NCBI GenBank assembly: GCA_017500935.1
Contig: JAFVXW010000065.1
Span: forward strand, 1-62,027
DNA length: 62,027 bases
Source of the DNA: Lachnospiraceae bacterium
Lineage (GTDB): Bacteria; Bacillota; Clostridia; Lachnospirales; Lachnospiraceae
Reading direction: 5' to 3'
The notes beneath the pieces are model-generated. The model was not told the DNA's origin and did no database searches. It saw only the letters and a list, made by a program, of their open reading frames with translations. Within the stretch, counting starts at the first letter, position 1. Each line of letters opens with the position of its first letter. Both the position numbers and the translations under genes were made by a program. This document shows positions 1-62,027 of this stretch, one piece after another.

Positions 1-171
1 ATGACCACTTCCGACAAAAGGCTGTTCCGGATGTTCTGTATACCGGGACTTCCACGTATATAACGAGTTAACATTGATACCGAGATCTCTTGCTACCTTA
101 GCAGCTGATTCTCCGGCTAAGACACGCTTTACAGCCTGTTCATTAAATTCTGCACTGTACTTATTGGACAT
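1..171 (-). CDS. IS3-like transposase OrfA, N-terminal part (cut by window edge)
   Basis: The visible 57 residues start MSNKYSAEFNEQAVKRVLAG and continue into a helix-turn-helix with VARDLGINVNSLYTW, the usual pattern of the HTH_Tnp_1 domain of IS3-type OrfA. OrfA binds the element ends and, by programmed frameshifting with OrfB in this family, forms the DDE transposase. The start ATG (bases 171-169) has a GGAGG ribosome site 8 bases upstream. The rest of the gene lies before base 1, so whether the element is intact is unknown. Confidence 0.8.
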   Translation of the reverse strand, partial: MSNKYSAEFNEQAVKRVLAGESAAKVARDLGINVNSLYTWKSRYTEHPEQPFVGSGH

Positions 172-194
172 AATCAATCCCTCCTATTGGTTTG

Positions 195-224
195 ATTATA
201 CCATTCATTCCACGTGTCTATCAA
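195..224 (-). promoter_or_regulatory. Promoter of the transposase gene
   Basis: On the minus strand a TTGATA -35 box (224-219) and a perfect TATAAT -10 box (200-195) are separated by 18 bases, just upstream of the transposase ribosome site. It lies inside the element end, as is usual for IS3-type elements. Confidence 0.6.
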
Positions 225-239
225 ATGGGGTATAAGTCA

Positions 240-442
240 GAATCATTCTCTATAGGAACAGGGGCTTGTTCTTGCTTACCCTGATTGTTGGATTGATATT
301 GTTTGGAGGTGGGAGAAACAAGAGAGCCTGGTTATTTAGCTGTATTTGTATATTCGGTTATTGCACTGTGTTAAGCATGGGAAATAGTAATTATCATGAT
401 TATTATGCATTGGTTCATAAAAATAGTGAATACAGCTTATAG
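240..442 (+). pseudogene. 3' remnant of a membrane protein gene, truncated by the insertion sequence
   Basis: An open frame without its own start runs from the IS boundary to a TAG at 440-442. It encodes one to two hydrophobic segments (LFLLTLIVGLILFGG and WLFSCICIFGYCTVL) and ends in HKNSEYSL. This is the C-terminal tail of a polytopic membrane protein, probably another member of the glycosylation gene set downstream, but it is too short to assign. The 27-base gap to the next gene suggests it was the preceding gene of the same operon before the insertion. The rest of the gene may lie on the other side of the element. Confidence 0.6.
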
Positions 443-469
443 GTACATAAACTGAAAGGAAGTTGATGA

Positions 470-2029
470 ATGAAAAAAATGTGGAGATATTTAAATAGTA
501 AAGCATTATATTATGCGGTAATGTTCAGTGGATTATTTTTACTTTTTTTTGCGTTGGGAGAAAATGGATATTTGATGTGGTCAGATTCTCCGGCTTATTT
601 GGCGTGTGATGGACGAACTGGGATTATGCCTTTATACCCTCTGTTAATTAAAGGAAATCAATTATTGTTTAAAGAGTCTCTATATTTATATGCAATTGTT
701 GTAGCGCAGGCAATTCTTTCGATTGCTTGTATTGTTATTTTTACAGAGTTTGTTAGGAAACAATTTGAACTTAGTTATCTGGCGTCATATCCGGTGTGGT
801 TATTCTCTGCATTTATGCCATTTACAGTCAATCTGCCGCAGTCTGTTTCTAGTCACGATATAAAAACAGAAGCAATTGCGTATCCGCTATTTTATTTATA
901 TATGATTTGTTTTTTGAAAGCAATATGGGACAAACAATATAAATGGATTATAATCACAATGCTGATGTCCAGTTGTCTGGCGCTGACAAGAACGCAGCTT
1001 CAGTTATGTGTTGTTTTATCTGCAGCAGCTCTTTTTTATGTAATGTGGATAAGAATTGTGATTCAAAAGAAAGGATTAAAGAGGATTGGTTGCTTTGTTA
1101 TATGTGTTTGTATATGTGGTATGAGTGCCGGAATCGGTGAAGGAATTATATTGATGTCAAATTCGGTAGGACAGAGAATGATTTCGGTAATTAATGCATG
1201 GGAAGAACAAAAAACTGTTCAGAGTGTAGATTTGGATGTAAAAACGGAACTGAGCGTTGAAGAAGTAAAAACAGAAGAAATAAAAGCAGTAGAAGAGATT
1301 AAAAATGATACAGCAAAGGAAAGTGTCAATGATAATGTTACAAAGCAATATGGTCACCTTGTCATCGATAAGGCAATCTGGGAAATTGACGAAGATGACT
1401 ATTTATTGTTTGAGGATATAGAAAAACAAAAGTTCTGTCGGGAAATTTTTGCGGTTGCAGATGAACAAAAATCACGTTATGCCTATATACGTAATGATTT
1501 GTGGAAATGGGAAGATATTATGAACAATATTGCAGGAGGAACAGCTGTTTTAGGAGAGGCATGGACAAGATATCTTTCCAAGAATCCTGATACATATTTA
1601 GAATCTTCTGTTGGAAATGAAATTGCTTGGGGCTTATTGATTGAACATATAGGACGTGTTTTCCTGCATACGTTACAGATGATGCCACAGGGATTTGTTT
1701 GTACAGTATTTTTTCAGAAAGCAGAATTTTATGGTTTGTGTCATTTGATTGCGTTATTTGTTTATTTATCAGCCCTTTGGATGGTGATTTGGGGATACCG
1801 GAATAAAGAGCTTCCAAATAAATATCCTGAGTTTATGTTAGGATGTATTGTGGTGAATGTTTTATTTGTTTTGATTTTGTGCGTGATGTTTTTTGCTATG
1901 CAAAGATATTTGGTATATTGTTTTGGCATTTTTTATGTGGCATATTATCTTATTGGAGTAAAATATGTCGGATATCTTGGGAGAAAAATATATGGTAAAA
2001 GTAGGGTTTGTGATACTAAATTATATTAA
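470..2029 (+). CDS. Polytopic membrane protein, probable GT-C-type glycosyltransferase
   Basis: The 519-residue protein has many hydrophobic helices. After the first one comes the motif WSDSPAYL, followed by GIMPLYPLLIKG. An acidic residue in the first outer loop followed by a PLYPLL segment is the pattern of GT-C enzymes that use lipid-phosphate sugars outside the membrane (family knowledge). Residues about 245-390 form a charged, Glu/Lys-rich soluble insertion between membrane segments, an unusual feature. An AGGAAG ribosome site precedes the ATG. It overlaps the next glycosyltransferase by 38 bases, so the two are translated together. The substrate is unknown; a plain membrane protein of unknown function remains possible. 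Confidence 0.6.
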   Translation: MKKMWRYLNSKALYYAVMFSGLFLLFFALGENGYLMWSDSPAYLACDGRTGIMPLYPLLIKGNQLLFKESLYLYAIVVAQAILSIACIVIFTEFVRKQFELSYLASYPVWLFSAFMPFTVNLPQSVSSHDIKTEAIAYPLFYLYMICFLKAIWDKQYKWIIITMLMSSCLALTRTQLQLCVVLSAAALFYVMWIRIVIQKKGLKRIGCFVICVCICGMSAGIGEGIILMSNSVGQRMISVINAWEEQKTVQSVDLDVKTELSVEEVKTEEIKAVEEIKNDTAKESVNDNVTKQYGHLVIDKAIWEIDEDDYLLFEDIEKQKFCREIFAVADEQKSRYAYIRNDLWKWEDIMNNIAGGTAVLGEAWTRYLSKNPDTYLESSVGNEIAWGLLIEHIGRVFLHTLQMMPQGFVCTVFFQKAEFYGLCHLIALFVYLSALWMVIWGYRNKELPNKYPEFMLGCIVVNVLFVLILCVMFFAMQRYLVYCFGIFYVAYYLIGVKYVGYLGRKIYGKSRVCDTKLY

Positions 2030-2846
2030 TTACGAAGAAACTATTAGATGTGTTAATAGTGTCCTTGAGCAAGAAGATGTTGAGGTGAGCGTTGTAATTG
2101 TTGATAATGGTTCCGGAAATGAATCTGTGATGCGATTGAAGCAGGAATATTCTGATTTTTCAGATGTGGACATCATCTATTCGGCAACTAATCTTGGATA
2201 TGCTCAAGGTAATAATCTGGGAATTAAACATTTAAAAGACAAGGGATGTGAATTTATTTGGATTGCAAATTCAGATACTATATTTACAGAAAAATATATA
2301 TCAAAAAATTGTGTAGATGCTTATGTAGAAAATATTGGGCTGATTAATCCTACTTCGTATAAACTTGATGGGACAAAGAATACCCGGATTTTTTATAAGA
2401 AGAAATTTTTGTATTTAAGATTACTGAAGCATTTTGCGGTTGAGTGGGTTTATGCTAAAGTGTTAAAAAAATCAAAAAAAGCAGAAGGATATTTTGTAGA
2501 AGATGGAGATACAATAATTGATTATACTAAGTCGGGTATTCACACAGTACACGAGGATCAGTATGTTGTTACGGGAAGTGTTTTTTTGCTGACTAAAGAC
2601 TTTTTAAAATATTACGATGGCTTATTTCCAAAAACATTTTTGTATGGTGAAGAGTACGCGACTATAGTTTTGTTACACAAAGCCAGTTTAAAGACATCGG
2701 AGGTAGATACTGGTATGGTTTTACACAAGCACCAAGCTTCTACCCCTCCCGATAAAAATTTAACAAAATGTTATTTGATGGACAGCTTGGCTGAAATCAC
2801 GAAGCTGATATTTATGGGAACTGGAAAAGTTGTAAGGAAATATTAA
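1992..2846 (+). CDS. GT2 family glycosyltransferase
   Basis: The protein begins MVKVGFVILNYINYEETIRC, a classic GT2 N-terminus, followed by VVIVDNGSGNES, the NLGYAQGNNLG segment and the metal-binding NSDT (DxD-like). This is the pattern of rhamnosyltransferase-like GT2 enzymes that move a sugar from a nucleotide donor to a growing glycan on the cytosolic face. I chose the ATG at 1992 because GGGAGA lies 7 bases upstream; an in-frame ATG at 1965 would deepen the overlap with the upstream gene and has no such site. Sequence is AT-rich like its neighbours. Donor and acceptor are not predictable. Confidence 0.8.
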   Translation: MVKVGFVILNYINYEETIRCVNSVLEQEDVEVSVVIVDNGSGNESVMRLKQEYSDFSDVDIIYSATNLGYAQGNNLGIKHLKDKGCEFIWIANSDTIFTEKYISKNCVDAYVENIGLINPTSYKLDGTKNTRIFYKKKFLYLRLLKHFAVEWVYAKVLKKSKKAEGYFVEDGDTIIDYTKSGIHTVHEDQYVVTGSVFLLTKDFLKYYDGLFPKTFLYGEEYATIVLLHKASLKTSEVDTGMVLHKHQASTPPDKNLTKCYLMDSLAEITKLIFMGTGKVVRKY

Positions 2847-2905
2847 ATTTAAAGCGTCATACGCTAATAGGTGTAAATGGCCAAAATTAAAATGGAGAGT
2901 TTAGT

Positions 2906-3928
2906 ATGTTGCGTGTTTTTATAACAGGAGTAGCTGGATTTATAGGCTCAAACTTGACTAAAAGATTACTTGAAACAGAAAGTGATATTCAGATTATAGG
3001 ATTAGATAATATGAATGATTACTATAATGTTGAATTAAAAGAATATCGCTTGAAGCAATTAATAGGTTCGGAACGATTTCTATTTATAAAAGGTAATATA
3101 GCCGATAAGATTTGTGTTGAGAATATTTTTAGTAAGTATCATCCTGATATAGTGGTTAACCTTGCGGCACAGGCAGGAGTACGTTATTCCATTACAAATC
3201 CGGATTCTTATATTGAGAGTAATATAATCGGTTTTTTCAATATTCTCGAATGCTGTAGGCATTCATATGATGATGGTAATGTGGGAGTACGGCATTTAGT
3301 TTATGCGTCCAGTTCTTCTGTTTATGGCTCAAATGATAAGGTTCCTTATAGTACAGAAGATAAGGTAGATAATCCGGTATCTTTATATGCGGCGACAAAA
3401 AAATCAAATGAGTTAATGGCGCATGCTTATAGCAAATTATACGGAATACCGTCTACAGGTTTGAGATTTTTTACCGTATATGGGCCGGCGGGAAGACCGG
3501 ACATGGCTTATTTTGGTTTTACCAATAAGTTAATAAAAGGTCAAAAAATTCAGATATATAATTATGGCGATATGTATCGGGATTTTACATATATTGATGA
3601 TATTGTGACTGGAATTATACATGTAATGAAAAAAACACCGCAGGAAACAAGTGATGGTGTGAAATATAAAGTTTATAATATCGGAAATAATCACCCCGAG
3701 AGTTTATTGTGTTTTGTTGAAACATTAGAACGGTGTTTAATAAAGGCAGGGGTAATAGATAAGGCAGCAGATAAAGAGTTTTTACCTATGCAGCCAGGAG
3801 ATGTGTATCAGACATATGCAGATGTTCAAGATTTAATTCGTGATTTTGGTTTTAAACCCAAAACCTCCTTGGAAGAAGGTCTTACAAAATTTGCAGAGTG
3901 GTATGCAGAATATTATGGAATAAAATGA
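2906..3928 (+). CDS. NAD-dependent epimerase, probably UDP-glucuronate 4-epimerase
   Basis: This 340-residue short-chain dehydrogenase-fold enzyme has the NAD-binding GVAGFIGS at residues 8-15, NLAAQAGVRYS, the catalytic Ser in SSSSVYGS and the YxxxK pair in YAATKKSNE. The stretch ending in RFFTVYGPAGRPDMA and YRDFTYIDDIV is typical of the UDP-glucuronate 4-epimerases (Cap1J/LspL group), which make UDP-galacturonate. UDP-glucose/galactose 4-epimerase is less likely. It would supply an acidic sugar for the surface glycan. It follows the GT2 gene after 59 bases and precedes a large membrane protein in the same direction. Confidence 0.8.
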   Translation: MLRVFITGVAGFIGSNLTKRLLETESDIQIIGLDNMNDYYNVELKEYRLKQLIGSERFLFIKGNIADKICVENIFSKYHPDIVVNLAAQAGVRYSITNPDSYIESNIIGFFNILECCRHSYDDGNVGVRHLVYASSSSVYGSNDKVPYSTEDKVDNPVSLYAATKKSNELMAHAYSKLYGIPSTGLRFFTVYGPAGRPDMAYFGFTNKLIKGQKIQIYNYGDMYRDFTYIDDIVTGIIHVMKKTPQETSDGVKYKVYNIGNNHPESLLCFVETLERCLIKAGVIDKAADKEFLPMQPGDVYQTYADVQDLIRDFGFKPKTSLEEGLTKFAEWYAEYYGIK

Positions 3929-3950
3929 TTTGTGTATGCGGGTGAATGGA

Positions 3951-5846
3951 ATGAAGATTAACTTGAAAGTGTACAAATATCAATTTTTGTACAGTGTTTT
4001 ATCGATAATTAGTGTAGTATTATTAACTTGGGGCAGGACTCCGGAAATTAACTGGAATCCTGCTAAAGCATTTGTTTTGGGATTTTTTTATTTTTATGAT
4101 TATACAGAGAAATGGATGAATGGGTGGATTCTCCTTCTGGCAGTCATAACTATTTTGACTTGCAGAAAATTTGTTGATTTACATCCGTCATCATTTAAGA
4201 ATAATGTTTGTGGGATTTTGAGCTCCAGTATATCAATAATATTTTGTTTTGGAATTGTAGTTTTAAAAACAGGTGGAGTAGAAGCAGATAGTGTATCAAA
4301 GATATTGCTGCAGATTATCTCGATTATTTGGCTGGAATTCAATTTGATAGGGATAACCTGTTGGATAAGTAACAATACTTACAAATCTCAATTTCCTGAT
4401 ACTGTAATCAGTTATCGGAAAGGGTGTATCATAACGTTAATTATATTGGGGATATCCTGTATACCGATTGTTTATGCGGGCAGATATGTTTTCCCGCAGG
4501 CAGATGATTTTTCATACGGTGCGTATGCCTATCAGGCAGTAAAAAGTGGAGAAGGTATAAGTGGTGCAATGTATGCAGCAATCAAAACAGTGATAAATAA
4601 TTTTACGACATGGCAGGGAACATTTAGTTCTATTTTCTTTATGGCACTTCAACCGGGAGTATGGGGAACGGAGTGTTATCATTTGGTGCCGTTATTATTT
4701 GTTTCTATTGTGGTTTTGGCCTTTATATTGTTTTTTGTGGCGCTGTTATGCAAGGTGTGTAATGCTGATTGGGTAGAAGGAATATTGGTAGGCGGAATCG
4801 CTTCTTTGGTTGCTATTCATTTGACAGTGGCCAAGGCATCGGCTTTTTTTTGGTATAATGGAGCTGTGCATTATGTGCTTGCGTTTGCAATGACATTGCT
4901 TTTGGTGTCATTTTTAATCTTTGCAATTACTGCATGTAAAAAAAATAAAGGATTCTTTATTGTGCTTGCAGCAATAGCAGGAGTTATGTGTGGTGGAGGA
5001 AATCTTGTTTCAGCTTTATTAGGAATGATTCTTCTTGTTGGGTTAACAGGAAGTTTTTGCTTGTTTAAGAAAATACAGTATGTGAAGATTCTTATGTTTC
5101 CGGGATTAGCATTGATGGGAGCTTTTATGGCAAATGTTTTGGCACCAGGAAATTATGTGAGACAGGGAAAATCCGGAGATTACATAGAGTACGGAGCAAT
5201 CGGATCAATTTTGAAATCATTTGAAGTATGTTTGGATTATCTTTTTAATGAATGGATGGGATGGATTTGGTTTGGGATGATTGTCCTATTAATTCCTGTT
5301 TTGACTAAAATTGTACGAAGAATGCAGTTTGACTTTAAATTGCCCGGAATAGTGCTGGTTTCCAGTTATTGTTTGTTGTCTGCAATGTTTACACCACAAA
5401 TTTATGCAATTGGTTCATGGGAGATAGGACGAGTTTTAAATATTATTTATTTTATGTTTTTGATTTTAAGCATTATTAATGAATTCTATTTGATTGGATG
5501 GATTGAGAAAAAAGGTATCTGCAAGTTAGATGCGTTTGCATATAGCAAGCAAATCTATATTGGTATATTGGGTTTTATAAGTGCTTATGTTTTGATGATT
5601 TTTGTGGCAGATCCAAACAGAATCACTGGGAGTTCAGCTGCATATGCGATTTTAAGTGGTGAAGCACATGCATATGCTGAAGTTGTTGAAAGTAATATTG
5701 ATAAACTTGAGAATTCGCCGGAAGAGGATGTATTATTGGAAATGCCTCCTAAAGAGCCGGAGATTTTTTCGTCAACGGAGATTGCACCTTGGAGAGAGGG
5801 CGCTGCACAATATTATGGAAAGAGATCAACGCGTTATATTGAGTAG
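3951..5846 (+). CDS. Large polytopic membrane protein (DUF6056-like), probable GT-C glycosyltransferase
   Basis: This protein of about 630 residues has a dozen or more hydrophobic segments. After the first cluster comes FPQADDFSYGAYAY, an acidic pair in an outer loop, then a TWQGTF segment. This resembles the DUF6056 proteins of Lachnospiraceae and lactobacilli, which are suspected lipid-linked sugar transferases. The C-terminal 60 residues form an outer, acidic tail. The start is uncertain: I prefer the ATG at 3951 with GGTG upstream; an ATG at 3936 and a TTG at 3930 are in frame. It lies 22 bases after the epimerase gene, in one operon. Confidence 0.6.
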   Translation: MKINLKVYKYQFLYSVLSIISVVLLTWGRTPEINWNPAKAFVLGFFYFYDYTEKWMNGWILLLAVITILTCRKFVDLHPSSFKNNVCGILSSSISIIFCFGIVVLKTGGVEADSVSKILLQIISIIWLEFNLIGITCWISNNTYKSQFPDTVISYRKGCIITLIILGISCIPIVYAGRYVFPQADDFSYGAYAYQAVKSGEGISGAMYAAIKTVINNFTTWQGTFSSIFFMALQPGVWGTECYHLVPLLFVSIVVLAFILFFVALLCKVCNADWVEGILVGGIASLVAIHLTVAKASAFFWYNGAVHYVLAFAMTLLLVSFLIFAITACKKNKGFFIVLAAIAGVMCGGGNLVSALLGMILLVGLTGSFCLFKKIQYVKILMFPGLALMGAFMANVLAPGNYVRQGKSGDYIEYGAIGSILKSFEVCLDYLFNEWMGWIWFGMIVLLIPVLTKIVRRMQFDFKLPGIVLVSSYCLLSAMFTPQIYAIGSWEIGRVLNIIYFMFLILSIINEFYLIGWIEKKGICKLDAFAYSKQIYIGILGFISAYVLMIFVADPNRITGSSAAYAILSGEAHAYAEVVESNIDKLENSPEEDVLLEMPPKEPEIFSSTEIAPWREGAAQYYGKRSTRYIE

Positions 5847-5873
5847 AGATAGCTTAGAGTAGCGGAGGTTTTG

Positions 5874-7442
5874 ATGAATAATAAAAATAAGTTTATAAAT
5901 TTATTTGTGTCGTTTATAACATCACTTTTTCTGATCATCATGTTTGTATTAACCGGAATGGCTTTGTTTTGGCATTGTAAGGTAGATATAAACTCCTATC
6001 ATCTGGCAAGACGAGTAGAAGAGCATCGACCGATGTTATATATACTCATGGGCATGAGTGCGCTGGTGTTGTTAGTGTTCTGTTGTAAAGGAATTATGAT
6101 ACTACTTTCGCGATGTAAAGATGAAAGAAGAGGTGTATATATAACTTTAGCAATTGGAAGCGCATGTATGCTTGTTGCTTGTGCTTTTTGGATTTTGTTC
6201 AATGATTCTGTTCCAAAAAATGATCAGATTATTTTGTTTGAAGATGCGAGGATTTTGGCTGGTGTAGCTGAAGGAATTCCGGATACGTATTATTTTGGTT
6301 TGTACCCAAGAAATAAAGGGTTGTTGCTGTTTATGACATTGGCAATCAAGATTTTTGGCGATACACAGTTGGCATTCAGAATATTTAATGTCATTGCGGC
6401 TTTGGCCTTGTTTCTATTTGTTTGCCTAACTGTAGAGAAAGCATGGAAACATGCAGGAATTACAATACTTACTGCAATATTATTGGTGGTTTATTATCCG
6501 ATTGTTGTATATACGGCGTTCTTGTATGGTACATTGTTTTCCGCAGCTTTGGCTGCAGGAGGAATTTATGGAACTGTGCGGTTTTGTGAAGATAAAGATA
6601 TTGGGGGAATACTGCTGTTTGCAATTTGTTTTCCGATGGCAATCTTAATGCATCAGTCTGCATTGATTGCATGTATAGCTTCTTTGTTTTATATTATGAT
6701 TCATTTTAGTAAAAAGTATTTTATGAAAATGATTATTATGTTAGGGATGACATTATGTATATATTTGGGAAGTGGACAAATTATCGATTATATCTATGAA
6801 GCGGAAGCAGGTATTGTCCCCGTTGACGCAGTTCCAGCATTAGCATGGGTATATATGGGGATAACCTCTGAAAATGCAGATGGGGGACCTGGAGCGCAGG
6901 ATGGTTCATTTATACAGTTGTTTATGGAAAATGATTCAGATGCAAAACTAACTAACCGGGAAGCATTAAATAGAATTAAAACAGTGGTGTCAGAGTATGT
7001 TAGAGGAGAACGAGATTGGAATTTTTTTGTTGAAAAAATAAAATATCAATGGCTGGATCCGACATTTGGGGCAAGAAAAACGATAGTTACGAATGATACC
7101 AGTATAGGTGAACCAGCTAATTCTCCAAGATATCTAACTTTTTTTCATAGTGGAATACGCGATGTAATATTCCGTTTATTTATAGTATATATGGTTGTTG
7201 TTTATAGTTTGAATTTACTAGTTGGATGTAAGCAATTTGGAAAGGGTGAAACACACAAATTACATTTTTTGATTCAGATATTGTTACTAGGTGGATTCAC
7301 GTTTCAGTTGATATGGGAATCATTATCACGATATTGTTTTCCGTATTTTGTATGGCTGATTCCAGAAGCTGCATATGGAGTATATTACATGTATACCTAT
7401 ATTTCATTGCATTTAAAATCTAGAAAGAAATCTAATGTTTAA
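5874..7442 (+). CDS. Polytopic membrane protein, GT39/PMT-like GT-C candidate
   Basis: The roughly 522-residue protein has about ten to twelve membrane helices. An outer loop carries FEDARILAGVAEG, followed by YYFGLYPRNKGLLL and FGDTQLAFRIFNV. Acidic residues followed by a YP segment and an F/AFR-N helix are the hallmark of the PMT/ArnT-like GT-C fold, which takes sugar from a polyprenyl phosphate carrier. A soluble loop at about residues 310-420 contains the predicted external region. The ATG at 5874 is supported by GGAGG 5 bases upstream. It ends 32 bases before a GT2 gene that could make its lipid-linked donor (inference). Confidence 0.65.
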   Translation: MNNKNKFINLFVSFITSLFLIIMFVLTGMALFWHCKVDINSYHLARRVEEHRPMLYILMGMSALVLLVFCCKGIMILLSRCKDERRGVYITLAIGSACMLVACAFWILFNDSVPKNDQIILFEDARILAGVAEGIPDTYYFGLYPRNKGLLLFMTLAIKIFGDTQLAFRIFNVIAALALFLFVCLTVEKAWKHAGITILTAILLVVYYPIVVYTAFLYGTLFSAALAAGGIYGTVRFCEDKDIGGILLFAICFPMAILMHQSALIACIASLFYIMIHFSKKYFMKMIIMLGMTLCIYLGSGQIIDYIYEAEAGIVPVDAVPALAWVYMGITSENADGGPGAQDGSFIQLFMENDSDAKLTNREALNRIKTVVSEYVRGERDWNFFVEKIKYQWLDPTFGARKTIVTNDTSIGEPANSPRYLTFFHSGIRDVIFRLFIVYMVVVYSLNLLVGCKQFGKGETHKLHFLIQILLLGGFTFQLIWESLSRYCFPYFVWLIPEAAYGVYYMYTYISLHLKSRKKSNV

Positions 7443-7474
7443 TGTGATTTCTGAAATAAGGGGGAGTTATCTGT

Positions 7475-8197
7475 ATGGACAAGATTTTATATATTATCAT
7501 ACCGGCGTACAACGAAGAAGAAAATATTGATAAAGTGATAGCTGACTGGTATCCGATAGTAGAGCAGCATAATGCCAATGGTATGTCACGTATGATAATT
7601 ATTAACGATGGTAGTAAAGATAAAACCTGGGAAATGTTGGTGAATGCTGCCGTAAAGTATCCACTTTTAGAACCGTTATCGAAAGCGAATGGCGGTCATG
7701 GTGATACTGTTTTGTATGGATATAAATATGCAATAGAAAAAGGGGCTGATTATATTTTTCAAACTGATTCTGACGGACAGACCAATCCGGCAGAATTTGA
7801 AGAATTCTGGGGGGATAAGGATAGATTTGATGCGATTATTGGGGAAAGGTCTGGAAGACAAGATGGAAAAGGGCGTGTGCTGATCGAGAATGTTGTCAGA
7901 TTTTTGCTTTTACTTATTTATCAGGTACGTGTGCCGGATGCAAATGCACCTTTTAGGTTAATGAAAGCGGATGTGCTGAAAAAGTATCTTCCTATATTGC
8001 CGGAACATTACAATCTACCGAATATTATTTTGACAATGCTTATGGTTCGTTATAATGAAAGAGTTATTTTTAAGCATGTATCTTTCAAACCTAGACAAGG
8101 TGGAACTAATTCAATAAATTACAGGAAAATTTTTAAGATTGGTATGAGAGCTGTAAAGGATTTTCTTGATATTCGTAAGAAAATAAAAAGTTTATAG
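7475..8197 (+). CDS. GT2 glycosyltransferase, polyprenyl-phosphate sugar synthase-like, no membrane anchor
   Basis: The 240-residue protein has ILYIIIPAYNEEENIDKVI, INDGSKDKTW, a KANGGHGDTVLYGY segment and the DSDGQ metal site (QTDSDGQTNPAEF). This is the dolichol/polyprenyl-phosphate mannose/glucose synthase pattern (GtrB/DPM1-like). Unlike the two related enzymes at 13.4 and 15.4 kb, it lacks the two C-terminal membrane helices. In such systems the enzyme charges undecaprenyl phosphate with a sugar that is flipped and used by a GT-C enzyme, and the preceding gene is a candidate partner. It is the last gene of the AT-rich forward block and is followed by a hairpin terminator. Confidence 0.75.
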   Translation: MDKILYIIIPAYNEEENIDKVIADWYPIVEQHNANGMSRMIIINDGSKDKTWEMLVNAAVKYPLLEPLSKANGGHGDTVLYGYKYAIEKGADYIFQTDSDGQTNPAEFEEFWGDKDRFDAIIGERSGRQDGKGRVLIENVVRFLLLLIYQVRVPDANAPFRLMKADVLKKYLPILPEHYNLPNIILTMLMVRYNERVIFKHVSFKPRQGGTNSINYRKIFKIGMRAVKDFLDIRKKIKSL

Positions 8198-8207
8198 AAT
8201 GACTAAG

Positions 8208-8253
8208 AAACAGATGGTTTCATGGAGAGGGAGTCTTGAAACCATCTGTTTTA
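8208..8253. terminator. Bidirectional terminator between convergent gene blocks
   Basis: A perfect 15-base inverted repeat, AAACAGATGGTTTCA (8208-8222) and its complement (8237-8251), with a 14-base loop sits between two convergent transcription units. The A/T-rich outer ends give short T tracts on both strands. Confidence 0.75.
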
Positions 8254-8265
8254 GAGAGAGAGATG

Positions 8266-9231
8266 TTACAAAAGCTTCTCATACAAATAATCCTGCATAT
8301 TTCGATAACATTGTACTCTTTCGAAGTTATCTAATATAGCGGGAAGTCTTTGTTCATATTCTTCTTTGGTACATTGTTTTAAAATTGTCTCCAGATTATT
8401 CACATCTTTAACATCCATTTTAATAATGCCATCGGGATTGAAAAAATCATCAATTTTTCTGGCACCGATATAAATCGGGATTGTCTGTGCCATAAAGCAG
8501 CTGGTAAGTCTTTCAGTGAAGAAATAGTCAGATAATTCATTCTCGATGGCGAAAGAATACCGATAATTCTGCAGGCTTTGTTCAATGGAAACATAGGCAC
8601 CATTGTCAATGGTACCCATGACATCAGCTAAAGCCTGTTTCTTACATGTGCGGGCGATTTCTATTCTTAATTTATGCATTTCGCACATTTGTTTATCGGA
8701 GGAAAGAATAGAAGTATTTTTGCTTTTTCCAGTATAGGCTAAGGGATCAATGATAGAAGAATCATTTTTTCCGTACCAGACTTCTGCGCAAATAGGATAA
8801 AATTTAGCGTTAGGTAATTGATTCAACAGTTTTTCGTCATATGTGAAAATAGAATCAAATTCTCTTTCGAGTCCGTTATGTTTTTCAAATAGAGCATAAT
8901 CATTTGGAACAATAGCTCTCGATTCCCCAAACATTCCATATTTTCTGACAGGTTTTCCCATTGTCTCAAGCATTGCTTTATGGGTATAAAAATGGGTGTT
9001 GAGTCCCCAGTTATACCGATCCCAAAGGAAATGTTTGCCTACATTTCCATAAGGAATATGGGCAGTATGCATATCTCTGATAAAAAACAACTCCATAGGT
9101 TCGCCGTACTGGTTATAGATTGGCGGCTGTTTGCCGCTTGGCCCTACATTGGTATTGTAATAAGGCTTATATATTTCAGCGTTTTTCTTGATTGTGGTCA
9201 GTTTTCGTTTGGCTCTTTCTATCACGCTCAT
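8266..9231 (-). CDS. GT10-like (fucosyltransferase-fold) glycosyltransferase
   Basis: The 321-residue protein has a C-terminal half with YRYSFAIENELSDYFFTERL, then SCFMAQTIPIYIGA and DDFFNPDGII. This matches the conserved GT10 pattern (FENS..YVTEKL..A...G.VPIY.G), the GDP-binding part of bacterial alpha-1,3/4-fucosyltransferases. The N-terminal half is the acceptor domain and is not conserved. The ATG at 9231 has GGAG 6 bases upstream; a TTG at 9243 is in frame but has no support. It is 17 bases downstream of the flippase gene and shares its transcript. No GDP-fucose synthesis genes are in the window, so the donor is open. Confidence 0.7.
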   Translation of the reverse strand: MSVIERAKRKLTTIKKNAEIYKPYYNTNVGPSGKQPPIYNQYGEPMELFFIRDMHTAHIPYGNVGKHFLWDRYNWGLNTHFYTHKAMLETMGKPVRKYGMFGESRAIVPNDYALFEKHNGLEREFDSIFTYDEKLLNQLPNAKFYPICAEVWYGKNDSSIIDPLAYTGKSKNTSILSSDKQMCEMHKLRIEIARTCKKQALADVMGTIDNGAYVSIEQSLQNYRYSFAIENELSDYFFTERLTSCFMAQTIPIYIGARKIDDFFNPDGIIKMDVKDVNNLETILKQCTKEEYEQRLPAILDNFERVQCYRNMQDYLYEKLL

Positions 9232-9248
9232 GTTATTCTCCAACGTGT

Positions 9249-10781
9249 CTATTTATTTTTTGACTTATTTGTCAGCATTTTTATCACTGTTTTGATATAC
9301 GTTAAAATGACTTTGAATTCTTTCCGCCGGATACTGTATACAAGGAACACAATACTGGAAGTGATTACACTGACAATTCCTTTTATGAGTATTCCGATAA
9401 GTCCCCCGTCAACAGGTTTGACAAGGAATAAGGTACTTAAAGCGGTAAGTATCATTAATGACATTCGGATCAGAAAGCATCCGTAATATCCCAAAGCAGA
9501 CTTTTGCACATAATGTTTATATACTACAACAGTTCTGCCCATGAAAATCAGCAGATGACCGGCAACGGTTCCGATCATGACTCCGGCTACTCCAAAAGGA
9601 GTAATAAAAAGTAACGTAAGGACTACATTTACCAGCGCCGCTGCGATCATATAATTTCGATCACTTTCAAAATGCCCTAATGTATTCCGAAAGTAATTCA
9701 TCGGATTATTACAGATTGCAATAAAAACATTGAGAGAAAGTAATACTAAAAATGCCATGGAAAGCAGCAGACCGGTATCCTTCAGCCAAAAAACAATAAA
9801 GTCCTGTCCGACAACGATCATGCCTACTGCGGCTGTCAATCCCATGTAGAAACCAAGGAGATCCAGGGCATAGAAAAAATCAATACCTTTCTCTTTGTCT
9901 TTATCATAAACCATATTTCCAATACTGGCCTGCAGGGCTTTGAAAATGGAAATGATAAATTCCTGAATCTTAGCGGAAATCATCTGATAATTATTGACAA
10001 GACCAACGGCACCGACTCCCAAAAACATTGTCATGATAATGCTGTCTGAGCTGCCATAGATGGTTCCGGCTATTTTGGTTGCCATCATGTTTTTGACATC
10101 ATACCAGAGATTTAACTTTTTAAAGTCTTCTTTGGTAACCTTTATTTTCAGAATATCAGGAAAACTGATTCTGGAGCGCCAGGCAATGATCAGATTGGCG
10201 GCTATATTGGCAGTAGTTGCTACAAGCAGGTATAAAATATAATTTTTGAACCATATCAGAACTGCCATTTTGAGGAAGGTAGAAATGATTGTGACGGCAG
10301 TGTCCACCATTGTACAAAAATAAATTTTCTGGTAGGTGACAAAAAGGATTCTGCGGTATGCCAGAAAGTATGTGCAAAGGGTAGATAAAAGCTGCAGGTA
10401 GTAAATGGTATAGATAAATCCCCAGCTGTCGGTATTATCTTTTAAGATAAATGGCAAAAACAGGCTCACGAGCAATCCGGCTGTCAGAACGAAGATACCA
10501 ACGATCCGGTAAATTGTCTTGTACATATACAGCAGTCTGCGTATCTGCTCCGTGTTGTTGGAAGCAATCTCGCTGTACATGTGATAGGTGATGATGCCGG
10601 CAATTCCCATTTCTGATAAGGTCAGAAATGAAAAGATAGAAGTGAACAGTCCGTCATATCCCAGATAATCGATCTTTAAAGCGTCCAGAAATAGCCTTCG
10701 GGTGACCAGACTGAGGATTGTGATCAGCAGCGTGGAGCCCCAGATATATATTAAATTGATGATGGAGTTCTTGATTCTCAT
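9249..10781 (-). CDS. Wzx-like polysaccharide flippase
   Basis: The 510-residue protein has about 12-14 membrane helices and starts with a positively charged MRIKNSIINLIYIWGSTLLI, then RLFLDALKIDYLGYDGLF and LSEMGIAGIITYHMY. This is the typical N-terminus of Wzx/MVF-fold exporters in Firmicutes polysaccharide loci, which move undecaprenyl-linked repeat units across the membrane. The start ATG has AGAGGA upstream. It is transcribed away from the XRE gene region and together with the GT10-like gene. Its presence beside an ABC exporter at 29-32 kb implies that more than one glycan is exported. No clear Wzy polymerase is seen. Confidence 0.85.
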   Translation of the reverse strand: MRIKNSIINLIYIWGSTLLITILSLVTRRLFLDALKIDYLGYDGLFTSIFSFLTLSEMGIAGIITYHMYSEIASNNTEQIRRLLYMYKTIYRIVGIFVLTAGLLVSLFLPFILKDNTDSWGFIYTIYYLQLLSTLCTYFLAYRRILFVTYQKIYFCTMVDTAVTIISTFLKMAVLIWFKNYILYLLVATTANIAANLIIAWRSRISFPDILKIKVTKEDFKKLNLWYDVKNMMATKIAGTIYGSSDSIIMTMFLGVGAVGLVNNYQMISAKIQEFIISIFKALQASIGNMVYDKDKEKGIDFFYALDLLGFYMGLTAAVGMIVVGQDFIVFWLKDTGLLLSMAFLVLLSLNVFIAICNNPMNYFRNTLGHFESDRNYMIAAALVNVVLTLLFITPFGVAGVMIGTVAGHLLIFMGRTVVVYKHYVQKSALGYYGCFLIRMSLMILTALSTLFLVKPVDGGLIGILIKGIVSVITSSIVFLVYSIRRKEFKVILTYIKTVIKMLTNKSKNK

Positions 10782-10908
10782 GGTGTTCCTCTTGGTTTGG
10801 TGTTTTCAAGGATGTACATTTATTGTACTATTGTTTCATTATGATACCATAAATTGAGTATGGTGTATAGCAGACATAAAGCAATTTAGTGACTGAATAA
10901 GCAAATGT

Positions 10909-10940
10909 ATTCGGAGCATGCTGTTTAACATGCTCCGAAT
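10909..10940. terminator. Hairpin downstream of XRE gene, probable terminator
   Basis: A perfect 12-base stem ATTCGGAGCATG / CATGCTCCGAAT with an 8-base loop lies 43 bases beyond the stop of the minus-strand XRE gene. The T tract is weak on both strands, so it may be Rho-independent only in part. The remaining bases to the flippase start (10782-10908) should hold its promoter, but I see no clear box pair. Confidence 0.5.
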
Positions 10941-10982
10941 CGCTTTTGTCATTAACTATTTCACTTTTTTCTTCACACATTC

Positions 10983-11294
10983 TCAGAACTTATCAAGTAT
11001 CTGTTCCAAAAGTTCAAGATCTTTATCGGAAAGCTTTCTGGCTTTATGAATAATGCGGCGAAGCTGTGCGGAGTCTTTTTGGGTATCCTGAAAGAACTCA
11101 GCAGGAGTCAGTTCGAAATATTCACAAATGTCAAAAAAGGGTTCCATGGCAGGCAGCGATTTGCCGGAGGTGATTGCCTGAATATATGTTTTGCATTTGC
11201 CGATGGAATAGCTCAGATGATATTCGGAAATATTCTTTTCAAGCCGAAGCTGGGTGATTCTTTCGCGGAGAAAGTTAGGGTAATCTTTATTCAT
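10983..11294 (-). CDS. XRE-family small regulator (copy 1 of a duplicated pair)
   Basis: The 103-residue protein has a Cro/CI-type helix-turn-helix in residues about 10-65: ITQLRLEKNISEYHLSYSIG, then CKTYIQAITSGKSLPAMEPF and ICEYFELTPAEFF. A short charged tail follows, ending LLEQILDKF. It is a near duplicate of the gene at 12835-13146 (most residues identical). Such proteins are DNA-binding repressors or activators. It stands alone, with a GT2 gene divergent upstream, so the 274-base intergenic region could be its control target (inference). An AAGGA site precedes the ATG. Confidence 0.85.
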   Translation of the reverse strand: MNKDYPNFLRERITQLRLEKNISEYHLSYSIGKCKTYIQAITSGKSLPAMEPFFDICEYFELTPAEFFQDTQKDSAQLRRIIHKARKLSDKDLELLEQILDKF

Positions 11295-11342
11295 AATGTG
11301 TTTTCCTTTCTGTGAAGAAGAACACGCAATATGGTGTTCTGG

Positions 11343-11443
11343 ATAAAATTATAGGATAAAAATGGAAAACAAAGATTAAACATAATCGTTATAAATGAGG
11401 AGGATGACGAATGTAATGCATCTGAATCGAATATAAATCGTTT
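11343..11443 (-). promoter_or_regulatory. Probable promoter and operator region of XRE copy 1
   Basis: On the minus strand TATAATTTTAT (11353-11343) lies about 50 bases before the XRE start and is repeated identically before XRE copy 2 (13203-13193). About 90-100 bases further upstream both genes have the motif TAAATCGTTT (11434-11443 and 13294-13303 on the plus strand). The shared layout suggests a conserved -10 box and a possible regulator site. Function is inference. Confidence 0.4.
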
Positions 11444-11568
11444 AATAGATAGCTGGGTGTGACAGAAATGATAATGCCCTTGATTTATAGAACCATACAT
11501 TGTAATTTTCTCACATAGCTGTTATACTGAAAAACATATTAACGGGATAGAACAAAGGAATTTTTGAT

Positions 11569-12513
11569 ATGAAAACATCTCTTATCATCGTAGACTACAA
11601 AACAATGAATGACACCATAGCCTATCTGGAGCATTGCAGCCGTATGATCCGTGACTGGCGCGATGTTTCTGTCGTGATCATCGACAATGATCCGGCATTA
11701 AAAGACAGCAGCGATTTTATGACAGCATGTAAAAATGCAAAAAGAATTGAAGTAAAAAACGGCAGTATGTGGGAAGGGACACTGTTTGGAAGACCGGTGT
11801 ATTATGTGAGAACCTTAACCAATCTTGGCCTTGCCAAAGGCAATAATATGGGAGCGGCCATCGCACATAAATATTTTGAACCTGATTATCTGCTGTTTTC
11901 CAATAATGACATCCGTTTTCCAGAACCGGTTTCTTTAAAAACACTGCAGCAGGTATTTGCAGAAAATCCGGAAGCGGCGGCAGTCGGTCCTGCCATCACA
12001 ACAGATAAAGGGGAATGTCAGAATCCGGCCAGATTTGTGCGTGTCAAGAGTGCCCTGACAAGATATTACTGGAATCTGCTTTTACCCAAATCCATGAGAA
12101 AACATAAACGTGAAGATTGGATCGAGCAGGCACAGGATGGGTTTTATGATTATATCAGCGGCTCCTTTGTCATGATCGATATGCAGAAGTTTGTGGAGAT
12201 CAAAGGCTTTGATCCTTCGACAGTGCTGTTTATGGAAATGCCGATTCTGTCCATGCGGATGGAGCAGCTTGGATACCGCATGTATTATACCGGTAAGATA
12301 CAGCTGATTCACAACCAGCGAAATACCAGTGATCCCATCGGTGGGCCAATCCGTCATATCCGTTTCGACTATCAGGCAAAACAGCAGTTTTATGTTAAAT
12401 ACGGACATTTGCCGATGGCATATGTGCTGGGAACAGTCTTGTCTTTTGAAATCTTTTTTTCTCTCTTCTGGATTAAAAAGACTGTGCTGAATTTATTGGG
12501 CATCAGAGGATGA
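11569..12513 (+). CDS. GT2 family glycosyltransferase (rhamnosyltransferase-like)
   Basis: The 314-residue protein has SLIIVDYKTMNDT, VVIIDNDP, the TNLGLAKGNNMGAAI segment and the metal-site-like FSNNDIRF, all in GT2 order. The acceptor side has YDYISGSFVMID and VLFMEMPILSMRMEQLGYRM, as in rhamnosyltransferase-like GT2 enzymes. A hydrophobic stretch near the C-terminus (YVLGTVLSFEIFFSLFW) could anchor it. AAAGGA precedes the ATG. It is a single-gene unit between the two XRE copies and ends at a shared hairpin terminator. Confidence 0.8.
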   Translation: MKTSLIIVDYKTMNDTIAYLEHCSRMIRDWRDVSVVIIDNDPALKDSSDFMTACKNAKRIEVKNGSMWEGTLFGRPVYYVRTLTNLGLAKGNNMGAAIAHKYFEPDYLLFSNNDIRFPEPVSLKTLQQVFAENPEAAAVGPAITTDKGECQNPARFVRVKSALTRYYWNLLLPKSMRKHKREDWIEQAQDGFYDYISGSFVMIDMQKFVEIKGFDPSTVLFMEMPILSMRMEQLGYRMYYTGKIQLIHNQRNTSDPIGGPIRHIRFDYQAKQQFYVKYGHLPMAYVLGTVLSFEIFFSLFWIKKTVLNLLGIRG

Positions 12514-12548
12514 TTACAGATACAGGCAGAGCCTGAACAATTCATAAG

Positions 12549-12584
12549 AAAGCCGGAGAGCACTTAAAAGTACGCTCCGGCTTT
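12549..12584. terminator. Bidirectional terminator between convergent genes
   Basis: A 10-base stem AAAGCCGGAG (12549-12558) and CTCCGGCTTT (12575-12584) separates the forward GT2 gene from the reverse small gene at 12598. Short A and T tracts flank it on both sides. Confidence 0.7.
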
Positions 12585-12597
12585 GGCGTTGCAGGAT

Positions 12598-12798
12598 TCA
12601 TTCATCCAGTTTAAAAAGTTCTGTGATGACCATGGCATCTATGGTTTCCGGGGTGATGTCCAATGCCTCGCACATGGTATCAATATTTTGCAGATCCGTG
12701 TAGCCCTTACGGGTATAAATGCGCAGTGATGACAGATCTCTATGATCTGGGATATGGATGATTTCATTGTCATCGAGTTCATCTGATTCTGGTTTCAT
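12598..12798 (-). CDS. Small acidic protein, unknown function
   Basis: This 66-residue protein is rich in Asp and Glu (start MKPESDELDDNEIIHIPDH) and has a helical second half, YTDLQNIDTMCEALDITPET, reminiscent of the end of an XRE-type fold (…ICEYFELTPAEF in the neighbours) but without a full helix-turn-helix. It begins 36 bases after the XRE copy 2 stop and has AAGGAG upstream, so it is probably co-transcribed with that regulator. It ends just before the shared terminator. I do not recognise the family; an accessory partner of the regulator is only a guess. Confidence 0.55.
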   Translation of the reverse strand: MKPESDELDDNEIIHIPDHRDLSSLRIYTRKGYTDLQNIDTMCEALDITPETIDAMVITELFKLDE

Positions 12799-12834
12799 AA
12801 GCGGTTGTCTCCTTTATCTTTTACATGTACAGGC

Positions 12835-13146
12835 TCAGAATTTGTCCAGAAGTTGTTCTATAAGTGTCAGATCTTCTTCGGAAAGCTCTTCGAGCCGTCG
12901 GCGGATGCGGCGAAGCTGTGTGGAATCTTTGGAGCCGGTTTGAAAGAACTCGGCGGGAGTCAGTTCGAAATACTCACAGATGTCAAAGAAAGCTTCCATG
13001 GAAGGAAGTGACTTGCCGGAGGTAATGGCCTGAATGTAAGTTTTGCATTTGCCGATTGTATAACTTAAATGATATTCCGAAATGTTTTTGCTGATTCGAA
13101 GCTGGGTGATTCTGTCACGCAGGAATTTACTGTAATCCTTTTCCAT
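12835..13146 (-). CDS. XRE-family small regulator (copy 2 of a duplicated pair)
   Basis: Again 103 residues, with LRDRITQLRISKNISEYHLS, IGKCKTYIQAITSGKSLPSM and ICEYFELTPAEFFQ. It differs from copy 1 mainly in the tail, which here is more acidic and Arg-rich (RRRLEELSEEDL). An AAGGAG site lies 4 bases before the ATG, stronger than in copy 1. A small acidic gene follows it, and a divergent operon of glycosylation genes begins at 13402. It probably controls its own promoter and perhaps that operon (inference). Confidence 0.85.
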   Translation of the reverse strand: MEKDYSKFLRDRITQLRISKNISEYHLSYTIGKCKTYIQAITSGKSLPSMEAFFDICEYFELTPAEFFQTGSKDSTQLRRIRRRLEELSEEDLTLIEQLLDKF

Positions 13147-13192
13147 AAAACTCCTTTCTGGCGGACGGTTCCGCTCAAAGGTGATCCTTTGA

Positions 13193-13303
13193 ATAAAATT
13201 ATAGTATAAATTAAAATTCGAAAGACGGATTATAATAGTTGTATATTGAAATGCACATATTTAAAAACGAATTTAATAAGTTTAAAACGAACGTAAATCG
13301 TTT
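13193..13303. promoter_or_regulatory. Divergent intergenic control region, XRE copy 2 / glycosylation operon
   Basis: The very AT-rich region holds the minus-strand TATAATTTTAT box (13203-13193) and the TAAATCGTTT motif (13294-13303) shared with XRE copy 1, plus related AACGAA repeats at 13266-13292. The forward operon starts within 100 bases of the motif. This makes it a candidate operator for both directions; no experimental basis. Confidence 0.4.
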
Positions 13304-13401
13304 CAAAAGTTCTTGTTTCATTGAAAGAACTATTGTGTTACAATAAAACAGATTATAAGTATTCAAGTTTGAGATACGGGAAAGAAATGAGGAAAGTGTA
13401 T

Positions 13402-14400
13402 ATGCGCCCCAATTGCTTATACCTGGTAGTACCCTGTTATAATGAAGAGGAACTGCTGCTGATCACAGCAGATAAATTAAAAGAAAAAATGACCCGTCTG
13501 ATGAACGAAGGCAAAATTTCTGCCGACAGTAAGGTACTGTTTGTCAATGACGGCAGTAAGGACAGAACCTGGGAGCTGATCCACAGTGTCTATAAAAAGG
13601 ACAAGCTGTTTGGCGGCTTAAGCTTTTCCAGAAACTATGGACATCAAAGTGCGATTTTGGCAGGTATGCTGACCGCACGGGAAAAGGCAGATATGGTGAT
13701 CACCATTGATGCGGATCTCCAGCAGGATATCGAAGCACTGGATGATTTTATTGCCTGCTATCAGGATGGCTGTGAGATTGTATACGGTGTGCGCAACAGC
13801 AGAAATACAGACGGCGTCTTTAAAAAGGAAAGTGCCGGACTGTTTTACAAGCTGATGAATCTGATGGGCTGTGAGGTGATCACAAATCATGCAGATTACC
13901 GTTTGATGTCCAAAAAGGCTTTGGATGCGCTGAGCGAGTATAAGGAAGTGAACCTGTTTCTGCGCGGTCTGATCCCGCAGATGGGATTTAAATCTGATAT
14001 TGTATATTTTGATGTAAAGGCACGCGAGCTGGGGCAGTCTAAATATACCTTGAAAAAGATGATCAATCTGGCGATGAACGGAATCACCTCCATGAGTACC
14101 GTGCCGTTAAAACTGATCGGTTTTCTGGGAATTATCATGTGTGTATTCGGCGGATGTGTGATGATTTCAGCATTGTTTGATTGGATCAGGGGCGTGACTG
14201 TACAGGGATGGACCACCAATGTGGTGCTTCTTTGTCTGATCGGCGGTATGATCATGCTGTCTCAGTGGATCGTCGGCGAATATGTGGGCAAGATTTATAT
14301 GGAAGTAAAGGAACGCCCCAGATATATCATCGAAGCGTTTGTGCTGGATGAGGGATGTACAGAAGGTGATGAAGCAGTATCAGATGAGGGGGCAGTTTAA
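13402..14400 (+). CDS. Polyprenyl-phosphate glycosyltransferase, GtrB-like, with two membrane helices
   Basis: The 332-residue GT2 enzyme has YLVVPCYNEEELL, VNDGSKDRTW, SFSRNYGHQSAILAG and the DADLQQD metal site, the signature of GtrB/ArnC/YkcC-type synthases. Two helices at the C-terminus (IGFLGIIMCVFGGCVMISAL and TNVVLLCLIGGMIMLSQWIV) anchor it, and the tail KERPRYIIEA is typical. It loads a sugar on undecaprenyl phosphate for transfer outside the membrane. The ATG at 13402 has GAGGAAAG 5 bases upstream; an in-frame TTG at 13321 and an ATG at 13387 are less likely. It leads an operon with a YdjC deacetylase. Confidence 0.88.
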   Translation: MRPNCLYLVVPCYNEEELLLITADKLKEKMTRLMNEGKISADSKVLFVNDGSKDRTWELIHSVYKKDKLFGGLSFSRNYGHQSAILAGMLTAREKADMVITIDADLQQDIEALDDFIACYQDGCEIVYGVRNSRNTDGVFKKESAGLFYKLMNLMGCEVITNHADYRLMSKKALDALSEYKEVNLFLRGLIPQMGFKSDIVYFDVKARELGQSKYTLKKMINLAMNGITSMSTVPLKLIGFLGIIMCVFGGCVMISALFDWIRGVTVQGWTTNVVLLCLIGGMIMLSQWIVGEYVGKIYMEVKERPRYIIEAFVLDEGCTEGDEAVSDEGAV

Positions 14401-14401
14401 G

Positions 14402-15295
14402 ATGAAGCCTGAATATGTGATGTTACATGCGGATGATTACGGACTTTCTCCGCATACCTCTGCACAGATGCTGGAATGCTGCCAAAAAGGGCTTCTGGAC
14501 GGCATCAGTGTACTTCCCAATTTTGAGGGATTTGACCGGGATGTTCAGCTGTTTTTGGAAGCGCAGCCTGCTTTTCCTAAAACAGTAACCTGTAGTGTGC
14601 ATTTGAATCTGATGGAAGGTCCCTGTCTGGCAGAGCGGTCGGAAGTATCGCTTTTGACGGATCAGAACGGTTATTTGAACAGAAGTTGGGGAAGTCTGTT
14701 TCTGGCCTCTTTCCTGCCGGGCAGAAAGAAGCTGCAAAAGCAGCTGGAAACTGAGATCGTGGCACAGATCAAAAGAGTAAAAGAGGCATTGCAGCTGACC
14801 GGTCCGCTTTGGATCGACGGGCATCAGCATACCCAGATGATTCCGGTGGTATTTGACGCGCTTTGTGCAGTGATCAAAAGAGAAAGGTTTCAGATTGCCT
14901 ATATTCGAAATTCTTCGGAACCAATTCTGCCGTTTTTAAAACAGGTATCATTATACAAAACCTACAGGCCGGTTAATTTTGTGAAAAATCTGATCTTGAA
15001 TTTCTGCGCGTTGTATGCGGCACCCAAAATGCGTCGTATGGGATGTCAGCCTATGCATCTTTGGGGGCTTGTGATGAGCGGACACATGGACGAAGCACGG
15101 ATTCGCAGAATTCTTCCCGATATGCTTTGTGTGAGTCAAAAACGAAACAGACAGTTGGAAATCCTGTTCCATCCGGGGACATTGTTGGAAACGGAGATTA
15201 CTGACGAATTCAGCAGTCCGGAAGCACTGCAGTTTTATCTGGACGAAGGACGGAAAGTGGAAAATGCTGCGCTTTGCAGCAAACTGTTTTCATAA
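14402..15295 (+). CDS. YdjC/ChbG-type carbohydrate deacetylase
   Basis: The 297-residue protein begins with VMLHADDYGLSPHTS, the metal-binding and catalytic start of the YdjC family (HADDYG), and has the DGHQHTQM motif near residue 140 that supplies the His ligands. YdjC enzymes remove acetyl groups from N-acetyl sugars; HpnK and the archaeal and chitooligosaccharide members are examples. Here it lies 1 base after the GtrB-like gene, so it may deacetylate a lipid-linked amino sugar made by that enzyme (inference). An in-frame ATG at 14339 exists but lies inside the upstream gene; GAGGGGG supports 14402. Confidence 0.85.
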   Translation: MKPEYVMLHADDYGLSPHTSAQMLECCQKGLLDGISVLPNFEGFDRDVQLFLEAQPAFPKTVTCSVHLNLMEGPCLAERSEVSLLTDQNGYLNRSWGSLFLASFLPGRKKLQKQLETEIVAQIKRVKEALQLTGPLWIDGHQHTQMIPVVFDALCAVIKRERFQIAYIRNSSEPILPFLKQVSLYKTYRPVNFVKNLILNFCALYAAPKMRRMGCQPMHLWGLVMSGHMDEARIRRILPDMLCVSQKRNRQLEILFHPGTLLETEITDEFSSPEALQFYLDEGRKVENAALCSKLFS

Positions 15296-15370
15296 AAACG
15301 ATGTCAGGCTGATGTACACTGTAGCTGCCTGAAAATGCAGCAAATAAATACCCCGAAAGGAACCAAAACC

Positions 15371-16297
15371 ATGGATAAAATCGCAGTTTTAATTCCCTGC
15401 TATAATGAAGAAAAAACAATTGAAAAAGTAGTTACCGATACCCGCCGTGAGCTGCCGGAGGCAGTGATCTATGTATATGACAACAATTCCACTGACAAAA
15501 CTGCTGAGATCGCACGCAATGCGGGTGCTGTGGTGCGTCAGGAGTTTAAACAGGGTAAGGGTAATGTAATCAGAAGAATGTTTCGTGAGATCGAAGCGGA
15601 ATGCTACATCATGATCGACGGCGATGACACCTACCCACTGGAATTTGCCCGCGAGATGGCAGATAAGGTGATTTTGCGCAGGGCTGACATGGTGGTGGGT
15701 GACCGTCTTTCTTCCACATACTTTGAAGAAAACAAAAGACCTTTTCACAATATGGGCAACAGCCTGGTAAAAGCATCCATTAACATGCTGTTTAAGTCTG
15801 ATATTCAGGATATCATGACCGGATACCGTGCCTTTTCCTATCAGTTTGTCAAGACTTTCCCGGTTATGTCCAAGGGCTTTGAGATTGAGACCGAGATGAC
15901 TATTCATGCGGTATACAACAATATGCAGGTGGAAAATGTGGTGGTGACGTATCGCGACAGACCTGAGGGAAGTGAATCCAAGTTAAATACCTACTCTGAC
16001 GGTATGAAGGTGCTGTTTACCATTTTCCGTATGTTCAGACAGTACCGGCCGTTTTCCTTCTTTGGTGCGCTTGCACTGGTGCTTTTGCTGATCGCGGCAG
16101 GATTTTTCATTCCTGTATTGGCGGAATATTTTGCGACCGGTCTGGTTGCAAAGTTCCCCACACTGATCGTGTGCGGATTTGCGGCACTGGCTGCCATCCA
16201 GTCTCTGTTTTCCGGTCTGATCCTGCATAATCTGGGCGTCAAAGACAGAAGAGATTTTGAGTTTAGGCTGCATGAAGTAAACCGCTGGGTTAAATAA
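15371..16297 (+). CDS. GT2 glycosyltransferase, polyprenyl-phosphate type, with C-terminal helices
   Basis: This 308-residue protein has IAVLIPCYNEEKTIEKVV, YVYDNNSTDKTAE, RQEFKQGKGNVIRRM and the IDGDDTYP metal site, followed by FEIETEMTIHAVYNN. Two helices close the protein (ALALVLLLIAAGFFIPVLA and a second at about residue 265). It resembles the DPM1-like enzymes that charge polyprenyl phosphate, of a different subtype from the GtrB-like gene upstream. AAAGGA lies before the ATG at 15371. The operon continues with an FkbH-like gene after 37 bases. Confidence 0.85.
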   Translation: MDKIAVLIPCYNEEKTIEKVVTDTRRELPEAVIYVYDNNSTDKTAEIARNAGAVVRQEFKQGKGNVIRRMFREIEAECYIMIDGDDTYPLEFAREMADKVILRRADMVVGDRLSSTYFEENKRPFHNMGNSLVKASINMLFKSDIQDIMTGYRAFSYQFVKTFPVMSKGFEIETEMTIHAVYNNMQVENVVVTYRDRPEGSESKLNTYSDGMKVLFTIFRMFRQYRPFSFFGALALVLLLIAAGFFIPVLAEYFATGLVAKFPTLIVCGFAALAAIQSLFSGLILHNLGVKDRRDFEFRLHEVNRWVK

Positions 16298-16334
16298 ATA
16301 ACTGCGCAGTCCGGCGCAGATGAATGAGGTAGCA

Positions 16335-18134
16335 ATGTTACACGAACTGGAATATCCTTTTGACAGTGAATATATCTTAAAAAAAAGCAAAAGCATCAAA
16401 CGGCAGCTTCTGTCTGACGGCAGCAGCCGCGTTCAGAAAAAGATCGCCGTTCTGGGCGGATCCACCACGCATACGATCGTAAAAACACTGGAGCTTTTTT
16501 TACTCAATCATGGGATTGAAGCGTCCTTTTACGAGTCTGAGTACAATATGTACTGGGAAGATGCCATGTTTGGCAATGAAGAACTCAATGCCTTTGCACC
16601 GGATCTGATCTTTATTCATACCGGCATCCGCAATATCCGTGAATTTCCTGCGGTGACAGCATCGACAGAAGATGTACAGGCCATGCTGGATACAGAGTAC
16701 GGCAAGTACGAGATGATGTGGAAGAAACTGGAGCAGACCTGGCACTGCCCGGTGATCCAGAATAATTTTGAATATCCTTTTTACCGTCTGATGGGCAATC
16801 AGGATGGTGTGGATGTGCATGGCAGAACGTATTTTGTCAGTCAGCTGAATTTGCGTTTTGCAGAGTATGCGCGTCTGCATCCCAATTTTTTCATCAATGA
16901 TATCAATTATCAGTCCGCAGTTTACGGACTGGACAAGTGGTGCTCCGTATCCTACTGGCATATGTACAAATATGCAATGGATTTGAATGCGATCCCCTGG
17001 ATGGCACATAATCTGGCAAATATCATCAAGTCTGTTTACGGGAAAAATAAAAAGTCTCTGGTGCTGGACCTGGACAATACGCTCTGGGGCGGTATTGTCG
17101 GCGATGACGGCGTGGAAAATCTGGAGATCGGTCAGGAAACTTCCATGGGTCAGGTGTTCGCTGAGTTTCAGGCTTACGTGAAGTCCTTAAAAGATTACGG
17201 CGTGATGCTGAATGTGGCTTCTAAAAACGAGCATGAAAATGCCATTGCCGGCTTGAATCATCCGGCAGGAATTCTGCGTCCCGAGGACTTTATCATCATT
17301 GCGGCCAACTGGGAGCCCAAGAGTAAGAATATTCTGGAAATTGCAGCAAAAATGAATATTATGCCAGACAGCCTGGTGTTTGCGGATGACAATCCGGCAG
17401 AAAGAGAGATTGTCAGACAGCAGGCCTTTGGCGTGACAGCACCGGAAATCGGAAAACCCGAAGATTATATTAAGGTTCTGGACAGAGGCGGTTATTTTGA
17501 GCTGACCGCATTGTCTGAGGATGATAAAAAGCGCAATGAGATGTATAAGGCAAACATCGAGCGTGCGCAGCAGGAGGCTTCTTTTGCTGATTACAGTCAG
17601 TATCTTCTGTCCCTGCAGATGCATGGAACGATCAGGCCTTTTGAAAGTGTTTATATGGCGCGTATTGCGCAGTTGACCAATAAGAGCAATCAGTTTAATC
17701 TGACCACCCGCCGCTATTCTCAGGCAGATATTGAGAATATGGCACAGGATGAAAGCTGTATCACACTGTACGGCAAGCTGGAAGATAAATTTGGCGATAA
17801 CGGTGTGGTATCTGTGGTGATCGGCAAACAGAAAATGAGTGAGCAGAATGAAAAAGAGCTGCATCTTGATCTGTGGCTGATGAGCTGCCGTGTCTTAAAG
17901 CGTGACATGGAGTTTGCCATGATGGATGAGCTGGCAGTAGCCTGTGCAGAGCGCGGCATTACAAAGATTTTCGGTTATTATTATCCCACCGCCAAAAATA
18001 ATATGGTGCGGGAGTTTTATGCGCTGCAGGGATTTGAGAAGATTTCGGAAGACAGCGAAGGAAATACGGTATGGCAGTTTGATCTTTCAGACGGCTATGA
18101 GAAGAAAAATCACGTGATCGAGGTGAACGCATGA
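16335..18134 (+). CDS. FkbH-like HAD-IIIC protein with SGNH-like and acetyltransferase-like parts
   Basis: The 599-residue protein has three parts. The N-terminal ~230 residues begin a flavodoxin/SGNH-like fold (IAVLGGSTTHTIVKTLELFL). The centre holds the HAD motif LVLDLDNTLWGGIVGDDGVE near residue 245 with VFADDNPAERE. The C-terminal third is GNAT-like (IAQLTNKSNQFNLTTRRYS). This is the FkbH domain order. FkbH enzymes load a glyceryl group from 1,3-bisphosphoglycerate on an acyl carrier protein; in glycan loci their role is unclear. No carrier protein is in the window. The ATG at 16335 has GAGG 6 bases upstream. Its stop overlaps the next start (ATGA). Confidence 0.85.
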   Translation: MLHELEYPFDSEYILKKSKSIKRQLLSDGSSRVQKKIAVLGGSTTHTIVKTLELFLLNHGIEASFYESEYNMYWEDAMFGNEELNAFAPDLIFIHTGIRNIREFPAVTASTEDVQAMLDTEYGKYEMMWKKLEQTWHCPVIQNNFEYPFYRLMGNQDGVDVHGRTYFVSQLNLRFAEYARLHPNFFINDINYQSAVYGLDKWCSVSYWHMYKYAMDLNAIPWMAHNLANIIKSVYGKNKKSLVLDLDNTLWGGIVGDDGVENLEIGQETSMGQVFAEFQAYVKSLKDYGVMLNVASKNEHENAIAGLNHPAGILRPEDFIIIAANWEPKSKNILEIAAKMNIMPDSLVFADDNPAEREIVRQQAFGVTAPEIGKPEDYIKVLDRGGYFELTALSEDDKKRNEMYKANIERAQQEASFADYSQYLLSLQMHGTIRPFESVYMARIAQLTNKSNQFNLTTRRYSQADIENMAQDESCITLYGKLEDKFGDNGVVSVVIGKQKMSEQNEKELHLDLWLMSCRVLKRDMEFAMMDELAVACAERGITKIFGYYYPTAKNNMVREFYALQGFEKISEDSEGNTVWQFDLSDGYEKKNHVIEVNA

Positions 18135-19216
18135 TTCAGAAGGCTTTGGGATTTGCCTTTGTGTTTGTTCTGGCACCGTTTTGTACAGGGCTTTTATATG
18201 GCGGAAATATGGGGAAAACCAGACGTATCTCCCAGATTTATCTGGCAGGTTTTTTGACCTGTTGGGCTGCATTTCAGCTGATCGCGGTGCCGATCCTGAT
18301 TCAGAAGGCATTCGGCATGAAATATCTGGTGCCGGCGACGACCGTTTTTTATGCGGTTTTGTCTGCAGCGGGACTTTTGCGCGCCGGACTGCAGTGGAAA
18401 AAGCAGAAGCTTCACTGGTATGAAGTGATCGGATTTTCGGAATATCAAAAGCTCTTTGATACCACCTGGATCTGCCGGGGCTTTTGGGTGATCGCGCTTG
18501 GACTTGTGGCGCTGCAGGTGTATATGGCATTTACCTGTGCGATGTTTGACGGCGATGATACCTTTTATGTGGTGCAGTCGGTACTGGCTGACCAGACCGG
18601 CACTTTAAACAGGATTCTTCCGTATACAGGATTATCGTCAGAACTGGATATCCGTCATTCACTGGCAACCCTTCCGTTATGGATCGCTTATGCAGCGCGC
18701 ATGACGGGCATTCATGCGACGATCGTGGCGCATTCGCTTCTGCCTTTGGTGCTGATTCCGCTGACTTATCTTTGTTATTATGAAACAGCGCGCAGACTGC
18801 CCGGAATCAACGGGGAAAAGCTGCCGGTCTTTCTGGCGCTGGTGAGCATTCTGCAGATCTGGGGCAATACTTCCAGTTATACCAATGCAACATTTTTCCT
18901 GATGCGTACCTGGCAGGGGAAATCGGTGCTGGCGAATTTGATTTTGTTAACGGTTGTATGGCTTTTGTTGGAGATTTTTGCAAAAGAGAACGGTCAGTGC
19001 AAAGGCGGTTTCTGGGCACTTCTGGCAGTCAACAATATCTGTGCGGCCATGATGACCAGTATGGGCGCGTTTCTGGCGGCACTTTTGATCGCAGTCATCG
19101 GCTGTGTGGCGGCAGTGCGTTTTAAGAAATTTTCCCTGCTGCCCAAACTGGCGGCATGCTGTATCCCCAATATGTTTTATCTTGTACTGCTGGTATTTTT
19201 ACCGGCATTGCTGTAA
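18131..19216 (+). CDS. Polytopic membrane protein (DUF6077-like), N-terminal half of a GT-C-like pair
   Basis: The 361-residue protein has about nine helices. An outer loop carries FDGDDTFYVVQSVLADQTG, then SELDIRHSLATLPLWIAY, an acidic pair and HSLA-type motif typical of the DUF6077 membrane proteins, candidate GT-C enzymes. The usual C-terminal extension of such proteins is absent here and is replaced by a separate gene 12 bases later that has more helices and an outer C-terminal domain. ATGA overlap with the FkbH-like gene shows translational coupling. The target could be a glycan made by the GT2 enzymes of the same operon (inference). Confidence 0.7.
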   Translation: MIQKALGFAFVFVLAPFCTGLLYGGNMGKTRRISQIYLAGFLTCWAAFQLIAVPILIQKAFGMKYLVPATTVFYAVLSAAGLLRAGLQWKKQKLHWYEVIGFSEYQKLFDTTWICRGFWVIALGLVALQVYMAFTCAMFDGDDTFYVVQSVLADQTGTLNRILPYTGLSSELDIRHSLATLPLWIAYAARMTGIHATIVAHSLLPLVLIPLTYLCYYETARRLPGINGEKLPVFLALVSILQIWGNTSSYTNATFFLMRTWQGKSVLANLILLTVVWLLLEIFAKENGQCKGGFWALLAVNNICAAMMTSMGAFLAALLIAVIGCVAAVRFKKFSLLPKLAACCIPNMFYLVLLVFLPALL

Positions 19217-19228
19217 GGAGGGGATACG

Positions 19229-19996
19229 ATGGCTGAGATTTTTACAATATTTAAAAATTATTGCGGTACCGGTATTTTCCCTTTGTTGTTTCTGGCAGCA
19301 GTGGTATATTTGCTAGTTACGGAAAAAGAAAAGCGGATACGTGTGATCCTGGTGGAATCCTCGGCTGTGATCACGATTTTGTTTTTCCTGCCGGTATTTA
19401 AGATGGTGATGGACAAGCTGGATGAGGGTACTTACTATCGCCTGCTTTGGATGCTGCCTATGACGGTTGTGATCGCTTATGCCGGGGTGAAGGTCTTTGG
19501 CAGATATCACAGGATCGGATTTGTGGTTCTTGCGGTGCTTTTTATCCTGACAGGCAGCTGTGTATACAAAAACCAGTATGTTTCCAAAGCAGAAAACCGC
19601 TATCATATTCCCAACAATGTGATCGCAATCTGCAATGAGATCATGCCTGCAGAGGATGAAGAACGTATCTGGGCGGTATTTCCTGACGAACTGATCCATT
19701 TTGTGAGACAGTATTCCTCTGAAATTCAGATGCCCTACGGCCGTGAGATGCTGGTGGCATCCTGGGAGTGGAACTGGGATACGCATCCCATCTACCGGAT
19801 CATGAAGGAAGATCCCATTGATCTGGAGGCACTGGCTCCGCTTTTGGAAGAGTATTATGTGCAGTATCTGATCCACAACAAAAGCCGCCCGGTAAAAGGC
19901 GGCTTTGCAGAAAATTCCCTGGTGCTTGTGGGAACTGTTGAAGCATATGATATTTATCGGTTTGAGAAGGTGGAGATTTTTAAGAAAAGTGAATAA
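19229..19996 (+). CDS. Membrane protein with C-terminal extracytoplasmic domain, possible partner half
   Basis: The 255-residue protein has about four hydrophobic helices (PLLFLAAVVYLLV, ILFFLPVFKMVM, MTVVIAYAGVKVF, FVVLAVLFILTGS) and then about 130 residues of soluble sequence after CVYKNQYVSKAENRYHIP. This is the layout of the C-terminal part of YfhO/GT-C-like proteins. A full AAGGAGGGG ribosome site between it and the preceding gene argues for a real start and against a simple frameshift, though an ancestral fusion or split is possible. The soluble part ends in VGTVEAYDIYRFEKV. A strong terminator follows. Confidence 0.6.
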   Translation: MAEIFTIFKNYCGTGIFPLLFLAAVVYLLVTEKEKRIRVILVESSAVITILFFLPVFKMVMDKLDEGTYYRLLWMLPMTVVIAYAGVKVFGRYHRIGFVVLAVLFILTGSCVYKNQYVSKAENRYHIPNNVIAICNEIMPAEDEERIWAVFPDELIHFVRQYSSEIQMPYGREMLVASWEWNWDTHPIYRIMKEDPIDLEALAPLLEEYYVQYLIHNKSRPVKGGFAENSLVLVGTVEAYDIYRFEKVEIFKKSE

Positions 19997-20022
19997 TGGG
20001 GCATTTGATATGCACATGCGCG

Positions 20023-20053
20023 GCGGACCGGTACAAACCGGTCCGCTGTTTTT
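20023..20053 (+). terminator. Rho-independent terminator of the glycosylation operon
   Basis: The stem GCGGACCGGT/ACCGGTCCGC (10 base pairs, loop of four) is followed by TGTTTTT. It lies 26 bases after the last membrane protein gene, between convergent genes. Confidence 0.9.
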
Positions 20054-20068
20054 GAAATCACTTATTCC

Positions 20069-21049
20069 TCACTTCCCGTCCAGCAGGTCAATAACCCTGT
20101 CAGCCACTTTCTGTCTTCCTTCCACAGTCAGGTGGAAGCCATTGGTCAGAAGATGGGTATCTTCCACTGTGACAGCGCCATAGTAGTTATCAAGTATGGT
20201 AACACCGTTGGAAACGCAGATCTGGATCATCCAGCCCAGATAGTCGGTCAGAGTGCCGTTGCCCAGGTCATCCCTGTCGCCGTCCACAACCTTTCCGTCG
20301 CCTGTGGTGAAGGTTCCGTAAGGATGGGAGAGTACAACGATGCGGATATGCGGCCAGGTCTGTTCGATCAGATCGATGGAAGCATTGAGGGCACCGCAGC
20401 AGCTGTTGATATTGTTTTCATTGGTGTCGTCATATACGATACGGTCACCCATGTAGTCCTGCAGATCGTACATGATGGTAAGAACATCAACTTTATCCAT
20501 GTCCACGCTGCCAAGTGTTTCGGCTGCAGCAGCAGCGGAAGGATTGCCAAGATCCGCAGTGACGCGGTTCATCAGATCAAAATTCTGATTAGCCAGGGCA
20601 GCCACAACCCAGTACAGGCTAAGACCGTCCAAAGGATAGGAATTGCTGTATTCCGGATATTTGGTGGCAATGGTACTGCCGGGGAATGCACCGTTTAAAA
20701 CAGTGGCGTCCAGACCTTCGGCGATCATTTCTGCGATGCCGTCCTTGCCGCGTTCGTCGGAGAACGGATCATTACCCAGTGCAAGGATCGTCATGACGCC
20801 GTCATCTTCGCGGCCGGCCAAAAGCTCCGGATCCAGCGGCTGAATATAATCCAGCACCTCTGTATCAAACTCATCCGTAATATTATCGGGATCATATCCG
20901 GAATGGGTTCCCCGGTTCCAGATAAAGAGTCTAACCAGCATGATGATCAGAACAAGCAGCATAACACCGCCGATGATCAGATGGATATTTACCTGCTGTT
21001 TTTTCTTCTTTTTTCTTCTCTTTTTTTTGCGTTTTACAGGATCGCTCAC
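20069..21049 (-). CDS. Membrane-anchored SGNH/GDSL-type hydrolase
   Basis: This 326-residue protein has a cytosolic tail with a long Lys/Arg run (residues 6-18), one signal-anchor helix (VMLLVLIIMLVRLFIW) and an outer domain. That domain has ILALGNDPFSDE, LDATVLNGAFPGSTIA and, near the end, DTHLLTNGFHLTVEG. These fit the SGNH blocks, with the last D..H as catalytic pair; the first block carries GND instead of GDS. SGNH proteins of this type esterify or de-esterify polysaccharides. The start is a GTG with AGAGG 6 bases upstream. It sits alone in reverse orientation between two forward units. Confidence 0.75.
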   Translation of the reverse strand: MSDPVKRKKKRRKKKKKQQVNIHLIIGGVMLLVLIIMLVRLFIWNRGTHSGYDPDNITDEFDTEVLDYIQPLDPELLAGREDDGVMTILALGNDPFSDERGKDGIAEMIAEGLDATVLNGAFPGSTIATKYPEYSNSYPLDGLSLYWVVAALANQNFDLMNRVTADLGNPSAAAAAETLGSVDMDKVDVLTIMYDLQDYMGDRIVYDDTNENNINSCCGALNASIDLIEQTWPHIRIVVLSHPYGTFTTGDGKVVDGDRDDLGNGTLTDYLGWMIQICVSNGVTILDNYYGAVTVEDTHLLTNGFHLTVEGRQKVADRVIDLLDGK

Positions 21050-21196
21050 ATTTACCTCTCGTTCCGCGCCGCCGGATGCGTTCTGCGCTGCACATTGTAT
21101 TGCCGGTAACCGCCCAATTTGCAGCAGTTACGTTTGCTCTATCTTATCATTCCCCAATCAGCCTGTCCAGAATCAGGATGGAAATTAAGAAAATAT

Positions 21197-21211
21197 ACAG
21201 AAATTTTCTGT
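21197..21211. promoter_or_regulatory. Small perfect palindrome upstream of the SMR-like pair
   Basis: ACAGAAA-T-TTTCTGT is a 7-base inverted repeat that lies about 20 bases upstream of a TATACT box (21234-21239) in front of the small transporter genes. A regulator site is possible; it could also be chance. Confidence 0.3.
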
Positions 21212-21281
21212 TTTCCAGATGCGAAAAAGATGCTATACTGTGCATAATAGTTCGGAAACGAACCGTGAAAAGAGGGGCAGT

Positions 21282-21650
21282 ATGAAAAAAAAGAGCAGTC
21301 TGAAGGATATTTTCCTTTTGCAGCTGGTGGTCATGATCTATACGTTTTCGACGATCATCAGCAAATTTGCTGCACAGGCTTCCAAAGACAGTATATTTGC
21401 TTTTTTGCTGTTATACGGTGCAGAAATCGTCGTTTTAGGTATATATGCGGTCCTGTGGCAGCAGATGATCAAGCGTTTTGAACTGTCCGTTGCCTATGCG
21501 AACCGGGCCGGAGCCCTTTTGTGGTCGCTTTTGTGGGCGGTGCTTATCTTTGGAGAGGCGCTGACTTTCAAAAAGATACTGGGCGCACTTTTGGTGGTTT
21601 TGGGAACGGTGATCATCAATGGGCAAAAGGAGGGCACAGATGACATTTGA
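21282..21650 (+). CDS. SMR/EamA-like four-helix transporter subunit, ArnE/F-like
   Basis: The 122-residue protein has four hydrophobic helices and the short loops of the small multidrug resistance/EamA half-unit: LQLVVMIYTFSTIISKFAA, FAFLLLYGAEIVVLGIYAVL, SVAYANRAGALLWSLLWAVL and KKILGALLVVLGTVIINGQ. Paired SMR-type proteins such as ArnE/ArnF flip undecaprenyl-phosphate sugars. It overlaps the next such gene by 11 bases, so the two are probably a heterodimer. The ATG at 21282 has GAGGGG upstream; an in-frame ATG at 21219 sits in the promoter region. The partner GT2 and GT-C enzymes are upstream. Confidence 0.75.
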   Translation: MKKKSSLKDIFLLQLVVMIYTFSTIISKFAAQASKDSIFAFLLLYGAEIVVLGIYAVLWQQMIKRFELSVAYANRAGALLWSLLWAVLIFGEALTFKKILGALLVVLGTVIINGQKEGTDDI

Positions 21651-21981
21651 ATATCATTATCTGTATCTGGCAGCTTCTGTGACAGTGGCATCCTTTTCAC
21701 AGATTTTATTAAAAAAAGGTGCCATGAAGCAGTATGATTCCTTTATCCGGGAATATTTAAATCCCTGGGTCATCAGCGGATATGCTTTCATGTTCGGTTC
21801 CGTTTTTTTAAGTATTATGGGACTGCGCAAACTTGATTTTTTAAATGCCCCGGTGGTGGAATCTTTAGGTTATGTGCTGGTTCCGGTTCTGAGCGCCCTG
21901 TTTTTTAAAGAAAAACTGACCCGCCGCAAATTAGTGGGAATAGGCTGCATAGTTGCCGGAATGCTGATTTTCTATATTTGA
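21640..21981 (+). CDS. SMR/EamA-like four-helix transporter subunit, second of the pair
   Basis: The 113-residue protein repeats the same fold, with SFSQILLKKGAMKQYDSF early (the FSQILLKKG pattern is common to ArnF-like subunits), SGYAFMFGSVFLSIMGLRKL, NAPVVESLGYVLVPVLSALF and LVGIGCIVAGMLIFYI. Overlap with the first gene and AAGGAGGG before the ATG at 21640 show coupled translation. The likely role is to flip lipid-phosphate sugars in the outward direction. The 3' end runs 51 bases into a convergent gene on the other strand. Confidence 0.75.
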   Translation: MTFEYHYLYLAASVTVASFSQILLKKGAMKQYDSFIREYLNPWVISGYAFMFGSVFLSIMGLRKLDFLNAPVVESLGYVLVPVLSALFFKEKLTRRKLVGIGCIVAGMLIFYI

Positions 21982-22227
21982 CATGGAAAGCTGTAACCAT
22001 TTGGCATATTCATACGTCTTTTTAGGGGGCGCAGTCAGTGCAGCAAGTCCTGCCGGATCAGCGCATCTGGCGCGAAGCTCCTGACGTTTTGATTTGTCCA
22101 TATTTACATATTTCGGATAAGAAACGGTAAGTTCGGCCAAATGCCCGCTGCATCGGGGGCAATAGTGCTTGTGACCGTTTAAAATATGGATTCTCTGACA
22201 GTATTTGCAGTAATGGATGTACATCAT
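21931..22227 (-). CDS. Small zinc-ribbon-like protein, unknown function
   Basis: The roughly 98-residue protein starts MMYIHYCKYCQRIHILNGHK, with a second CPRC pair, so two CxxC knuckles 13 residues apart form a probable zinc ribbon. A basic stretch follows (KSKRQELRARC). This pattern occurs in uncharacterised Lachnospiraceae proteins. I took the ATG at 22227 (AAGG about 10 bases upstream) over an earlier ATG at 22284. Its 3' end overlaps the convergent transporter gene. It could be a small nucleic-acid-binding protein, but there is no proof. Confidence 0.6.
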   Translation of the reverse strand: MMYIHYCKYCQRIHILNGHKHYCPRCSGHLAELTVSYPKYVNMDKSKRQELRARCADPAGLAALTAPPKKTYEYAKWLQLSMSNIENQHSGNYAAYSH

Positions 22228-22367
22228 ACAAAATTTACCTTCCTTTCCTGGGGATTCGTGTTGGGTATGGTTTAATTCTGTCATGAAACATCAGGTTCTG
22301 CAATCGCAAGCCGTCGACAAATCCTGCGCAGATGCGCGCTTATATCAATAATTGTGGAGAGATACCA

Positions 22368-25300
22368 ATGAAATCAAACATCAGAAAAAGACCGTCCAAG
22401 ACGGCTGTCAAACATAAAAAAAGTGTAAAAAGACCGTCACCAAAGCCGGTAAAACAGCCGGTTGGCGGACAGACAGAGATCATGGATTTTGATCTGGATG
22501 AAGAACTGCAGGCTTATAACAGTAAGCTGCAGGAAACTACAGCTGAGCAAACAAGAAGTCGGAATCTGTCTGAAACTGCGGCAGAAGATATCACAGAAGC
22601 AGGCACTGCATCTCAGAAATCAAACGATTTATGGGATACCATGCCGGAAAAGGAAGTGACCATCGGAGATGAAACGAGAGAACTTCTGGGGATGGAGAAT
22701 GTCTGGATCGAGGAAACGCCGGTCGTAAAAACTGCCGGAAAGGCAGCTGCAGCTGCGGCGGGTGCAGCTTCCGTGAAAAAAAGTGCGGCAAAATCCGAGC
22801 CTGTAAAAAGCAGGACAGCGGGAAAAAACAGCGGCTCCAGACCCGTGCAGAAAAAATCAGCTAAAAGGCGTAAAAAAGGCGGTCTGATGGCTGAATTTGA
22901 TGTGATGGACCGTATCATTGCGGCAACCGGTCTTTTGGTGGTGATCGTTGCGGTTCTGACTGCCGGTATTTTCATGGTTTCACAGGCCGGCAAAAAGCAG
23001 GTGGAGGCAATGGCTGAGATCGGTATGAAGATGGAAGCCATCGGCATTGCAGGCGAAGGTGTGTTTACCGCTGTGGCAGATGCCAGGATCGCGGCCCGGG
23101 AAGCGGCGGAGCTGGTACAGGAAGAAAGCAGTTTTGACGGTGAATATGAGGAAAAAGAGCTGGTAACAGAGGTGAAAGTGGGACTGAAGCTGACTTCTGT
23201 GCAGAAAGATTTAAAGATCAAATTCACCAACAAAAGCAGCGGAAAGCTGATCGGCAACCAGCCGTTTGAAGTAGAGATCGACGGACCGGAAAAGCTGACA
23301 AAAGTGGATGATGATGAAGACGGTATTATTTATATCAGCAGCATCAAACCCGGTGAGTATACCGTGAGGATCACTGCTCCGGATGAGATTGACGGCAGCA
23401 AAGTCAAAGGCATTACTTCTGTTGTAACAGTCAAAGACCAGATTGAATATAAAAAGATTGACGTGGCAGATGAAGTTAAGTCTGAATCTGAGATCAATGC
23501 GTCCAAGGAAGATACAAAAGTTGAAACTGTAGTAGAATCGGTATCTACGGATACGGTGGAATTTGTGGAATCCACCAAAACTGCCATTGGCGGCAGCGTT
23601 TCCTATGTGGAAGTAAAGAAAGATGATATTCCCAATCCTGCCAATATCGCAAAGGCAGTTTTTTCTAAAATTGCTGCGATGCTGAGCATTCCAAATCCCG
23701 GCGGCAGAACAGGTACAGATCCGGGAACCGGCGGAGAAGGTGGAACCGGTGATGGCTCCGGAACTGGCGGAGACTCTGGAACCGGAGGAGACTCTGGAAC
23801 TGGTGGGGACTCAGGGAATAGTGGAAACTCCGGAACCGAAGGCGATTCAGGAAGCAGCGGGGACTCTGGCAATGGCGGTTCTGCAGATCCTGTTGTGGAA
23901 TCCATATCTATTTCCGGCAGCAGCAGCGCAAAAACCGGAGAAAGCGTACAGCTGACCGCAAATCTTACCATGGCAAGCGGTTCGGCGGACAGTGTGGAGA
24001 TCAGCTGGAGCGGCAGCGGCGTAAACGGCAGCGGAAAGAATGCGGCTGTTACGTCAGGGACTGCAGGAACCGTGACGGTAACTGCGAGCGCAGGCGGAAA
24101 AACAGCAAGCTACGATGTAACATTCACAGATCCTGAACCTGCAGGACCGGTAGTGGATTCTGTTTCCATTTCCGGAGAAAGCAGTGCGGAAGTCGGAAAG
24201 AGCGTGCAGCTGACAGCAAATCTCACTATGACAAGCGGTAATGCATCGGATGTGACAGTTACCTGGAGCGGAACCGGAGTGACAGGGAACGGCACAACTG
24301 CAACAGTGACTTCTTCTTCAGCCGGAACTGTAACAGCAACAGTCAGTGCAGGCGGAAAAACAGCAACTCATACCGTGACATTTACGGAACCCCAGCCTGC
24401 AGGTCCGGTGGTAAGTGCGATCAAGATCACGGGTGCGACCAGTGCCAAGACCGGCGAAAAAGTGTCCTTGACAGCAGAACTGACCATGAGCAGCGGCAAT
24501 GCAGCGGATGTTGCGGTTACATGGACAGCGGATGGCGGTACACTGGATACGTCCAAAACACCTGTTACATTGACCTGCGCAGAAGAAAAAACGATTAAGG
24601 TAACGGCAAAAGCACAGGATAAGCAGGCGGAGATTACGGTTAAATTTACCAAGGCAGCTGTCAAAGTGACCAAGATTACACTGGATCAGACAGCGCTCAG
24701 TTTAAAAACAGGCGAAAGCAAGGCATTAAAAGCAACTTTGGAGCCTGCTGATGCCACAGACAAGACAATAAAATGGTCCAGCAGCAATACGGCAGCTGCA
24801 ACGGTAGATGACAAGGGCAATGTGAAAGCGGTTGCAAAGGGCAGCGCGGATATTACCGCTGCATCTGTAGACGGAACTGTAAAAGCAGTCTGTAAGGTGA
24901 CTGTGACAGATGCCCTCAGCGTGACACTGGAAGCTCCCGGCTCCATGAAAGTGGGAGAAGAAAAACAGCTGAAATGGACGACCATCGGCGATGTGGACAC
25001 TTCAAAGACCAAGGTGACCAGTTCCGATACCAAACTTGCCACGGTTGATAATAACGGCAAAGTGAAAGCTTTGGCAAAAGGCAAAGTGACCATCAAGGTG
25101 ACTGTGACAGACAAGAACGGAAAGACAGCAGAGCATTCGGCAGAGCTTGAGATTAAAGAAGCAGACGCGATAGAAGTGAAACTGGAGCCGACAGCCCTTT
25201 CCTTAAAGGTCGGTGACAAAGTGACCGTAAAGTCAACAGTGTCTAATGATGGCGGAAAAGGCGTGAAATGGGAGTGCAGCGATTACAACATACTGCAGAT

Positions 25301-26285
25301 CATATCTTCCAATGAAAAAGAATGTATTGTGAAGGCGTTAAAGCCCGGAACTGTAAAATTAAAGGCAGTCAGCAATGCAAAATCAGAAGTGACTGCTTCC
25401 TGTGAGGTTAAGGTGGCGGATCTTGACATGTCTGCCAAATTAAAGGACAAATCCGGCAACCAGATGTATGTCAAAGACGGTGAAAACTACCGTGAGGCAA
25501 CTGTGGCTGATTACTACAACTACAGCAATTTCTACCGCAAACAGGACAATGCCCAGTACCGTTACACCGGCTGGCAGAATCTGGACGGCAAGCGCTATTA
25601 CTTTGACAAAAACGGTGTGTTTGTGACAGGAGACCAGATCATCCAGGGTATGCAGTATACCTTCAACAGTGACGGAAGTCTGAAAGTAAATGCCGCCTTT
25701 GGTATTGACGTTTCCAAGCATAACGGCAATATTGACTGGAATGCAGTGAAAAATTCCGGTGTGGAATTTGTCATTATCCGCTGCGGCTACCGCGGTTCTG
25801 CGACAGGCGTACTGGTTGAGGATCCCAAGTTTAAGACCAACATTCAGGGCGCGATCAATGCCGGACTGAAAGTGGGCATCTATTTCTTCAGTCAGGCAGT
25901 CAATGAAGTGGAAGCGGTGGAAGAAGCGTCCATGACCATTTCCCTGATCAATAAATACAAGATTACCTATCCTGTATACATTGACGTGGAAGCAGCAAAC
26001 GGCCGCGGTGATACCATTGATAATGCAACCCGTACCAAGGTGATCAGGGCATATTGTCAGACTCTCAAAAACAGCGGATATACTGCCGGTATTTATGCCA
26101 ATAAAAACTGGCTTGAAACCAAATTCAATGTAGGCGAGTTAAGCAGCTACAAGATCTGGCTTGCCCAGTATGCGGCGGTGCCGACTTACGGAGGCCGTTA
26201 TGAAATGTGGCAGTATTCTTCCACTGGAAGAATTTCCGGCATCAGCGGCAATGTGGATTTAAACTCCAGTTATATGACATATTAA
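22368..26285 (+). CDS. Large cell-surface GH25 lysozyme with Ig-like repeats and cell-wall-binding repeat
   Basis: The 1305-residue type II anchored protein has, in order: a Lys/Arg-rich cytosolic tail, one membrane helix (about residues 180-206), an alpha/beta outer stalk, a Gly/Ser/Thr repeat linker (about 445-505), three near-identical Ig-like modules of about 83 residues (505-760), three BIG_2-like modules (765-1020; note LKTGESKALKATLEP), a choline-binding-type repeat (GWQNLDGKRYYFDKNGVF) and a C-terminal GH25 muramidase. The last has FGIDVSKHNG, IYFFSQA and the catalytic YPVYIDVEAA. It cuts peptidoglycan glycan strands and probably sits outside the membrane. The ATG at 22368 has GGAGAG upstream; an upstream in-frame start is weak. 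It is a single-gene unit. Confidence 0.9.
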   Translation: MKSNIRKRPSKTAVKHKKSVKRPSPKPVKQPVGGQTEIMDFDLDEELQAYNSKLQETTAEQTRSRNLSETAAEDITEAGTASQKSNDLWDTMPEKEVTIGDETRELLGMENVWIEETPVVKTAGKAAAAAAGAASVKKSAAKSEPVKSRTAGKNSGSRPVQKKSAKRRKKGGLMAEFDVMDRIIAATGLLVVIVAVLTAGIFMVSQAGKKQVEAMAEIGMKMEAIGIAGEGVFTAVADARIAAREAAELVQEESSFDGEYEEKELVTEVKVGLKLTSVQKDLKIKFTNKSSGKLIGNQPFEVEIDGPEKLTKVDDDEDGIIYISSIKPGEYTVRITAPDEIDGSKVKGITSVVTVKDQIEYKKIDVADEVKSESEINASKEDTKVETVVESVSTDTVEFVESTKTAIGGSVSYVEVKKDDIPNPANIAKAVFSKIAAMLSIPNPGGRTGTDPGTGGEGGTGDGSGTGGDSGTGGDSGTGGDSGNSGNSGTEGDSGSSGDSGNGGSADPVVESISISGSSSAKTGESVQLTANLTMASGSADSVEISWSGSGVNGSGKNAAVTSGTAGTVTVTASAGGKTASYDVTFTDPEPAGPVVDSVSISGESSAEVGKSVQLTANLTMTSGNASDVTVTWSGTGVTGNGTTATVTSSSAGTVTATVSAGGKTATHTVTFTEPQPAGPVVSAIKITGATSAKTGEKVSLTAELTMSSGNAADVAVTWTADGGTLDTSKTPVTLTCAEEKTIKVTAKAQDKQAEITVKFTKAAVKVTKITLDQTALSLKTGESKALKATLEPADATDKTIKWSSSNTAAATVDDKGNVKAVAKGSADITAASVDGTVKAVCKVTVTDALSVTLEAPGSMKVGEEKQLKWTTIGDVDTSKTKVTSSDTKLATVDNNGKVKALAKGKVTIKVTVTDKNGKTAEHSAELEIKEADAIEVKLEPTALSLKVGDKVTVKSTVSNDGGKGVKWECSDYNILQIISSNEKECIVKALKPGTVKLKAVSNAKSEVTASCEVKVADLDMSAKLKDKSGNQMYVKDGENYREATVADYYNYSNFYRKQDNAQYRYTGWQNLDGKRYYFDKNGVFVTGDQIIQGMQYTFNSDGSLKVNAAFGIDVSKHNGNIDWNAVKNSGVEFVIIRCGYRGSATGVLVEDPKFKTNIQGAINAGLKVGIYFFSQAVNEVEAVEEASMTISLINKYKITYPVYIDVEAANGRGDTIDNATRTKVIRAYCQTLKNSGYTAGIYANKNWLETKFNVGELSSYKIWLAQYAAVPTYGGRYEMWQYSSTGRISGISGNVDLNSSYMTY

Positions 26286-26289
26286 AGCG

Positions 26290-26327
26290 ATTCCCGCGGA
26301 AGCATATGCAACCGCGGGAATTTTTTT
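26290..26327 (+). terminator. Rho-independent terminator after the GH25 gene
   Basis: The 10-base stem ATTCCCGCGG/CCGCGGGAAT with a 12-base loop ends in seven T residues. Confidence 0.9.
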
Positions 26328-26358
26328 GCGTCTTATGGAATAGTAATGCAATTTGGGG

Positions 26359-26471
26359 TTGGAAAACGACTTTACTTGTGTTACACTAGATAATAATTAT
26401 ACCATTGGGTTATTGCGCCCAAAAGAATAGTCTGCCGATACGGCAGATATGATCAGGAGGAATTTTACGTT
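26359..26471 (+). promoter_or_regulatory. Promoter and structured 5' leader of the rml operon
   Basis: AT-rich sequence at 26359-26403 contains candidate boxes (TTGGAA-17-TACACT, or TTGTGT-16-TATACC), but no clear single pair. Downstream, the leader can form two short hairpins: TTGGG/CCCAA (26405-26422) and TCTGCCG/CGGCAGA (26431-26447). The second is 6 bases before a strong AGGAGGA site. Confidence 0.4.
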
Positions 26472-27548
26472 ATGAGAACCTATCTTGTGACAGGCGGTGC
26501 CGGTTTCATCGGTTCCAATTACATTCATTACATGTTCCGCAAATACGGCGAACAGATCCGTATCATCAATGTTGACGCCCTGACTTATGCAGGCAACCTG
26601 GAGAACTTAAAAGCAGTTGAGGAGCTTCCCAACTATACTTTTGTAAAAGCTGATATCTGTGATAAAGAAGCAATCGCAAAGATCTTTGCAGAAAACGACA
26701 TCGACAGAGTCGTACATTTTGCAGCAGAAAGCCATGTTGACAGAAGTATCCGCAATCCCGAAGTATTCGTGCAGACCAACGTATTAGGTACTGCCGTTAT
26801 GTTAAACTGTGCCAAGGCTGCATGGGAACTGCCCGACGGAACCTTTAAGGAAGGCAAGAAGTTTTTACATGTTTCCACCGACGAAGTATACGGCTCTCTG
26901 GAAGAGGACGGCACTTATTTTTATGAGACCACTCCCTACGATCCCCACAGCCCCTACTCCGCAAGTAAGGCAAGCTCCGATATGCTGGTAAAAGCTTACA
27001 TGGATACCTACAAGTTCCCTGCAAACATTACCAACTGCTCCAACAACTACGGCCCTTACCAGTTCCCTGAAAAGCTGATCCCCCTTATCATCAACAATGC
27101 ATTAAACGGCAAGAAGCTTCCCGTATACGGCGACGGCAAGAATGTGCGTGACTGGCTGTTTGTAGAAGACCATGCAAAAGCGATCGATATGGTTCAGGAG
27201 CAGGGCAGACTGTTTGAAACCTACAATGTAGGCGGACACAACGAAAAGCAGAACATCGAGATCATCAATATCATTCTGGAAACCCTGCAGGAAATGCTTC
27301 CTGATTCCGATCCCAGAAAGGCTCTGGTAAGCAAGGATCTGATCACCTATGTGGCAGACAGAAAAGGCCATGACAGAAGATATGCGATCGCACCCGATAA
27401 GATCAAGGCAGAGATCGGCTGGTATCCCGAAACTATGTTCAAAGACGGTATCAAAAAGACCATCGCATGGTATTTTGAAAACGAAGACTGGATGAAGAAT
27501 GTAACCAGCGGTGACTATCAGAAATATTACAACGAAATGTACAAATAA
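26472..27548 (+). CDS. rfbB: dTDP-glucose 4,6-dehydratase
   Basis: The 358-residue enzyme has VTGGAGFIGSNYI, HFAAESHVDRSI, the active site VSTDEVYGSL, YSASKASSDMLV (YxxxK) and NCSNNYGPYQFPEKLIPL. This full set is specific for RfbB/RmlB, which converts dTDP-glucose to dTDP-4-keto-6-deoxyglucose with an NAD cofactor. It is the first gene of the rml set. AGGAGG precedes the ATG. Codon use is rich in CCC, TCC and AAG, unlike the AT-rich 0-8 kb genes, fitting high expression. It feeds the rhamnosyltransferases of the same locus. Confidence 0.95.
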   Translation: MRTYLVTGGAGFIGSNYIHYMFRKYGEQIRIINVDALTYAGNLENLKAVEELPNYTFVKADICDKEAIAKIFAENDIDRVVHFAAESHVDRSIRNPEVFVQTNVLGTAVMLNCAKAAWELPDGTFKEGKKFLHVSTDEVYGSLEEDGTYFYETTPYDPHSPYSASKASSDMLVKAYMDTYKFPANITNCSNNYGPYQFPEKLIPLIINNALNGKKLPVYGDGKNVRDWLFVEDHAKAIDMVQEQGRLFETYNVGGHNEKQNIEIINIILETLQEMLPDSDPRKALVSKDLITYVADRKGHDRRYAIAPDKIKAEIGWYPETMFKDGIKKTIAWYFENEDWMKNVTSGDYQKYYNEMYK

Positions 27549-27560
27549 GAGGAGCTTTCC

Positions 27561-28430
27561 ATGAAAGGTATTATTCTTGCAGGCGGTTCCGGCACACGCC
27601 TTTATCCGCTGACCAAAGCTATTTCCAAACAGATCATGCCCGTATACGACAAGCCCATGATCTATTATCCGCTTTCCACCCTGATGCTGGCAGGTATCCG
27701 TGAGATCCTGATCATTTCCACTCCCAGAGATCTTCCTGTTTTTCAAGACCTGTTCGGCACCGGCGAACAGCTGGGTCTGTCCATGTCCTATGCGGTACAG
27801 GAATATCCCAGAGGTCTGGCGGATGCGTTCATCATCGGTGAAGAATTTATCGGCGATGACAGCGTGGCACTGGTACTTGGCGACAATATTTTCTACGGCC
27901 AGAGCTTTTCCCGCGTGTTAAAGCAGGCTGCTGCCCGTGAAAAAGGCGCTACCATTTTCGGTTATTATGTAAGAGATCCCAGAGAATACGGCGTTGTGGA
28001 ATTTGACGAAAACGGCAAGGCTCTTTCCATCGAAGAAAAACCTGAAAATCCCAAGTCCAACTACGCGGTTCCCGGCCTGTATTTCTATGACAATGATGTA
28101 GTAGAGATCGCGAAAAACGTAAAACCCTCCGCAAGAGGCGAGATTGAGATCACTTCCATCAACAACGAATATCTGCGCCGCGGTACTTTAATGGTTGAGA
28201 CTCTCGGACGCGGTTTTGCATGGCTGGATACCGGCAATCATGATGCGCTGCTGGAAGCAGCTGACTTTGTGGCAGCTGTACAGAAACGTCAGGGTATGTA
28301 TATTTCCTGCGTGGAAGAAATCGCATTTCGCAGAGGCTTCATTACCAAAGAACAGCTTCTTGCACTGGCAGAGCCTCTGATGAAGACCAATTACGGCAAA
28401 TATCTGGTGGATGTTGCCAACGGTCTGTAA
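27561..28430 (+). CDS. rfbA: Glucose-1-phosphate thymidylyltransferase
   Basis: The 289-residue protein starts [18 protein letters not shown], the nucleotidyltransferase signature, and has [30 protein letters not shown] and [13 protein letters not shown], which match RmlA. It joins dTTP and glucose-1-phosphate, the first step to dTDP-rhamnose. The substrate can come from the phosphoglucomutase gene at 38.5 kb. Twelve bases separate it from rfbB. Confidence 0.95.
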
Positions 28431-28451
28431 GGGCATAAAAGGAGAACGATC

Positions 28452-29006
28452 ATGGGACAGATTACAGTAGAAACCTGCCATATTGAGGGCTTAAAGGTTA
28501 TCACCCCCAAGGTGTTTGGTGATAACAGAGGCTACTTTATGGAAACCTATAACTATAACGATTACAAGGCAGCCGGTATTCCTGAGGTGTTTGTACAGGA
28601 CAACCAGTCCGCTTCCAAAAAAGGCGTACTGCGCGGCTTACATTTTCAGATCAATTATCCCCAGGATAAGCTGGTGCGTGCGATCCGCGGTGAAGTATTT
28701 GACGTTGCAGTTGACCTGCGCAAGGATTCTCCCACATTCGGCCAGTGGTACGGTGTACTTCTGACGGAGGAGAATAAAAAGCAGTTTTTCATCCCCAAGG
28801 GATTTGCACACGGCTTTTTGGTGCTGTCTGATTATGCAGAGTTTGCATACAAGTGTACGGACTTCTATCATCCCAACGATGAAGGCGGTCTTGCATACAA
28901 CGATCCCGAAATCGGCGTAGAATGGCCGATCCCCGAAGGAATGGAACTGATCCTTTCTGACAAAGACAAACTCTGGGGCGGAATTTCTTCCTACACAGGT
29001 AAATAA
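28452..29006 (+). CDS. rfbC: dTDP-4-dehydrorhamnose 3,5-epimerase
   Basis: The 184-residue protein shows the RmlC cupin pattern: FGDNRGYFMETYN, QDNQSASKKGVLRGLHFQ (general base region RGLHFQ), FDVAVDLRKDSPTFG, FFIPKGFAHGFLVLS and YNDPEIGVEWP. It epimerises the 4-keto sugar at C3 and C5. The reductase that completes dTDP-rhamnose (RmlD) is not in the window, so it must be encoded elsewhere or the product is used differently. Confidence 0.95.
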   Translation: MGQITVETCHIEGLKVITPKVFGDNRGYFMETYNYNDYKAAGIPEVFVQDNQSASKKGVLRGLHFQINYPQDKLVRAIRGEVFDVAVDLRKDSPTFGQWYGVLLTEENKKQFFIPKGFAHGFLVLSDYAEFAYKCTDFYHPNDEGGLAYNDPEIGVEWPIPEGMELILSDKDKLWGGISSYTGK

Positions 29007-29010
29007 AAAC

Positions 29011-30003
29011 ATGAAAAAAATCAGTAAAAAAACAGGAATCACCATCTTCACCACGTTGATGGTGATTCTTGGCGTGATTATCTTATGCTATTCCAATCCG
29101 CTGGCGGACCCGGCAGATGAACTGATCAAAAAGGTGATAGCCTGTGTGCTGATCGCAGCAGCGATTTTTGCCTTTATCTATTTATATGATAAAATCACGG
29201 TTCTGCCCTTTGAGTTATATCAAAACCGCCGTCTGATCTGGAAGCTGGCAAAAAGTGACTTTAAAAAACGTTACGCGGGCTCTTACATGGGTGCTTTCTG
29301 GGCGCTGGTGCAGCCGGTCGTGACGGTTGTCATGTATTATGTGGTATTTGAGGTGATCTTCCCTAACCGCCAGAAATTTGCGTCAGGCGGCGTGGAGGAT
29401 GTCCCCTTTGTATTATTTTTGGTGGCAGGTCTTGTGCCCTGGTTTTATTTTTCAGAAGCACTCACCAGTGCCATGACAGCACTTTTGGAATACAACTATC
29501 TGGTTAAAAAAGTGGTATTCAAGATCAGTGTGCTGCCTATTATCAAGATCATTGCAGCAACCTTTATTCATGCTTTTTTTGCGGCAGTGGCACTTCTGAT
29601 CGCCTGCCTGTACGGTTATTTCCCAAGCCTCTATACACTGCAGATTTTCTACTATAGTTTCTGTATGTTTGTGTTTGTACTGGCGATCAGCTATACCACA
29701 TGCTCTGTGGTGATCTTTTTCAGAGACTTACAGTCCATCGTCAACATCTTTTTGCAGGTGGGCATGTGGGCAACTCCCATTCTCTGGAATATCAACCAGT
29801 TTGATGAAAAGATCCAGATGTTTTTGAAGATCAATCCGCTGGTTTATATCGTGGAGGGCTACCGCAGTTCTATTTACGGACAGCAGTGGTTCTGGGAGGA
29901 TTTTTATTCCACGGTTTACTTCTGGGTGATCACTGTGGTGCTCTTTATTGGAGGCGCGGTGATCTTCAAGCGCCTGAAGGTGCACTTTGCGGATATTATG
30001 TAA
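29011..30003 (+). CDS. Wzm-type ABC transporter permease for polysaccharide export
   Basis: The 330-residue protein has an N-terminal extension with two helices (residues 8-65) and then the standard ABC-2 permease: AKSDFKKRYAGSYMGAFWAL, FLVAGLVPWFYFSEAL and a last helix run ending FKRLKVHFADIM. The RY..S.LG..W motif and six core helices identify TagG/Wzm-like exporters of undecaprenyl-linked polymers. The partner ATPase follows after an unusually long non-coding gap. The ATG is 4 bases after the rfbC stop. The two extra helices are not part of the usual E. coli Wzm fold. Confidence 0.9.
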   Translation: MKKISKKTGITIFTTLMVILGVIILCYSNPLADPADELIKKVIACVLIAAAIFAFIYLYDKITVLPFELYQNRRLIWKLAKSDFKKRYAGSYMGAFWALVQPVVTVVMYYVVFEVIFPNRQKFASGGVEDVPFVLFLVAGLVPWFYFSEALTSAMTALLEYNYLVKKVVFKISVLPIIKIIAATFIHAFFAAVALLIACLYGYFPSLYTLQIFYYSFCMFVFVLAISYTTCSVVIFFRDLQSIVNIFLQVGMWATPILWNINQFDEKIQMFLKINPLVYIVEGYRSSIYGQQWFWEDFYSTVYFWVITVVLFIGGAVIFKRLKVHFADIM

Positions 30004-30179
30004 GCGGCGGAGGGTGAGGACCGCCGCCGGGCGTGAGGTTTTCTTTCGGGGACGCTTTCGCTCCGAAAAAACGCAGCGGACGCTAAGCTCGGCAAAACCT
30101 CGCTAAGCGCCGGCGTTTTTCCACGGCCCCTCAATCAAACCTCACGCCCGGCGGCTCCATCAACACCTCAGCCGCTTAC
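30000..30179. repeat. Long nested palindrome 1 in the wzm-wzt gap
   Basis: The outer arms GTAAGCGGC (30000-30008, overlapping the wzm stop TAA) and GCCGCTTAC (30171-30179) are perfect complements. Inside lies a perfect 18-base inverted repeat, CCGCCGGGCGTGAGGTTT (30024-30041) with its complement at 30137-30154, around a 95-base core that itself has GC-rich stems. No protein-coding frame with a ribosome site is present. Confidence 0.8.
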
Positions 30180-30184
30180 AAAAA

Positions 30185-30217
30185 AATGCGCAATCGCTCG
30201 CTGGCGCATTGCGATTG
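30185..30217. repeat. Two overlapping alternative stems after palindrome 1
   Basis: AATGCGC (30185-30191) can pair with GCGCATT (30204-30210), and CAATCGC (30191-30197) with GCGATTG (30211-30217). The arms are in a-b-a'-b' order, so they compete or make a pseudoknot. Confidence 0.45.
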
Positions 30218-30360
30218 TTTCACAGCCTATGTGGATATTTGGCAGCAGATTGCTTCACTGCCTTTGGCTGTTTTGGCAGTAGTTTGCTGAGACAGCACTG
30301 ACAAATTGATTCAGATGGTTGTATATGACAATGTAAATTATATTATTAAAAGGCATTCCC
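30218..30360. other. Non-coding spacer with degenerate GGCAG repeats
   Basis: About 140 bases with no plausible gene. TTTGGCAGCAGATTGCTT and TTTTGGCAGTAGTTTGCT (30238-30255, 30270-30288) form an imperfect direct repeat. The rest is AT-rich. Confidence 0.4.
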
Positions 30361-30419
30361 GAATCCGCTAAAGCGGATTCGAAAGCAGCACACGATTCGC
30401 TTCGCGAATCGGTGCTGCT
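30361..30419. repeat. Two tandem perfect hairpins in the wzm-wzt gap
   Basis: GAATCCGCT-aa-AGCGGATTC spans 30361-30380. Four bases later AGCAGCAC and CGATTCGC (30384-30400) pair with GCGAATCG and GTGCTGCT (30404-30419) around a TTC loop, with one unpaired A. Confidence 0.8.
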
Positions 30420-30438
30420 AAGGCATACAACCTATATA

Positions 30439-30472
30439 GAGCCGGGAGGCGGCTTTGCCGCCAATCCGGTTC
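30439..30472. repeat. GC-rich hairpin in the wzm-wzt gap
   Basis: GAGCCGG (30439-30445) pairs with CCGGTTC (30466-30472), and inside it GGCGGC-ttt-GCCGCC (30448-30462). An internal loop separates the two stems. Confidence 0.75.
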
Positions 30473-30523
30473 TCGCAGCATAGAAAATTATATGCCGGAA
30501 ACGCAGAGGAATATGACACCTCA

Positions 30524-30716
30524 CCGGCAGAGAGAGACATTTGAGCAGTCTGGGCATTTGCAGTGAGAATTTCGATCGAGGGATGGATTTTGCCCGCAGA
30601 GCACGTTATGTTTGAGCGAAGCGAGTTAACGTGCTCTGCGAAAAGGGCAAAATACAGCCGTCGATCAAAGAAATTCCACGAAAATGCCGACCTGCGAAAA
30701 GGGCTCTCTCTGCCGG
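30524..30716. repeat. Long nested palindrome 2 before wzt
   Basis: The 13-base arms CCGGCAGAGAGAG (30524-30536) and CTCTCTCTGCCGG (30704-30716) are perfect complements. Between them the halves stay largely complementary, including GAATTTC/GAAATTC, GATCGA/TCGATC, ATTTTGCCC/GGGCAAAAT and a perfect 13-base core GCAGAGCACGTTA (30596-30608) with TAACGTGCTCTGC (30627-30639). The 18-base loop contains GAGCGAAGCGAG. The element ends 48 bases before the wzt start. Confidence 0.85.
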
Positions 30717-30764
30717 CGGGAAGCCATCACACTTCCCCTTGCGCTCCCGGCCATGAGGAAGCCT

Positions 30765-32135
30765 ATGGAAAGAGAACTCGCCATCCATGTGGAAGGCATT
30801 GACAAAGTATACAAACTGTATAACCGCAACCGTGACCGTCTGATCGAGTCTCTGGGCCTGTCCAGAAAGCCTCGTTCCACCCAGCACTACGCGCTTAAAA
30901 ATGTCAATCTCGACATCTACCGCGGCGAAACTGTGGGCATCATCGGCACCAACGGTTCCGGCAAATCCACCCTTTTGAAAATCATCACCGGTGTTTTATT
31001 CCCCACTGCGGGAGAACTTCAGGTCAACGGCCGCATTTCTGCGCTGCTTGAGCTTGGTGCCGGTTTTAATATGGAATATAACGGCATTGAAAATGTATAT
31101 TTAAACGGCACCATGATGGGCTTTTCTGAGAAGGAAATCGACGAAAAGCTGCCGGAGATCCTTGAATTTGCAGATATCGGGGAGTATGTCCATCAGCCGG
31201 TAAAAACCTATTCCAGCGGCATGTTTGTGCGGCTGGCTTTTGCGGTTGCCATCAATATCGATCCGGAGATTCTGATCGTAGACGAAGCATTATCTGTCGG
31301 TGACGTGTTCTTCCAGGCAAAATGCTACCGCAAATTTGAAGAATTTAAGAAAAAAGGCAAGACCATCCTGTTTGTCAGCCATGATCTGAGTGCCATCAGC
31401 AAATACTGTGACAGAGCGATCCTGTTAAATAAAGGTACCAAGCTGGCAGAGGGTACACCCAAGGATATGATCGATGCCTATAAGCAGGTGCTGGTGGGAC
31501 AGTATGAGACACCAAAGGCAACCGAAAATGTTCCCGACTTAACGGACGATCCCGATGTGCGCAAGGCACTGGACAAGGGAAATGACTCAAAAGACGCATC
31601 TGCAAAAGAGAACGGAACAGATCAGGCCGCTGAGAAAAACAGCACAGCAGAAGGTACAAAGAATGCCGGTGCTCAGAAAGAGGCAGACACCTTGGAATAC
31701 GGCTCCGGCAAGGCAAGCATCACAGAATTCTACTTAACAGACCACAAGGGAGTCCGCACCACTGCCATCCTAAAGGGCAATACCTTTACCATGCACATGA
31801 AGGTTAAGATCCATGAAGATCTGGAAGCGCCGATTTTTGCATTCTCCATCAAGAATGTAAAGGGTGTGGAGCTGACCGGCACCAATACCATGTTTGAAAA
31901 AAGCTTTTTGGAGAGCGTCAAAGCGGGCGAAACCAAGGAGATCACCTTTACCCAGCGTATGCTTTTGCAGGGCGGTGACTATCTGGTATCTCTGGGCGTG
32001 ACCGGCTATGAAAAGGATACTTTTACGGTATACCACAGACTCTATGATGTGCTGAGCCTGACAGTAGTATCTGATAAAAATACAGTTGGTTATTTTGATA
32101 TGGAATCAACCATCGAAGTAAAGGATGTTTTATGA
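30765..32135 (+). CDS. Wzt-type ABC transporter ATPase with C-terminal carbohydrate-binding domain
   Basis: The 456-residue protein has the ATPase in residues about 5-250: Walker A GTNGSGKST, signature YSSGMFVRLAFAVA, Walker B ILIVDEALSVGD and the switch His in FVSHD. A charged Lys/Glu/Asp/Ala linker (about 265-325) leads to a beta-sandwich of the Wzt_C type (ITEFYLTDHKGVR…). In E. coli O9a this domain binds the chain-end modification. The ATG at 30765 has GAGGAA 4-5 bases upstream; in-frame starts further upstream fall in the palindrome. It overlaps the next gene's ATG by four bases. Confidence 0.92.
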   Translation: MERELAIHVEGIDKVYKLYNRNRDRLIESLGLSRKPRSTQHYALKNVNLDIYRGETVGIIGTNGSGKSTLLKIITGVLFPTAGELQVNGRISALLELGAGFNMEYNGIENVYLNGTMMGFSEKEIDEKLPEILEFADIGEYVHQPVKTYSSGMFVRLAFAVAINIDPEILIVDEALSVGDVFFQAKCYRKFEEFKKKGKTILFVSHDLSAISKYCDRAILLNKGTKLAEGTPKDMIDAYKQVLVGQYETPKATENVPDLTDDPDVRKALDKGNDSKDASAKENGTDQAAEKNSTAEGTKNAGAQKEADTLEYGSGKASITEFYLTDHKGVRTTAILKGNTFTMHMKVKIHEDLEAPIFAFSIKNVKGVELTGTNTMFEKSFLESVKAGETKEITFTQRMLLQGGDYLVSLGVTGYEKDTFTVYHRLYDVLSLTVVSDKNTVGYFDMESTIEVKDVL

Positions 32136-34342
32136 CTGAAAAAATCGGAAATGTGACGCTGGATTATGAGTTTTATCCGGGACAGGATTTTTATTGTGAC
32201 GGCGCCATCGAGGACGAGCTCCTCTCCATCGTAAAAGAAAATAAAGAAGAGGCATTTCCGCAGATCATCCGCGAAAAAAGAAGCTGGGAGGTGCTTTATC
32301 ACCTTTCCGACCTGCGTGAAAATATCGTGGAATGGCTGCCCCTCGATAAAAATATGAAGGTTTTGGAAGTGGGCTCCGGCTGCGGCGCGATCACGGGCAG
32401 TCTGGCAAGAAGAGTCGGCAGTGTGACCTGCGTGGATCTTTCCAAAAAGCGCAGTCTGATCAATGCCTACCGTCATCAGGAGCTTGACAACATCACCATT
32501 CATGTGGGCAATTTTTCTGATATTGAACCCACACTGGACTGCGATTATGATTATGTGTGCCTGATCGGCGTATTTGAATACGGCCAGAGCTATATCGGCG
32601 GCGAGCATCCTTTTCACGATTTTTATACCATTATCAAAAAACATGTCAAGGCAGGCGGTCATATCGCCATTGCCATTGAAAATAAAATGGGTTTAAAATA
32701 CTGGGCCGGCTGCAGGGAAGATCATCTGGGCACCTTCTTTTCCGGTATCGAGGATTATCCCGACGGCGGCGTGGTGCGCACCTTCACAAAGGGCGGTCTG
32801 GAAAAAATCCTGACAGAGTGCGGCGAGAAGGATTTTGCCTTTTACTATCCCTATCCGGACTATAAGTTCATGACCATGGTTTACTCAGACAGATATCTGC
32901 CCAAGGTTTCCGAGCTTACCAACAATCTGCGCAATTTTGACAGAGACCGGATGCTTTTGTTTGATGAGAAAAAAGTATTTGATATGGTGATCCGGGAAGG
33001 TTTATTCCCGTTATACGCCAATTCTTATATGGTGGTCTGCGGTCCGCAGCTGGAGATTGCATACAGCCGTTTTTCCAATGACCGTGCAGCCCATCTGGCA
33101 ATTCGCACTGACATCGGGGAAAACAAAGACGGCCGTTATGTGAGAAAATATCCGGCAAATCCGGCGGCAGCAGCGCATATAAACGGTCTGACCGGCAACT
33201 ACAGCGCACTGGAAAAGCGCTTTGCAGACAGCAGTCTGGCAGTCAACAAGCTGAGTGCCGGAGAAGAAAACGGACAGCCCTATGCAGAACTGGAATTTCT
33301 GGAACATACCGTAACACTGGAAGAAAAGCTGGATGAATGTCTGGCAAAAAACAACCGAGAAGCTTTTCGGGCTTTGTTTGACCGCTATCTGCAGATCGTT
33401 CACTGGAATGTGGAAGCAGGTGTGCAGAATGACGACCTGATCTTTGCCAATATCTGTATACAGGAAAATGAAGAAGGCGGGGATATCTGGACGTTGATCG
33501 ACTGCGAATGGGTAAGTGACGACAAAGATCCCAAATCCGTGGTGCAGAGAGCACTCTACTGCTATGTGCTGGAAAATGAAAACCGCCGCAAAAATGCGAT
33601 CCTGCAGGCAATCCTCGACGAAAACGGCATGAATGAAGCTGTCTATGCACAGATTGCGCAGAAAGAGCGCGATTTCCAGCAGTTTGTCATGACGCAGGGA
33701 GAAAAGAAGCGTACCGCAGTGACGGATCTGCGCGCCCTGATCGGTCATAAGGCAGTGCCTGTAAAGGAATATTTTGCCAACGCAGAGCGCAAAAAGGTAC
33801 AGATTTTTGAAGATCTGGGCAGCGGTTACAGCCAGGAAAATTCCTGGTACAGCTATGAAGCCTATCTGGCCGATGACTGGGTGATGGCCAAGGTTGCCTG
33901 CAAAGAGGGCATGACCGGCGTGCGTATCGATCCTGCGGAGGTTCCCTGTATCGTGCGCATCAAAAAAGTAGCGATTGACGGCAGAAGCTTGAGTGCGCAG
34001 GAATGTGCGCAGGCACTGGCGATAAACGGAAAAATTCTGGGTGAAAGAACACCGGCATCCGGTTTACAGGGCCGCCTGGAAAGAGCATATAAAAAGGCGA
34101 AACGTGTATACAAACGTGTAAAAGGGGCCTGCCTGCAGGACAAAGAGGCGCAGAATGCACTGCAGTCTGCTGCAGCACCTCAGCTTATCAATACAAGCTT
34201 ATTCTTTGCACACAATGATCCTAATATCAACATCCGTCTGGATGCCCTTGGCATCATTGCCAAAGAGGGCATGGAGCTGACTGTTGAGATGGAAATCGCC
34301 TGGCTGACAGAAGGAATGCTCAAGGATATGGCACAGCTGTGA
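32132..34342 (+). CDS. SAM methyltransferase fused to a kinase-like region and C-terminal beta domain (WbdD-like layout)
   Basis: The 736-residue protein starts with a class I methyltransferase (MKVLEVGSGCGAITGSLARR near residues 75-95). Residues about 310-500 look like a kinase/phosphotransferase fold: a VRKY Lys strand, a FLEHTVTLEEKLDE hinge, then NDDLIFANI and LIDCEWV, in positions of a catalytic Asp/Asn and metal Asp. The standard HxD is not complete. Next comes a beta domain with TGVRIDPAEVPCIVRIKKV and a basic amphipathic helix (GRLERAYKKAKRVYKRVKGA). WbdD of E. coli O9a is a methyltransferase-kinase that caps chains next to Wzm/Wzt; this gene has that layout and place. The start overlaps the Wzt stop. 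Confidence 0.7.
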   Translation: MTEKIGNVTLDYEFYPGQDFYCDGAIEDELLSIVKENKEEAFPQIIREKRSWEVLYHLSDLRENIVEWLPLDKNMKVLEVGSGCGAITGSLARRVGSVTCVDLSKKRSLINAYRHQELDNITIHVGNFSDIEPTLDCDYDYVCLIGVFEYGQSYIGGEHPFHDFYTIIKKHVKAGGHIAIAIENKMGLKYWAGCREDHLGTFFSGIEDYPDGGVVRTFTKGGLEKILTECGEKDFAFYYPYPDYKFMTMVYSDRYLPKVSELTNNLRNFDRDRMLLFDEKKVFDMVIREGLFPLYANSYMVVCGPQLEIAYSRFSNDRAAHLAIRTDIGENKDGRYVRKYPANPAAAAHINGLTGNYSALEKRFADSSLAVNKLSAGEENGQPYAELEFLEHTVTLEEKLDECLAKNNREAFRALFDRYLQIVHWNVEAGVQNDDLIFANICIQENEEGGDIWTLIDCEWVSDDKDPKSVVQRALYCYVLENENRRKNAILQAILDENGMNEAVYAQIAQKERDFQQFVMTQGEKKRTAVTDLRALIGHKAVPVKEYFANAERKKVQIFEDLGSGYSQENSWYSYEAYLADDWVMAKVACKEGMTGVRIDPAEVPCIVRIKKVAIDGRSLSAQECAQALAINGKILGERTPASGLQGRLERAYKKAKRVYKRVKGACLQDKEAQNALQSAAAPQLINTSLFFAHNDPNINIRLDALGIIAKEGMELTVEMEIAWLTEGMLKDMAQL

Positions 34343-34368
34343 GGCTAAAAGATACGGCGCAGCTGTAA
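34322..34368 (+). repeat. Degenerate 21-base duplication of the gene's 3' end
   Basis: Bases 34322-34342, the last codons of the methyltransferase gene with its stop, are repeated with four mismatches at 34348-34368. Both read K-D-(M/T)-A-Q-L-stop in their own frames. It may be a leftover of a tandem slip. Confidence 0.6.
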
Positions 34369-34426
34369 TGGAGTGCAAAACTTCAGCAGGGCTGTATTTA
34401 CAGCGTAGTTACAAGGAGGAACAATC

Positions 34427-36454
34427 TTGGTTTCTAAGTTAAAAAATAAATTGCAGGAAAGTCTGGTGCGCAGACAGTTCCGCCTGTATGAAAAACAGGT
34501 GGCAGCGCAGGATATTTCCTATGATTCATGGATCCGTCAGAAGGAGCAGGAAGAAAGACAGAATGCACAGACAGTGCCTGCTGCCAATGTCAAAGTGGTT
34601 TCTTTTGATGGCTGTACAGAAAACTTTGATCTTAAGGGCTTTGCGGCGGATGATATCGTGGTATTTACAGAAAAGGGCGGTGTGATCAGCCCTGCTGAGC
34701 TTGCCTGGATCGGCAGTTATTTTGAAAAGAATACTGACTGTGTCATTGCGTATGCGGATGAAGATGTATGCACCATCCGTCAGGGAGAAGTGTGTGACAG
34801 AAAAGAACCCTGGTTAAAGCCCGACTGGTCTCCGGATACATTGATCTCCTACTTTTATTTCGGCGGTATTTTTGCAGTGCGCGCAGGCGCATGTAAGCAG
34901 ATCGCATGGAGAAAGGAAGCGGACTATAGACGCAATCTCTATGATTTCGTGCTGAAAGCAGTGGAAGTAAACGGACGCGCGGAGCATATCGACAGCGTGC
35001 TGTTTCACAGAGAAAGCATCATGCCCTGGGGATATGAGGAAACGTACAGCGATCTGAAAAAAGAAGCATATATCCGCCGCGGCTGGCCGTTAAAACCGGA
35101 AGGAAAAGTCAGCATCATCATTCCCAGTAAGGATCATCCCGGCGTGCTTTCCAACTGTATCCATTCCGTGATGGAAGCCAGCACTTACCGTGATTTTGAG
35201 ATCATCGTGGTGGACAACGGCAGTAATCCGCACAATAAGGCGCGTATTGAAATGATGCGCGATATGCTGCATGAGGAACACCATTTTAAATATCATTATG
35301 AACCCATGCCGTTTAATTTTTCCAGAATGTGCAATATCGGCGCATCCTTGGCAACCGGAGATTATCTTCTGTTTTTAAATGATGACATCGAGATCACCCA
35401 GGAAAAATGGCTGGAAAAGATGATGGAGCTGGCAGTGCTGCCTCATGTGGGCGCAGTGGGCGTAAAGCTGATTTATCCTACCACCGAGATCATGCAGCAT
35501 GCCGGTATCACCAATATCCATCTGGGCCCTGCGCACAAGCTGCAGTTTCGTTCAGATGCCAACGAATATTACTATAAGAGAAACCGTTTGCCTGTGGATG
35601 TGCTGGGCGTTACCGGTGCCTGCCTTTTGTTAAAAAGAGACCTGTTTGACAAGCTGGGCGGCTGGCCGGAGGATCTGGCGGTGGCTTTCAATGACGTGGA
35701 GCTGTGCTATCACATCCATGATCTTGGTTATGTGAATGTGGTGCGCAACGATGTGACTTTGGTTCACCACGAATCCTTAAGCCGCGGTGCCGATGACAGT
35801 GTGGCAAAATTAAAACGTCTGCACAGTGAGCTGGATCATTTATATGAACTGCACCCGCATTTGTACAATAACGACCCCTATTATCACCGCTATCTGGTCA
35901 AAGATGTGCTGGATGCGGAATTCTATCCGGCAAGCCGTTATGACTATACCCGGAGAGTGGAAAAGGTGGAACCGAAGCTTTTCGAGGGTGGCCTGCAGCC
36001 GGTATGGCACAATGAGGTGCTTCGTATCGGTATCGAATTTGCCCGTGATATGCAGAAGTGGACCACCGGTACGGAAGGCAGCGGCAACTGGTTTATCCAG
36101 GGCTGGACTTATGCGCTTTGGGTGGACAACTGCCGTTATCAGTTCGGTCTTTTGTTAAAACCTGTCAACGGCGAGGATCTGATCCTTGGCAAAGACGGTC
36201 AGCCCGGTGCGGCGCCTGTGGATGCTGATTTACACGGCCCTGTGTATCATTTCCCCTGCACCAGACAGTACAGACCGGACATTGAAGCCAACCTTCACAC
36301 CATCATTCATCCCAAGCTGCCGGGATTCTGTGTGGAATTTGACAGAAATGCACTGCCTGAGGGCGAGTATCTGATCGGTGTTTTGTGGGAGGATACCTGT
36401 TCCCGTCAGAAGCTCTACCGTTTCAGCGCAGAAACACTGACAATCAGAAAATAA
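34427..36454 (+). CDS. Large GT2 glycosyltransferase with extra N- and C-terminal domains
   Basis: The 675-residue protein has a first region (about 1-220) that resembles a degenerate GT2 domain (FTEKGGVISPAELAWIGSYF, IAYADEDV). The main GT2 domain is at about 225-480: VSIIIPSKDHPGVLSNCIHS, IIVVDNGSNPHN, LLFLNDDIEIT, VTGACLLLKRDLFDKLGG and FNDVELCYHIHDLGY. The C-terminal 170 residues are a beta-rich part. It starts at a TTG with a perfect AAGGAGG 7 bases upstream. It is a rhamnan-type chain builder by its neighbours: dTDP-rhamnose genes upstream and another GT2 after 13 bases. Confidence 0.85.
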   Translation: MVSKLKNKLQESLVRRQFRLYEKQVAAQDISYDSWIRQKEQEERQNAQTVPAANVKVVSFDGCTENFDLKGFAADDIVVFTEKGGVISPAELAWIGSYFEKNTDCVIAYADEDVCTIRQGEVCDRKEPWLKPDWSPDTLISYFYFGGIFAVRAGACKQIAWRKEADYRRNLYDFVLKAVEVNGRAEHIDSVLFHRESIMPWGYEETYSDLKKEAYIRRGWPLKPEGKVSIIIPSKDHPGVLSNCIHSVMEASTYRDFEIIVVDNGSNPHNKARIEMMRDMLHEEHHFKYHYEPMPFNFSRMCNIGASLATGDYLLFLNDDIEITQEKWLEKMMELAVLPHVGAVGVKLIYPTTEIMQHAGITNIHLGPAHKLQFRSDANEYYYKRNRLPVDVLGVTGACLLLKRDLFDKLGGWPEDLAVAFNDVELCYHIHDLGYVNVVRNDVTLVHHESLSRGADDSVAKLKRLHSELDHLYELHPHLYNNDPYYHRYLVKDVLDAEFYPASRYDYTRRVEKVEPKLFEGGLQPVWHNEVLRIGIEFARDMQKWTTGTEGSGNWFIQGWTYALWVDNCRYQFGLLLKPVNGEDLILGKDGQPGAAPVDADLHGPVYHFPCTRQYRPDIEANLHTIIHPKLPGFCVEFDRNALPEGEYLIGVLWEDTCSRQKLYRFSAETLTIRK

Positions 36455-36467
36455 CATGAGGATAACC

Positions 36468-38474
36468 ATGGAAGAAAAGAAGATCACAGAGACAAACGAG
36501 GTTTCTGTCAACAAGGTAAATCCTGACAAAGATTATCAGGATGCCTACGAAAAAGAACATTACAAGGCAGTCTATCTGGCAAACCGTGTGGCAGAGCTGG
36601 AAGATCAGGTGGACGACCTTACTTTTAAGTTAAACCGCATCAAAAACAATCCTCTCTGGAAGGCATCTGCGCCTGCCAGAAAGACCATGCATTTTGTGAT
36701 CCGTCAGGTGGACCGCGTAAAAAACTGCGGCAGCATCGGCGGCGTGATCACCAAACTCAAATATAAAAACGAAGAAAGAAAGGCGATGACCCATTACGGC
36801 ACCGCCAGCTTTCCGAGTGCAGAACAGCGTGCGCAGCAGGAAGCAGCGACCTCTGACCGCATGGTAAAGATCAGCATTTTAGTGCCTCTGTGGAATACAC
36901 CCGAGGATTTCTTAAAGGAAATGATCGGCTCCGTTCAGTGGCAGACCTATGCCAACTGGGAGCTGTGTCTGGCTGACGGCTCCGACGCAGAACATGCCTA
37001 TGTGGGTGAATACTGCAGAAAGCTTGCAGAGACCGACAAGCGCATCGTGTATCAGAAGCTTGAAAAAAATGAGGGTATCGCGGGCAACACCAATCAGTGC
37101 TTAAAGCTTGCAACCGGCGAATTTATCGGCCTGTTTGACCATGACGATATTCTGCATCCCTGTGCTTTGTATGAATATGTAAAGGCCATCAACGAAAAGG
37201 ATGCCGATTATGTGTACTGTGACGAGGCAACCTTTAAAAACGGTGATATCAATAAGATGATCACCATGCATTTCAAACCCGATTATGCGGTGGATAATCT
37301 GCGTGCCAACAACTATATCTGCCATTTCAGCGTGTTCGCAAGAACGCTGCTTGACGGCACCGAACTGTTCCGTACCAAGTTTGACGGCAGCCAGGACCAT
37401 GACATGATCCTTCGCCTGACCGACAATGCAAGATGTATCGTGCATGTGCCCAAAATGCTGTATTACTGGCGTTCCCATGCAGGAAGCGTAGCAAACAATA
37501 TCAGTGCCAGGCCCTATGCCATTGAATCTGCCCGCAATGCGGTGGCAGATCACCTGCGCAAGCATGGTTATTCCCATTTTACCATCACCAGCACCAGAGC
37601 CTTTGAGACGATTTTCAAGATTTCCTATGAGATCATCGGTGAGCCCAAGGTTTCCATCGTGATCCCCAACAAGGATCATGTGGAGGATCTGCAGCGCTGT
37701 ATCAAATCCATCATCGAAAAATCCACCTGGGAAAATTACGAGATCGTGATCGTGGAAAACAACAGCACCACCAAAGAAATTTTTGCTTATTATGAGGAAT
37801 TAAAAAACAATCCCCGCATTAAAATCGTCACTTATGAGGGAGAGTTCAATTACTCTAAGATCAATAATTTCGGTGTTTCTCATACCACCGGCGATTATGT
37901 GCTGTTATTGAACAATGATACCCAGGTGATCACCATCAACTGGATGGAAGAACTGTTAATGTACGCACAGCGCCCCGATATCGGTGCAGTTGGCGGCAAG
38001 CTTTATTATGCGGACAAGACTATCCAGCATGCCGGTGTTGTTATCGGTCTGGGAGCACATCGTACGGCAGGACATGTCCATCACAAACAGAAACGCGAAA
38101 ACTTAGGTTACATGGGACGTTTATGCTATGCCCAGAATATGACCGCAGTGACAGGCGCCTGTCTGATGGTGAAAAAATCCTGCTACGAAGAGGTTGGCGG
38201 TCTGGAAGAAAGCTTTGCGGTTTCTTTAAATGACGTGGACTTTTGCTTAAAGCTGCGCAAAGCAGGCTATCTGAATATTTTCACTCCTTTTGCTGAACTG
38301 TATCATTATGAATCTATTTCCAGAGGCCTGGATGATTCCGGCGAAAAAGCACAGCGGTATCAGGAGGAATCCGACCGGTTCCGTGCAAAATGGGCGAAGG
38401 AACTGGAAGCAGGTGATCCGTATTTTAATCCCAACTTTACGCTGGATAAGCCTGATTTTTCACTGAAAGTATAA
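36468..38474 (+). CDS. Tandem-domain GT2 glycosyltransferase
   Basis: This 668-residue protein has a coiled-coil-like N-terminus (VAELEDQVDDLTFKLNRIK) followed by two GT2 domains. The first (about 135-370) has ISILVPLWNTPEDFLKEMIG and FDHDDILHP; the second (about 395-640) has VSIVIPNKDHVEDLQRCIKS, LLLNNDTQV, VTGACLMVKKSCYEEVGG and LNDVDFCLKLRKAGY. The order matches bifunctional rhamnan-type synthases, in which each domain makes one bond. The ATG at 36468 has GAGG 7 bases upstream; an earlier ATG at 36456 is possible. Both metal sites (DHDD, NND) look intact. Confidence 0.88.
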   Translation: MEEKKITETNEVSVNKVNPDKDYQDAYEKEHYKAVYLANRVAELEDQVDDLTFKLNRIKNNPLWKASAPARKTMHFVIRQVDRVKNCGSIGGVITKLKYKNEERKAMTHYGTASFPSAEQRAQQEAATSDRMVKISILVPLWNTPEDFLKEMIGSVQWQTYANWELCLADGSDAEHAYVGEYCRKLAETDKRIVYQKLEKNEGIAGNTNQCLKLATGEFIGLFDHDDILHPCALYEYVKAINEKDADYVYCDEATFKNGDINKMITMHFKPDYAVDNLRANNYICHFSVFARTLLDGTELFRTKFDGSQDHDMILRLTDNARCIVHVPKMLYYWRSHAGSVANNISARPYAIESARNAVADHLRKHGYSHFTITSTRAFETIFKISYEIIGEPKVSIVIPNKDHVEDLQRCIKSIIEKSTWENYEIVIVENNSTTKEIFAYYEELKNNPRIKIVTYEGEFNYSKINNFGVSHTTGDYVLLLNNDTQVITINWMEELLMYAQRPDIGAVGGKLYYADKTIQHAGVVIGLGAHRTAGHVHHKQKRENLGYMGRLCYAQNMTAVTGACLMVKKSCYEEVGGLEESFAVSLNDVDFCLKLRKAGYLNIFTPFAELYHYESISRGLDDSGEKAQRYQEESDRFRAKWAKELEAGDPYFNPNFTLDKPDFSLKV

Positions 38475-38488
38475 GGAGAGACGTGTAA

Positions 38489-40210
38489 ATGACTTACATG
38501 GAAACATACAGATTCTGGCTGGAAGATCCTTATTTTGACGAACAGACCAGACAGGAGCTTTTGGCACTTGCAGAAGATACAAAAGAGATCGAAGACCGTT
38601 TTTATAAGGAACTGGACTTTGGTACCGGCGGTCTGCGCGGTGTGATCGGCGCAGGCACCAACCGTATGAATATCTATACGGTCAGAAAAGCGACCCAGGG
38701 TCTTGCCAATTATATTTTAAAGCAGAATGTACAGGACAAGGGCGTTGCCATTGCCTATGATTCCCGCCGTTTTTCACCGGAATTTGCGGATGAGGCGGCA
38801 AGATGTCTGGCAGCAAACGGTATCAAGGCCTATATTTTTGATGAACTGCGTCCCACTCCCGAACTGTCCTTTGCACTTCGCAAGCTGGGATGTACCGCAG
38901 GCATTGTCGTGACTGCAAGCCATAATCCCCCGGAATACAATGGTTACAAGGTGTACTGGGAGGACGGCGCGCAGATCACAGCACCCAGAGATAAGGAAAT
39001 CATCGGGGAAGTCAGAGCGGTTACCGATTTTTATACCGTAAAGACCATGGAACGCAAAGAAGCCATGGAAGCCGGTCTGTATCAGTATATTGGCGAGGAA
39101 ATCGATGTCGCTTATATGGCGGAGTTAAAAAAGCAGATTTTGCATCCCGAGATCATCCGTGAGATGGCGCAGGAGCTGAAAATCGTATATACACCTTTCC
39201 ACGGCACCGGCAACAAGCCTGTCAGAAGAATTCTGTCAGAGCTTGGATTTGAGCAGGTTTATGTGGTGGGAGCGCAGGAACGTCCCGATCCTGCCTTTTC
39301 AACCTTAAAATATCCCAATCCGGAAGATCCGGAAGCCTTTCTGATGGCACTTGAGCTTGCCCAAAAAGTGGATGCGGATATTGTTCTGGCAACCGATCCG
39401 GATGCAGACCGTCTGGGCATTTATGCAAAGGATGCGGCAACCGGTCAGTATATTCCGTTCACCGGAAATATGTCCGGTATGCTGATCGCAGAATATATTT
39501 TGAGAGAGCGTACGGCGCTGAAGCTGATGCCTGCCGATCCGGCACTGGTTTCCACCATCGTTACCACCAATATGGCAGCGGCGATCGCCAAAGCTTACAA
39601 TGTGGAATTTAAGGAAGTTTTAACAGGCTTTAAGTATATCGGCGAGCAGATCAAATGGATGGAAGAAGCAAAAAAAGGCAATTATGTCTTTGGGCTGGAA
39701 GAATCCTATGGCTGTCTGGCAGGAACCCATGCCCGCGATAAGGATGCGGTGGTTGCCGTGATGTGTCTGTGCGAAGTGGCCGCATGGTGCAAAAAACAGG
39801 GCAAAACCGTTTGGGATCACATGCTTTCTCTGTATGAAACCTATGGTTATTACAAAGAAGATCAGTATGCCGTCACTTTAAAGGGTATTGACGGTGCAGC
39901 ACAGATCGCAGCGATCATGGAGGGGCTCAGAAATCAGCCGCCGTCCGTATTTGGAAAACTGCGGGTGACCGGTATGCGTGACTATAAAAAACAGATCAGC
40001 AGCGATCTGATAAGCGGTCAGACCAAAGAAACCGGACTGCCGGTTTCCAATGTGCTGTATTTTGAACTGGAAAACGACTGCTGGTGCTGCGCGCGCCCTT
40101 CCGGAACCGAGCCCAAGATCAAGTTTTACATGGGTGTCAAGGGAGAAAATCTGGAAGATGCACAGCTTAAGCTGGATGAACTGACAGCGGCGATCAGAGC
40201 GCTGGTATAA
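38489..40210 (+). CDS. Phospho-sugar mutase (phosphoglucomutase/phosphomannomutase family)
   Basis: The 573-residue protein has GTGGLRGVIGAGTNRMN, the phospho-Ser loop VTASHNPPEYNGYKVYW (near 140), the metal loop ATDPDADRLG (near 303), GLEESYGCL and the phosphate-binding SGTEPKIKFYMG. It interconverts glucose-6-P and glucose-1-P (and possibly mannose forms), supplying RfbA substrate. Length and the GLEESYG motif suit the large PGM-type enzymes of Firmicutes (PgcA-like). AAGGAGAG lies before the ATG. Confidence 0.92.
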   Translation: MTYMETYRFWLEDPYFDEQTRQELLALAEDTKEIEDRFYKELDFGTGGLRGVIGAGTNRMNIYTVRKATQGLANYILKQNVQDKGVAIAYDSRRFSPEFADEAARCLAANGIKAYIFDELRPTPELSFALRKLGCTAGIVVTASHNPPEYNGYKVYWEDGAQITAPRDKEIIGEVRAVTDFYTVKTMERKEAMEAGLYQYIGEEIDVAYMAELKKQILHPEIIREMAQELKIVYTPFHGTGNKPVRRILSELGFEQVYVVGAQERPDPAFSTLKYPNPEDPEAFLMALELAQKVDADIVLATDPDADRLGIYAKDAATGQYIPFTGNMSGMLIAEYILRERTALKLMPADPALVSTIVTTNMAAAIAKAYNVEFKEVLTGFKYIGEQIKWMEEAKKGNYVFGLEESYGCLAGTHARDKDAVVAVMCLCEVAAWCKKQGKTVWDHMLSLYETYGYYKEDQYAVTLKGIDGAAQIAAIMEGLRNQPPSVFGKLRVTGMRDYKKQISSDLISGQTKETGLPVSNVLYFELENDCWCCARPSGTEPKIKFYMGVKGENLEDAQLKLDELTAAIRALV

Positions 40211-40285
40211 ATCAGAATTGACAGTAGCGCTCCGGTCAGCGCTTAAAAAGCGCAGACTATGAGAGGATGTTTACAAGGAGATGCG

Positions 40286-41620
40286 ATGGCAGGATTTTTG
40301 AACCTGGCGAATATTAAAAAAACCTGGTACTATTTTCAGAAAAACGGAATAAAGAATGCCTGTCTCGCAGTCTGGGAAAGGCTGGAACAAAAAAAGCAGC
40401 AGCCCTATGTCTATACAGCGCCCGACAGACAGCAGTTGGAGAGACAAAAAAAACAGGCAGAAGATTTATTTTTGCACAAGCCCGATGAAAAAGTTTGTTT
40501 TTCCATACTGGTACCGGCTTATGAGACAAAAGCAGAGTATCTGACGGCACTTTTGGACAGCGTGCTGGAACAAAGCTACAGTGCATGGGAGCTTGTGATC
40601 GCAGATGCGGGGACAAGCAGTCTGGTATGGGATACGCTGGAAGCGTGGACAGCGGCAAAACAGGTACAGCTGATCTGCAAAGAGCAGGATAAGATTCCTT
40701 TTGCCGACAGGTCTGTGCGCTATATCAAACTGGAACAAAACGGAGGCATTTCGGAAAATACCAATGCCGGCCTTGCCTTTGCCAAGGGCAGATATGTAGG
40801 GCTTTTGGATCATGACGATGTGCTGACGCCGGATGCACTGTTTGAGATGGCGCAGGCGGTACAGGGCTCCGGACAGGTGTTTTACTCTGACGAAGACAAA
40901 TGTGACGGCAGCGGGCAGTTTTTCTATGAGCCGCATTTTAAGACGGATTTTGATCCGGAGATGCTTTTGACCAACAATTATATCTGTCATTTTACGGTGA
41001 TGGAAACTGCGCTTATGCGCAGATTAAAACTGCGCAGTGAATATGACGGAGCGCAGGACTTTGATCTGGTGCTGCGGGCATATCTGGCAGGAGCAGAATT
41101 TGTGCATGTTCCCAAAGTGTTGTATCACTGGAGATGTCATGAGGATTCCACGGCAGTTAACCCGCGCAGCAAAACCTATGCTTATGATGCGGGCAGACGT
41201 GCGGTGGAGGATTTCTGCAGGCAAAAGGGCTGGCAGGTGACGGTGACAGATACGGCGCATCTGGGATTTTACAGAGTGGAATATGCCAATCTGTGGCAGG
41301 ACCGCCCGGAGATCGGTGCGGTTGCCTATCCGGTTATACAGAAAGGACATCTGTGCAGCGGAATCTATGAGCAGGACGGGCAGCTTCGGTTTGCCGGACT
41401 GCGTGCAGGTTTTTCCGGGTATATTCACCGGGCAGCACTGCAGCAGAGTGCGAAGAATGCCGATGTGCGGCAGATGAAGGTGCGGACAGAGTGGGAAGAA
41501 AAACGGCTTTTGGCAGTCAGAAACTGCAAACTGATGAATCCCAGAACCGCTTCCGGGCAGTTTGCTCAGCTTCTGGAAGAGAATGGACTTAAGATCCTGT
41601 GGGATCCGAAGGGAAAATAA
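40286..41620 (+). CDS. GT2 glycosyltransferase
   Basis: The 444-residue protein has FSILVPAYETKAEYLTALLD, SYSAWELVIADAG, NGGISENTNAGLAFAKG and LLDHDDVLTPDAL, close to the first domain of the tandem enzyme at 36.5 kb (NEGIAGNTNQCL, FDHDD). NNYICHFTVMETALMR and FVHVPKVLYHWRCHEDS also match that gene, so this is a single-domain relative. Its C-terminal 90 residues have no clear match, perhaps a worn second domain. ATG at 40286 with AAGGAG upstream. The next gene starts directly after its stop. Confidence 0.85.
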   Translation: MAGFLNLANIKKTWYYFQKNGIKNACLAVWERLEQKKQQPYVYTAPDRQQLERQKKQAEDLFLHKPDEKVCFSILVPAYETKAEYLTALLDSVLEQSYSAWELVIADAGTSSLVWDTLEAWTAAKQVQLICKEQDKIPFADRSVRYIKLEQNGGISENTNAGLAFAKGRYVGLLDHDDVLTPDALFEMAQAVQGSGQVFYSDEDKCDGSGQFFYEPHFKTDFDPEMLLTNNYICHFTVMETALMRRLKLRSEYDGAQDFDLVLRAYLAGAEFVHVPKVLYHWRCHEDSTAVNPRSKTYAYDAGRRAVEDFCRQKGWQVTVTDTAHLGFYRVEYANLWQDRPEIGAVAYPVIQKGHLCSGIYEQDGQLRFAGLRAGFSGYIHRAALQQSAKNADVRQMKVRTEWEEKRLLAVRNCKLMNPRTASGQFAQLLEENGLKILWDPKGK

Positions 41621-42577
41621 ATGTGTAAAACAACGGTTGTCATACCGAATTATAATGGAAACAAATTTTTAAAAAACTGTCTGGACAGTGTAACCGGAAG
41701 CGATGTATCTGCGTCTGTCATTGTGGTGGACAACGCCTCTGCAGATGGCAGCAAGCAGATCGCAAAGCAGTATGGTGATCAGGTAAAGCTGATCTGTTTT
41801 TCTGAAAACAGAGGCTTCAGCGCGGCGGTCAATGCCGGGATCAAAGCGGCAGATACCCCCTATGTGTTTTTGCTAAATAACGATGTGACGGTGGAGCCGG
41901 ACTGTATCAGACATCTGGAGCAGGCTTTGGAGGCTGACAGCAGGCTTTTTAGTGTGGGCGCCAAAATGCTTTCCATGTATGAACCTGAAAAAGTGGACAG
42001 TATGGGCGATCTGTACAGCGCTTTGGGATGGGGCTATGCCATCGGAAAAGACAAAGACGGCAGCAGATATCAGAAAACCATATCTGTTTTTTCAAACTGC
42101 GCGGGTGCGGCGTTATACCGGAAACAATATCTGGAAGAAACCGGCCTTTTTGATGAACTGCATTTTGCCTATCTGGAGGATGTGGATCTGGGGTATCGTG
42201 CCAGAATTTTGGGATATAAAAATCAGGTGGAGCCCAAAGCCGTGATCTACCATGCGGGCAGCGGCAGCAGCGGATCCAGATATAACAGTTTTAAAATTCC
42301 GCTGTCGGCGCAGAATAATATTTATTTAATCTATAAGAATATGCCTTTTTTGCAGCTGATCTTAAATCTTCCCCTTTTGCTGGCAGGTTTTGCGGTCAAG
42401 CAGCTGTTTTTTATCAAAAAAGGATTTGGAAAAGAATACGCAGAAGGGCTTTATCGGGGATTAAAGCTGTGTCTGGGAGAAGGAAAGCACAACCGGGTCC
42501 CCTTTGCGTGGAAAAATCTTAAAAATTACTGCCGTATCCAGATGGAGCTGTGGATCAATCTGTTCCGGCGGTTTTGA
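41621..42577 (+). CDS. GT2 glycosyltransferase (rhamnosyltransferase-like)
   Basis: The 318-residue protein has TTVVIPNYNGNKFLKNCLDS, VIVVDNASADGS, SENRGFSAAVNAG and LLNNDVTVEP, a full GT2 set with NND metal site, followed by CAGAALYRKQYLEETGLFD and YLEDVDLGYRARILGYK. This matches the WbbL/rhamnosyltransferase group. A helix near residue 245 (LILNLPLLLAGFAVKQLFF) may give membrane contact. The start codon follows the previous stop immediately, so it is coupled. Confidence 0.88.
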   Translation: MCKTTVVIPNYNGNKFLKNCLDSVTGSDVSASVIVVDNASADGSKQIAKQYGDQVKLICFSENRGFSAAVNAGIKAADTPYVFLLNNDVTVEPDCIRHLEQALEADSRLFSVGAKMLSMYEPEKVDSMGDLYSALGWGYAIGKDKDGSRYQKTISVFSNCAGAALYRKQYLEETGLFDELHFAYLEDVDLGYRARILGYKNQVEPKAVIYHAGSGSSGSRYNSFKIPLSAQNNIYLIYKNMPFLQLILNLPLLLAGFAVKQLFFIKKGFGKEYAEGLYRGLKLCLGEGKHNRVPFAWKNLKNYCRIQMELWINLFRRF

Positions 42578-42587
42578 CGGTTTGGTA

Positions 42588-42637
42588 TTGTACTTTTTTG
42601 TCGGATATTGTATACTACCATTTATATATAAGGTAGT
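42588..42637 (+). promoter_or_regulatory. Promoter of the initiating transferase gene with overlapping palindrome
   Basis: TTGTAC (42588-42593) and TATACT (42611-42616) are 17 bases apart. The inverted repeat ACTACC/GGTAGT (42614-42619 and 42632-42637) around an A/T-only centre covers the -10 edge and start region, a place where a repressor would act. Confidence 0.65.
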
Positions 42638-42648
42638 TGGGAGACACA

Positions 42649-44055
42649 ATGATCAAGGATAACCAGAAACATTTCAATAGACTGCATTTTTTCATAGATG
42701 CGTTTGTGATAGCTGGTTCCTACTTATTCGCCTGGTGGCTGAAATTTGGAAGCAGTTTCGCAAATAAAGAAATAGGCGCTCTGGATGTGGGGATTTATTT
42801 TAGTGCGCTTATTTTTGTTGTGCCCGGTTATCTGGTGTTGTACTATCTCAACAGATTGTATACGCCAAAGCGTGCACAGCGCACAGAAGATGAGATCTTA
42901 AATGTCTTTCGTGCCAATGCTGTCGGCGTGGTTGTATTCCTTGCAATGCTGTTTTTGGTAAAGCCGCTGTTTCATTTCTCACGAAGCATGGTGGCGATCT
43001 TTGCAGTCAGCAATACAGTCGCAACGATCCTGATGCGTGCGGTTATCCGCTTTATCCTTCATTTTGTCAGGGAAAAAGGGTATAATCTCAAACATATTCT
43101 GCTGGTGGGATATTCCCGCTCTGCGGAAGCCTATATTGACAGGATCACCGCCAATCCCCAGTGGGGATATGTGGTAAGGGGAATCCTGGATGACCATGTG
43201 CCCAGAGGTGCCGTGTACAAAGGTGTAAAAGTGCTGGGTTCTGTGGATAATCTTTTATATATCCTGCCGGAGAGCAGACTGGATGAGATTGCGATCACCC
43301 TGTCTCTGGCGGATTATGACAAGCTGGAAGAAATTGTAAACCAATGTGAAAAATCCGGTGTACACACCAAGTTTATCCCGGATTATAACAGTCTGATACC
43401 CGGAAAGCCTTATACAGAGGATCTGGGCGGTCTGCCTGTCATCAATATCCGTCATGTGCCGCTGTCCAATACCGTGAATGCGGTGTGTAAGCGTCTGGTG
43501 GATATTATCGGGGCACTTGTCGGGATTATTTTGTCCTCACCGGTGCTTCTGATCGTGGCGATCCTGATCAAGACCACCAGCAAAGGTCCGGTGATCTTTG
43601 CCCAGGAAAGAGTCGGACTGCATAACAAAGTTTTTAAGATGTATAAGTTCCGCAGTATGCGTCTGCAGGCGCCTTCTGAGGAGAAAAAAGGGTGGACCAC
43701 CAAGGATGATCCCCGCGTGACCAAAGTCGGCAAATTTATCCGCAGGACCAGTATTGATGAACTGCCCCAGCTTTTCAACATTCTGATCGGCAATATGAGT
43801 CTGGTTGGCCCCAGACCGGAGAGGCCGCAGTATGTGGAAAAATTCAAAGAAGAGATCCCGCGTTATATGATCAAGCATCAGGTGCGCCCCGGTCTGACCG
43901 GATGGGCACAGATCAACGGATATCGCGGTGATACTTCCATTCGCAAGAGAATAGAATACGATATTTTTTATATCGAAAACTGGAGCATGGGATTTGATAT
44001 CAAGATCATGTTCCTGACCATTTTCAAAGGTTTTATCAATGAAAATGCGTATTAA
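42649..44055 (+). CDS. Polyprenyl-phosphate sugar-1-phosphate transferase (WcaJ-like initiating enzyme)
   Basis: The 468-residue protein has four or five N-terminal helices, a Rossmann-like middle (HILLVGYSRSAEAYIDRI) and the C-terminal catalytic Bac_transf domain: CKRLVDIIGALVGIILSSPV, FKMYKFRSMRLQAP, DELPQLFNILIGNMSLVGPR and VRPGLTGWAQINGY. It starts glycan chains by moving sugar-1-phosphate from a UDP-sugar, usually glucose or galactose, to undecaprenyl phosphate. ATG at 42649 with GGGAGA upstream. It has its own promoter. Confidence 0.93.
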   Translation: MIKDNQKHFNRLHFFIDAFVIAGSYLFAWWLKFGSSFANKEIGALDVGIYFSALIFVVPGYLVLYYLNRLYTPKRAQRTEDEILNVFRANAVGVVVFLAMLFLVKPLFHFSRSMVAIFAVSNTVATILMRAVIRFILHFVREKGYNLKHILLVGYSRSAEAYIDRITANPQWGYVVRGILDDHVPRGAVYKGVKVLGSVDNLLYILPESRLDEIAITLSLADYDKLEEIVNQCEKSGVHTKFIPDYNSLIPGKPYTEDLGGLPVINIRHVPLSNTVNAVCKRLVDIIGALVGIILSSPVLLIVAILIKTTSKGPVIFAQERVGLHNKVFKMYKFRSMRLQAPSEEKKGWTTKDDPRVTKVGKFIRRTSIDELPQLFNILIGNMSLVGPRPERPQYVEKFKEEIPRYMIKHQVRPGLTGWAQINGYRGDTSIRKRIEYDIFYIENWSMGFDIKIMFLTIFKGFINENAY

Positions 44056-44084
44056 ATGTTATTTGGCAGCAGGAGAAGATAAAA

Positions 44085-45356
44085 ATGGCATCAACTGACC
44101 GTACTGGCAGAACGTCAGGAAATTCACATAAAAAAAGCAACAGTAAAAAAAGCAGTACAGCAAGAAGCAGCTCATCCCGAAGCAGCGTGTCCCGAAGCAG
44201 CGCACCTGCAGGCAGTGTCAGAACAGACAGTGCTGTATATGCAGACGGCGCTGTAAGAAGAAGTACAGGTACTTCCAAAAAAGCGGCTGCTAAAAAGAGA
44301 AAAGCCCGTCAGAGACGCAAGCTGATCTTATTTGCACTGGAAATTGTAGCGCTGATCGTACTGGGCGTTGTGATCTGGGGTGTAACCACCGTTACCAAGA
44401 TGGACAAGATCATCATCAACGAAGAAGATATTGTCATCAATGAACAGGTAGAAGAAATTTTCCAGACAGAGGAATTAAAGGGATACCGCAATATTGCGCT
44501 GTTTGGCGTTGATTCCCGTAAGGGTAAGCTTGGCAAGGGACAAAGAACCGATACCATTATGGTTGCATCCATTAATATGGATACCGGCGAGGTAAAGCTT
44601 TGCTCCGTTTACCGTGATACCTATCTGAATACCGGTACAGACACTTATAATAAAGCAAACGCTGCCTATGCCCAGGGCGGTCCCGAACAGGCACTCAACA
44701 TGCTCAACTGGAACCTTGACTTAAATATGACGGAGTACGTGACAGTCGGCTTTGATGCGCTGATCGAAACCATTGACCTTTTAGGCGGCGTACAGATCGA
44801 TGTGAAGGAAAATGAGATTGAACATCTGAACAATTACCAGAGAAGTATGTTCGCAGAAGATGAGAACTCTCCCTTAAATGAAAACATTGTAAAGGTAACT
44901 TCACCCGGTCTTCAGACTTTAAACGGTCTGCAGGCAACAGCATACTGCCGTATCCGTTATGTCGGCAATGACTTTGGCCGTACCGAAAGACAGCGAAAAG
45001 TAATCATGGCATGTCTGGAAAAAGCCAAAAAAAGCGACCCCATGCGTCTTGTTGAGATTTTGAACAAGGTACTTGAAAATGTGGCGACCAATCTGGATGT
45101 GACAGAGATGGCTTCTATCTTAAAGGATGTTGCCAAGTATGAAATTACCGGACAGGACGGTATGCCTTTTGAATCACTTCGCGGAACCGGTACTGTCGGT
45201 AAGAAGGGAAGCTGTGTTGTGCCTCTGGACCTTTCAGCCAATGTTTCCATGCTTCATCAGTTCTTCTTTGGCGTAGAGGGTTATGTGCCTTCTTCTCAGG
45301 TACAGGAATACAGTAATAAGATCAAGAGTGATACTTCCCAGTATAACATTCGATAA
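44085..45356 (+). CDS. LCP (LytR-CpsA-Psr) family cell-wall glycopolymer ligase
   Basis: The 423-residue protein has a Ser/Lys/Arg-rich cytosolic tail of about 80 residues, one anchor helix (LILFALEIVALIVLGVVIWG) and the outer LCP domain: YRNIALFGVDSRKGKLGKGQ, RTDTIMVASINMDTGEVKL, SVYRDTYLNTG, NGLQATAYCRIRYVGNDFGR and TERQRKVI. LCP proteins move finished polymers from lipid to peptidoglycan. The unusually long, low-complexity basic tail is notable. It follows the initiating transferase by 29 bases and completes the assembly path. Confidence 0.95.
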   Translation: MASTDRTGRTSGNSHKKSNSKKSSTARSSSSRSSVSRSSAPAGSVRTDSAVYADGAVRRSTGTSKKAAAKKRKARQRRKLILFALEIVALIVLGVVIWGVTTVTKMDKIIINEEDIVINEQVEEIFQTEELKGYRNIALFGVDSRKGKLGKGQRTDTIMVASINMDTGEVKLCSVYRDTYLNTGTDTYNKANAAYAQGGPEQALNMLNWNLDLNMTEYVTVGFDALIETIDLLGGVQIDVKENEIEHLNNYQRSMFAEDENSPLNENIVKVTSPGLQTLNGLQATAYCRIRYVGNDFGRTERQRKVIMACLEKAKKSDPMRLVEILNKVLENVATNLDVTEMASILKDVAKYEITGQDGMPFESLRGTGTVGKKGSCVVPLDLSANVSMLHQFFFGVEGYVPSSQVQEYSNKIKSDTSQYNIR

Positions 45357-45364
45357 TCAGATAA

Positions 45365-45389
45365 AAAAGAGGCCGACAGGCCTCTTTTT
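45365..45389 (+). terminator. Rho-independent terminator after the LCP gene
   Basis: Stem AAAAGAGGCC/GGCCTCTTTT with a GACA loop and a T tract, lying 9 bases after the LCP stop and directly before the ribosome site of the next gene. Confidence 0.85.
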
Positions 45390-45406
45390 GTCAGGAGAGG
45401 TTTTGT

Positions 45407-46327
45407 ATGAAAATTGATGTGATCATCCCCGTATTTTATCCGAAACAGCGGTTTCTGGATCTGATCGGTATGCTTGAAAAACAATCACTGCCGGTTAACA
45501 GGATCATTCTGATGAATACAGAAAAGAAAGGGTTTGCAGCTTTGTGCGATGAGGAGACATTTTTACAAAAGCATCCCCAAGTGCGGCTTTTTCATCTTTC
45601 ACAGGACAGTTTTGACCACGGTGCAACCCGCAATGCCGGTGTATCAGAGTCGGATGCGGATATTTTTGTGTGCATGACACAGGATGCGCTGCCGGCAGAT
45701 GAAAATCTGATACAGGCTCTGACTGATGCGGTTATGCAGCCCGGTGCAGCGGCAGCCTATGCCAGACAGCTGGCAGAGGCAGACTGCAATCCGGTGGAAG
45801 GCTATACACGCCGGTTTAACTATGGAACAGAGCCTGTCCTGAAAGGAAAAGAAGATATTCCCCGTCTGGGCATCAAAACATTTTTCTGTTCCAATGTCTG
45901 CGCCGCTTACCGCAGGGAAGTTTTTGATACGCTGGGCGGATTTGTGAACCATACAATTTTCAACGAAGACATGATCTATGCCTCAAAAGCGGTAAATCAT
46001 GGCTGGAAGATTGCCTATGCGCCGGATGCGCAGGTGGTTCATTCCCATAACTATACTGCATGGCAGCAGTTTACCAGAAACTTTGATCTTGGCGTTTCTC
46101 ATGCGCAGTTTCCGGAAGTTTTTGCAGCTGTACCGGCAGAAGGGGAAGGAATGCGTCTGGTGGCGGATACCGCAAAATACCTGCTGCGTCATCATCCGCT
46201 TTTGTTGTGGCGTTTGTTTGTGCACAGTGCTGCAAAATTGATTGGATACCGTCTGGGAAAAATGTATGAAAAACTTCCTGCAAAAATGGTACGGGTGTGC
46301 AGTATGCAGAAACATTATTGGAAGTAA
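45407..46327 (+). CDS. GT2 glycosyltransferase (rhamnosyltransferase-like)
   Basis: The 306-residue protein starts KIDVIIPVFYPKQRFLDLIG and has LSQDSFDHGATRNAG, MTQDALPADENL and FFCSNVCAAYRREVFDTLGG, then FNEDMIYASKAVNHGWK and VVHSHNYTAWQQFTRNFDLG. The DHG.TRN and HSHNY motifs fit the rhamnosyltransferase group that acts early in rhamnan synthesis. AGGAGAGG precedes the ATG. It is the last glycosyltransferase of the core locus. Confidence 0.88.
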   Translation: MKIDVIIPVFYPKQRFLDLIGMLEKQSLPVNRIILMNTEKKGFAALCDEETFLQKHPQVRLFHLSQDSFDHGATRNAGVSESDADIFVCMTQDALPADENLIQALTDAVMQPGAAAAYARQLAEADCNPVEGYTRRFNYGTEPVLKGKEDIPRLGIKTFFCSNVCAAYRREVFDTLGGFVNHTIFNEDMIYASKAVNHGWKIAYAPDAQVVHSHNYTAWQQFTRNFDLGVSHAQFPEVFAAVPAEGEGMRLVADTAKYLLRHHPLLLWRLFVHSAAKLIGYRLGKMYEKLPAKMVRVCSMQKHYWK

Positions 46328-46422
46328 TACATTTTATTGATTTTTTGCAGTTTTGTCACAGAATAAACACAAATACTTTTTATACTTAGGACCATAGAAT
46401 AAAGAAAGGCGGAGGTATGAGT

Positions 46423-48111
46423 ATGAATTACGAGAACAATCAGAATGAATCTGATCAGAATATGCAGCAGAATGAAATGCACCACAATGATGAAAACAGA
46501 GGCAGCTGGCAGAACGAAGGCCGTCAGAATGAGAACCGTCAGGGTGATGAACGTGGAAGCTGGCAGAACGAGAACCGTCAGAATGATGACAGGGGCGGCT
46601 GGCAGAACGAAAGCTGGGGAAGAGCGCCTGGGCAGGATAACCAGAATTACTATGAGAGATACCGCTCCTCCAGACAGGATCAGAATTACGGATACAGACA
46701 AAATGACCAGTATGGGCAGCAGTATGGAAATAACAGCAGAAACGGCAGCTGGAATGGTTACGAACAGCCTGTACAGGAACAAAAAACACCCGGAAAGCGC
46801 AGAAAGGGTCTGCGTATTGCCGTGGCAGTTTCTCTGGCAGTGATCTTTGTTGCGTTTTGTGTCGGTGTCAGCTGGCTGGCAGTTGACAGCATCAAAACCT
46901 CCCTGTCTGCAGCAGTGGAAGAAGTGACAAAGCCTGCAGAAGTGCTTCCCGAGGCAGAAAGTGCAGAGCAAGTGCAGCCTGCACCCGCTGAAAAGATCAA
47001 AGAAGCGGAAGAAATTCAGAAAAGTGTACAGGTTACAGCTGTCGTAACAGATGTGACCGATGTGGTGGATAAGGTAATGCCTTCCTGTGTTTCCATCACC
47101 AATATGAGCAAACAGGAGATTCAGAGCTTCTGGGGTCAGACTTATTTTCAGGACAGCGAGTCCAACGGCTCCGGTATCATTATCGGACAGAATGAAACAG
47201 AGCTTTTGGTCGTAACCAATAATCATGTGGTGGAAGAGGCTGACACTTTGTATGTGCAGTTTATCGACGGACAGTCTGCGCAGGCCCTTGTAAAGGGAAC
47301 GGATGCTTCCGTGGATCTGGCGGTACTGGCAGTTTCCCTTGCTGAGATTGCAGAAGAAACAAAAGAGCAGATCTGTATTGCCCAGATGGGTGATTCCGAC
47401 AGCTTAAAGATCGGTGAACCTGCCATTGCCATCGGCAATGCGCTGGGCTACGGACAGTCCGTAACAACTGGTGTTATCAGTGCTTTAAACAGAACACTGG
47501 AAGTCAGTGAGACCGGTGCCAGCAATGCGCTGATCCAGACCGATGCAGCGATCAATCCCGGTAACTCCGGCGGCGCGCTGCTTAATATCAACGGTGAAGT
47601 AATTGGCATCAATTCCAGCAAGATTGGTGACTCTCTGGTGGAAGGTATGGGATATGCGATCCCGATCTCCAGTGCAAAACCGATCATTGAAAATCTGATG
47701 AACAGAGAGACCCGCGTTAAGGTAGGAGAAGAAGAAAGAGGTTATCTGGGAATTTCCTGTATCAATGTAACTGCGGAGATTTCAGCGACCTATGACATGC
47801 CCGAAGGTATCTTTGTGGCACAGGTTTATGAAGGAACCGGTGCTGACAGGGCAGGACTTGTACGCGGCGATATCATTACCGAATTTGATGGAAATGCCGT
47901 TTCCAGTCAGGCAGAGATGACTGCACTCATGCAGTATTACAAGGCCGGTGACACTGTGGAGATCACGATCATGCAGGGCAGTGCCAGCGGATATCAGGCA
48001 AAGAAGGTAGAGCTTACTTTAAGCAGTCTGGAAGAGATGAACGCAGCGTCTGAGGCACAGCAGGAGCCGCAGCAGCCCAGCGGCAGATCAGGATACTACA
48101 GATTCCCTTGA
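46423..48111 (+). CDS. HtrA/DegP-like membrane serine protease with N-terminal Asn/Gln-rich repeats
   Basis: The 562-residue protein has a cytosolic tail rich in Asn, Gln, Arg and Trp with repeats such as RGSWQNEGRQNENRQ, a single helix (about 128-152), then a trypsin-like domain with triad His268 (VTNNHVVEEAD), Asp298 (ASVDLAVLAVS) and Ser382 (INPGNSGGALLN), and a C-terminal PDZ domain (about 445-540). It degrades or refolds misfolded proteins outside the membrane. The ATG at 46423 sits 7 bases after GGAGG; the ATG at 46417 is too close. Its stop codon is inside one arm of a long palindrome. Confidence 0.93.
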   Translation: MNYENNQNESDQNMQQNEMHHNDENRGSWQNEGRQNENRQGDERGSWQNENRQNDDRGGWQNESWGRAPGQDNQNYYERYRSSRQDQNYGYRQNDQYGQQYGNNSRNGSWNGYEQPVQEQKTPGKRRKGLRIAVAVSLAVIFVAFCVGVSWLAVDSIKTSLSAAVEEVTKPAEVLPEAESAEQVQPAPAEKIKEAEEIQKSVQVTAVVTDVTDVVDKVMPSCVSITNMSKQEIQSFWGQTYFQDSESNGSGIIIGQNETELLVVTNNHVVEEADTLYVQFIDGQSAQALVKGTDASVDLAVLAVSLAEIAEETKEQICIAQMGDSDSLKIGEPAIAIGNALGYGQSVTTGVISALNRTLEVSETGASNALIQTDAAINPGNSGGALLNINGEVIGINSSKIGDSLVEGMGYAIPISSAKPIIENLMNRETRVKVGEEERGYLGISCINVTAEISATYDMPEGIFVAQVYEGTGADRAGLVRGDIITEFDGNAVSSQAEMTALMQYYKAGDTVEITIMQGSASGYQAKKVELTLSSLEEMNAASEAQQEPQQPSGRSGYYRFP

Positions 48112-48230
48112 TAAGGGTGTGAAAAAGGAGTCTGGAGAGTCCTAAGTTTGAAACCACGTGTGCAAAGCACACAAGAGGTTTCAAACTTAATGACTCTTCA
48201 GGCTTCTTTTGCAAACAGTATCAAGGGAAT
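48102..48230. repeat. Nested palindrome 3, overlapping the htrA-like stop codon
   Basis: The arms ATTCCCTTGATA (48102-48113, including the TGA stop of the protease gene) and TATCAAGGGAAT (48219-48230) are perfect. Inside are imperfect arms and a perfect 13-base stem TAAGTTTGAAACC (48143-48155)/GGTTTCAAACTTA (48177-48189), with GTGTGC-aaa-GCACAC at the apex (48158-48172). It could also terminate transcription, but T tracts are short. Confidence 0.85.
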
Positions 48231-48244
48231 GGAAAGTTTCCAGA

Positions 48245-48317
48245 GGGAGGATAAAAACACAAAACCTCTTGTGTGCTTGCACACGTGGTTTTGTGTTTTG
48301 CCTCCCGGTTGTTTTTT
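48245..48317. repeat. Palindrome 4, apex is the inverted copy of palindrome 3
   Basis: GGGAGG/CCTCCC (48245-48250, 48301-48306) encloses AAAACACAAAACC (48254-48266)/GGTTTTGTGTTTT (48287-48299) and GTGTGC-tt-GCACAC. The apex AAACCTCTTGTGTGC… reads as the reverse complement of the apex of palindrome 3 apart from one loop base. GGTTGTTTTTT follows, so it may act as a terminator for the protease gene. Confidence 0.8.
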
Positions 48318-48330
48318 ATATAAAGTTTAC

Positions 48331-48359
48331 TTGTTTCAGGAATGTGGATGCTTTATACT
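48331..48359 (+). promoter_or_regulatory. Promoter of the clpX-like gene
   Basis: TTGTTT (48331-48336) and TATACT (48354-48359) with a 17-base spacer, 36 bases before the ATG. Confidence 0.65.
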
Positions 48360-48395
48360 GTATACGAGATTTATTAAACTTTGTGAGGTTATGAC

Positions 48396-49919
48396 ATGAA
48401 CGATCAGGATTTCAGAGATCACGACGATACAAACAAAAAAGAATATGAAGATGTGTGTTTTATCTGCAGAAGACCGGAGAGCAAGGCGGGCAGGATGTTT
48501 AAGATGCCCAACAATATCTGTGTCTGCGATGACTGTATGCATAAGACAATGGATGCGGTAAGTCAGTTTGATTATCAGGGAATGTTAAACAATCCTGCTG
48601 TTTTTCAGATGATGAATATGGGAATGCCCGGCATGAACGGACAGGATCAGGCGGACGAGGAAGAAAAAGACGATAAAGACAGCAGGCAGCCGCAGATGCC
48701 CAAGGGATTTCCCAATATCAGTTTTGTCAATCTGGGAGAGTTTCCCAATGACGGTATTCCCAACAGACAGAAGATCAAGCGCAAAAAAGCAGGTGAAAAA
48801 AAGCCTGTGCTGGATATTCATTCCATTCCCGCACCCCATAAGATCAAAGCGCAGCTGGATGAATATGTGATCGGGCAGGAGCAGGCAAAAAAGATCATTT
48901 CCGTAGCGGTTTACAATCATTACAAAAGAGTGGCTACAGGAACCATGGATGAGATCGAGATTGAAAAATCCAATATTCTCATGCTGGGACCCACCGGCTG
49001 CGGTAAGACATATCTGGTAAAGACGCTGGCAAGACTGCTGGATGTGCCGCTGGCGATCGCGGATGCCACTTCTCTGACTGAGGCCGGTTATATCGGTGAC
49101 GACATTGAAAGCGTCGTAAGCAAGCTTTTAGCGGCTGCCGACAATGATGTGGAAAAGGCAGAACAGGGGATTATTTTCATTGATGAGATCGATAAGATCG
49201 CCAAGAAGAAAAATACCACTTCCAGAGATGTTTCCGGCGAATCGGTACAGCAGGGAATGTTAAAGCTTTTAGAGGGAGCAGAGGTGGAAGTGCCGGTGGG
49301 AGCCAACAGCAAAAACGCCATGGTTCCGCTGACGACTGTCAACACCCGCAATATTCTGTTTATCTGCGGCGGCGCGTTCCCGGATCTTGAAGATATCATC
49401 AAGCAGCGTCTCAATAAGCAGACTTCCATCGGTTTTGGGGCACAGTTAAAGGATAAATGGGATAAGGAAAAAAATATCCTTTCCAAAGTGACTGTGGAGG
49501 ACCTTCGTAAATTCGGCATGATTCCGGAATTTATCGGCCGTCTGCCGGTGATCTGTACCCTGGAGGGCTTAAACCGCGATATGTATGTGCGGATTCTGCA
49601 GGAACCGAAAAATGCGATATTAAAACAGTATCAGAAGCTTTTGGAACTGGATGAGGTAAAACTGGAATTTTCAGATGATGCGCTGGAAGCTATTGCGGAT
49701 AAAGCGATGGAAAAAGATACCGGTGCAAGAGCCCTGCGTTCTATTATCGAGGAATTCATGCTGGATATTATGTATGAGATCCCTAAGGATGACAATATCG
49801 GCCGTGTGACCATTACCAAGGCCTATATCGAAGGAACCGGCGGTCCCATGATCGATATCCGCGGCAATCATTATGCTTTGCCTGATATGGATCAGATGAA
49901 GCAGATTGAAACCAAATAA
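48396..49919 (+). CDS. ClpX-like AAA+ unfoldase with altered pore loop
   Basis: The 507-residue protein has an N-terminal zinc domain (CFIC…CVCDDC, residues 21-49), an unusually long acidic/Met-rich linker (50-140), Walker A GPTGCGKT (near 198), pore loop GYIGDD, Walker B IIFIDEID (near 258), the sensor VNTRNILFICGGAF and the ClpP-docking loop IGFG (near 345). ClpX unfolds proteins for ClpP. The RKH loop before the sensor strand reads SKN here (GANSKNAMVP), where canonical ClpX has GGRKHPHQ. With about 80 extra residues and this change, it is probably a second, specialised ClpX. A canonical ClpX gene should be elsewhere. Confidence 0.85.
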   Translation: MNDQDFRDHDDTNKKEYEDVCFICRRPESKAGRMFKMPNNICVCDDCMHKTMDAVSQFDYQGMLNNPAVFQMMNMGMPGMNGQDQADEEEKDDKDSRQPQMPKGFPNISFVNLGEFPNDGIPNRQKIKRKKAGEKKPVLDIHSIPAPHKIKAQLDEYVIGQEQAKKIISVAVYNHYKRVATGTMDEIEIEKSNILMLGPTGCGKTYLVKTLARLLDVPLAIADATSLTEAGYIGDDIESVVSKLLAAADNDVEKAEQGIIFIDEIDKIAKKKNTTSRDVSGESVQQGMLKLLEGAEVEVPVGANSKNAMVPLTTVNTRNILFICGGAFPDLEDIIKQRLNKQTSIGFGAQLKDKWDKEKNILSKVTVEDLRKFGMIPEFIGRLPVICTLEGLNRDMYVRILQEPKNAILKQYQKLLELDEVKLEFSDDALEAIADKAMEKDTGARALRSIIEEFMLDIMYEIPKDDNIGRVTITKAYIEGTGGPMIDIRGNHYALPDMDQMKQIETK

Positions 49920-50024
49920 TTTGTATGGATTTGTAACAAAAAAGCGTCTCCTGAGCATATTTTGATAAAGAAAGATTTGCTGCCGGCTGCGGCAGCAGTC
50001 TGCTTAAGGTTTGGGAGGCAGCAT

Positions 50025-51737
50025 ATGGACTGTAAAGACAGAATCCTTTCAGAGGATTATTTAAGTCTGATACTGGATTATCCGTTTCTGCCGGAGGTGC
50101 TGGAGGCATCAGGGATTGATTATTGTTATGTGCCGGTCAGTCAGAATCTGGGAATCTTATATCTGGACAGAAGAGGACTGCCGGCAGTGTCTGCCGCCAA
50201 TTTTTCCTATCGCTATACGCCGCAGCTGTACGGGCTGGGGGCGTTTGCAGACCGGGAAAGCGGCGGATTTTATGCCCAGCCGCTGCTTGAGTCCGGGATT
50301 CTGGATATTCAGAATCCGCCCCTTTCTCTGACAGGTGCAGGCGTGATCATTGGTGTGATCGATACCGGGATCTCCTATGAGGCCCCGGTTTTTCGCTATT
50401 CGGACGGCTCCAGCAGGATTCTTGCGATCTGGGATCAGACAGACCAAAGCGGTGAACCGCCGGAGGGGTATCTTTACGGAACCTTGTATTCGCAGGAAGA
50501 GATCAACTCTGCATTAAGGCAGGAGGATGCGCGGCAATCTGTCCCTGTCACAGATGAAGTCGGGCATGGAACAGCGCTGGCAGCAGCGGCAGCGGGAAGC
50601 CGGCTGGAAGAGGGGACTTCTTATGTGGGAGCCGCTCCGGACGCACAGCTGGTGATCGTCAAAGTCAGACCTGCCAAGCAGTATCTGCGGGAATATTATC
50701 TGACAGCGGATGGTGTCCCTGCTTATTCCACGGATGATCTTTTGATGGCGGTACGTTTTCTGCAGAGCTTTTCAGTACCCTTTGAACAGCCTGTGGTGAT
50801 TTTGATGGGACTTGGAACTTCTCTTGGATCGCATACGCAGGACTCTCTGTTTTCAGAGTATCTGCAGGAAGCTGCCAGGGCATACAGTCAGGTATTGGTC
50901 TTATCCGGCGGAAATGAAGGAAATTCCGCAGGACATTTCCGGGCACCGCTGACAGCGCAGCAGCAGCTGGCGGAGATCAGGGTTGGAGAAAATACAAAAG
51001 GATTTCTTGCAGAAATCTGGGGCATGAATCCTGCGATCTTCCGGATCGGCGTGCGTTCACCCGGCGGTGAGCAGGTCGAGGAAGTGGATTTTAGGCTGGG
51101 AAAGAGGATCACCTATACTTTTATTTATGAAAAAACCCGTCTGGAGATCGATCATGTGCCTATGGAGCGCAATACAGGAGATCAGCTGGTGGTTCTTCGG
51201 CTGACAGATCCTTCGCCGGGCATCTGGACGATTCAGGTGCGCGGACTGCGTACCCTTCCGGACAGTATGTTTGATATCTGGCTGACACAGCCGCAGTTTG
51301 TGCAGGGAGAAGTTTTTTTTCTGAAGGCGGAGCCGCAGATCACACTCACCATGCCTTCTTTTGTGCAGGATGCAGTGACTGTGACAGCCTATGACAGCCA
51401 AAGCGGCAGTTTTTATTTTAATTCCGGATTGGGACCGTCCAGAGCCGGGCAGCAGAAACCTGATCTGGCGGCACCGGGAGTACGTATCAGCACGCCAGAC
51501 GGTTCTTATACGGGAACTGCCATGGCAGCGGCACTGACTGCAGGCGCGGCAGCACAGCTTTTACAGTGGACTGTGGTGGAAAAAAATCAGACCTATTTAA
51601 GCAGCCGCGAGGTGGTTGGTTATCTGACTGCCGGAGCAAGTCCGGTGGAGACGGCGCAGGGCTATCCAAACAGCCGGTGGGGCTATGGAAAGCTTGATAT
51701 GGAAGGAACCTTTGATATGATCGCAGGGAGGATATGA
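50025..51737 (+). CDS. S8 subtilase-fold protein, catalytic Ser replaced by Ala (probable pseudoprotease)
   Basis: The 570-residue protein resembles the CspA/B/C-type S8 proteins of Clostridia. Asp113 (IGVIDTGIS), His181 (DEVGHGTALA) and the oxyanion Asn (SGGNEGNSAG) are present. The Ser motif, usually GTSMAAP, reads TGTAMAAALTAG with GCC (Ala) at 51519-51521, residue 499. So the enzyme should not cut by the usual route. A jelly-roll-like insertion (about 310-460) is present as in Csp proteins. In C. difficile CspC, a dead S8 relative, senses germinants. ATG at 50025 has GGGAGG upstream. The stop overlaps the next start. Confidence 0.88.
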   Translation: MDCKDRILSEDYLSLILDYPFLPEVLEASGIDYCYVPVSQNLGILYLDRRGLPAVSAANFSYRYTPQLYGLGAFADRESGGFYAQPLLESGILDIQNPPLSLTGAGVIIGVIDTGISYEAPVFRYSDGSSRILAIWDQTDQSGEPPEGYLYGTLYSQEEINSALRQEDARQSVPVTDEVGHGTALAAAAAGSRLEEGTSYVGAAPDAQLVIVKVRPAKQYLREYYLTADGVPAYSTDDLLMAVRFLQSFSVPFEQPVVILMGLGTSLGSHTQDSLFSEYLQEAARAYSQVLVLSGGNEGNSAGHFRAPLTAQQQLAEIRVGENTKGFLAEIWGMNPAIFRIGVRSPGGEQVEEVDFRLGKRITYTFIYEKTRLEIDHVPMERNTGDQLVVLRLTDPSPGIWTIQVRGLRTLPDSMFDIWLTQPQFVQGEVFFLKAEPQITLTMPSFVQDAVTVTAYDSQSGSFYFNSGLGPSRAGQQKPDLAAPGVRISTPDGSYTGTAMAAALTAGAAAQLLQWTVVEKNQTYLSSREVVGYLTAGASPVETAQGYPNSRWGYGKLDMEGTFDMIAGRI

Positions 51738-52186
51738 CAGTGAGGTACATGCTGATGACGGCAGCTATCTTTATCGGAGAGCTGTTTATCAAAAAGAATG
51801 TGGATGACAAATGGAAAATGGGGCATGTAAAAGACATTGCCGGCGGCAGGATCGGCCTGCACAGATATCACAACAAGGGAGCAATGTGCAATCTGGGTGA
51901 AAAACACAGTATGGGAGTTGCAGCTTTGAGTGTGGGTCTGACGGCAGGACTTTTGGTCTATTTTGTACTCACTTTGTTTCAGACCGGCAATCATGGGTTA
52001 AAGACCGGGCTGGCGCTTTTGCTGGGCGGCGCTTTTTCCAATACTTACGACAGAATGAAACGAAAATATGTAGTGGATTATTTCAGTTTTCATACAGGGA
52101 TCCGCATGATCGACAGGATGATCTTTAATCTTGCGGATTTTGCGATCCTGGCAGGTGCCATGATCAGCGTGATCTGCGCAGAATAA
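51734..52186 (+). CDS. LspA-like signal peptidase II (divergent)
   Basis: The 150-residue protein has four hydrophobic helices and the LspA active-site order: HNKGAMCNLG (canonical NxGAAF), SNTYDRMKRKYVVDYFSF (canonical N..DR…VVDF) and FNLADFAI (canonical FNxADxxI). The two catalytic Asp residues are kept. LspA cuts the signal peptide of lipoproteins. N-terminal motifs are off the norm (GELFIKK rather than DQ.TK), so it may be a paralog with a special target. ATGA overlap with the S8 gene shows coupling. Confidence 0.8.
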   Translation: MTVRYMLMTAAIFIGELFIKKNVDDKWKMGHVKDIAGGRIGLHRYHNKGAMCNLGEKHSMGVAALSVGLTAGLLVYFVLTLFQTGNHGLKTGLALLLGGAFSNTYDRMKRKYVVDYFSFHTGIRMIDRMIFNLADFAILAGAMISVICAE

Positions 52187-52202
52187 GGGAAGGGGAGATA
52201 CG

Positions 52203-53948
52203 ATGAAAAAGATAATGGGATGGCTGGACCGTTTCTGGTATCTGGCAGTATTGGCCGGTGTGATCGGTGCACAGGCACTTGTCTTTTTGATTTTTCGTGA
52301 GGACAGCTATCTGACAGTACAGGATAATCTGGATCTGTTTGTGGCGCATTTTCAGGTGTTGAAGCACTGGGACGGCTGGTTTGCACAAAACAGTGTGATG
52401 CCTATGCTTGGCGGCATTGACAGAAACGGTCTGGGAAGTGAATTTTCGCTTTATAACCTGATGTTTATTTTGCTGCCCCCGTTTTGGGCTTATCTGGCAG
52501 GGTATTTTTGGAAAATACTGATCGGTATGTGTTCTTTTGTTTTGCTGATAAAGGATTTTTATGGGCAGAATTTTGAAAAATACCGTTCCATTGCCTGGGT
52601 CTGCGGTCTGTGTTACGGTATTTTGCCGCTGTTTCCGGCTTATGGGATCGCATTTGCATCCATTCCGCTGGCTGTCTGGATTTTAAAGCGGATTTACGAT
52701 ACCGGAGAAAAAAGATATTTTGCGGCGTTGTTTGTTTATCCCTTTTTATCTTATTTTTCCTATTTCGGATTTTTTTTGCTGGCGTATCTGGGATGTTTTT
52801 TTGTGTATCTGCTGATCTGCCGGAAAAAAGAGTGGAAGAGGATGTTTGCAGCGCTTTGGGTTCTGGGTATTGGGTATGTATGCTTTGAATATCGTCTGTT
52901 TATGCAGATGCTGCTTTCCGATACCGTGACGATCCGCTCCACTATGGTGGAGGCCGATCTGGATTTTGCCGGTGTGCTGGGACAGATCTGGGAAGCCTTC
53001 ATCCGGCCGGTATTTCACGCCAGCAGTGTGCATGTGCCGGTGGTTCTTCCTTTGTGTGCAGCTTTTGTATGCTGGCGGCTGATCGCAGCGGTCAGGGAAG
53101 GTAAGGCTTCGAAGGTTTTCAAAGAAGGTCTTTTTGGTGTTTTGCTGCTGATCGTGTTTAACTGTGCAGTAAACGGCATTTACTACTGGGGAACGTTCCG
53201 TGATCTGTTTGAAAAGCTGGTGCCGCCTTTGAAGGGATTTCAGTTTAACCGCACCACATTTTTCAATCCGTTTTTATGGTATGCGGCACTGTTTCTGGTG
53301 CTGAAGGGAATGTATGATACCGGAAAGCTGTTCTGGAAACGGCTGGCGAATCTGTCAGCCTGTATCTGTGTGGCAGTGATCCTCATTACGCCGGCGGTTT
53401 ACAATGAGTTTTACGGCACTGTCTATCATCAGGCTTATCAGATATTGAAGAAAACGCAGGTCAATACGCTCAATTACGGCGAATATTTCAGTGAGGAGCT
53501 GATGCAGCAGATCAAGGATGATATTGGCTATGAGGGAGACTATGCGGCTGCCTATGGCTTGAATCCGGCGATTCTGCAGTATAACGGCATCGCCACACTG
53601 GACGGTTATCTGGGCTTTTATCCCCAGTCTTATAAGGAAGAATTTACAAAACTGATCCGGCCCGCTTATGATCGTGTGGAAGAATGGCAGATATATTACG
53701 GAGAATGGGGCGCAAGGGCCTATTTGTACCCGGGAAGCGGCGAAAGTATCTATAATCCCTGGCGCAGTGAGACGCTGACAGACAAAAAACTGTGGATCGA
53801 CGGAGAACAGTTTGCGAAGATGGGCGGCAGATATCTGTTTTCCCGCTATGAACCGGAAAATATGCAGGAGCTGGGATTTGAACTGCATGGTGTGTACACG
53901 CAAAAAGATTCACCGTATACAATTTATCTGTATGAAATGAAGAAGTAA
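52203..53948 (+). CDS. YfhO/YkoS-like polytopic membrane protein (DUF6044-like), GT-C candidate
   Basis: The 581-residue protein has about eleven helices and an outer C-terminal domain of about 130 residues. Motifs VQDNLDLFVAHFQVLK, GGIDRNGLGSEFSLYNL and FQFNRTTFFNPFLWY are typical of YkoS/YfhO-like proteins, proposed to transfer sugars from undecaprenyl phosphate to cell-wall polymers in Bacilli. AAGGGGAG precedes the ATG, 16 bases after the LspA-like gene. Its link to the S8 and LspA-like genes is not explained. Confidence 0.75.
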   Translation: MKKIMGWLDRFWYLAVLAGVIGAQALVFLIFREDSYLTVQDNLDLFVAHFQVLKHWDGWFAQNSVMPMLGGIDRNGLGSEFSLYNLMFILLPPFWAYLAGYFWKILIGMCSFVLLIKDFYGQNFEKYRSIAWVCGLCYGILPLFPAYGIAFASIPLAVWILKRIYDTGEKRYFAALFVYPFLSYFSYFGFFLLAYLGCFFVYLLICRKKEWKRMFAALWVLGIGYVCFEYRLFMQMLLSDTVTIRSTMVEADLDFAGVLGQIWEAFIRPVFHASSVHVPVVLPLCAAFVCWRLIAAVREGKASKVFKEGLFGVLLLIVFNCAVNGIYYWGTFRDLFEKLVPPLKGFQFNRTTFFNPFLWYAALFLVLKGMYDTGKLFWKRLANLSACICVAVILITPAVYNEFYGTVYHQAYQILKKTQVNTLNYGEYFSEELMQQIKDDIGYEGDYAAAYGLNPAILQYNGIATLDGYLGFYPQSYKEEFTKLIRPAYDRVEEWQIYYGEWGARAYLYPGSGESIYNPWRSETLTDKKLWIDGEQFAKMGGRYLFSRYEPENMQELGFELHGVYTQKDSPYTIYLYEMKK

Positions 53949-53955
53949 GAAATTT

Positions 53956-54012
53956 AAGGCAAAAAAAAGAATCACTCATGCGGTTTGCAGAGTGATTCTT
54001 TTTTTTGCCTTA
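53956..54012. terminator. Strong bidirectional terminator
   Basis: A 22-base perfect stem, AAGGCAAAAAAAAGAATCAC and TC (53956-53977) with its complement (53990-54011), ends convergent units. The stop of the reverse oxidoreductase gene is inside it. Confidence 0.95.
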
Positions 54013-55563
54013 TTTGGATTCGTGATATTCTTTTTCCGTGTTGACATTCCAAACATTGGAACGGTCCTTAACGCCGTTTAAGATGTTGTAAACAGCCTCA
54101 AAGGAGGTACACATGGAATGGTCAATGTTGTTGTAGCGGTGCTGGCCGTTTCTGCCGACACAGTACAGATTGTCGATGGTGTTCAGGTAAGCGATCAGGG
54201 TATCCATTTCAGCGTAGGTATCGAAATATGCAGGATATGCTTTCTTTACAGATTCTGCATGGGTATCGATCACTTCGTCTGCGCTGTCGATCAGACCCAT
54301 GGTAACCATCTCCTGTACGCCGAGTCTGGAGAATTCTTCTTCAGACATATTCCAGAGCGCGTCACCTTCGTTGCAGAAGTATTCCAGACCGATCCATACA
54401 GTGTGTTCCAGATCCTTGATCATGTAAGGAGACCAGTTGTTGTAGATCTGGAAACGTCCCATGGTTACGCTGCGGTCATGTACATATACCCAGTTGTCCG
54501 GAACGATATTGCCGATGGTGTGGATCTTTGTCTTGTTCTTAAGCTTTAAGGTGGGGATCAGAACACCTAAGGTTCTGTAGTCGCGGTAGGGAAGACCTGC
54601 CGCGATGGCAGCTTCTTTGGCGGGAACATCGTTCATACCGCCTACCAGATCCTTAACAGGCATGGAGGAGATAAAGATATCACCTTCCACAGTGATCTGC
54701 TCGCCATTGTGCTCGTAAGTCAGAGACACCAGGTGGTTGTCTGCATCTTTGGTGAGAGAAACGACCTTGCTGTTTTTTAAGATCCTGCCGCCCATCTTTT
54801 CCACTTCGGAAGCAGTTACCTCCCAGAGCTGACCGGGACCAAGCTTAGGATAACTGAAGGATTCGATCAGGGAAGTTTCTACGTGACGGTTTTCCTTGCC
54901 GGGAAGCATCTTGGAGAAGATGTCCTTGAAAATGGCGATGATGGAAAGACCTTTGACACGCTGCGCACCCCAGCTGGGGTCGATCTGGCTGGGATGACGT
55001 CCCCAGAGATTCTCCGTGTAACGCTCAAAAAACATGGAATAGAGCTTTTTGCCGAAACGGTTGATATAGAAATCTTCCAGAGATTTTTCTTCGCGTTTAT
55101 GAATCAGGCTGAACAGATAGCTGAATCCCACCTGAATGGTATTAAGCAGTCCCATGTTCTTAAACAGTTCAAAAGACAGCTTGATGGGATAATCAAAGAA
55201 CTTCTGTTCAAAGAAGATGCGGGAAATACGGTTGCGCAAAAGCATCACGCGGTCTGTCTGTTCGGGATCAGGACCGCCCTGCTTCCAGGGCATGGTGCGT
55301 TCCAGAGCGATGTCGTCATAGGAAGGGGAACCCTGCAGGGGGAGCATGTTTTCCCACCACTCGTTGACTCTGGGAACCTTGGAGAAAAAGCGGTGACCGC
55401 CCATATCCATACGGTTTCCATTGTAATTGACGGTTTTTGAGATACCGCCCATGTATTCACTTTCTTCAAAAACGATAACTTCGATATCATCAGAACCTTT
55501 TAACAGTTCGTAAGCAGCAGTCAGTCCAGCGGGACCTGCGCCTATGATCAGAGCTTTCTTCAT
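54010..55563 (-). CDS. FAD-dependent oxidoreductase (amine oxidase/protoporphyrinogen-oxidase-like fold)
   Basis: The 517-residue protein starts [20 protein letters not shown], a Rossmann FAD site, with [20 protein letters not shown] and [20 protein letters not shown]. The C-terminus has [18 protein letters not shown], the second FAD contact. This type is common beside polysaccharide genes in Clostridia and is related to UDP-galactopyranose mutase-like and carotenoid-desaturase-like enzymes; the exact reaction is unknown. It stands alone with AAAGGA before the ATG. Confidence 0.8.
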
Positions 55564-55703
55564 AGGAAGATATATCCTTTCCTGTATATTCTTTCATAAT
55601 TGTGCAAAGTATTACAATTACTATTCAATATCCTATTCTATCACAGGACAGAGTAAGGTTCAAATGAATTTCACATTTTTTAAGGATATTTCTTTTGAAA
55701 AGG

Positions 55704-56039
55704 TCAGTTCAGCTTCAAAATAGCTTCCAAATCAGTCAGAATACGTGAAATTTCTTCTGAGTTTTCATTGATATGCAATGTCAGCGGATCAGGTCTGGTA
55801 TTTCCAGCCAGTTCATCAACTGTACATTCAAGGGCCTGGGCAATCTGCCAGATACAGTAAAAGGATGGTTTACGGATCTTGCCGTTTAGCAGTTTTTTGA
55901 CGGTTTCATAGGGAATATCAGCGGTATCGGACAATGTTTTGAAAGACCAGTTGCGGATGTTGAGATGTGCGCAGATATTTTCGATAATCCTGTCGGTGAG
56001 TTCTGTTTTTTCCTCAGCGAGGTCTGGTTGGGCAGACAA
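55704..56039 (-). CDS. XRE-family transcriptional regulator
   Basis: The roughly 111-residue protein has a helix-turn-helix: ICAHLNIRNWSFKTLSDTAD, IPYETVKKLLNGKIRKPSFY and CIWQIAQALECTVDELAGNT. The tail (EEISRILTDLEAILKLN) is a short helix. I take the TTG at 56039 as start since GGAG lies 8 bases upstream; an ATG at 56081 is in frame but has no ribosome site. It is divergent from the Spo0A-like gene, separated by about 250 bases, and may control it (inference). Confidence 0.75.
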   Translation of the reverse strand: MSAQPDLAEEKTELTDRIIENICAHLNIRNWSFKTLSDTADIPYETVKKLLNGKIRKPSFYCIWQIAQALECTVDELAGNTRPDPLTLHINENSEEISRILTDLEAILKLN

Positions 56040-56291
56040 AATGACATCTCCTTTCGGAAGGTGAGGCGTATTTGGATACATGGAATATATGTGATGAAGA
56101 ACGCATCCGATGTATTCATATATTATATTCCGGCTGGGGTCTGTTTTGGCACAAAAAAGGACTGAAAAGCCGAAAAAAGTGCCATTTGAGTACTTTCATT
56201 TTTGAAACTGTCTGATAAAATATAAGAGAAGCGTTGAAATGTCACACAATAATGCGAATTGTATGTCAAATAAAGAAAAGAGGAAAAATAA

Positions 56292-56765
56292 ATGGGAAAT
56301 ATGTATATTTCAGCACAGGAATGTGGAAGGGAAGATTGGATCTGGCTGACGGAGCTTTTGCGTCAGAACCGTGATCTGGAAGTGATTTTGTCATATGGGG
56401 GACCTGCGTCAAAACAGCAGCAGCCTGTCAAATATCAGCTGCAGGATATGCTGATCCGGTTGGGCGTGAAAGCAAATCTTAAAGGATATCAGTACCTTGT
56501 AACAGCCGTGAATCTGTGTCTGGAGGATAAAGAGGAGATGGAGGGGATCACAAAGCGGCTGTATCCTTCTGTTGCCAGAAAACATAAAGCAGGAGCAGAA
56601 CAGGTGGAGCATGCAATCCGACATGCGATCCAGATAGCCTGGAAACGCGGCAAACTGACAGAACAGGAAGCGATATTCGGGTATCATGCGGGAGAAGGAA
56701 AACGTCCTACCAATTCAGAATTTATTATGGGACTGGTAGATCATATAGAAAGACAATTGACATAA
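56292..56765 (+). CDS. Stand-alone Spo0A C-terminal DNA-binding domain protein
   Basis: The 157-residue protein aligns over residues about 50-150 with the effector domain of Spo0A: LIRLGVKANLKGYQYLVTAV, ITKRLYPSVARKH, VEHAIRHAIQIAWKRGKL (Spo0A: VERAIRHAIEVAWSRG) and KRPTNSEFIMGLVDH. The phosphoacceptor receiver domain is missing; the first 45 residues (MGNMYISAQECGREDWIWLT) are of unknown kind. It could bind Spo0A boxes constitutively or by another signal. In the recognition helix one Arg is His. GAGGAA precedes the ATG. Confidence 0.88.
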   Translation: MGNMYISAQECGREDWIWLTELLRQNRDLEVILSYGGPASKQQQPVKYQLQDMLIRLGVKANLKGYQYLVTAVNLCLEDKEEMEGITKRLYPSVARKHKAGAEQVEHAIRHAIQIAWKRGKLTEQEAIFGYHAGEGKRPTNSEFIMGLVDHIERQLT

Positions 56766-56829
56766 CTGCTGCAGGGCTGATAACATGATCTTATCCGGAC
56801 AATCGTTTTGTTTTGGGAGGAAGAAGAAA

Positions 56830-57945
56830 ATGACACACAGAGAACGTTTTTATGAAACTGTAACACATGGACATCCTGACAGGGCGGTATTTGATCTTTG
56901 CGGTTCCCCACAGACGGTTGTTGACTATGATGTGACCAAAAAAGAAATGGCAGCCTTATTGGGGATTACCGGAGAAAAACAGGGACCCTATAATCTGGAT
57001 GAGAGAATTTTGGAAGCACTGGATATCGACACGCGAAGAGTGGGATTTATGCCGGCACCGGTCAGCGTACATAACCGGGTTTCTCAGGGAATCACCTATG
57101 ACAACTGGGGAATTGGCTACAGGGAAGTAAACGGACATATGGAAATCTGTTATAATCCGTTAAAGGATGCCACGATTGATGAGATGATGGCATATCCTTT
57201 TCCGGATCCGGAGCAGGTTGACAGAAAGCAGCTGGCATACTGGACAGAGCTTGCGAAGTATTTAAAGGAAAAGACAGACTATGCGGTTGTGGCAGAGCAC
57301 CCGGTTCTGGGCGTATTTGAGCTGGGCTGCTGGATGTTTGGGTTTGACGATTATCTGTATCGCCTTGCCGGAGAGCCGGAAGTGGTACATGCATTTTCAC
57401 AGAGAGTGCTGGAATATCAAAAGCGCGTCATTGACATTTATTATGATGCCATCGGCCGCTACATTGACTGTACCACAGCAGGGGACGATTTCGGAACACA
57501 GACGGGTCCGTTTATGTCTACAGCCATGTTCCGGGAATGTATAAAGCCTTATATGAAAGAACGCATATCCTATACCAGACTTTATACAGATGCTTTTTAC
57601 AAACAGCACAGCTGCGGTTCTGTTCATAATTTTATACCGGATTTTGCAGACTGCGGCATTGATATTTTAAATCCCATGCAGCCCGGTGTCTATATGATGG
57701 AATGTGAGCGCTTAAAAGCAGATTACGGTGATATGATCACCTTCTGGGGCGGCATTGATACCCAGCATCTTCTGCCGGAGGGAAGCTGCGCTGATGTGAA
57801 AAAGGAAGTGGCTCATATTCTGGGCGTGATGGGAGACAGAGGCGGCTATATCCTTTCTCCTGCTCATACCATTCAGTATGATGTGCCGGCCGCCAATGTG
57901 ATCGCGATCTATCAGGGTGCAAAAGAATTTTATAAAAAAGTTTAA
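56830..57945 (+). CDS. Uroporphyrinogen decarboxylase-fold methyltransferase (MtaA/URO-D family)
   Basis: The 371-residue protein starts THRERFYETVTHGHPDRAVF and has DDFGTQTGPFMSTAMFRECI, KQHSCGSVHNFIPDFADCGI and LNPMQPGVY. HSCG is the zinc-binding pattern of the cobalamin/coenzyme-M-type methyltransferases of this family, not of heme-pathway HemE, which lacks it. Substrate unknown. The ATG at 56830 follows GGGAGGAAG. It begins 64 bases after the Spo0A-like gene, so co-transcription is likely. Confidence 0.82.
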   Translation: MTHRERFYETVTHGHPDRAVFDLCGSPQTVVDYDVTKKEMAALLGITGEKQGPYNLDERILEALDIDTRRVGFMPAPVSVHNRVSQGITYDNWGIGYREVNGHMEICYNPLKDATIDEMMAYPFPDPEQVDRKQLAYWTELAKYLKEKTDYAVVAEHPVLGVFELGCWMFGFDDYLYRLAGEPEVVHAFSQRVLEYQKRVIDIYYDAIGRYIDCTTAGDDFGTQTGPFMSTAMFRECIKPYMKERISYTRLYTDAFYKQHSCGSVHNFIPDFADCGIDILNPMQPGVYMMECERLKADYGDMITFWGGIDTQHLLPEGSCADVKKEVAHILGVMGDRGGYILSPAHTIQYDVPAANVIAIYQGAKEFYKKV

Positions 57946-57953
57946 AATAGGTA

Positions 57954-57982
57954 TTGACTTTTTTGACGTTATCGTTTAAGAT
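57954..57982 (+). promoter_or_regulatory. Promoter of tRNA-Arg(ACG)
   Basis: TTGACT (57954-57959) and TAAGAT (57977-57982), spacer 17 bases, 38 bases before the tRNA. Confidence 0.75.
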
Positions 57983-58020
57983 TGATTTTGTTGTCAGGGA
58001 GCACTCCTAAACAACAAGAT

Positions 58021-58094
<74 letters not shown>

Positions 58095-58103
58095 CTGATA
58101 CAG

Positions 58104-58132
58104 CCCGTAAGCGATAGCTTACGGGTTTTTTT
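58104..58132 (+). terminator. Rho-independent terminator after tRNA-Arg
   Basis: Stem CCCGTAAGC-GATA-GCTTACGGG followed by seven T residues. Confidence 0.95.
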
Positions 58133-58178
58133 GTGCGCACACTTTTTTATGCACATTTTTATACCAGGGAGAACAAGT

Positions 58179-58565
58179 ATGGCCGGAATCATTTATGAAG
58201 CAAATCGGATCAAGGTATATGAAAAACTGATGGAGCTGTGCGAATATGCGGGCGAAAGCGAAAGCTGGGGGGACAGACTCTGGGAAGGAATGCTTACAGA
58301 CGGGCAGCTGTATGATGAATTTGTCTATTATCTGAAAAAAGGCTTTTTTCAGGATAAGATGAAGCTGGAAGGATATTCCATGACAGATCTGTATTTTCTG
58401 CAGATGGAAAAATATAACAGACTTCACGATACCGGAAAAAATACAGCGGACTGTAAAAAGACAGATATGGTACTGCGCGCTTTTGAGGCGATGCTGCATC
58501 TGAAAGAGGATCCGCAGACCTGGAGCCGCAGGTTTGGTGAAGGCCGCGGTATGGACCGTATGTGA
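58179..58565 (+). CDS. Conserved-looking small protein, unknown function
   Basis: The 128-residue protein is helical and acidic in its first half (IKVYEKLMELCEYAGESESW) and ends RRFGEGRGMDRM. The patterns TDGQLYDEFVYYLKKGFFQD and YSMTDLYFLQMEKYNRLHD suggest an all-alpha fold. AGGGAG precedes the ATG at 58179. I do not recognise a family. It stands between a tRNA and a small Asn-rich gene. Confidence 0.7.
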   Translation: MAGIIYEANRIKVYEKLMELCEYAGESESWGDRLWEGMLTDGQLYDEFVYYLKKGFFQDKMKLEGYSMTDLYFLQMEKYNRLHDTGKNTADCKKTDMVLRAFEAMLHLKEDPQTWSRRFGEGRGMDRM

Positions 58566-58676
58566 GAGCTTTGGGTGAAAAATTGCAGACGGTTTTAAAA
58601 TTTGTCTGAATAATTTCCGTTTTTTTTCAGATACTACTGCTGTAACTTAAAACAAGCTGCACAGGAGGTTTGAAAA

Positions 58677-58835
58677 ATGAACAATAAAAACGAGTACAGC
58701 AACCAGTCTAAGAATCAGGCACAGAACGCTGACAATGCTCAGAAAAACCAGAACAAAAACAACGCTGAAAACGCACAGAAAAATCAGAGCAAAAACAGCA
58801 CCAAAAACGCTGATAACTGCAGAAACGAATATTAA
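58677..58835 (+). CDS. Small Asn/Lys/Gln-rich protein, unknown function
   Basis: A 52-residue frame starts with ATG 6 bases after a perfect AGGAGG and ends before a strong terminator. It is almost only Asn, Lys, Gln, Ala and Ser with repeats such as NADNAQKNQNKNNAENAQKN, one Cys near the end, and no hydrophobic core, so it is likely disordered. The composition resembles small spore-associated or coat-type low-complexity proteins, but no motif proves it. It has its own terminator and looks like a single-gene transcript. Confidence 0.75.
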   Translation: MNNKNEYSNQSKNQAQNADNAQKNQNKNNAENAQKNQSKNSTKNADNCRNEY

Positions 58836-58844
58836 GCAGGTTAA

Positions 58845-58873
58845 AAACCGGGAGAGTCTCTCCCGGTTTTTTT
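58845..58873 (+). terminator. Rho-independent terminator of the Asn-rich gene
   Basis: Stem AAACCGGGAGA/TCTCCCGGTTT with a three-base loop and a T run. The next -35 box begins in its tail. Confidence 0.93.
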
Positions 58874-58874
58874 C

Positions 58875-58904
58875 TTGACAGTATATGGCCGGACAACGTA
58901 AAAT
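58875..58904 (+). promoter_or_regulatory. Promoter of the RNA methyltransferase gene
   Basis: A perfect TTGACA (58875-58880) and TAAAAT (58899-58904) with an 18-base spacer. Confidence 0.75.
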
Positions 58905-58964
58905 GATAACAACTATGCAGACAGATAAAAAGGCGGTGCCATTTTGTGCCTGCCGGGGAGAAGT

Positions 58965-60116
58965 ATGAGAAGATATGAACTGATCGCACCCTGCCATTTT
59001 GGATTGGAAGCGGTGTTAAAAAGAGAGATCAATGATCTTGGATATGATATTATCAGCGTGGAGGACGGCAGAGTTACCTTTGCAGGCGATGAAGTGGCTG
59101 TTTGCCGTGCCAACATTTTTTTACGGACAGCGGAGCGTGTTCTGATCAAGATCGGAAGCTTTCACGCGGTTACTTTTGATGAGCTTTTTGAAAAAACCAA
59201 GGCGTTAAAATGGGAAGAATTCATTCCGCAGGACGGTAAATTCTGGGTGGCAAAAGCAGCCAGCGTAAAAAGTAAGCTTTTCAGCCCCTCGGATATTCAG
59301 TCCATCATGAAAAAAGCCATCGTGGAACGTCTCAAGGCAGTTTATAAGATAAGCTGGTTTCCGGAAACCGGAGAAAGCTTTCCGCTGCGTGTTTTTTTGA
59401 TGAAGGATGAAGTGGTGATCGGGCTGGATACGACCGGAGATTCCCTGCATAAGAGAGGCTACCGTAAGCTGACCGCAAAGGCTCCCATCGCAGAAAATCT
59501 GGCAGCGGCGCTGATCATGCTGACCCCTTGGAAAAAGGACAGAATTTTAGTGGACCCTTTCTGCGGAAGCGGTACGTTCCCGATCGAAGCGGCTATGATG
59601 GCGGCCAACATGGCGCCGGGTATGAACCGTGAATTTACAGCGGAAAACTGGCAGCATATCGTAGACAGAAAATGCTGGTACAATACCATTGATGAAGCAC
59701 AGGATCTGGTGGATGCAGATGCGCAGCCCGATATTCAGGGATATGATATCGATGAACAGATGGTGGCGATCGCCCGTGAGAATGCCAAACTGGCCGGTGT
59801 AGATCACATGATCCATTTCCAGAAAAGACCGGTTGCGGCGCTTTCCCATCCGAAAAAATACGGATTTATCATTACCAATCCCCCTTACGGCGAACGTCTG
59901 GAGGAAAAGAAGGATCTGCCGCTTTTATATCAGACGCTGGGACAGCGTTTTTCGGCGCTGGATTCCTGGTCCATGTACATGATCACTTCCTATGAGAATG
60001 CAGAGCAGGATATCGGAAGAAAAGCGGAGAAAAACCGCAAGATTTACAATGGTATGATGAAGACCTATTTTTATCAGTTTCCCGGTCCCAAGCCCCCTAA
60101 GCGCAGGGATGTATAA
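58965..60116 (+). CDS. THUMP-domain class I RNA methyltransferase (RlmL/YpsC-like)
   Basis: The 383-residue protein starts MRRYELIAPCHFGLEAVLKR, with an N-terminal ferredoxin-like and THUMP region (about 1-160), then a Rossmann methyltransferase: DRILVDPFCGSGTFPIEAAM and the catalytic NPPYGERL (near 308). This is the YpsC/RlmL N-terminal type that methylates N2 of a guanine in 23S rRNA. ATG at 58965 has GGGGAG upstream. It starts a short operon with rdgB. Confidence 0.92.
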   Translation: MRRYELIAPCHFGLEAVLKREINDLGYDIISVEDGRVTFAGDEVAVCRANIFLRTAERVLIKIGSFHAVTFDELFEKTKALKWEEFIPQDGKFWVAKAASVKSKLFSPSDIQSIMKKAIVERLKAVYKISWFPETGESFPLRVFLMKDEVVIGLDTTGDSLHKRGYRKLTAKAPIAENLAAALIMLTPWKKDRILVDPFCGSGTFPIEAAMMAANMAPGMNREFTAENWQHIVDRKCWYNTIDEAQDLVDADAQPDIQGYDIDEQMVAIARENAKLAGVDHMIHFQKRPVAALSHPKKYGFIITNPPYGERLEEKKDLPLLYQTLGQRFSALDSWSMYMITSYENAEQDIGRKAEKNRKIYNGMMKTYFYQFPGPKPPKRRDV

Positions 60117-60131
60117 AAAGAGGAGAATCGC

Positions 60132-60776
60132 ATGAAAGCAGTGATATTTGCCACCGGCAATGAAAATAAAATGAAAGAAGTGCGCGAGATTTTAAAAGAT
60201 CTCGGAACACAGGTGTTTTCCTTAAAAGAAGCCGGCATTGACGTGGAAGTGGAAGAAAACGGTACTACATTTGAAGAAAACGCACTGATCAAGGTGGATG
60301 GGATCGCAGCATGGTGTAAACAGAATGGCATTCCTGCTTTCCCGGAAAAATCTGCCGATGATTTTGTGATTCTGGCAGATGATTCCGGTCTGGAAGTTGA
60401 CCGCTTAAACAAAGAACCCGGCGTTTATTCCGCACGCTATATGGGCTATGACACTTCCTACAGAGAAAAAAATGCCAGTCTGATCAGCCGCCTTGAAGGG
60501 GTGGAAAAAGCAGACAGAACAGCGCGCTTTGTCTGTGCGATCGCGGCTGCGATGCCCGGAAAAGAAAGCCGTGTGGTACGCGGTACCATCGAAGGCTACA
60601 TTGGCTGGGAAGAGCGCGGAAGCAACGGATTCGGATATGACCCTATTTTTTATCTGTATGAAAATGACCGCACCACAGCGGAACTTTCACCGGAAGAAAA
60701 AAACGGTATCAGCCACAGAGGACGTGCGCTGGAGCTGATGAAAGAGATTTTAAGAGAGGTGTATGCCGGTAAGTAA
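60132..60776 (+). CDS. rdgB: XTP/dITP diphosphatase (RdgB/HAM1)
   Basis: The 214-residue protein has VIFATGNENKMKEVREIL, FEENALIKVDGIA, LADDSGLEVDRLNKEPGVYS and SNGFGYDPIFYL, the standard HAM1 blocks. It removes deaminated purine triphosphates such as dITP. An insertion (CKQNGIPAFPEKSADDFVI) lengthens the protein by about 10 residues compared with the usual 195-205. AAGAGGAG precedes the ATG, and the next gene follows after 29 bases. Confidence 0.95.
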   Translation: MKAVIFATGNENKMKEVREILKDLGTQVFSLKEAGIDVEVEENGTTFEENALIKVDGIAAWCKQNGIPAFPEKSADDFVILADDSGLEVDRLNKEPGVYSARYMGYDTSYREKNASLISRLEGVEKADRTARFVCAIAAAMPGKESRVVRGTIEGYIGWEERGSNGFGYDPIFYLYENDRTTAELSPEEKNGISHRGRALELMKEILREVYAGK

Positions 60777-60805
60777 AGTGCCGGTGTACAGAAATGAGAG
60801 AGTAT

Positions 60806-61294
60806 ATGCGCATACTGATCGTCAGCGATACGCACAGAAATGACAGGAATTTGAGAGAGGTACTGGAAAAGGTCGCACCTGTTGACATGCTCATCCATTG
60901 CGGGGATACAGAGGGAAGCGAATACTACATCGAACAGATCGCAGGATGTCCGGTTCATATTGTGGCCGGAAACAATGATTTCTTCACCGACATGCCCAGG
61001 GAAGAGGAATTTATGGTGGGAGATTATAAAGTATGGCTGACCCACGGACATCAGTATTATGTTTATATGGGCAACGATGCGATCAAAGAAGAGGCCCGTG
61101 CAAGGGGGGCCAATATCGTAATGTACGGACATACACACAGACCCCTGATCGATCAGGCCAAAACCGTGTATGATGTCACGACCGTCAATCCGGGCAGCAT
61201 TTCCTATCCCAGACAGGAAGGAAGACGTCCTTCCTATGTTATAATGGAGGTAGACCGCTTCGGAAAGGCTCATTATCATCTCAATTACCTGTAA
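60806..61294 (+). CDS. YfcE/MJ0936-type metallophosphoesterase
   Basis: The 162-residue enzyme has the metal sites MRILIVSDTHRN, LIHCGDTEG, VAGNNDF and VMYGHTHRP, followed by TTVNPGSISYPR. It is a small phosphodiesterase of the YfcE group, often next to rdgB in Firmicutes. The ATG at 60806 is chosen for the usual MRILIVSDTH start; an ATG at 60794 is in frame. Confidence 0.92.
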   Translation: MRILIVSDTHRNDRNLREVLEKVAPVDMLIHCGDTEGSEYYIEQIAGCPVHIVAGNNDFFTDMPREEEFMVGDYKVWLTHGHQYYVYMGNDAIKEEARARGANIVMYGHTHRPLIDQAKTVYDVTTVNPGSISYPRQEGRRPSYVIMEVDRFGKAHYHLNYL

Positions 61295-61347
61295 AAAGCT
61301 GCGTTTTGCAGAAAAATAAAAAAGTTTAAAAAAGTTTTGAAAAACTG

Positions 61348-61376
61348 TTGACTTTTTAAATGTTGTTCTATATAAT
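61348..61376 (+). promoter_or_regulatory. Promoter of the tRNA cluster
   Basis: TTGACT (61348-61353) and TATAAT (61371-61376), spacer 17 bases, 37 bases before the first tRNA. Confidence 0.9.
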
Positions 61377-61413
61377 AACACTTGCGTCACGAACAAAGGA
61401 CTTAAGCAAGCAA

Positions 61414-61488
<75 letters not shown>

Positions 61489-61496
61489 TAGAACAT

Positions 61497-61567
61497 GCAG
61501 GTGTAGTTCAATGGTAGAACACCAGCCTTCCAAGCTGGATACGTGGGTTCGATTCCCATCACCTGCT
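61497..61567 (+). tRNA. tRNA-Gly (anticodon TCC)
   Basis: Acceptor GCAGGTG/CACCTGC, loop CTTCCAA between CCAGC and GCTGG, T loop TTCGATT. Confidence 0.95.
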
Positions 61568-61645
61568 TTGGCTGTGAGCGAAAGCAAGCAGTCATAACAG
61601 GACAAGTCCTGTTGGTTGTCATTACCAGGCGATGCGCCTCAATGT

Positions 61646-61719
<74 letters not shown>

Positions 61720-61752
61720 TTGGAAAGATTATGGAAACATAATCTTTCGCAT

Positions 61753-61827
61753 GGTGGGTATAGCGCAGTTGGTTAGCGCGCCAGATTGTGGCTCTGGAGG
61801 CCGAGGGTTCGAATCCCTCTATCCACC
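61753..61827 (+). tRNA. tRNA-His (anticodon GTG)
   Basis: Acceptor GTGGGTA/TATCCAC with an extra 5' G at 61753 opposite the final C, the His identity mark; anticodon loop TTGTGGC (GTG). Confidence 0.95.
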
Positions 61828-61831
61828 CTTT

Positions 61832-61903
61832 TGGGCTATCGCCAAGCGGTAAGGCACAGGACTTTGACTCCTGCACTCGCTGGTTCGAATCCAGCTAGCC
61901 CAG
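61832..61903 (+). tRNA. tRNA-Gln (anticodon TTG)
   Basis: Acceptor TGGGCTA/TAGCCCA, anticodon loop CTTTGAC (TTG) between CAGGA and TCCTG. Confidence 0.95.
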
Positions 61904-61950
61904 TTTGTTATGTCTACGGAATGCAGAAGCGTCCGTTTGTTTTATATTAT

Positions 61951-62023
61951 GGAGCACTAGCTCAGCCGGTAGAGCACCTGACTTTTAATCAGGTTGTCGG
62001 GGGTTCGAATCCCCCGTGCTTCA
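61951..62023 (+). tRNA. tRNA-Lys (anticodon TTT)
   Basis: Acceptor GGAGCAC/GTGCTTC (one G-T pair), anticodon stem CCTGA/TCAGG with loop CTTTTAA (TTT). It ends 4 bases before the window edge, so the cluster may go on. Confidence 0.95.
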
Positions 62024-62027
62024 GTAG

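Follow-up and report, generated by a model that had tools for sequence, protein, structure and literature searches.

The terminal repeats of MITEs are normally common to all copies of an element. REPs are 20-40 bp long according to the accessible portion of PMC3733652, in which no Firmicutes terms were found. The accessible portions of two further articles describe arm homogenization and spacer inversion as the hallmark of template switching between inverted repeats (PMC8604942), and list, among candidate structured RNAs of the human microbiome, 250 of 3161 as palindromic and 230 as predicted terminators (PMC8040213). No description of a Lachnospiraceae family of the kind reported below was found in the papers searched, including the accessible portions of PMC12306157, PMC13155455, PMC8604942 and PMC8040213.

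We propose that the gap between the polysaccharide export genes wzm and wzt of a Lachnospiraceae bacterium is probably an insertion-prone intergenic site holding at least two kinds of palindromic element, of which palindrome 1 would represent a dispersed Lachnospiraceae family with arms homogenized at the DNA level. Coordinates refer to the window, the whole stretch of 62,027 nucleotides that was analyzed.

The gap between wzm and wzt

The ABC-2 type polysaccharide export permease gene wzm lies at 29011-30003 (+ strand; ORF and Pfam ABC2_membrane), and the gene for the ATPase with a Wzt C-terminal domain, wzt, at 30765-32135 on the same strand (Pfam ABC_tran and Wzt_C), its start codon being most likely the ATG at 30765 behind GAGGA, as judged by comparison with the starts of relatives. 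The gap between them (30004-30764) measures 761 nt, whereas only 4 nt lie upstream of wzm and there is a 4-nt overlap downstream of wzt, in agreement with the preliminary description of an unusual gap in tightly packed surroundings. That nearly all of the gap can fold was also confirmed: the whole region folds far beyond dinucleotide shuffles (z = −10.9 on the + strand and −17.4 on the − strand, 20 shuffles each), and its three parts, namely palindrome 1, a cluster of smaller hairpins and palindrome 3 (computed on 30513-30727), give z values of −9.0, −8.3 and −10.7 with 200, 100 and 200 shuffles, respectively, none of which folds as well.

The nested palindrome said to take in the wzm stop is palindrome 1 (29996-30183, − strand), in which the arms pair as 29996-30013/30166-30183 (89%) and 30023-30054/30124-30155 (84%), with the stop codon inside the outermost arm. 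Its core, approximately 100 nt behind the wzm stop, holds an A-tract, a GC-rich stem and a T-tract (30066-30120) in a terminator-like order readable on both strands, as seen in the sequence and in the family statistics, and a side hairpin, GAGC-GAAA-GCG, with a GNRA loop (30053-30063, − strand) that recurs in the aligned copies. The smaller hairpins (30185-30512) include three at about 30360-30381, 30384-30419 and 30439-30474; all three that had been announced are present, and "perfect" applies in part, as they are perfect or near-perfect. Palindrome 3 (30524-30716, + strand) has the 193 bp and the perfect 13-bp outer arms (30524-30536/30704-30716) attributed to it earlier and ends 48 nt before the ATG at 30765, while its perfect inner arms (30595-30608/30627-30640) are 14 bp long rather than 13. 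The arm test gives 93 aligned positions with 77% complementarity for this palindrome (locus L346), and its tip is the motif ATGTTTGAGCGAAGCGAGTT (30608-30627, + strand), which recurs in other genomes.

No family of Rfam release 15 reaches its gathering score in the gap; relaxing the thresholds brings up ten matches below that score, of which eight are to microRNA hairpin families. The only + strand ORF of at least 80 aa that reaches into the gap is an in-frame upstream extension of wzt, and on the − strand one 93-aa ORF crosses the end of the gap. In a simple scan covering 29900-30850, no sigma-70-like promoter turned up where 0.9 would be expected; the scan flagged a single terminator-like site, on the − strand, against an expectation of 1.2.

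A dispersed family of palindromes in Lachnospiraceae

Comparison of the gap with its own genome and 60 relatives by blastn located the palindrome-1 core in several congeners, and it was by blastn, before any model existed, that relatives of palindrome 1 were first found. The covariance model R1 was built from an alignment of 23 copies, the window copy among them, after L017 and L126 and then L019 and L025 had been dropped; certain matches lacking a clear motif did not enter the alignment. R1 matches the core and innermost arms of the window copy, itself a training sequence, at 30035-30140 (− strand; 83.8 bits, E 2.2e-18). At E ≤ 0.01 there are matches in 17 of 61 genomes and none in the 24 of these that belong to other families of the order. 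The window's own genome has one R1 place (64 of 737 candidates scored), while the congeners G003 and G007 have 66 and 69 (150 candidates scored each; 62 of the 69 G007 copies were fetched). In a survey of 200 Lachnospiraceae genomes, one per genus, 83 had R1 matches (E ≤ 1e-4); since no more than 19 candidates were scored in any genome, copy numbers there are lower bounds. The covariance search of other genomes put forward in the preliminary description has returned copies elsewhere, with covarying pairs, so that the outcome named there as refuting, a lack of both copies and compensatory changes, did not arise.

Family-1 copies are approximately 180-310 bp long with private arms, and they adjoin many genes other than wzm and wzt. 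Eighteen copy-bearing loci gave nothing over the Rfam threshold save a tRNA elsewhere in L018, and in a relaxed scan the elements draw mainly sub-threshold microRNA-hairpin matches. Carriage by plasmids or phages was considered and rejected: one copy (148 nt) had no blastn match to either, and the core pattern is present in four viral contigs, none of whose four fetched stretches is matched by R1 (E ≤ 0.01).

Anatomy of the family-1 core

The core is an asymmetric, structured sequence of approximately 75-107 nt set inside long GC-rich inverted arms. In the alignment of 112 matches, of which 110 are distinct, pairing holds in 89.8% of cells. Two-sided changes are seen in 34 of the 37 pairs and amount to 495 cells versus 124 in shuffles, slid registers being far worse; the alignment was fitted to R1 and so leans towards the pairing of the model. 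Three weak matches (25-27 bits, on the opposite strand of known copies) are inside these 112 and outside the counts over 109 rows. The fixed parts are the A-tract, a CGCCGG/CCG-CT-GCG stem with a CU bulge, the T-tract, the GNRA side hairpin, and CTTAGCGAGG/CGAGCYTAG with a tandem 5′-CGAG-3′ (G·A) motif. The side-hairpin loop is GNRA in 109 of 109 rows (GCGA 52, GAGA 21, GGGA 20, GAAA 9, GCAA 4, GGAA 3), and its position 2 is never T. Hairpins of the GCGAAGC type are very stable as DNA too, and hence this motif does not tell RNA from single-stranded DNA.

At least five A among the eight positions before the stem are found in 95 of 103 scorable copies and at least five T among the eight after it in 89, so that each strand offers a GC hairpin followed by a T-tract, the layout of a bidirectional intrinsic terminator. 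The core could serve as a putative bidirectional terminator or 3′-end hairpin. Counting against this are the G014 copies (L019, L024), in which the A and T tracts are swapped, the pairing of the T-tract with the A-tract within the core, the lack of enrichment of T-runs beyond the outer arms (18 of 143 versus 11 of 143 at a control place), and the failure of the simple scan, which allows loops of 3-8 only, to flag the palindrome-1 core.

Mostly private arms that change together

Arm length in G003 is 30-114 bp for 65 of 66 copies, with a median of 70.5 bp; the median complementarity is 94%. Each of the 63 G003 copies with arms of at least 45 bp matched its own other arm, whereas arms matched between copies (E < 1e-3) in only 43 of 1953 pairs, compared with 1883 of 2145 pairs for cores. 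A stricter test of 119 copies from two genomes left 28 of 3481 within-genome pairs, touching 22 of the 119 copies (reversed-arm control, 0). Arm identity between copies falls from 0.85 beside the core to 0.25-0.31 beyond 35 bp, and the privacy is incomplete in that the innermost 15-30 bp are common to subfamilies. Left-right complementarity, which decreases with distance from the core, is at least 0.93 in each 10-bp bin up to 60 bp when gaps are allowed, a measure that counts aligned positions only and leans high; the ungapped profile drops to 0.13-0.36 beyond 10 bp owing to a bulge. The outer arms have a GC content of 0.71 and 0.73, versus 0.55 in the adjacent flanks. As judged from these alignments, the arms are mostly private to their locus and approximately 95% Watson-Crick paired.

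Between G003 and G007, 36 copy pairs share flank sequence. Both flanks are shared in 30 of them, and at these 30 loci the core is oriented alike in 21 and inverted in nine. Recognizable arms are kept in 22 of 30 copy pairs with a shared flank; separately, 22 of 30 G003 copies that have no flank partner in G007 lack a recognizable donor arm among the G003 and G007 copies. Where the core type is the same (14 orthologous pairs), two-sided changes affect 45 of 793 base pairs, versus 6.5 expected if the sides were independent, and 39 of these 45 are Watson-Crick in both species, while one-sided changes (54) outnumber two-sided ones. Seven orthologous pairs with different core types have 105 two-sided changes in 431 base pairs, versus 32 expected; pooling all 21 gives 150 two-sided and 79 one-sided changes, although the same-core set is the cleaner one, as seven of the pooled pairs differ in core type. 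Among eight orthologous alignments, four have conserved flanks around largely different arms. At two loci (C57/C4 and C48/C15) the arms are conserved and the core differs.

Mismatches read on the core strand are nearly balanced, with 65 G·T and 57 A·C among 3603 pairs in G003 and 53 and 62 among 3690 in G007. When tandem contexts are oriented by transcription with a codon-usage gene caller, there is a moderate excess of G·U over A·C (76 versus 45, p 0.006), which is absent from convergent copies (38 versus 39) and amounts to 60 versus 57 in tandem contexts under a cruder gene orientation. Some RNA-level selection or transcription-linked mutation may possibly lie behind the tandem excess, and transcription-linked cytosine deamination would produce an excess of the same sign. 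The joint changes of the arms, the absence of G·T bias on the core strand and the flipped cores are together signs of homogenization at the DNA level, which we infer to have acted on these arms; recombination between the arms could be an alternative way to flip the core. As the two-sided changes of family 1 occur without a G·U bias on the core strand, compensatory changes in a bacterial hairpin are alone no proof of RNA function.

Genomic setting and element-free sites

The cores lie outside called genes in 127 of 128 cases (codon-usage gene caller), and of 143 gene 3′ ends, 75 have the outer arm edge within 15 nt, versus 5 of 101 gene 5′ ends. Copies occupy 35 convergent, 15 divergent, 66 tandem and 12 incomplete contexts; since all adjacent gene pairs in the copy loci, flanking pairs included, comprise 46 convergent, 23 divergent and 142 tandem ones, the convergent excess is no clean result.

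At G003:C47 there are 240 nt between matched flanks versus 49 nt in G007, the latter with a short GC hairpin, and the site measures 9, 116, 103, 130 and 126 nt in G008, G009, G010, G012 and G001, for which the respective G003 spans are 268-357 nt. At G003:C6:11025 the G007 copy has the same middle arms, an inverted core and an extra hairpin at the core tip, and the site measures 68, 129 and 66 nt in G010, G009 and G008. Five synteny-guided comparisons found other, often short, hairpins at the element-free site, one of them terminator-like and having 8 bp (GGGCAGAC/GTCTGCCC) in common with the mid-arm of the filled site. These five come from a set of nine, three of which lacked one or both flank matches, while the ninth (G007 C11:45981 versus G003 C22) was left out on account of a contig end and an inverted self-match. 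The element-free sites could reflect turnover at gene ends rich in hairpins, or else elements inserting into the tips of hairpins, and mobility of the elements is what the dispersal and the empty sites together suggest.

No mobilizer, transposition event or terminal target duplication was found, the duplications in an unsystematic look at boundaries that blur into stop codons. The Y1 transposase (PF01797) is absent from the carriers G000, G002, G003 and G023 and present in G010, a genome without an R1 match; a RAYT mobilizer was rejected, as Y1/RAYT genes do not track copy number. Loss of SbcD as a permissive factor was likewise rejected, SbcD being present in 14 of 15 genomes, high-copy ones included.

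A second family at the same site

The 20-nt tip of palindrome 3 recurs exactly in G027 and G035 (twice in each) and near-exactly in G073 and G135; it crowns a long palindrome in G027, G073 and G135 and a weaker hairpin in G035 (arm test 5). Among 299 Lachnospiraceae genomes, 19 contain the 17-mer TTTGAGCGAAGCGAGTT, at 54 places in total. For the arm test 30 of these places were fetched, the window's own included, and, with one at an edge, 29 were scored: in 24 of them the 17-mer caps a palindrome whose arms measure at least 40, the median of all 29 being 97, whereas random positions gave per-locus medians of 3-5.5 and a single maximum of 33. Palindrome 3 of the window, with TTTGAGCGAAGCGAGTT at the tip of a long palindrome, has the defining arrangement of this family 2. 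Arm complementarity in those 24 loci is 0.70-0.92, below that of family 1, and arms are common to copies within some genomes and seldom to copies of different genomes (12 of 276 pairs overall). An 18-mer of the family occurs in 57 viral contigs, and arms of at least 40 were found in 0 of the 56 scored, which means that the motif by itself is not diagnostic; its reversed-pattern control is unclean, as the sequence is nearly mirror-symmetric. A search of the window's own genome with 48100-48310 returned no further clear copies.

By these sequence comparisons palindrome 3 is an independent family, similar in style to family 1. The earlier suggestion of palindromic mobile elements piled up at one site therefore holds as to the pile-up and fails as to a single family, there being at least two.

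The wzm-wzt site in relatives

Eighty wzm orthologue loci were compared, and the gap to wzt could be measured in 79: it is at most 100 nt in 55, 111-518 nt in 13 and more than 1.5 kb in 11. In the ten closest relatives (82-88% identity) it measures 518, 35, 2383, 87, 40, 26, 86, 219, 46 and 111 nt. The two long gaps that were inspected hold genes (two in L029, one in L050), and the medium gaps of L027, L034, L043, L044/L095, L084 and L104 fold into large hairpins of other sequence. R1 has four matches across the 80 loci, every one outside the wzm-wzt gap; in Eisenbergiella tayi DSM 26961 a 76-bit copy (L043:960-1066) lies 2.9 kb upstream of wzm.

The short gaps and the absence of R1 from the gap at all 80 loci indicate that palindrome 1 is no conserved part of this operon, and the other hairpins and genes in relatives' gaps indicate that the site tolerates insertions and that the content of the window is specific to its lineage. 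The gap is thus a lineage-specific pile-up of palindromic elements, which are perhaps terminator-like. These are probably passengers, and a reduced read-through into wzt, that is, a putative polar effect, is conceivable.

Weighing the explanations

For family 1, the sequenced copies display dispersal, a conserved core, mostly private arms that change together, both core orientations and proximity to stop codons. On the reading we favor as probable, elements would accumulate at a permissive intergenic site between wzm and wzt, template switching or recombination between the arms would homogenize the arms and flip the spacer, and the family-1 element would be a small mobile or parasitic hairpin that is tolerated after stop codons. 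The core might instead be a single-stranded DNA hairpin substrate of a transposase or integrase, comparable to REP or attC, that inserts into hairpin tips so that the outer arms are older layers. The bulged, asymmetric hairpin, the drop in arm complementarity away from the core, the G007 copy with an extra hairpin at the core tip at a shared locus, the 8 bp common to an element-free hairpin and the mid-arm of the filled site, and the short hairpins at other element-free sites all lend this some plausibility. We regard it as possible though doubtful, in that the 8-bp sharing may be chance, the other element-free sites inspected lack arm sequence, and no enzyme was found, Y1_Tnp being absent from G003 despite its 66 copies. 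Only the core might be mobile, with each copy gaining its own arms in place, through successive rounds of template switching, until coding sequence on either side halts their growth. This would account for the 22 of 30 copies without a donor arm, the differing arms between conserved flanks (four of eight alignments) and the arms that end at stop codons, yet we consider it unlikely, given outer arms that are richer in GC (0.71-0.73) than the flanks (0.55) and the inspected element-free sites without arm sequence.

If family 1 were instead a structured RNA, the core would act as RNA, either as a cis element of mRNA 3′ ends or as a trans-acting molecule, with the arms stabilizing it. The strict core and its GNRA loops, the mRNA-strand excess of G·U among tandem copies (76 versus 45) and the 17 G·T versus 7 A·C in the core helix (p 0.06) point in that direction. 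However, tandem copies have no orientation preference with respect to transcription (++ 31, −− 35), arm mismatches are symmetric on the core strand, cores are inverted at 9 of 30 loci, and G·U is rare in the core helix (17 versus 2239 Watson-Crick cells), which together leave this explanation with a small share of the probability. Smaller by far is that of a specific regulator of the wzm-wzt operon, which the preliminary description had offered as a structured RNA setting the level of ATPase relative to permease. The location between two genes of one transporter, the very stable folds and a core of terminator-like layout 100 nt past the wzm stop would suit such a regulator, but gaps of at most 100 nt in 55 of 79 relatives, the lack of a family-1 match in the wzm-wzt gap of any of 80 loci and the occurrence of the same element beside many other genes make it very improbable. 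An operon-specific regulatory RNA was rejected on this gap comparison, and a conserved permease/ATPase regulator is not supported by the relatives' sequences.

Comparison with known systems

Family 1 is a structured, covarying element present in 83 of the 200 Lachnospiraceae genera sampled, with as many as 69 places located in a genome and without an Rfam match, and it offers a natural orthologous series in which arm homogenization, spacer flipping and tip growth of long palindromes are measurable. REP, BIME and REPIN elements with RAYT resemble it, as far as the accessible literature describes them, in being dispersed intergenic palindromes with bulged hairpins, whereas family-1 copies are approximately 180-310 bp long with private arms, and G003 has no RAYT. 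The GTAG foot tag of REPs of the GTAG superfamily is not a family-1 feature (GTAG 20, TTAG 37, other 38 and unscorable 14 of 109 rows). MITEs are likewise short, non-coding, multi-copy elements with inverted repeats, but the outer arms of family 1 are mostly not common to its copies, and family 2, with arms common within some genomes, is nearer to MITEs. Bidirectional intrinsic terminators have in common with family 1 the A-tract, GC stem, T-tract and site behind stop codons, while family 1, for which a terminator role is putative, is distinguished by its 30-114-bp arms, GNRA side hairpin, G·A motif and dispersal. The palindromic candidates from the human microbiome also have structures predicted on both strands, and the four examples described in the accessible portion of PMC8040213 are mostly or entirely from Bacteroidetes; overlap of the full candidate set with family 1 may exist. 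Quasipalindrome correction by template switching is like family 1 in its homogenized arms and inverted spacers, but the known cases in the accessible portion of PMC8604942 combine short arms with spacers a few bases long, in contrast to the conserved spacer of at least 75 nt and the median arm of 70 bp in family 1.

Sequences between wzm and wzt in relatives

The spacing between wzm and wzt is approximately 1.5-1.7 kb in ten related loci (L050, L051, L054, L058, L062, L064, L074, L075, L082, and L094), several of which carry the label Acetatifactor, and in L050, the only one of these similar-sized gaps to be read, positions 4987-6552 are occupied by a single ORF of 521 residues. In another relative (L029, 2173-4555) the gap is filled by two unrelated genes, which by eye are a large ORF and one resembling an acetyltransferase, and this pair is a further insertion at the wzm-wzt site. 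In the gaps of L084 and L097 a GCGAGCGAGATG...GGAATCGAGCTGCGGCA unit is repeated in tandem next to long perfect hairpins.

The 18-mer TGTTTGAGCGAAGCGAGT of the family-2 motif is present in 57 viral contigs (L381-L437) without long palindromic arms. Its viral occurrences fall into a few repeating contexts, some of which, as judged by eye, resemble open reading frames.

SbcD in congeners

The match to SbcD falls into two stretches in two congeners, on contig C172 of G002 and at 13830-14714 on contig C6 of G003, while no split was seen in a third (G007). The split matches suggest that this palindrome-cleaving nuclease carries an in-frame insert in high-copy genomes.

Other features of the window

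A lone tRNA gene is located at 58021-58094 and a cluster of six at 61414-62023, the end of the window. An intergenic inverted repeat at 53955-54012 has 23 bp perfect arms and a 12-nt loop. Two palindromes lie side by side at 48102-48299 and share an almost identical 30-nt core in mutually inverted orientation, although their outer arms are unlike, and this combination of shared core and differing arms is in the style of the wzm-wzt gap elements.
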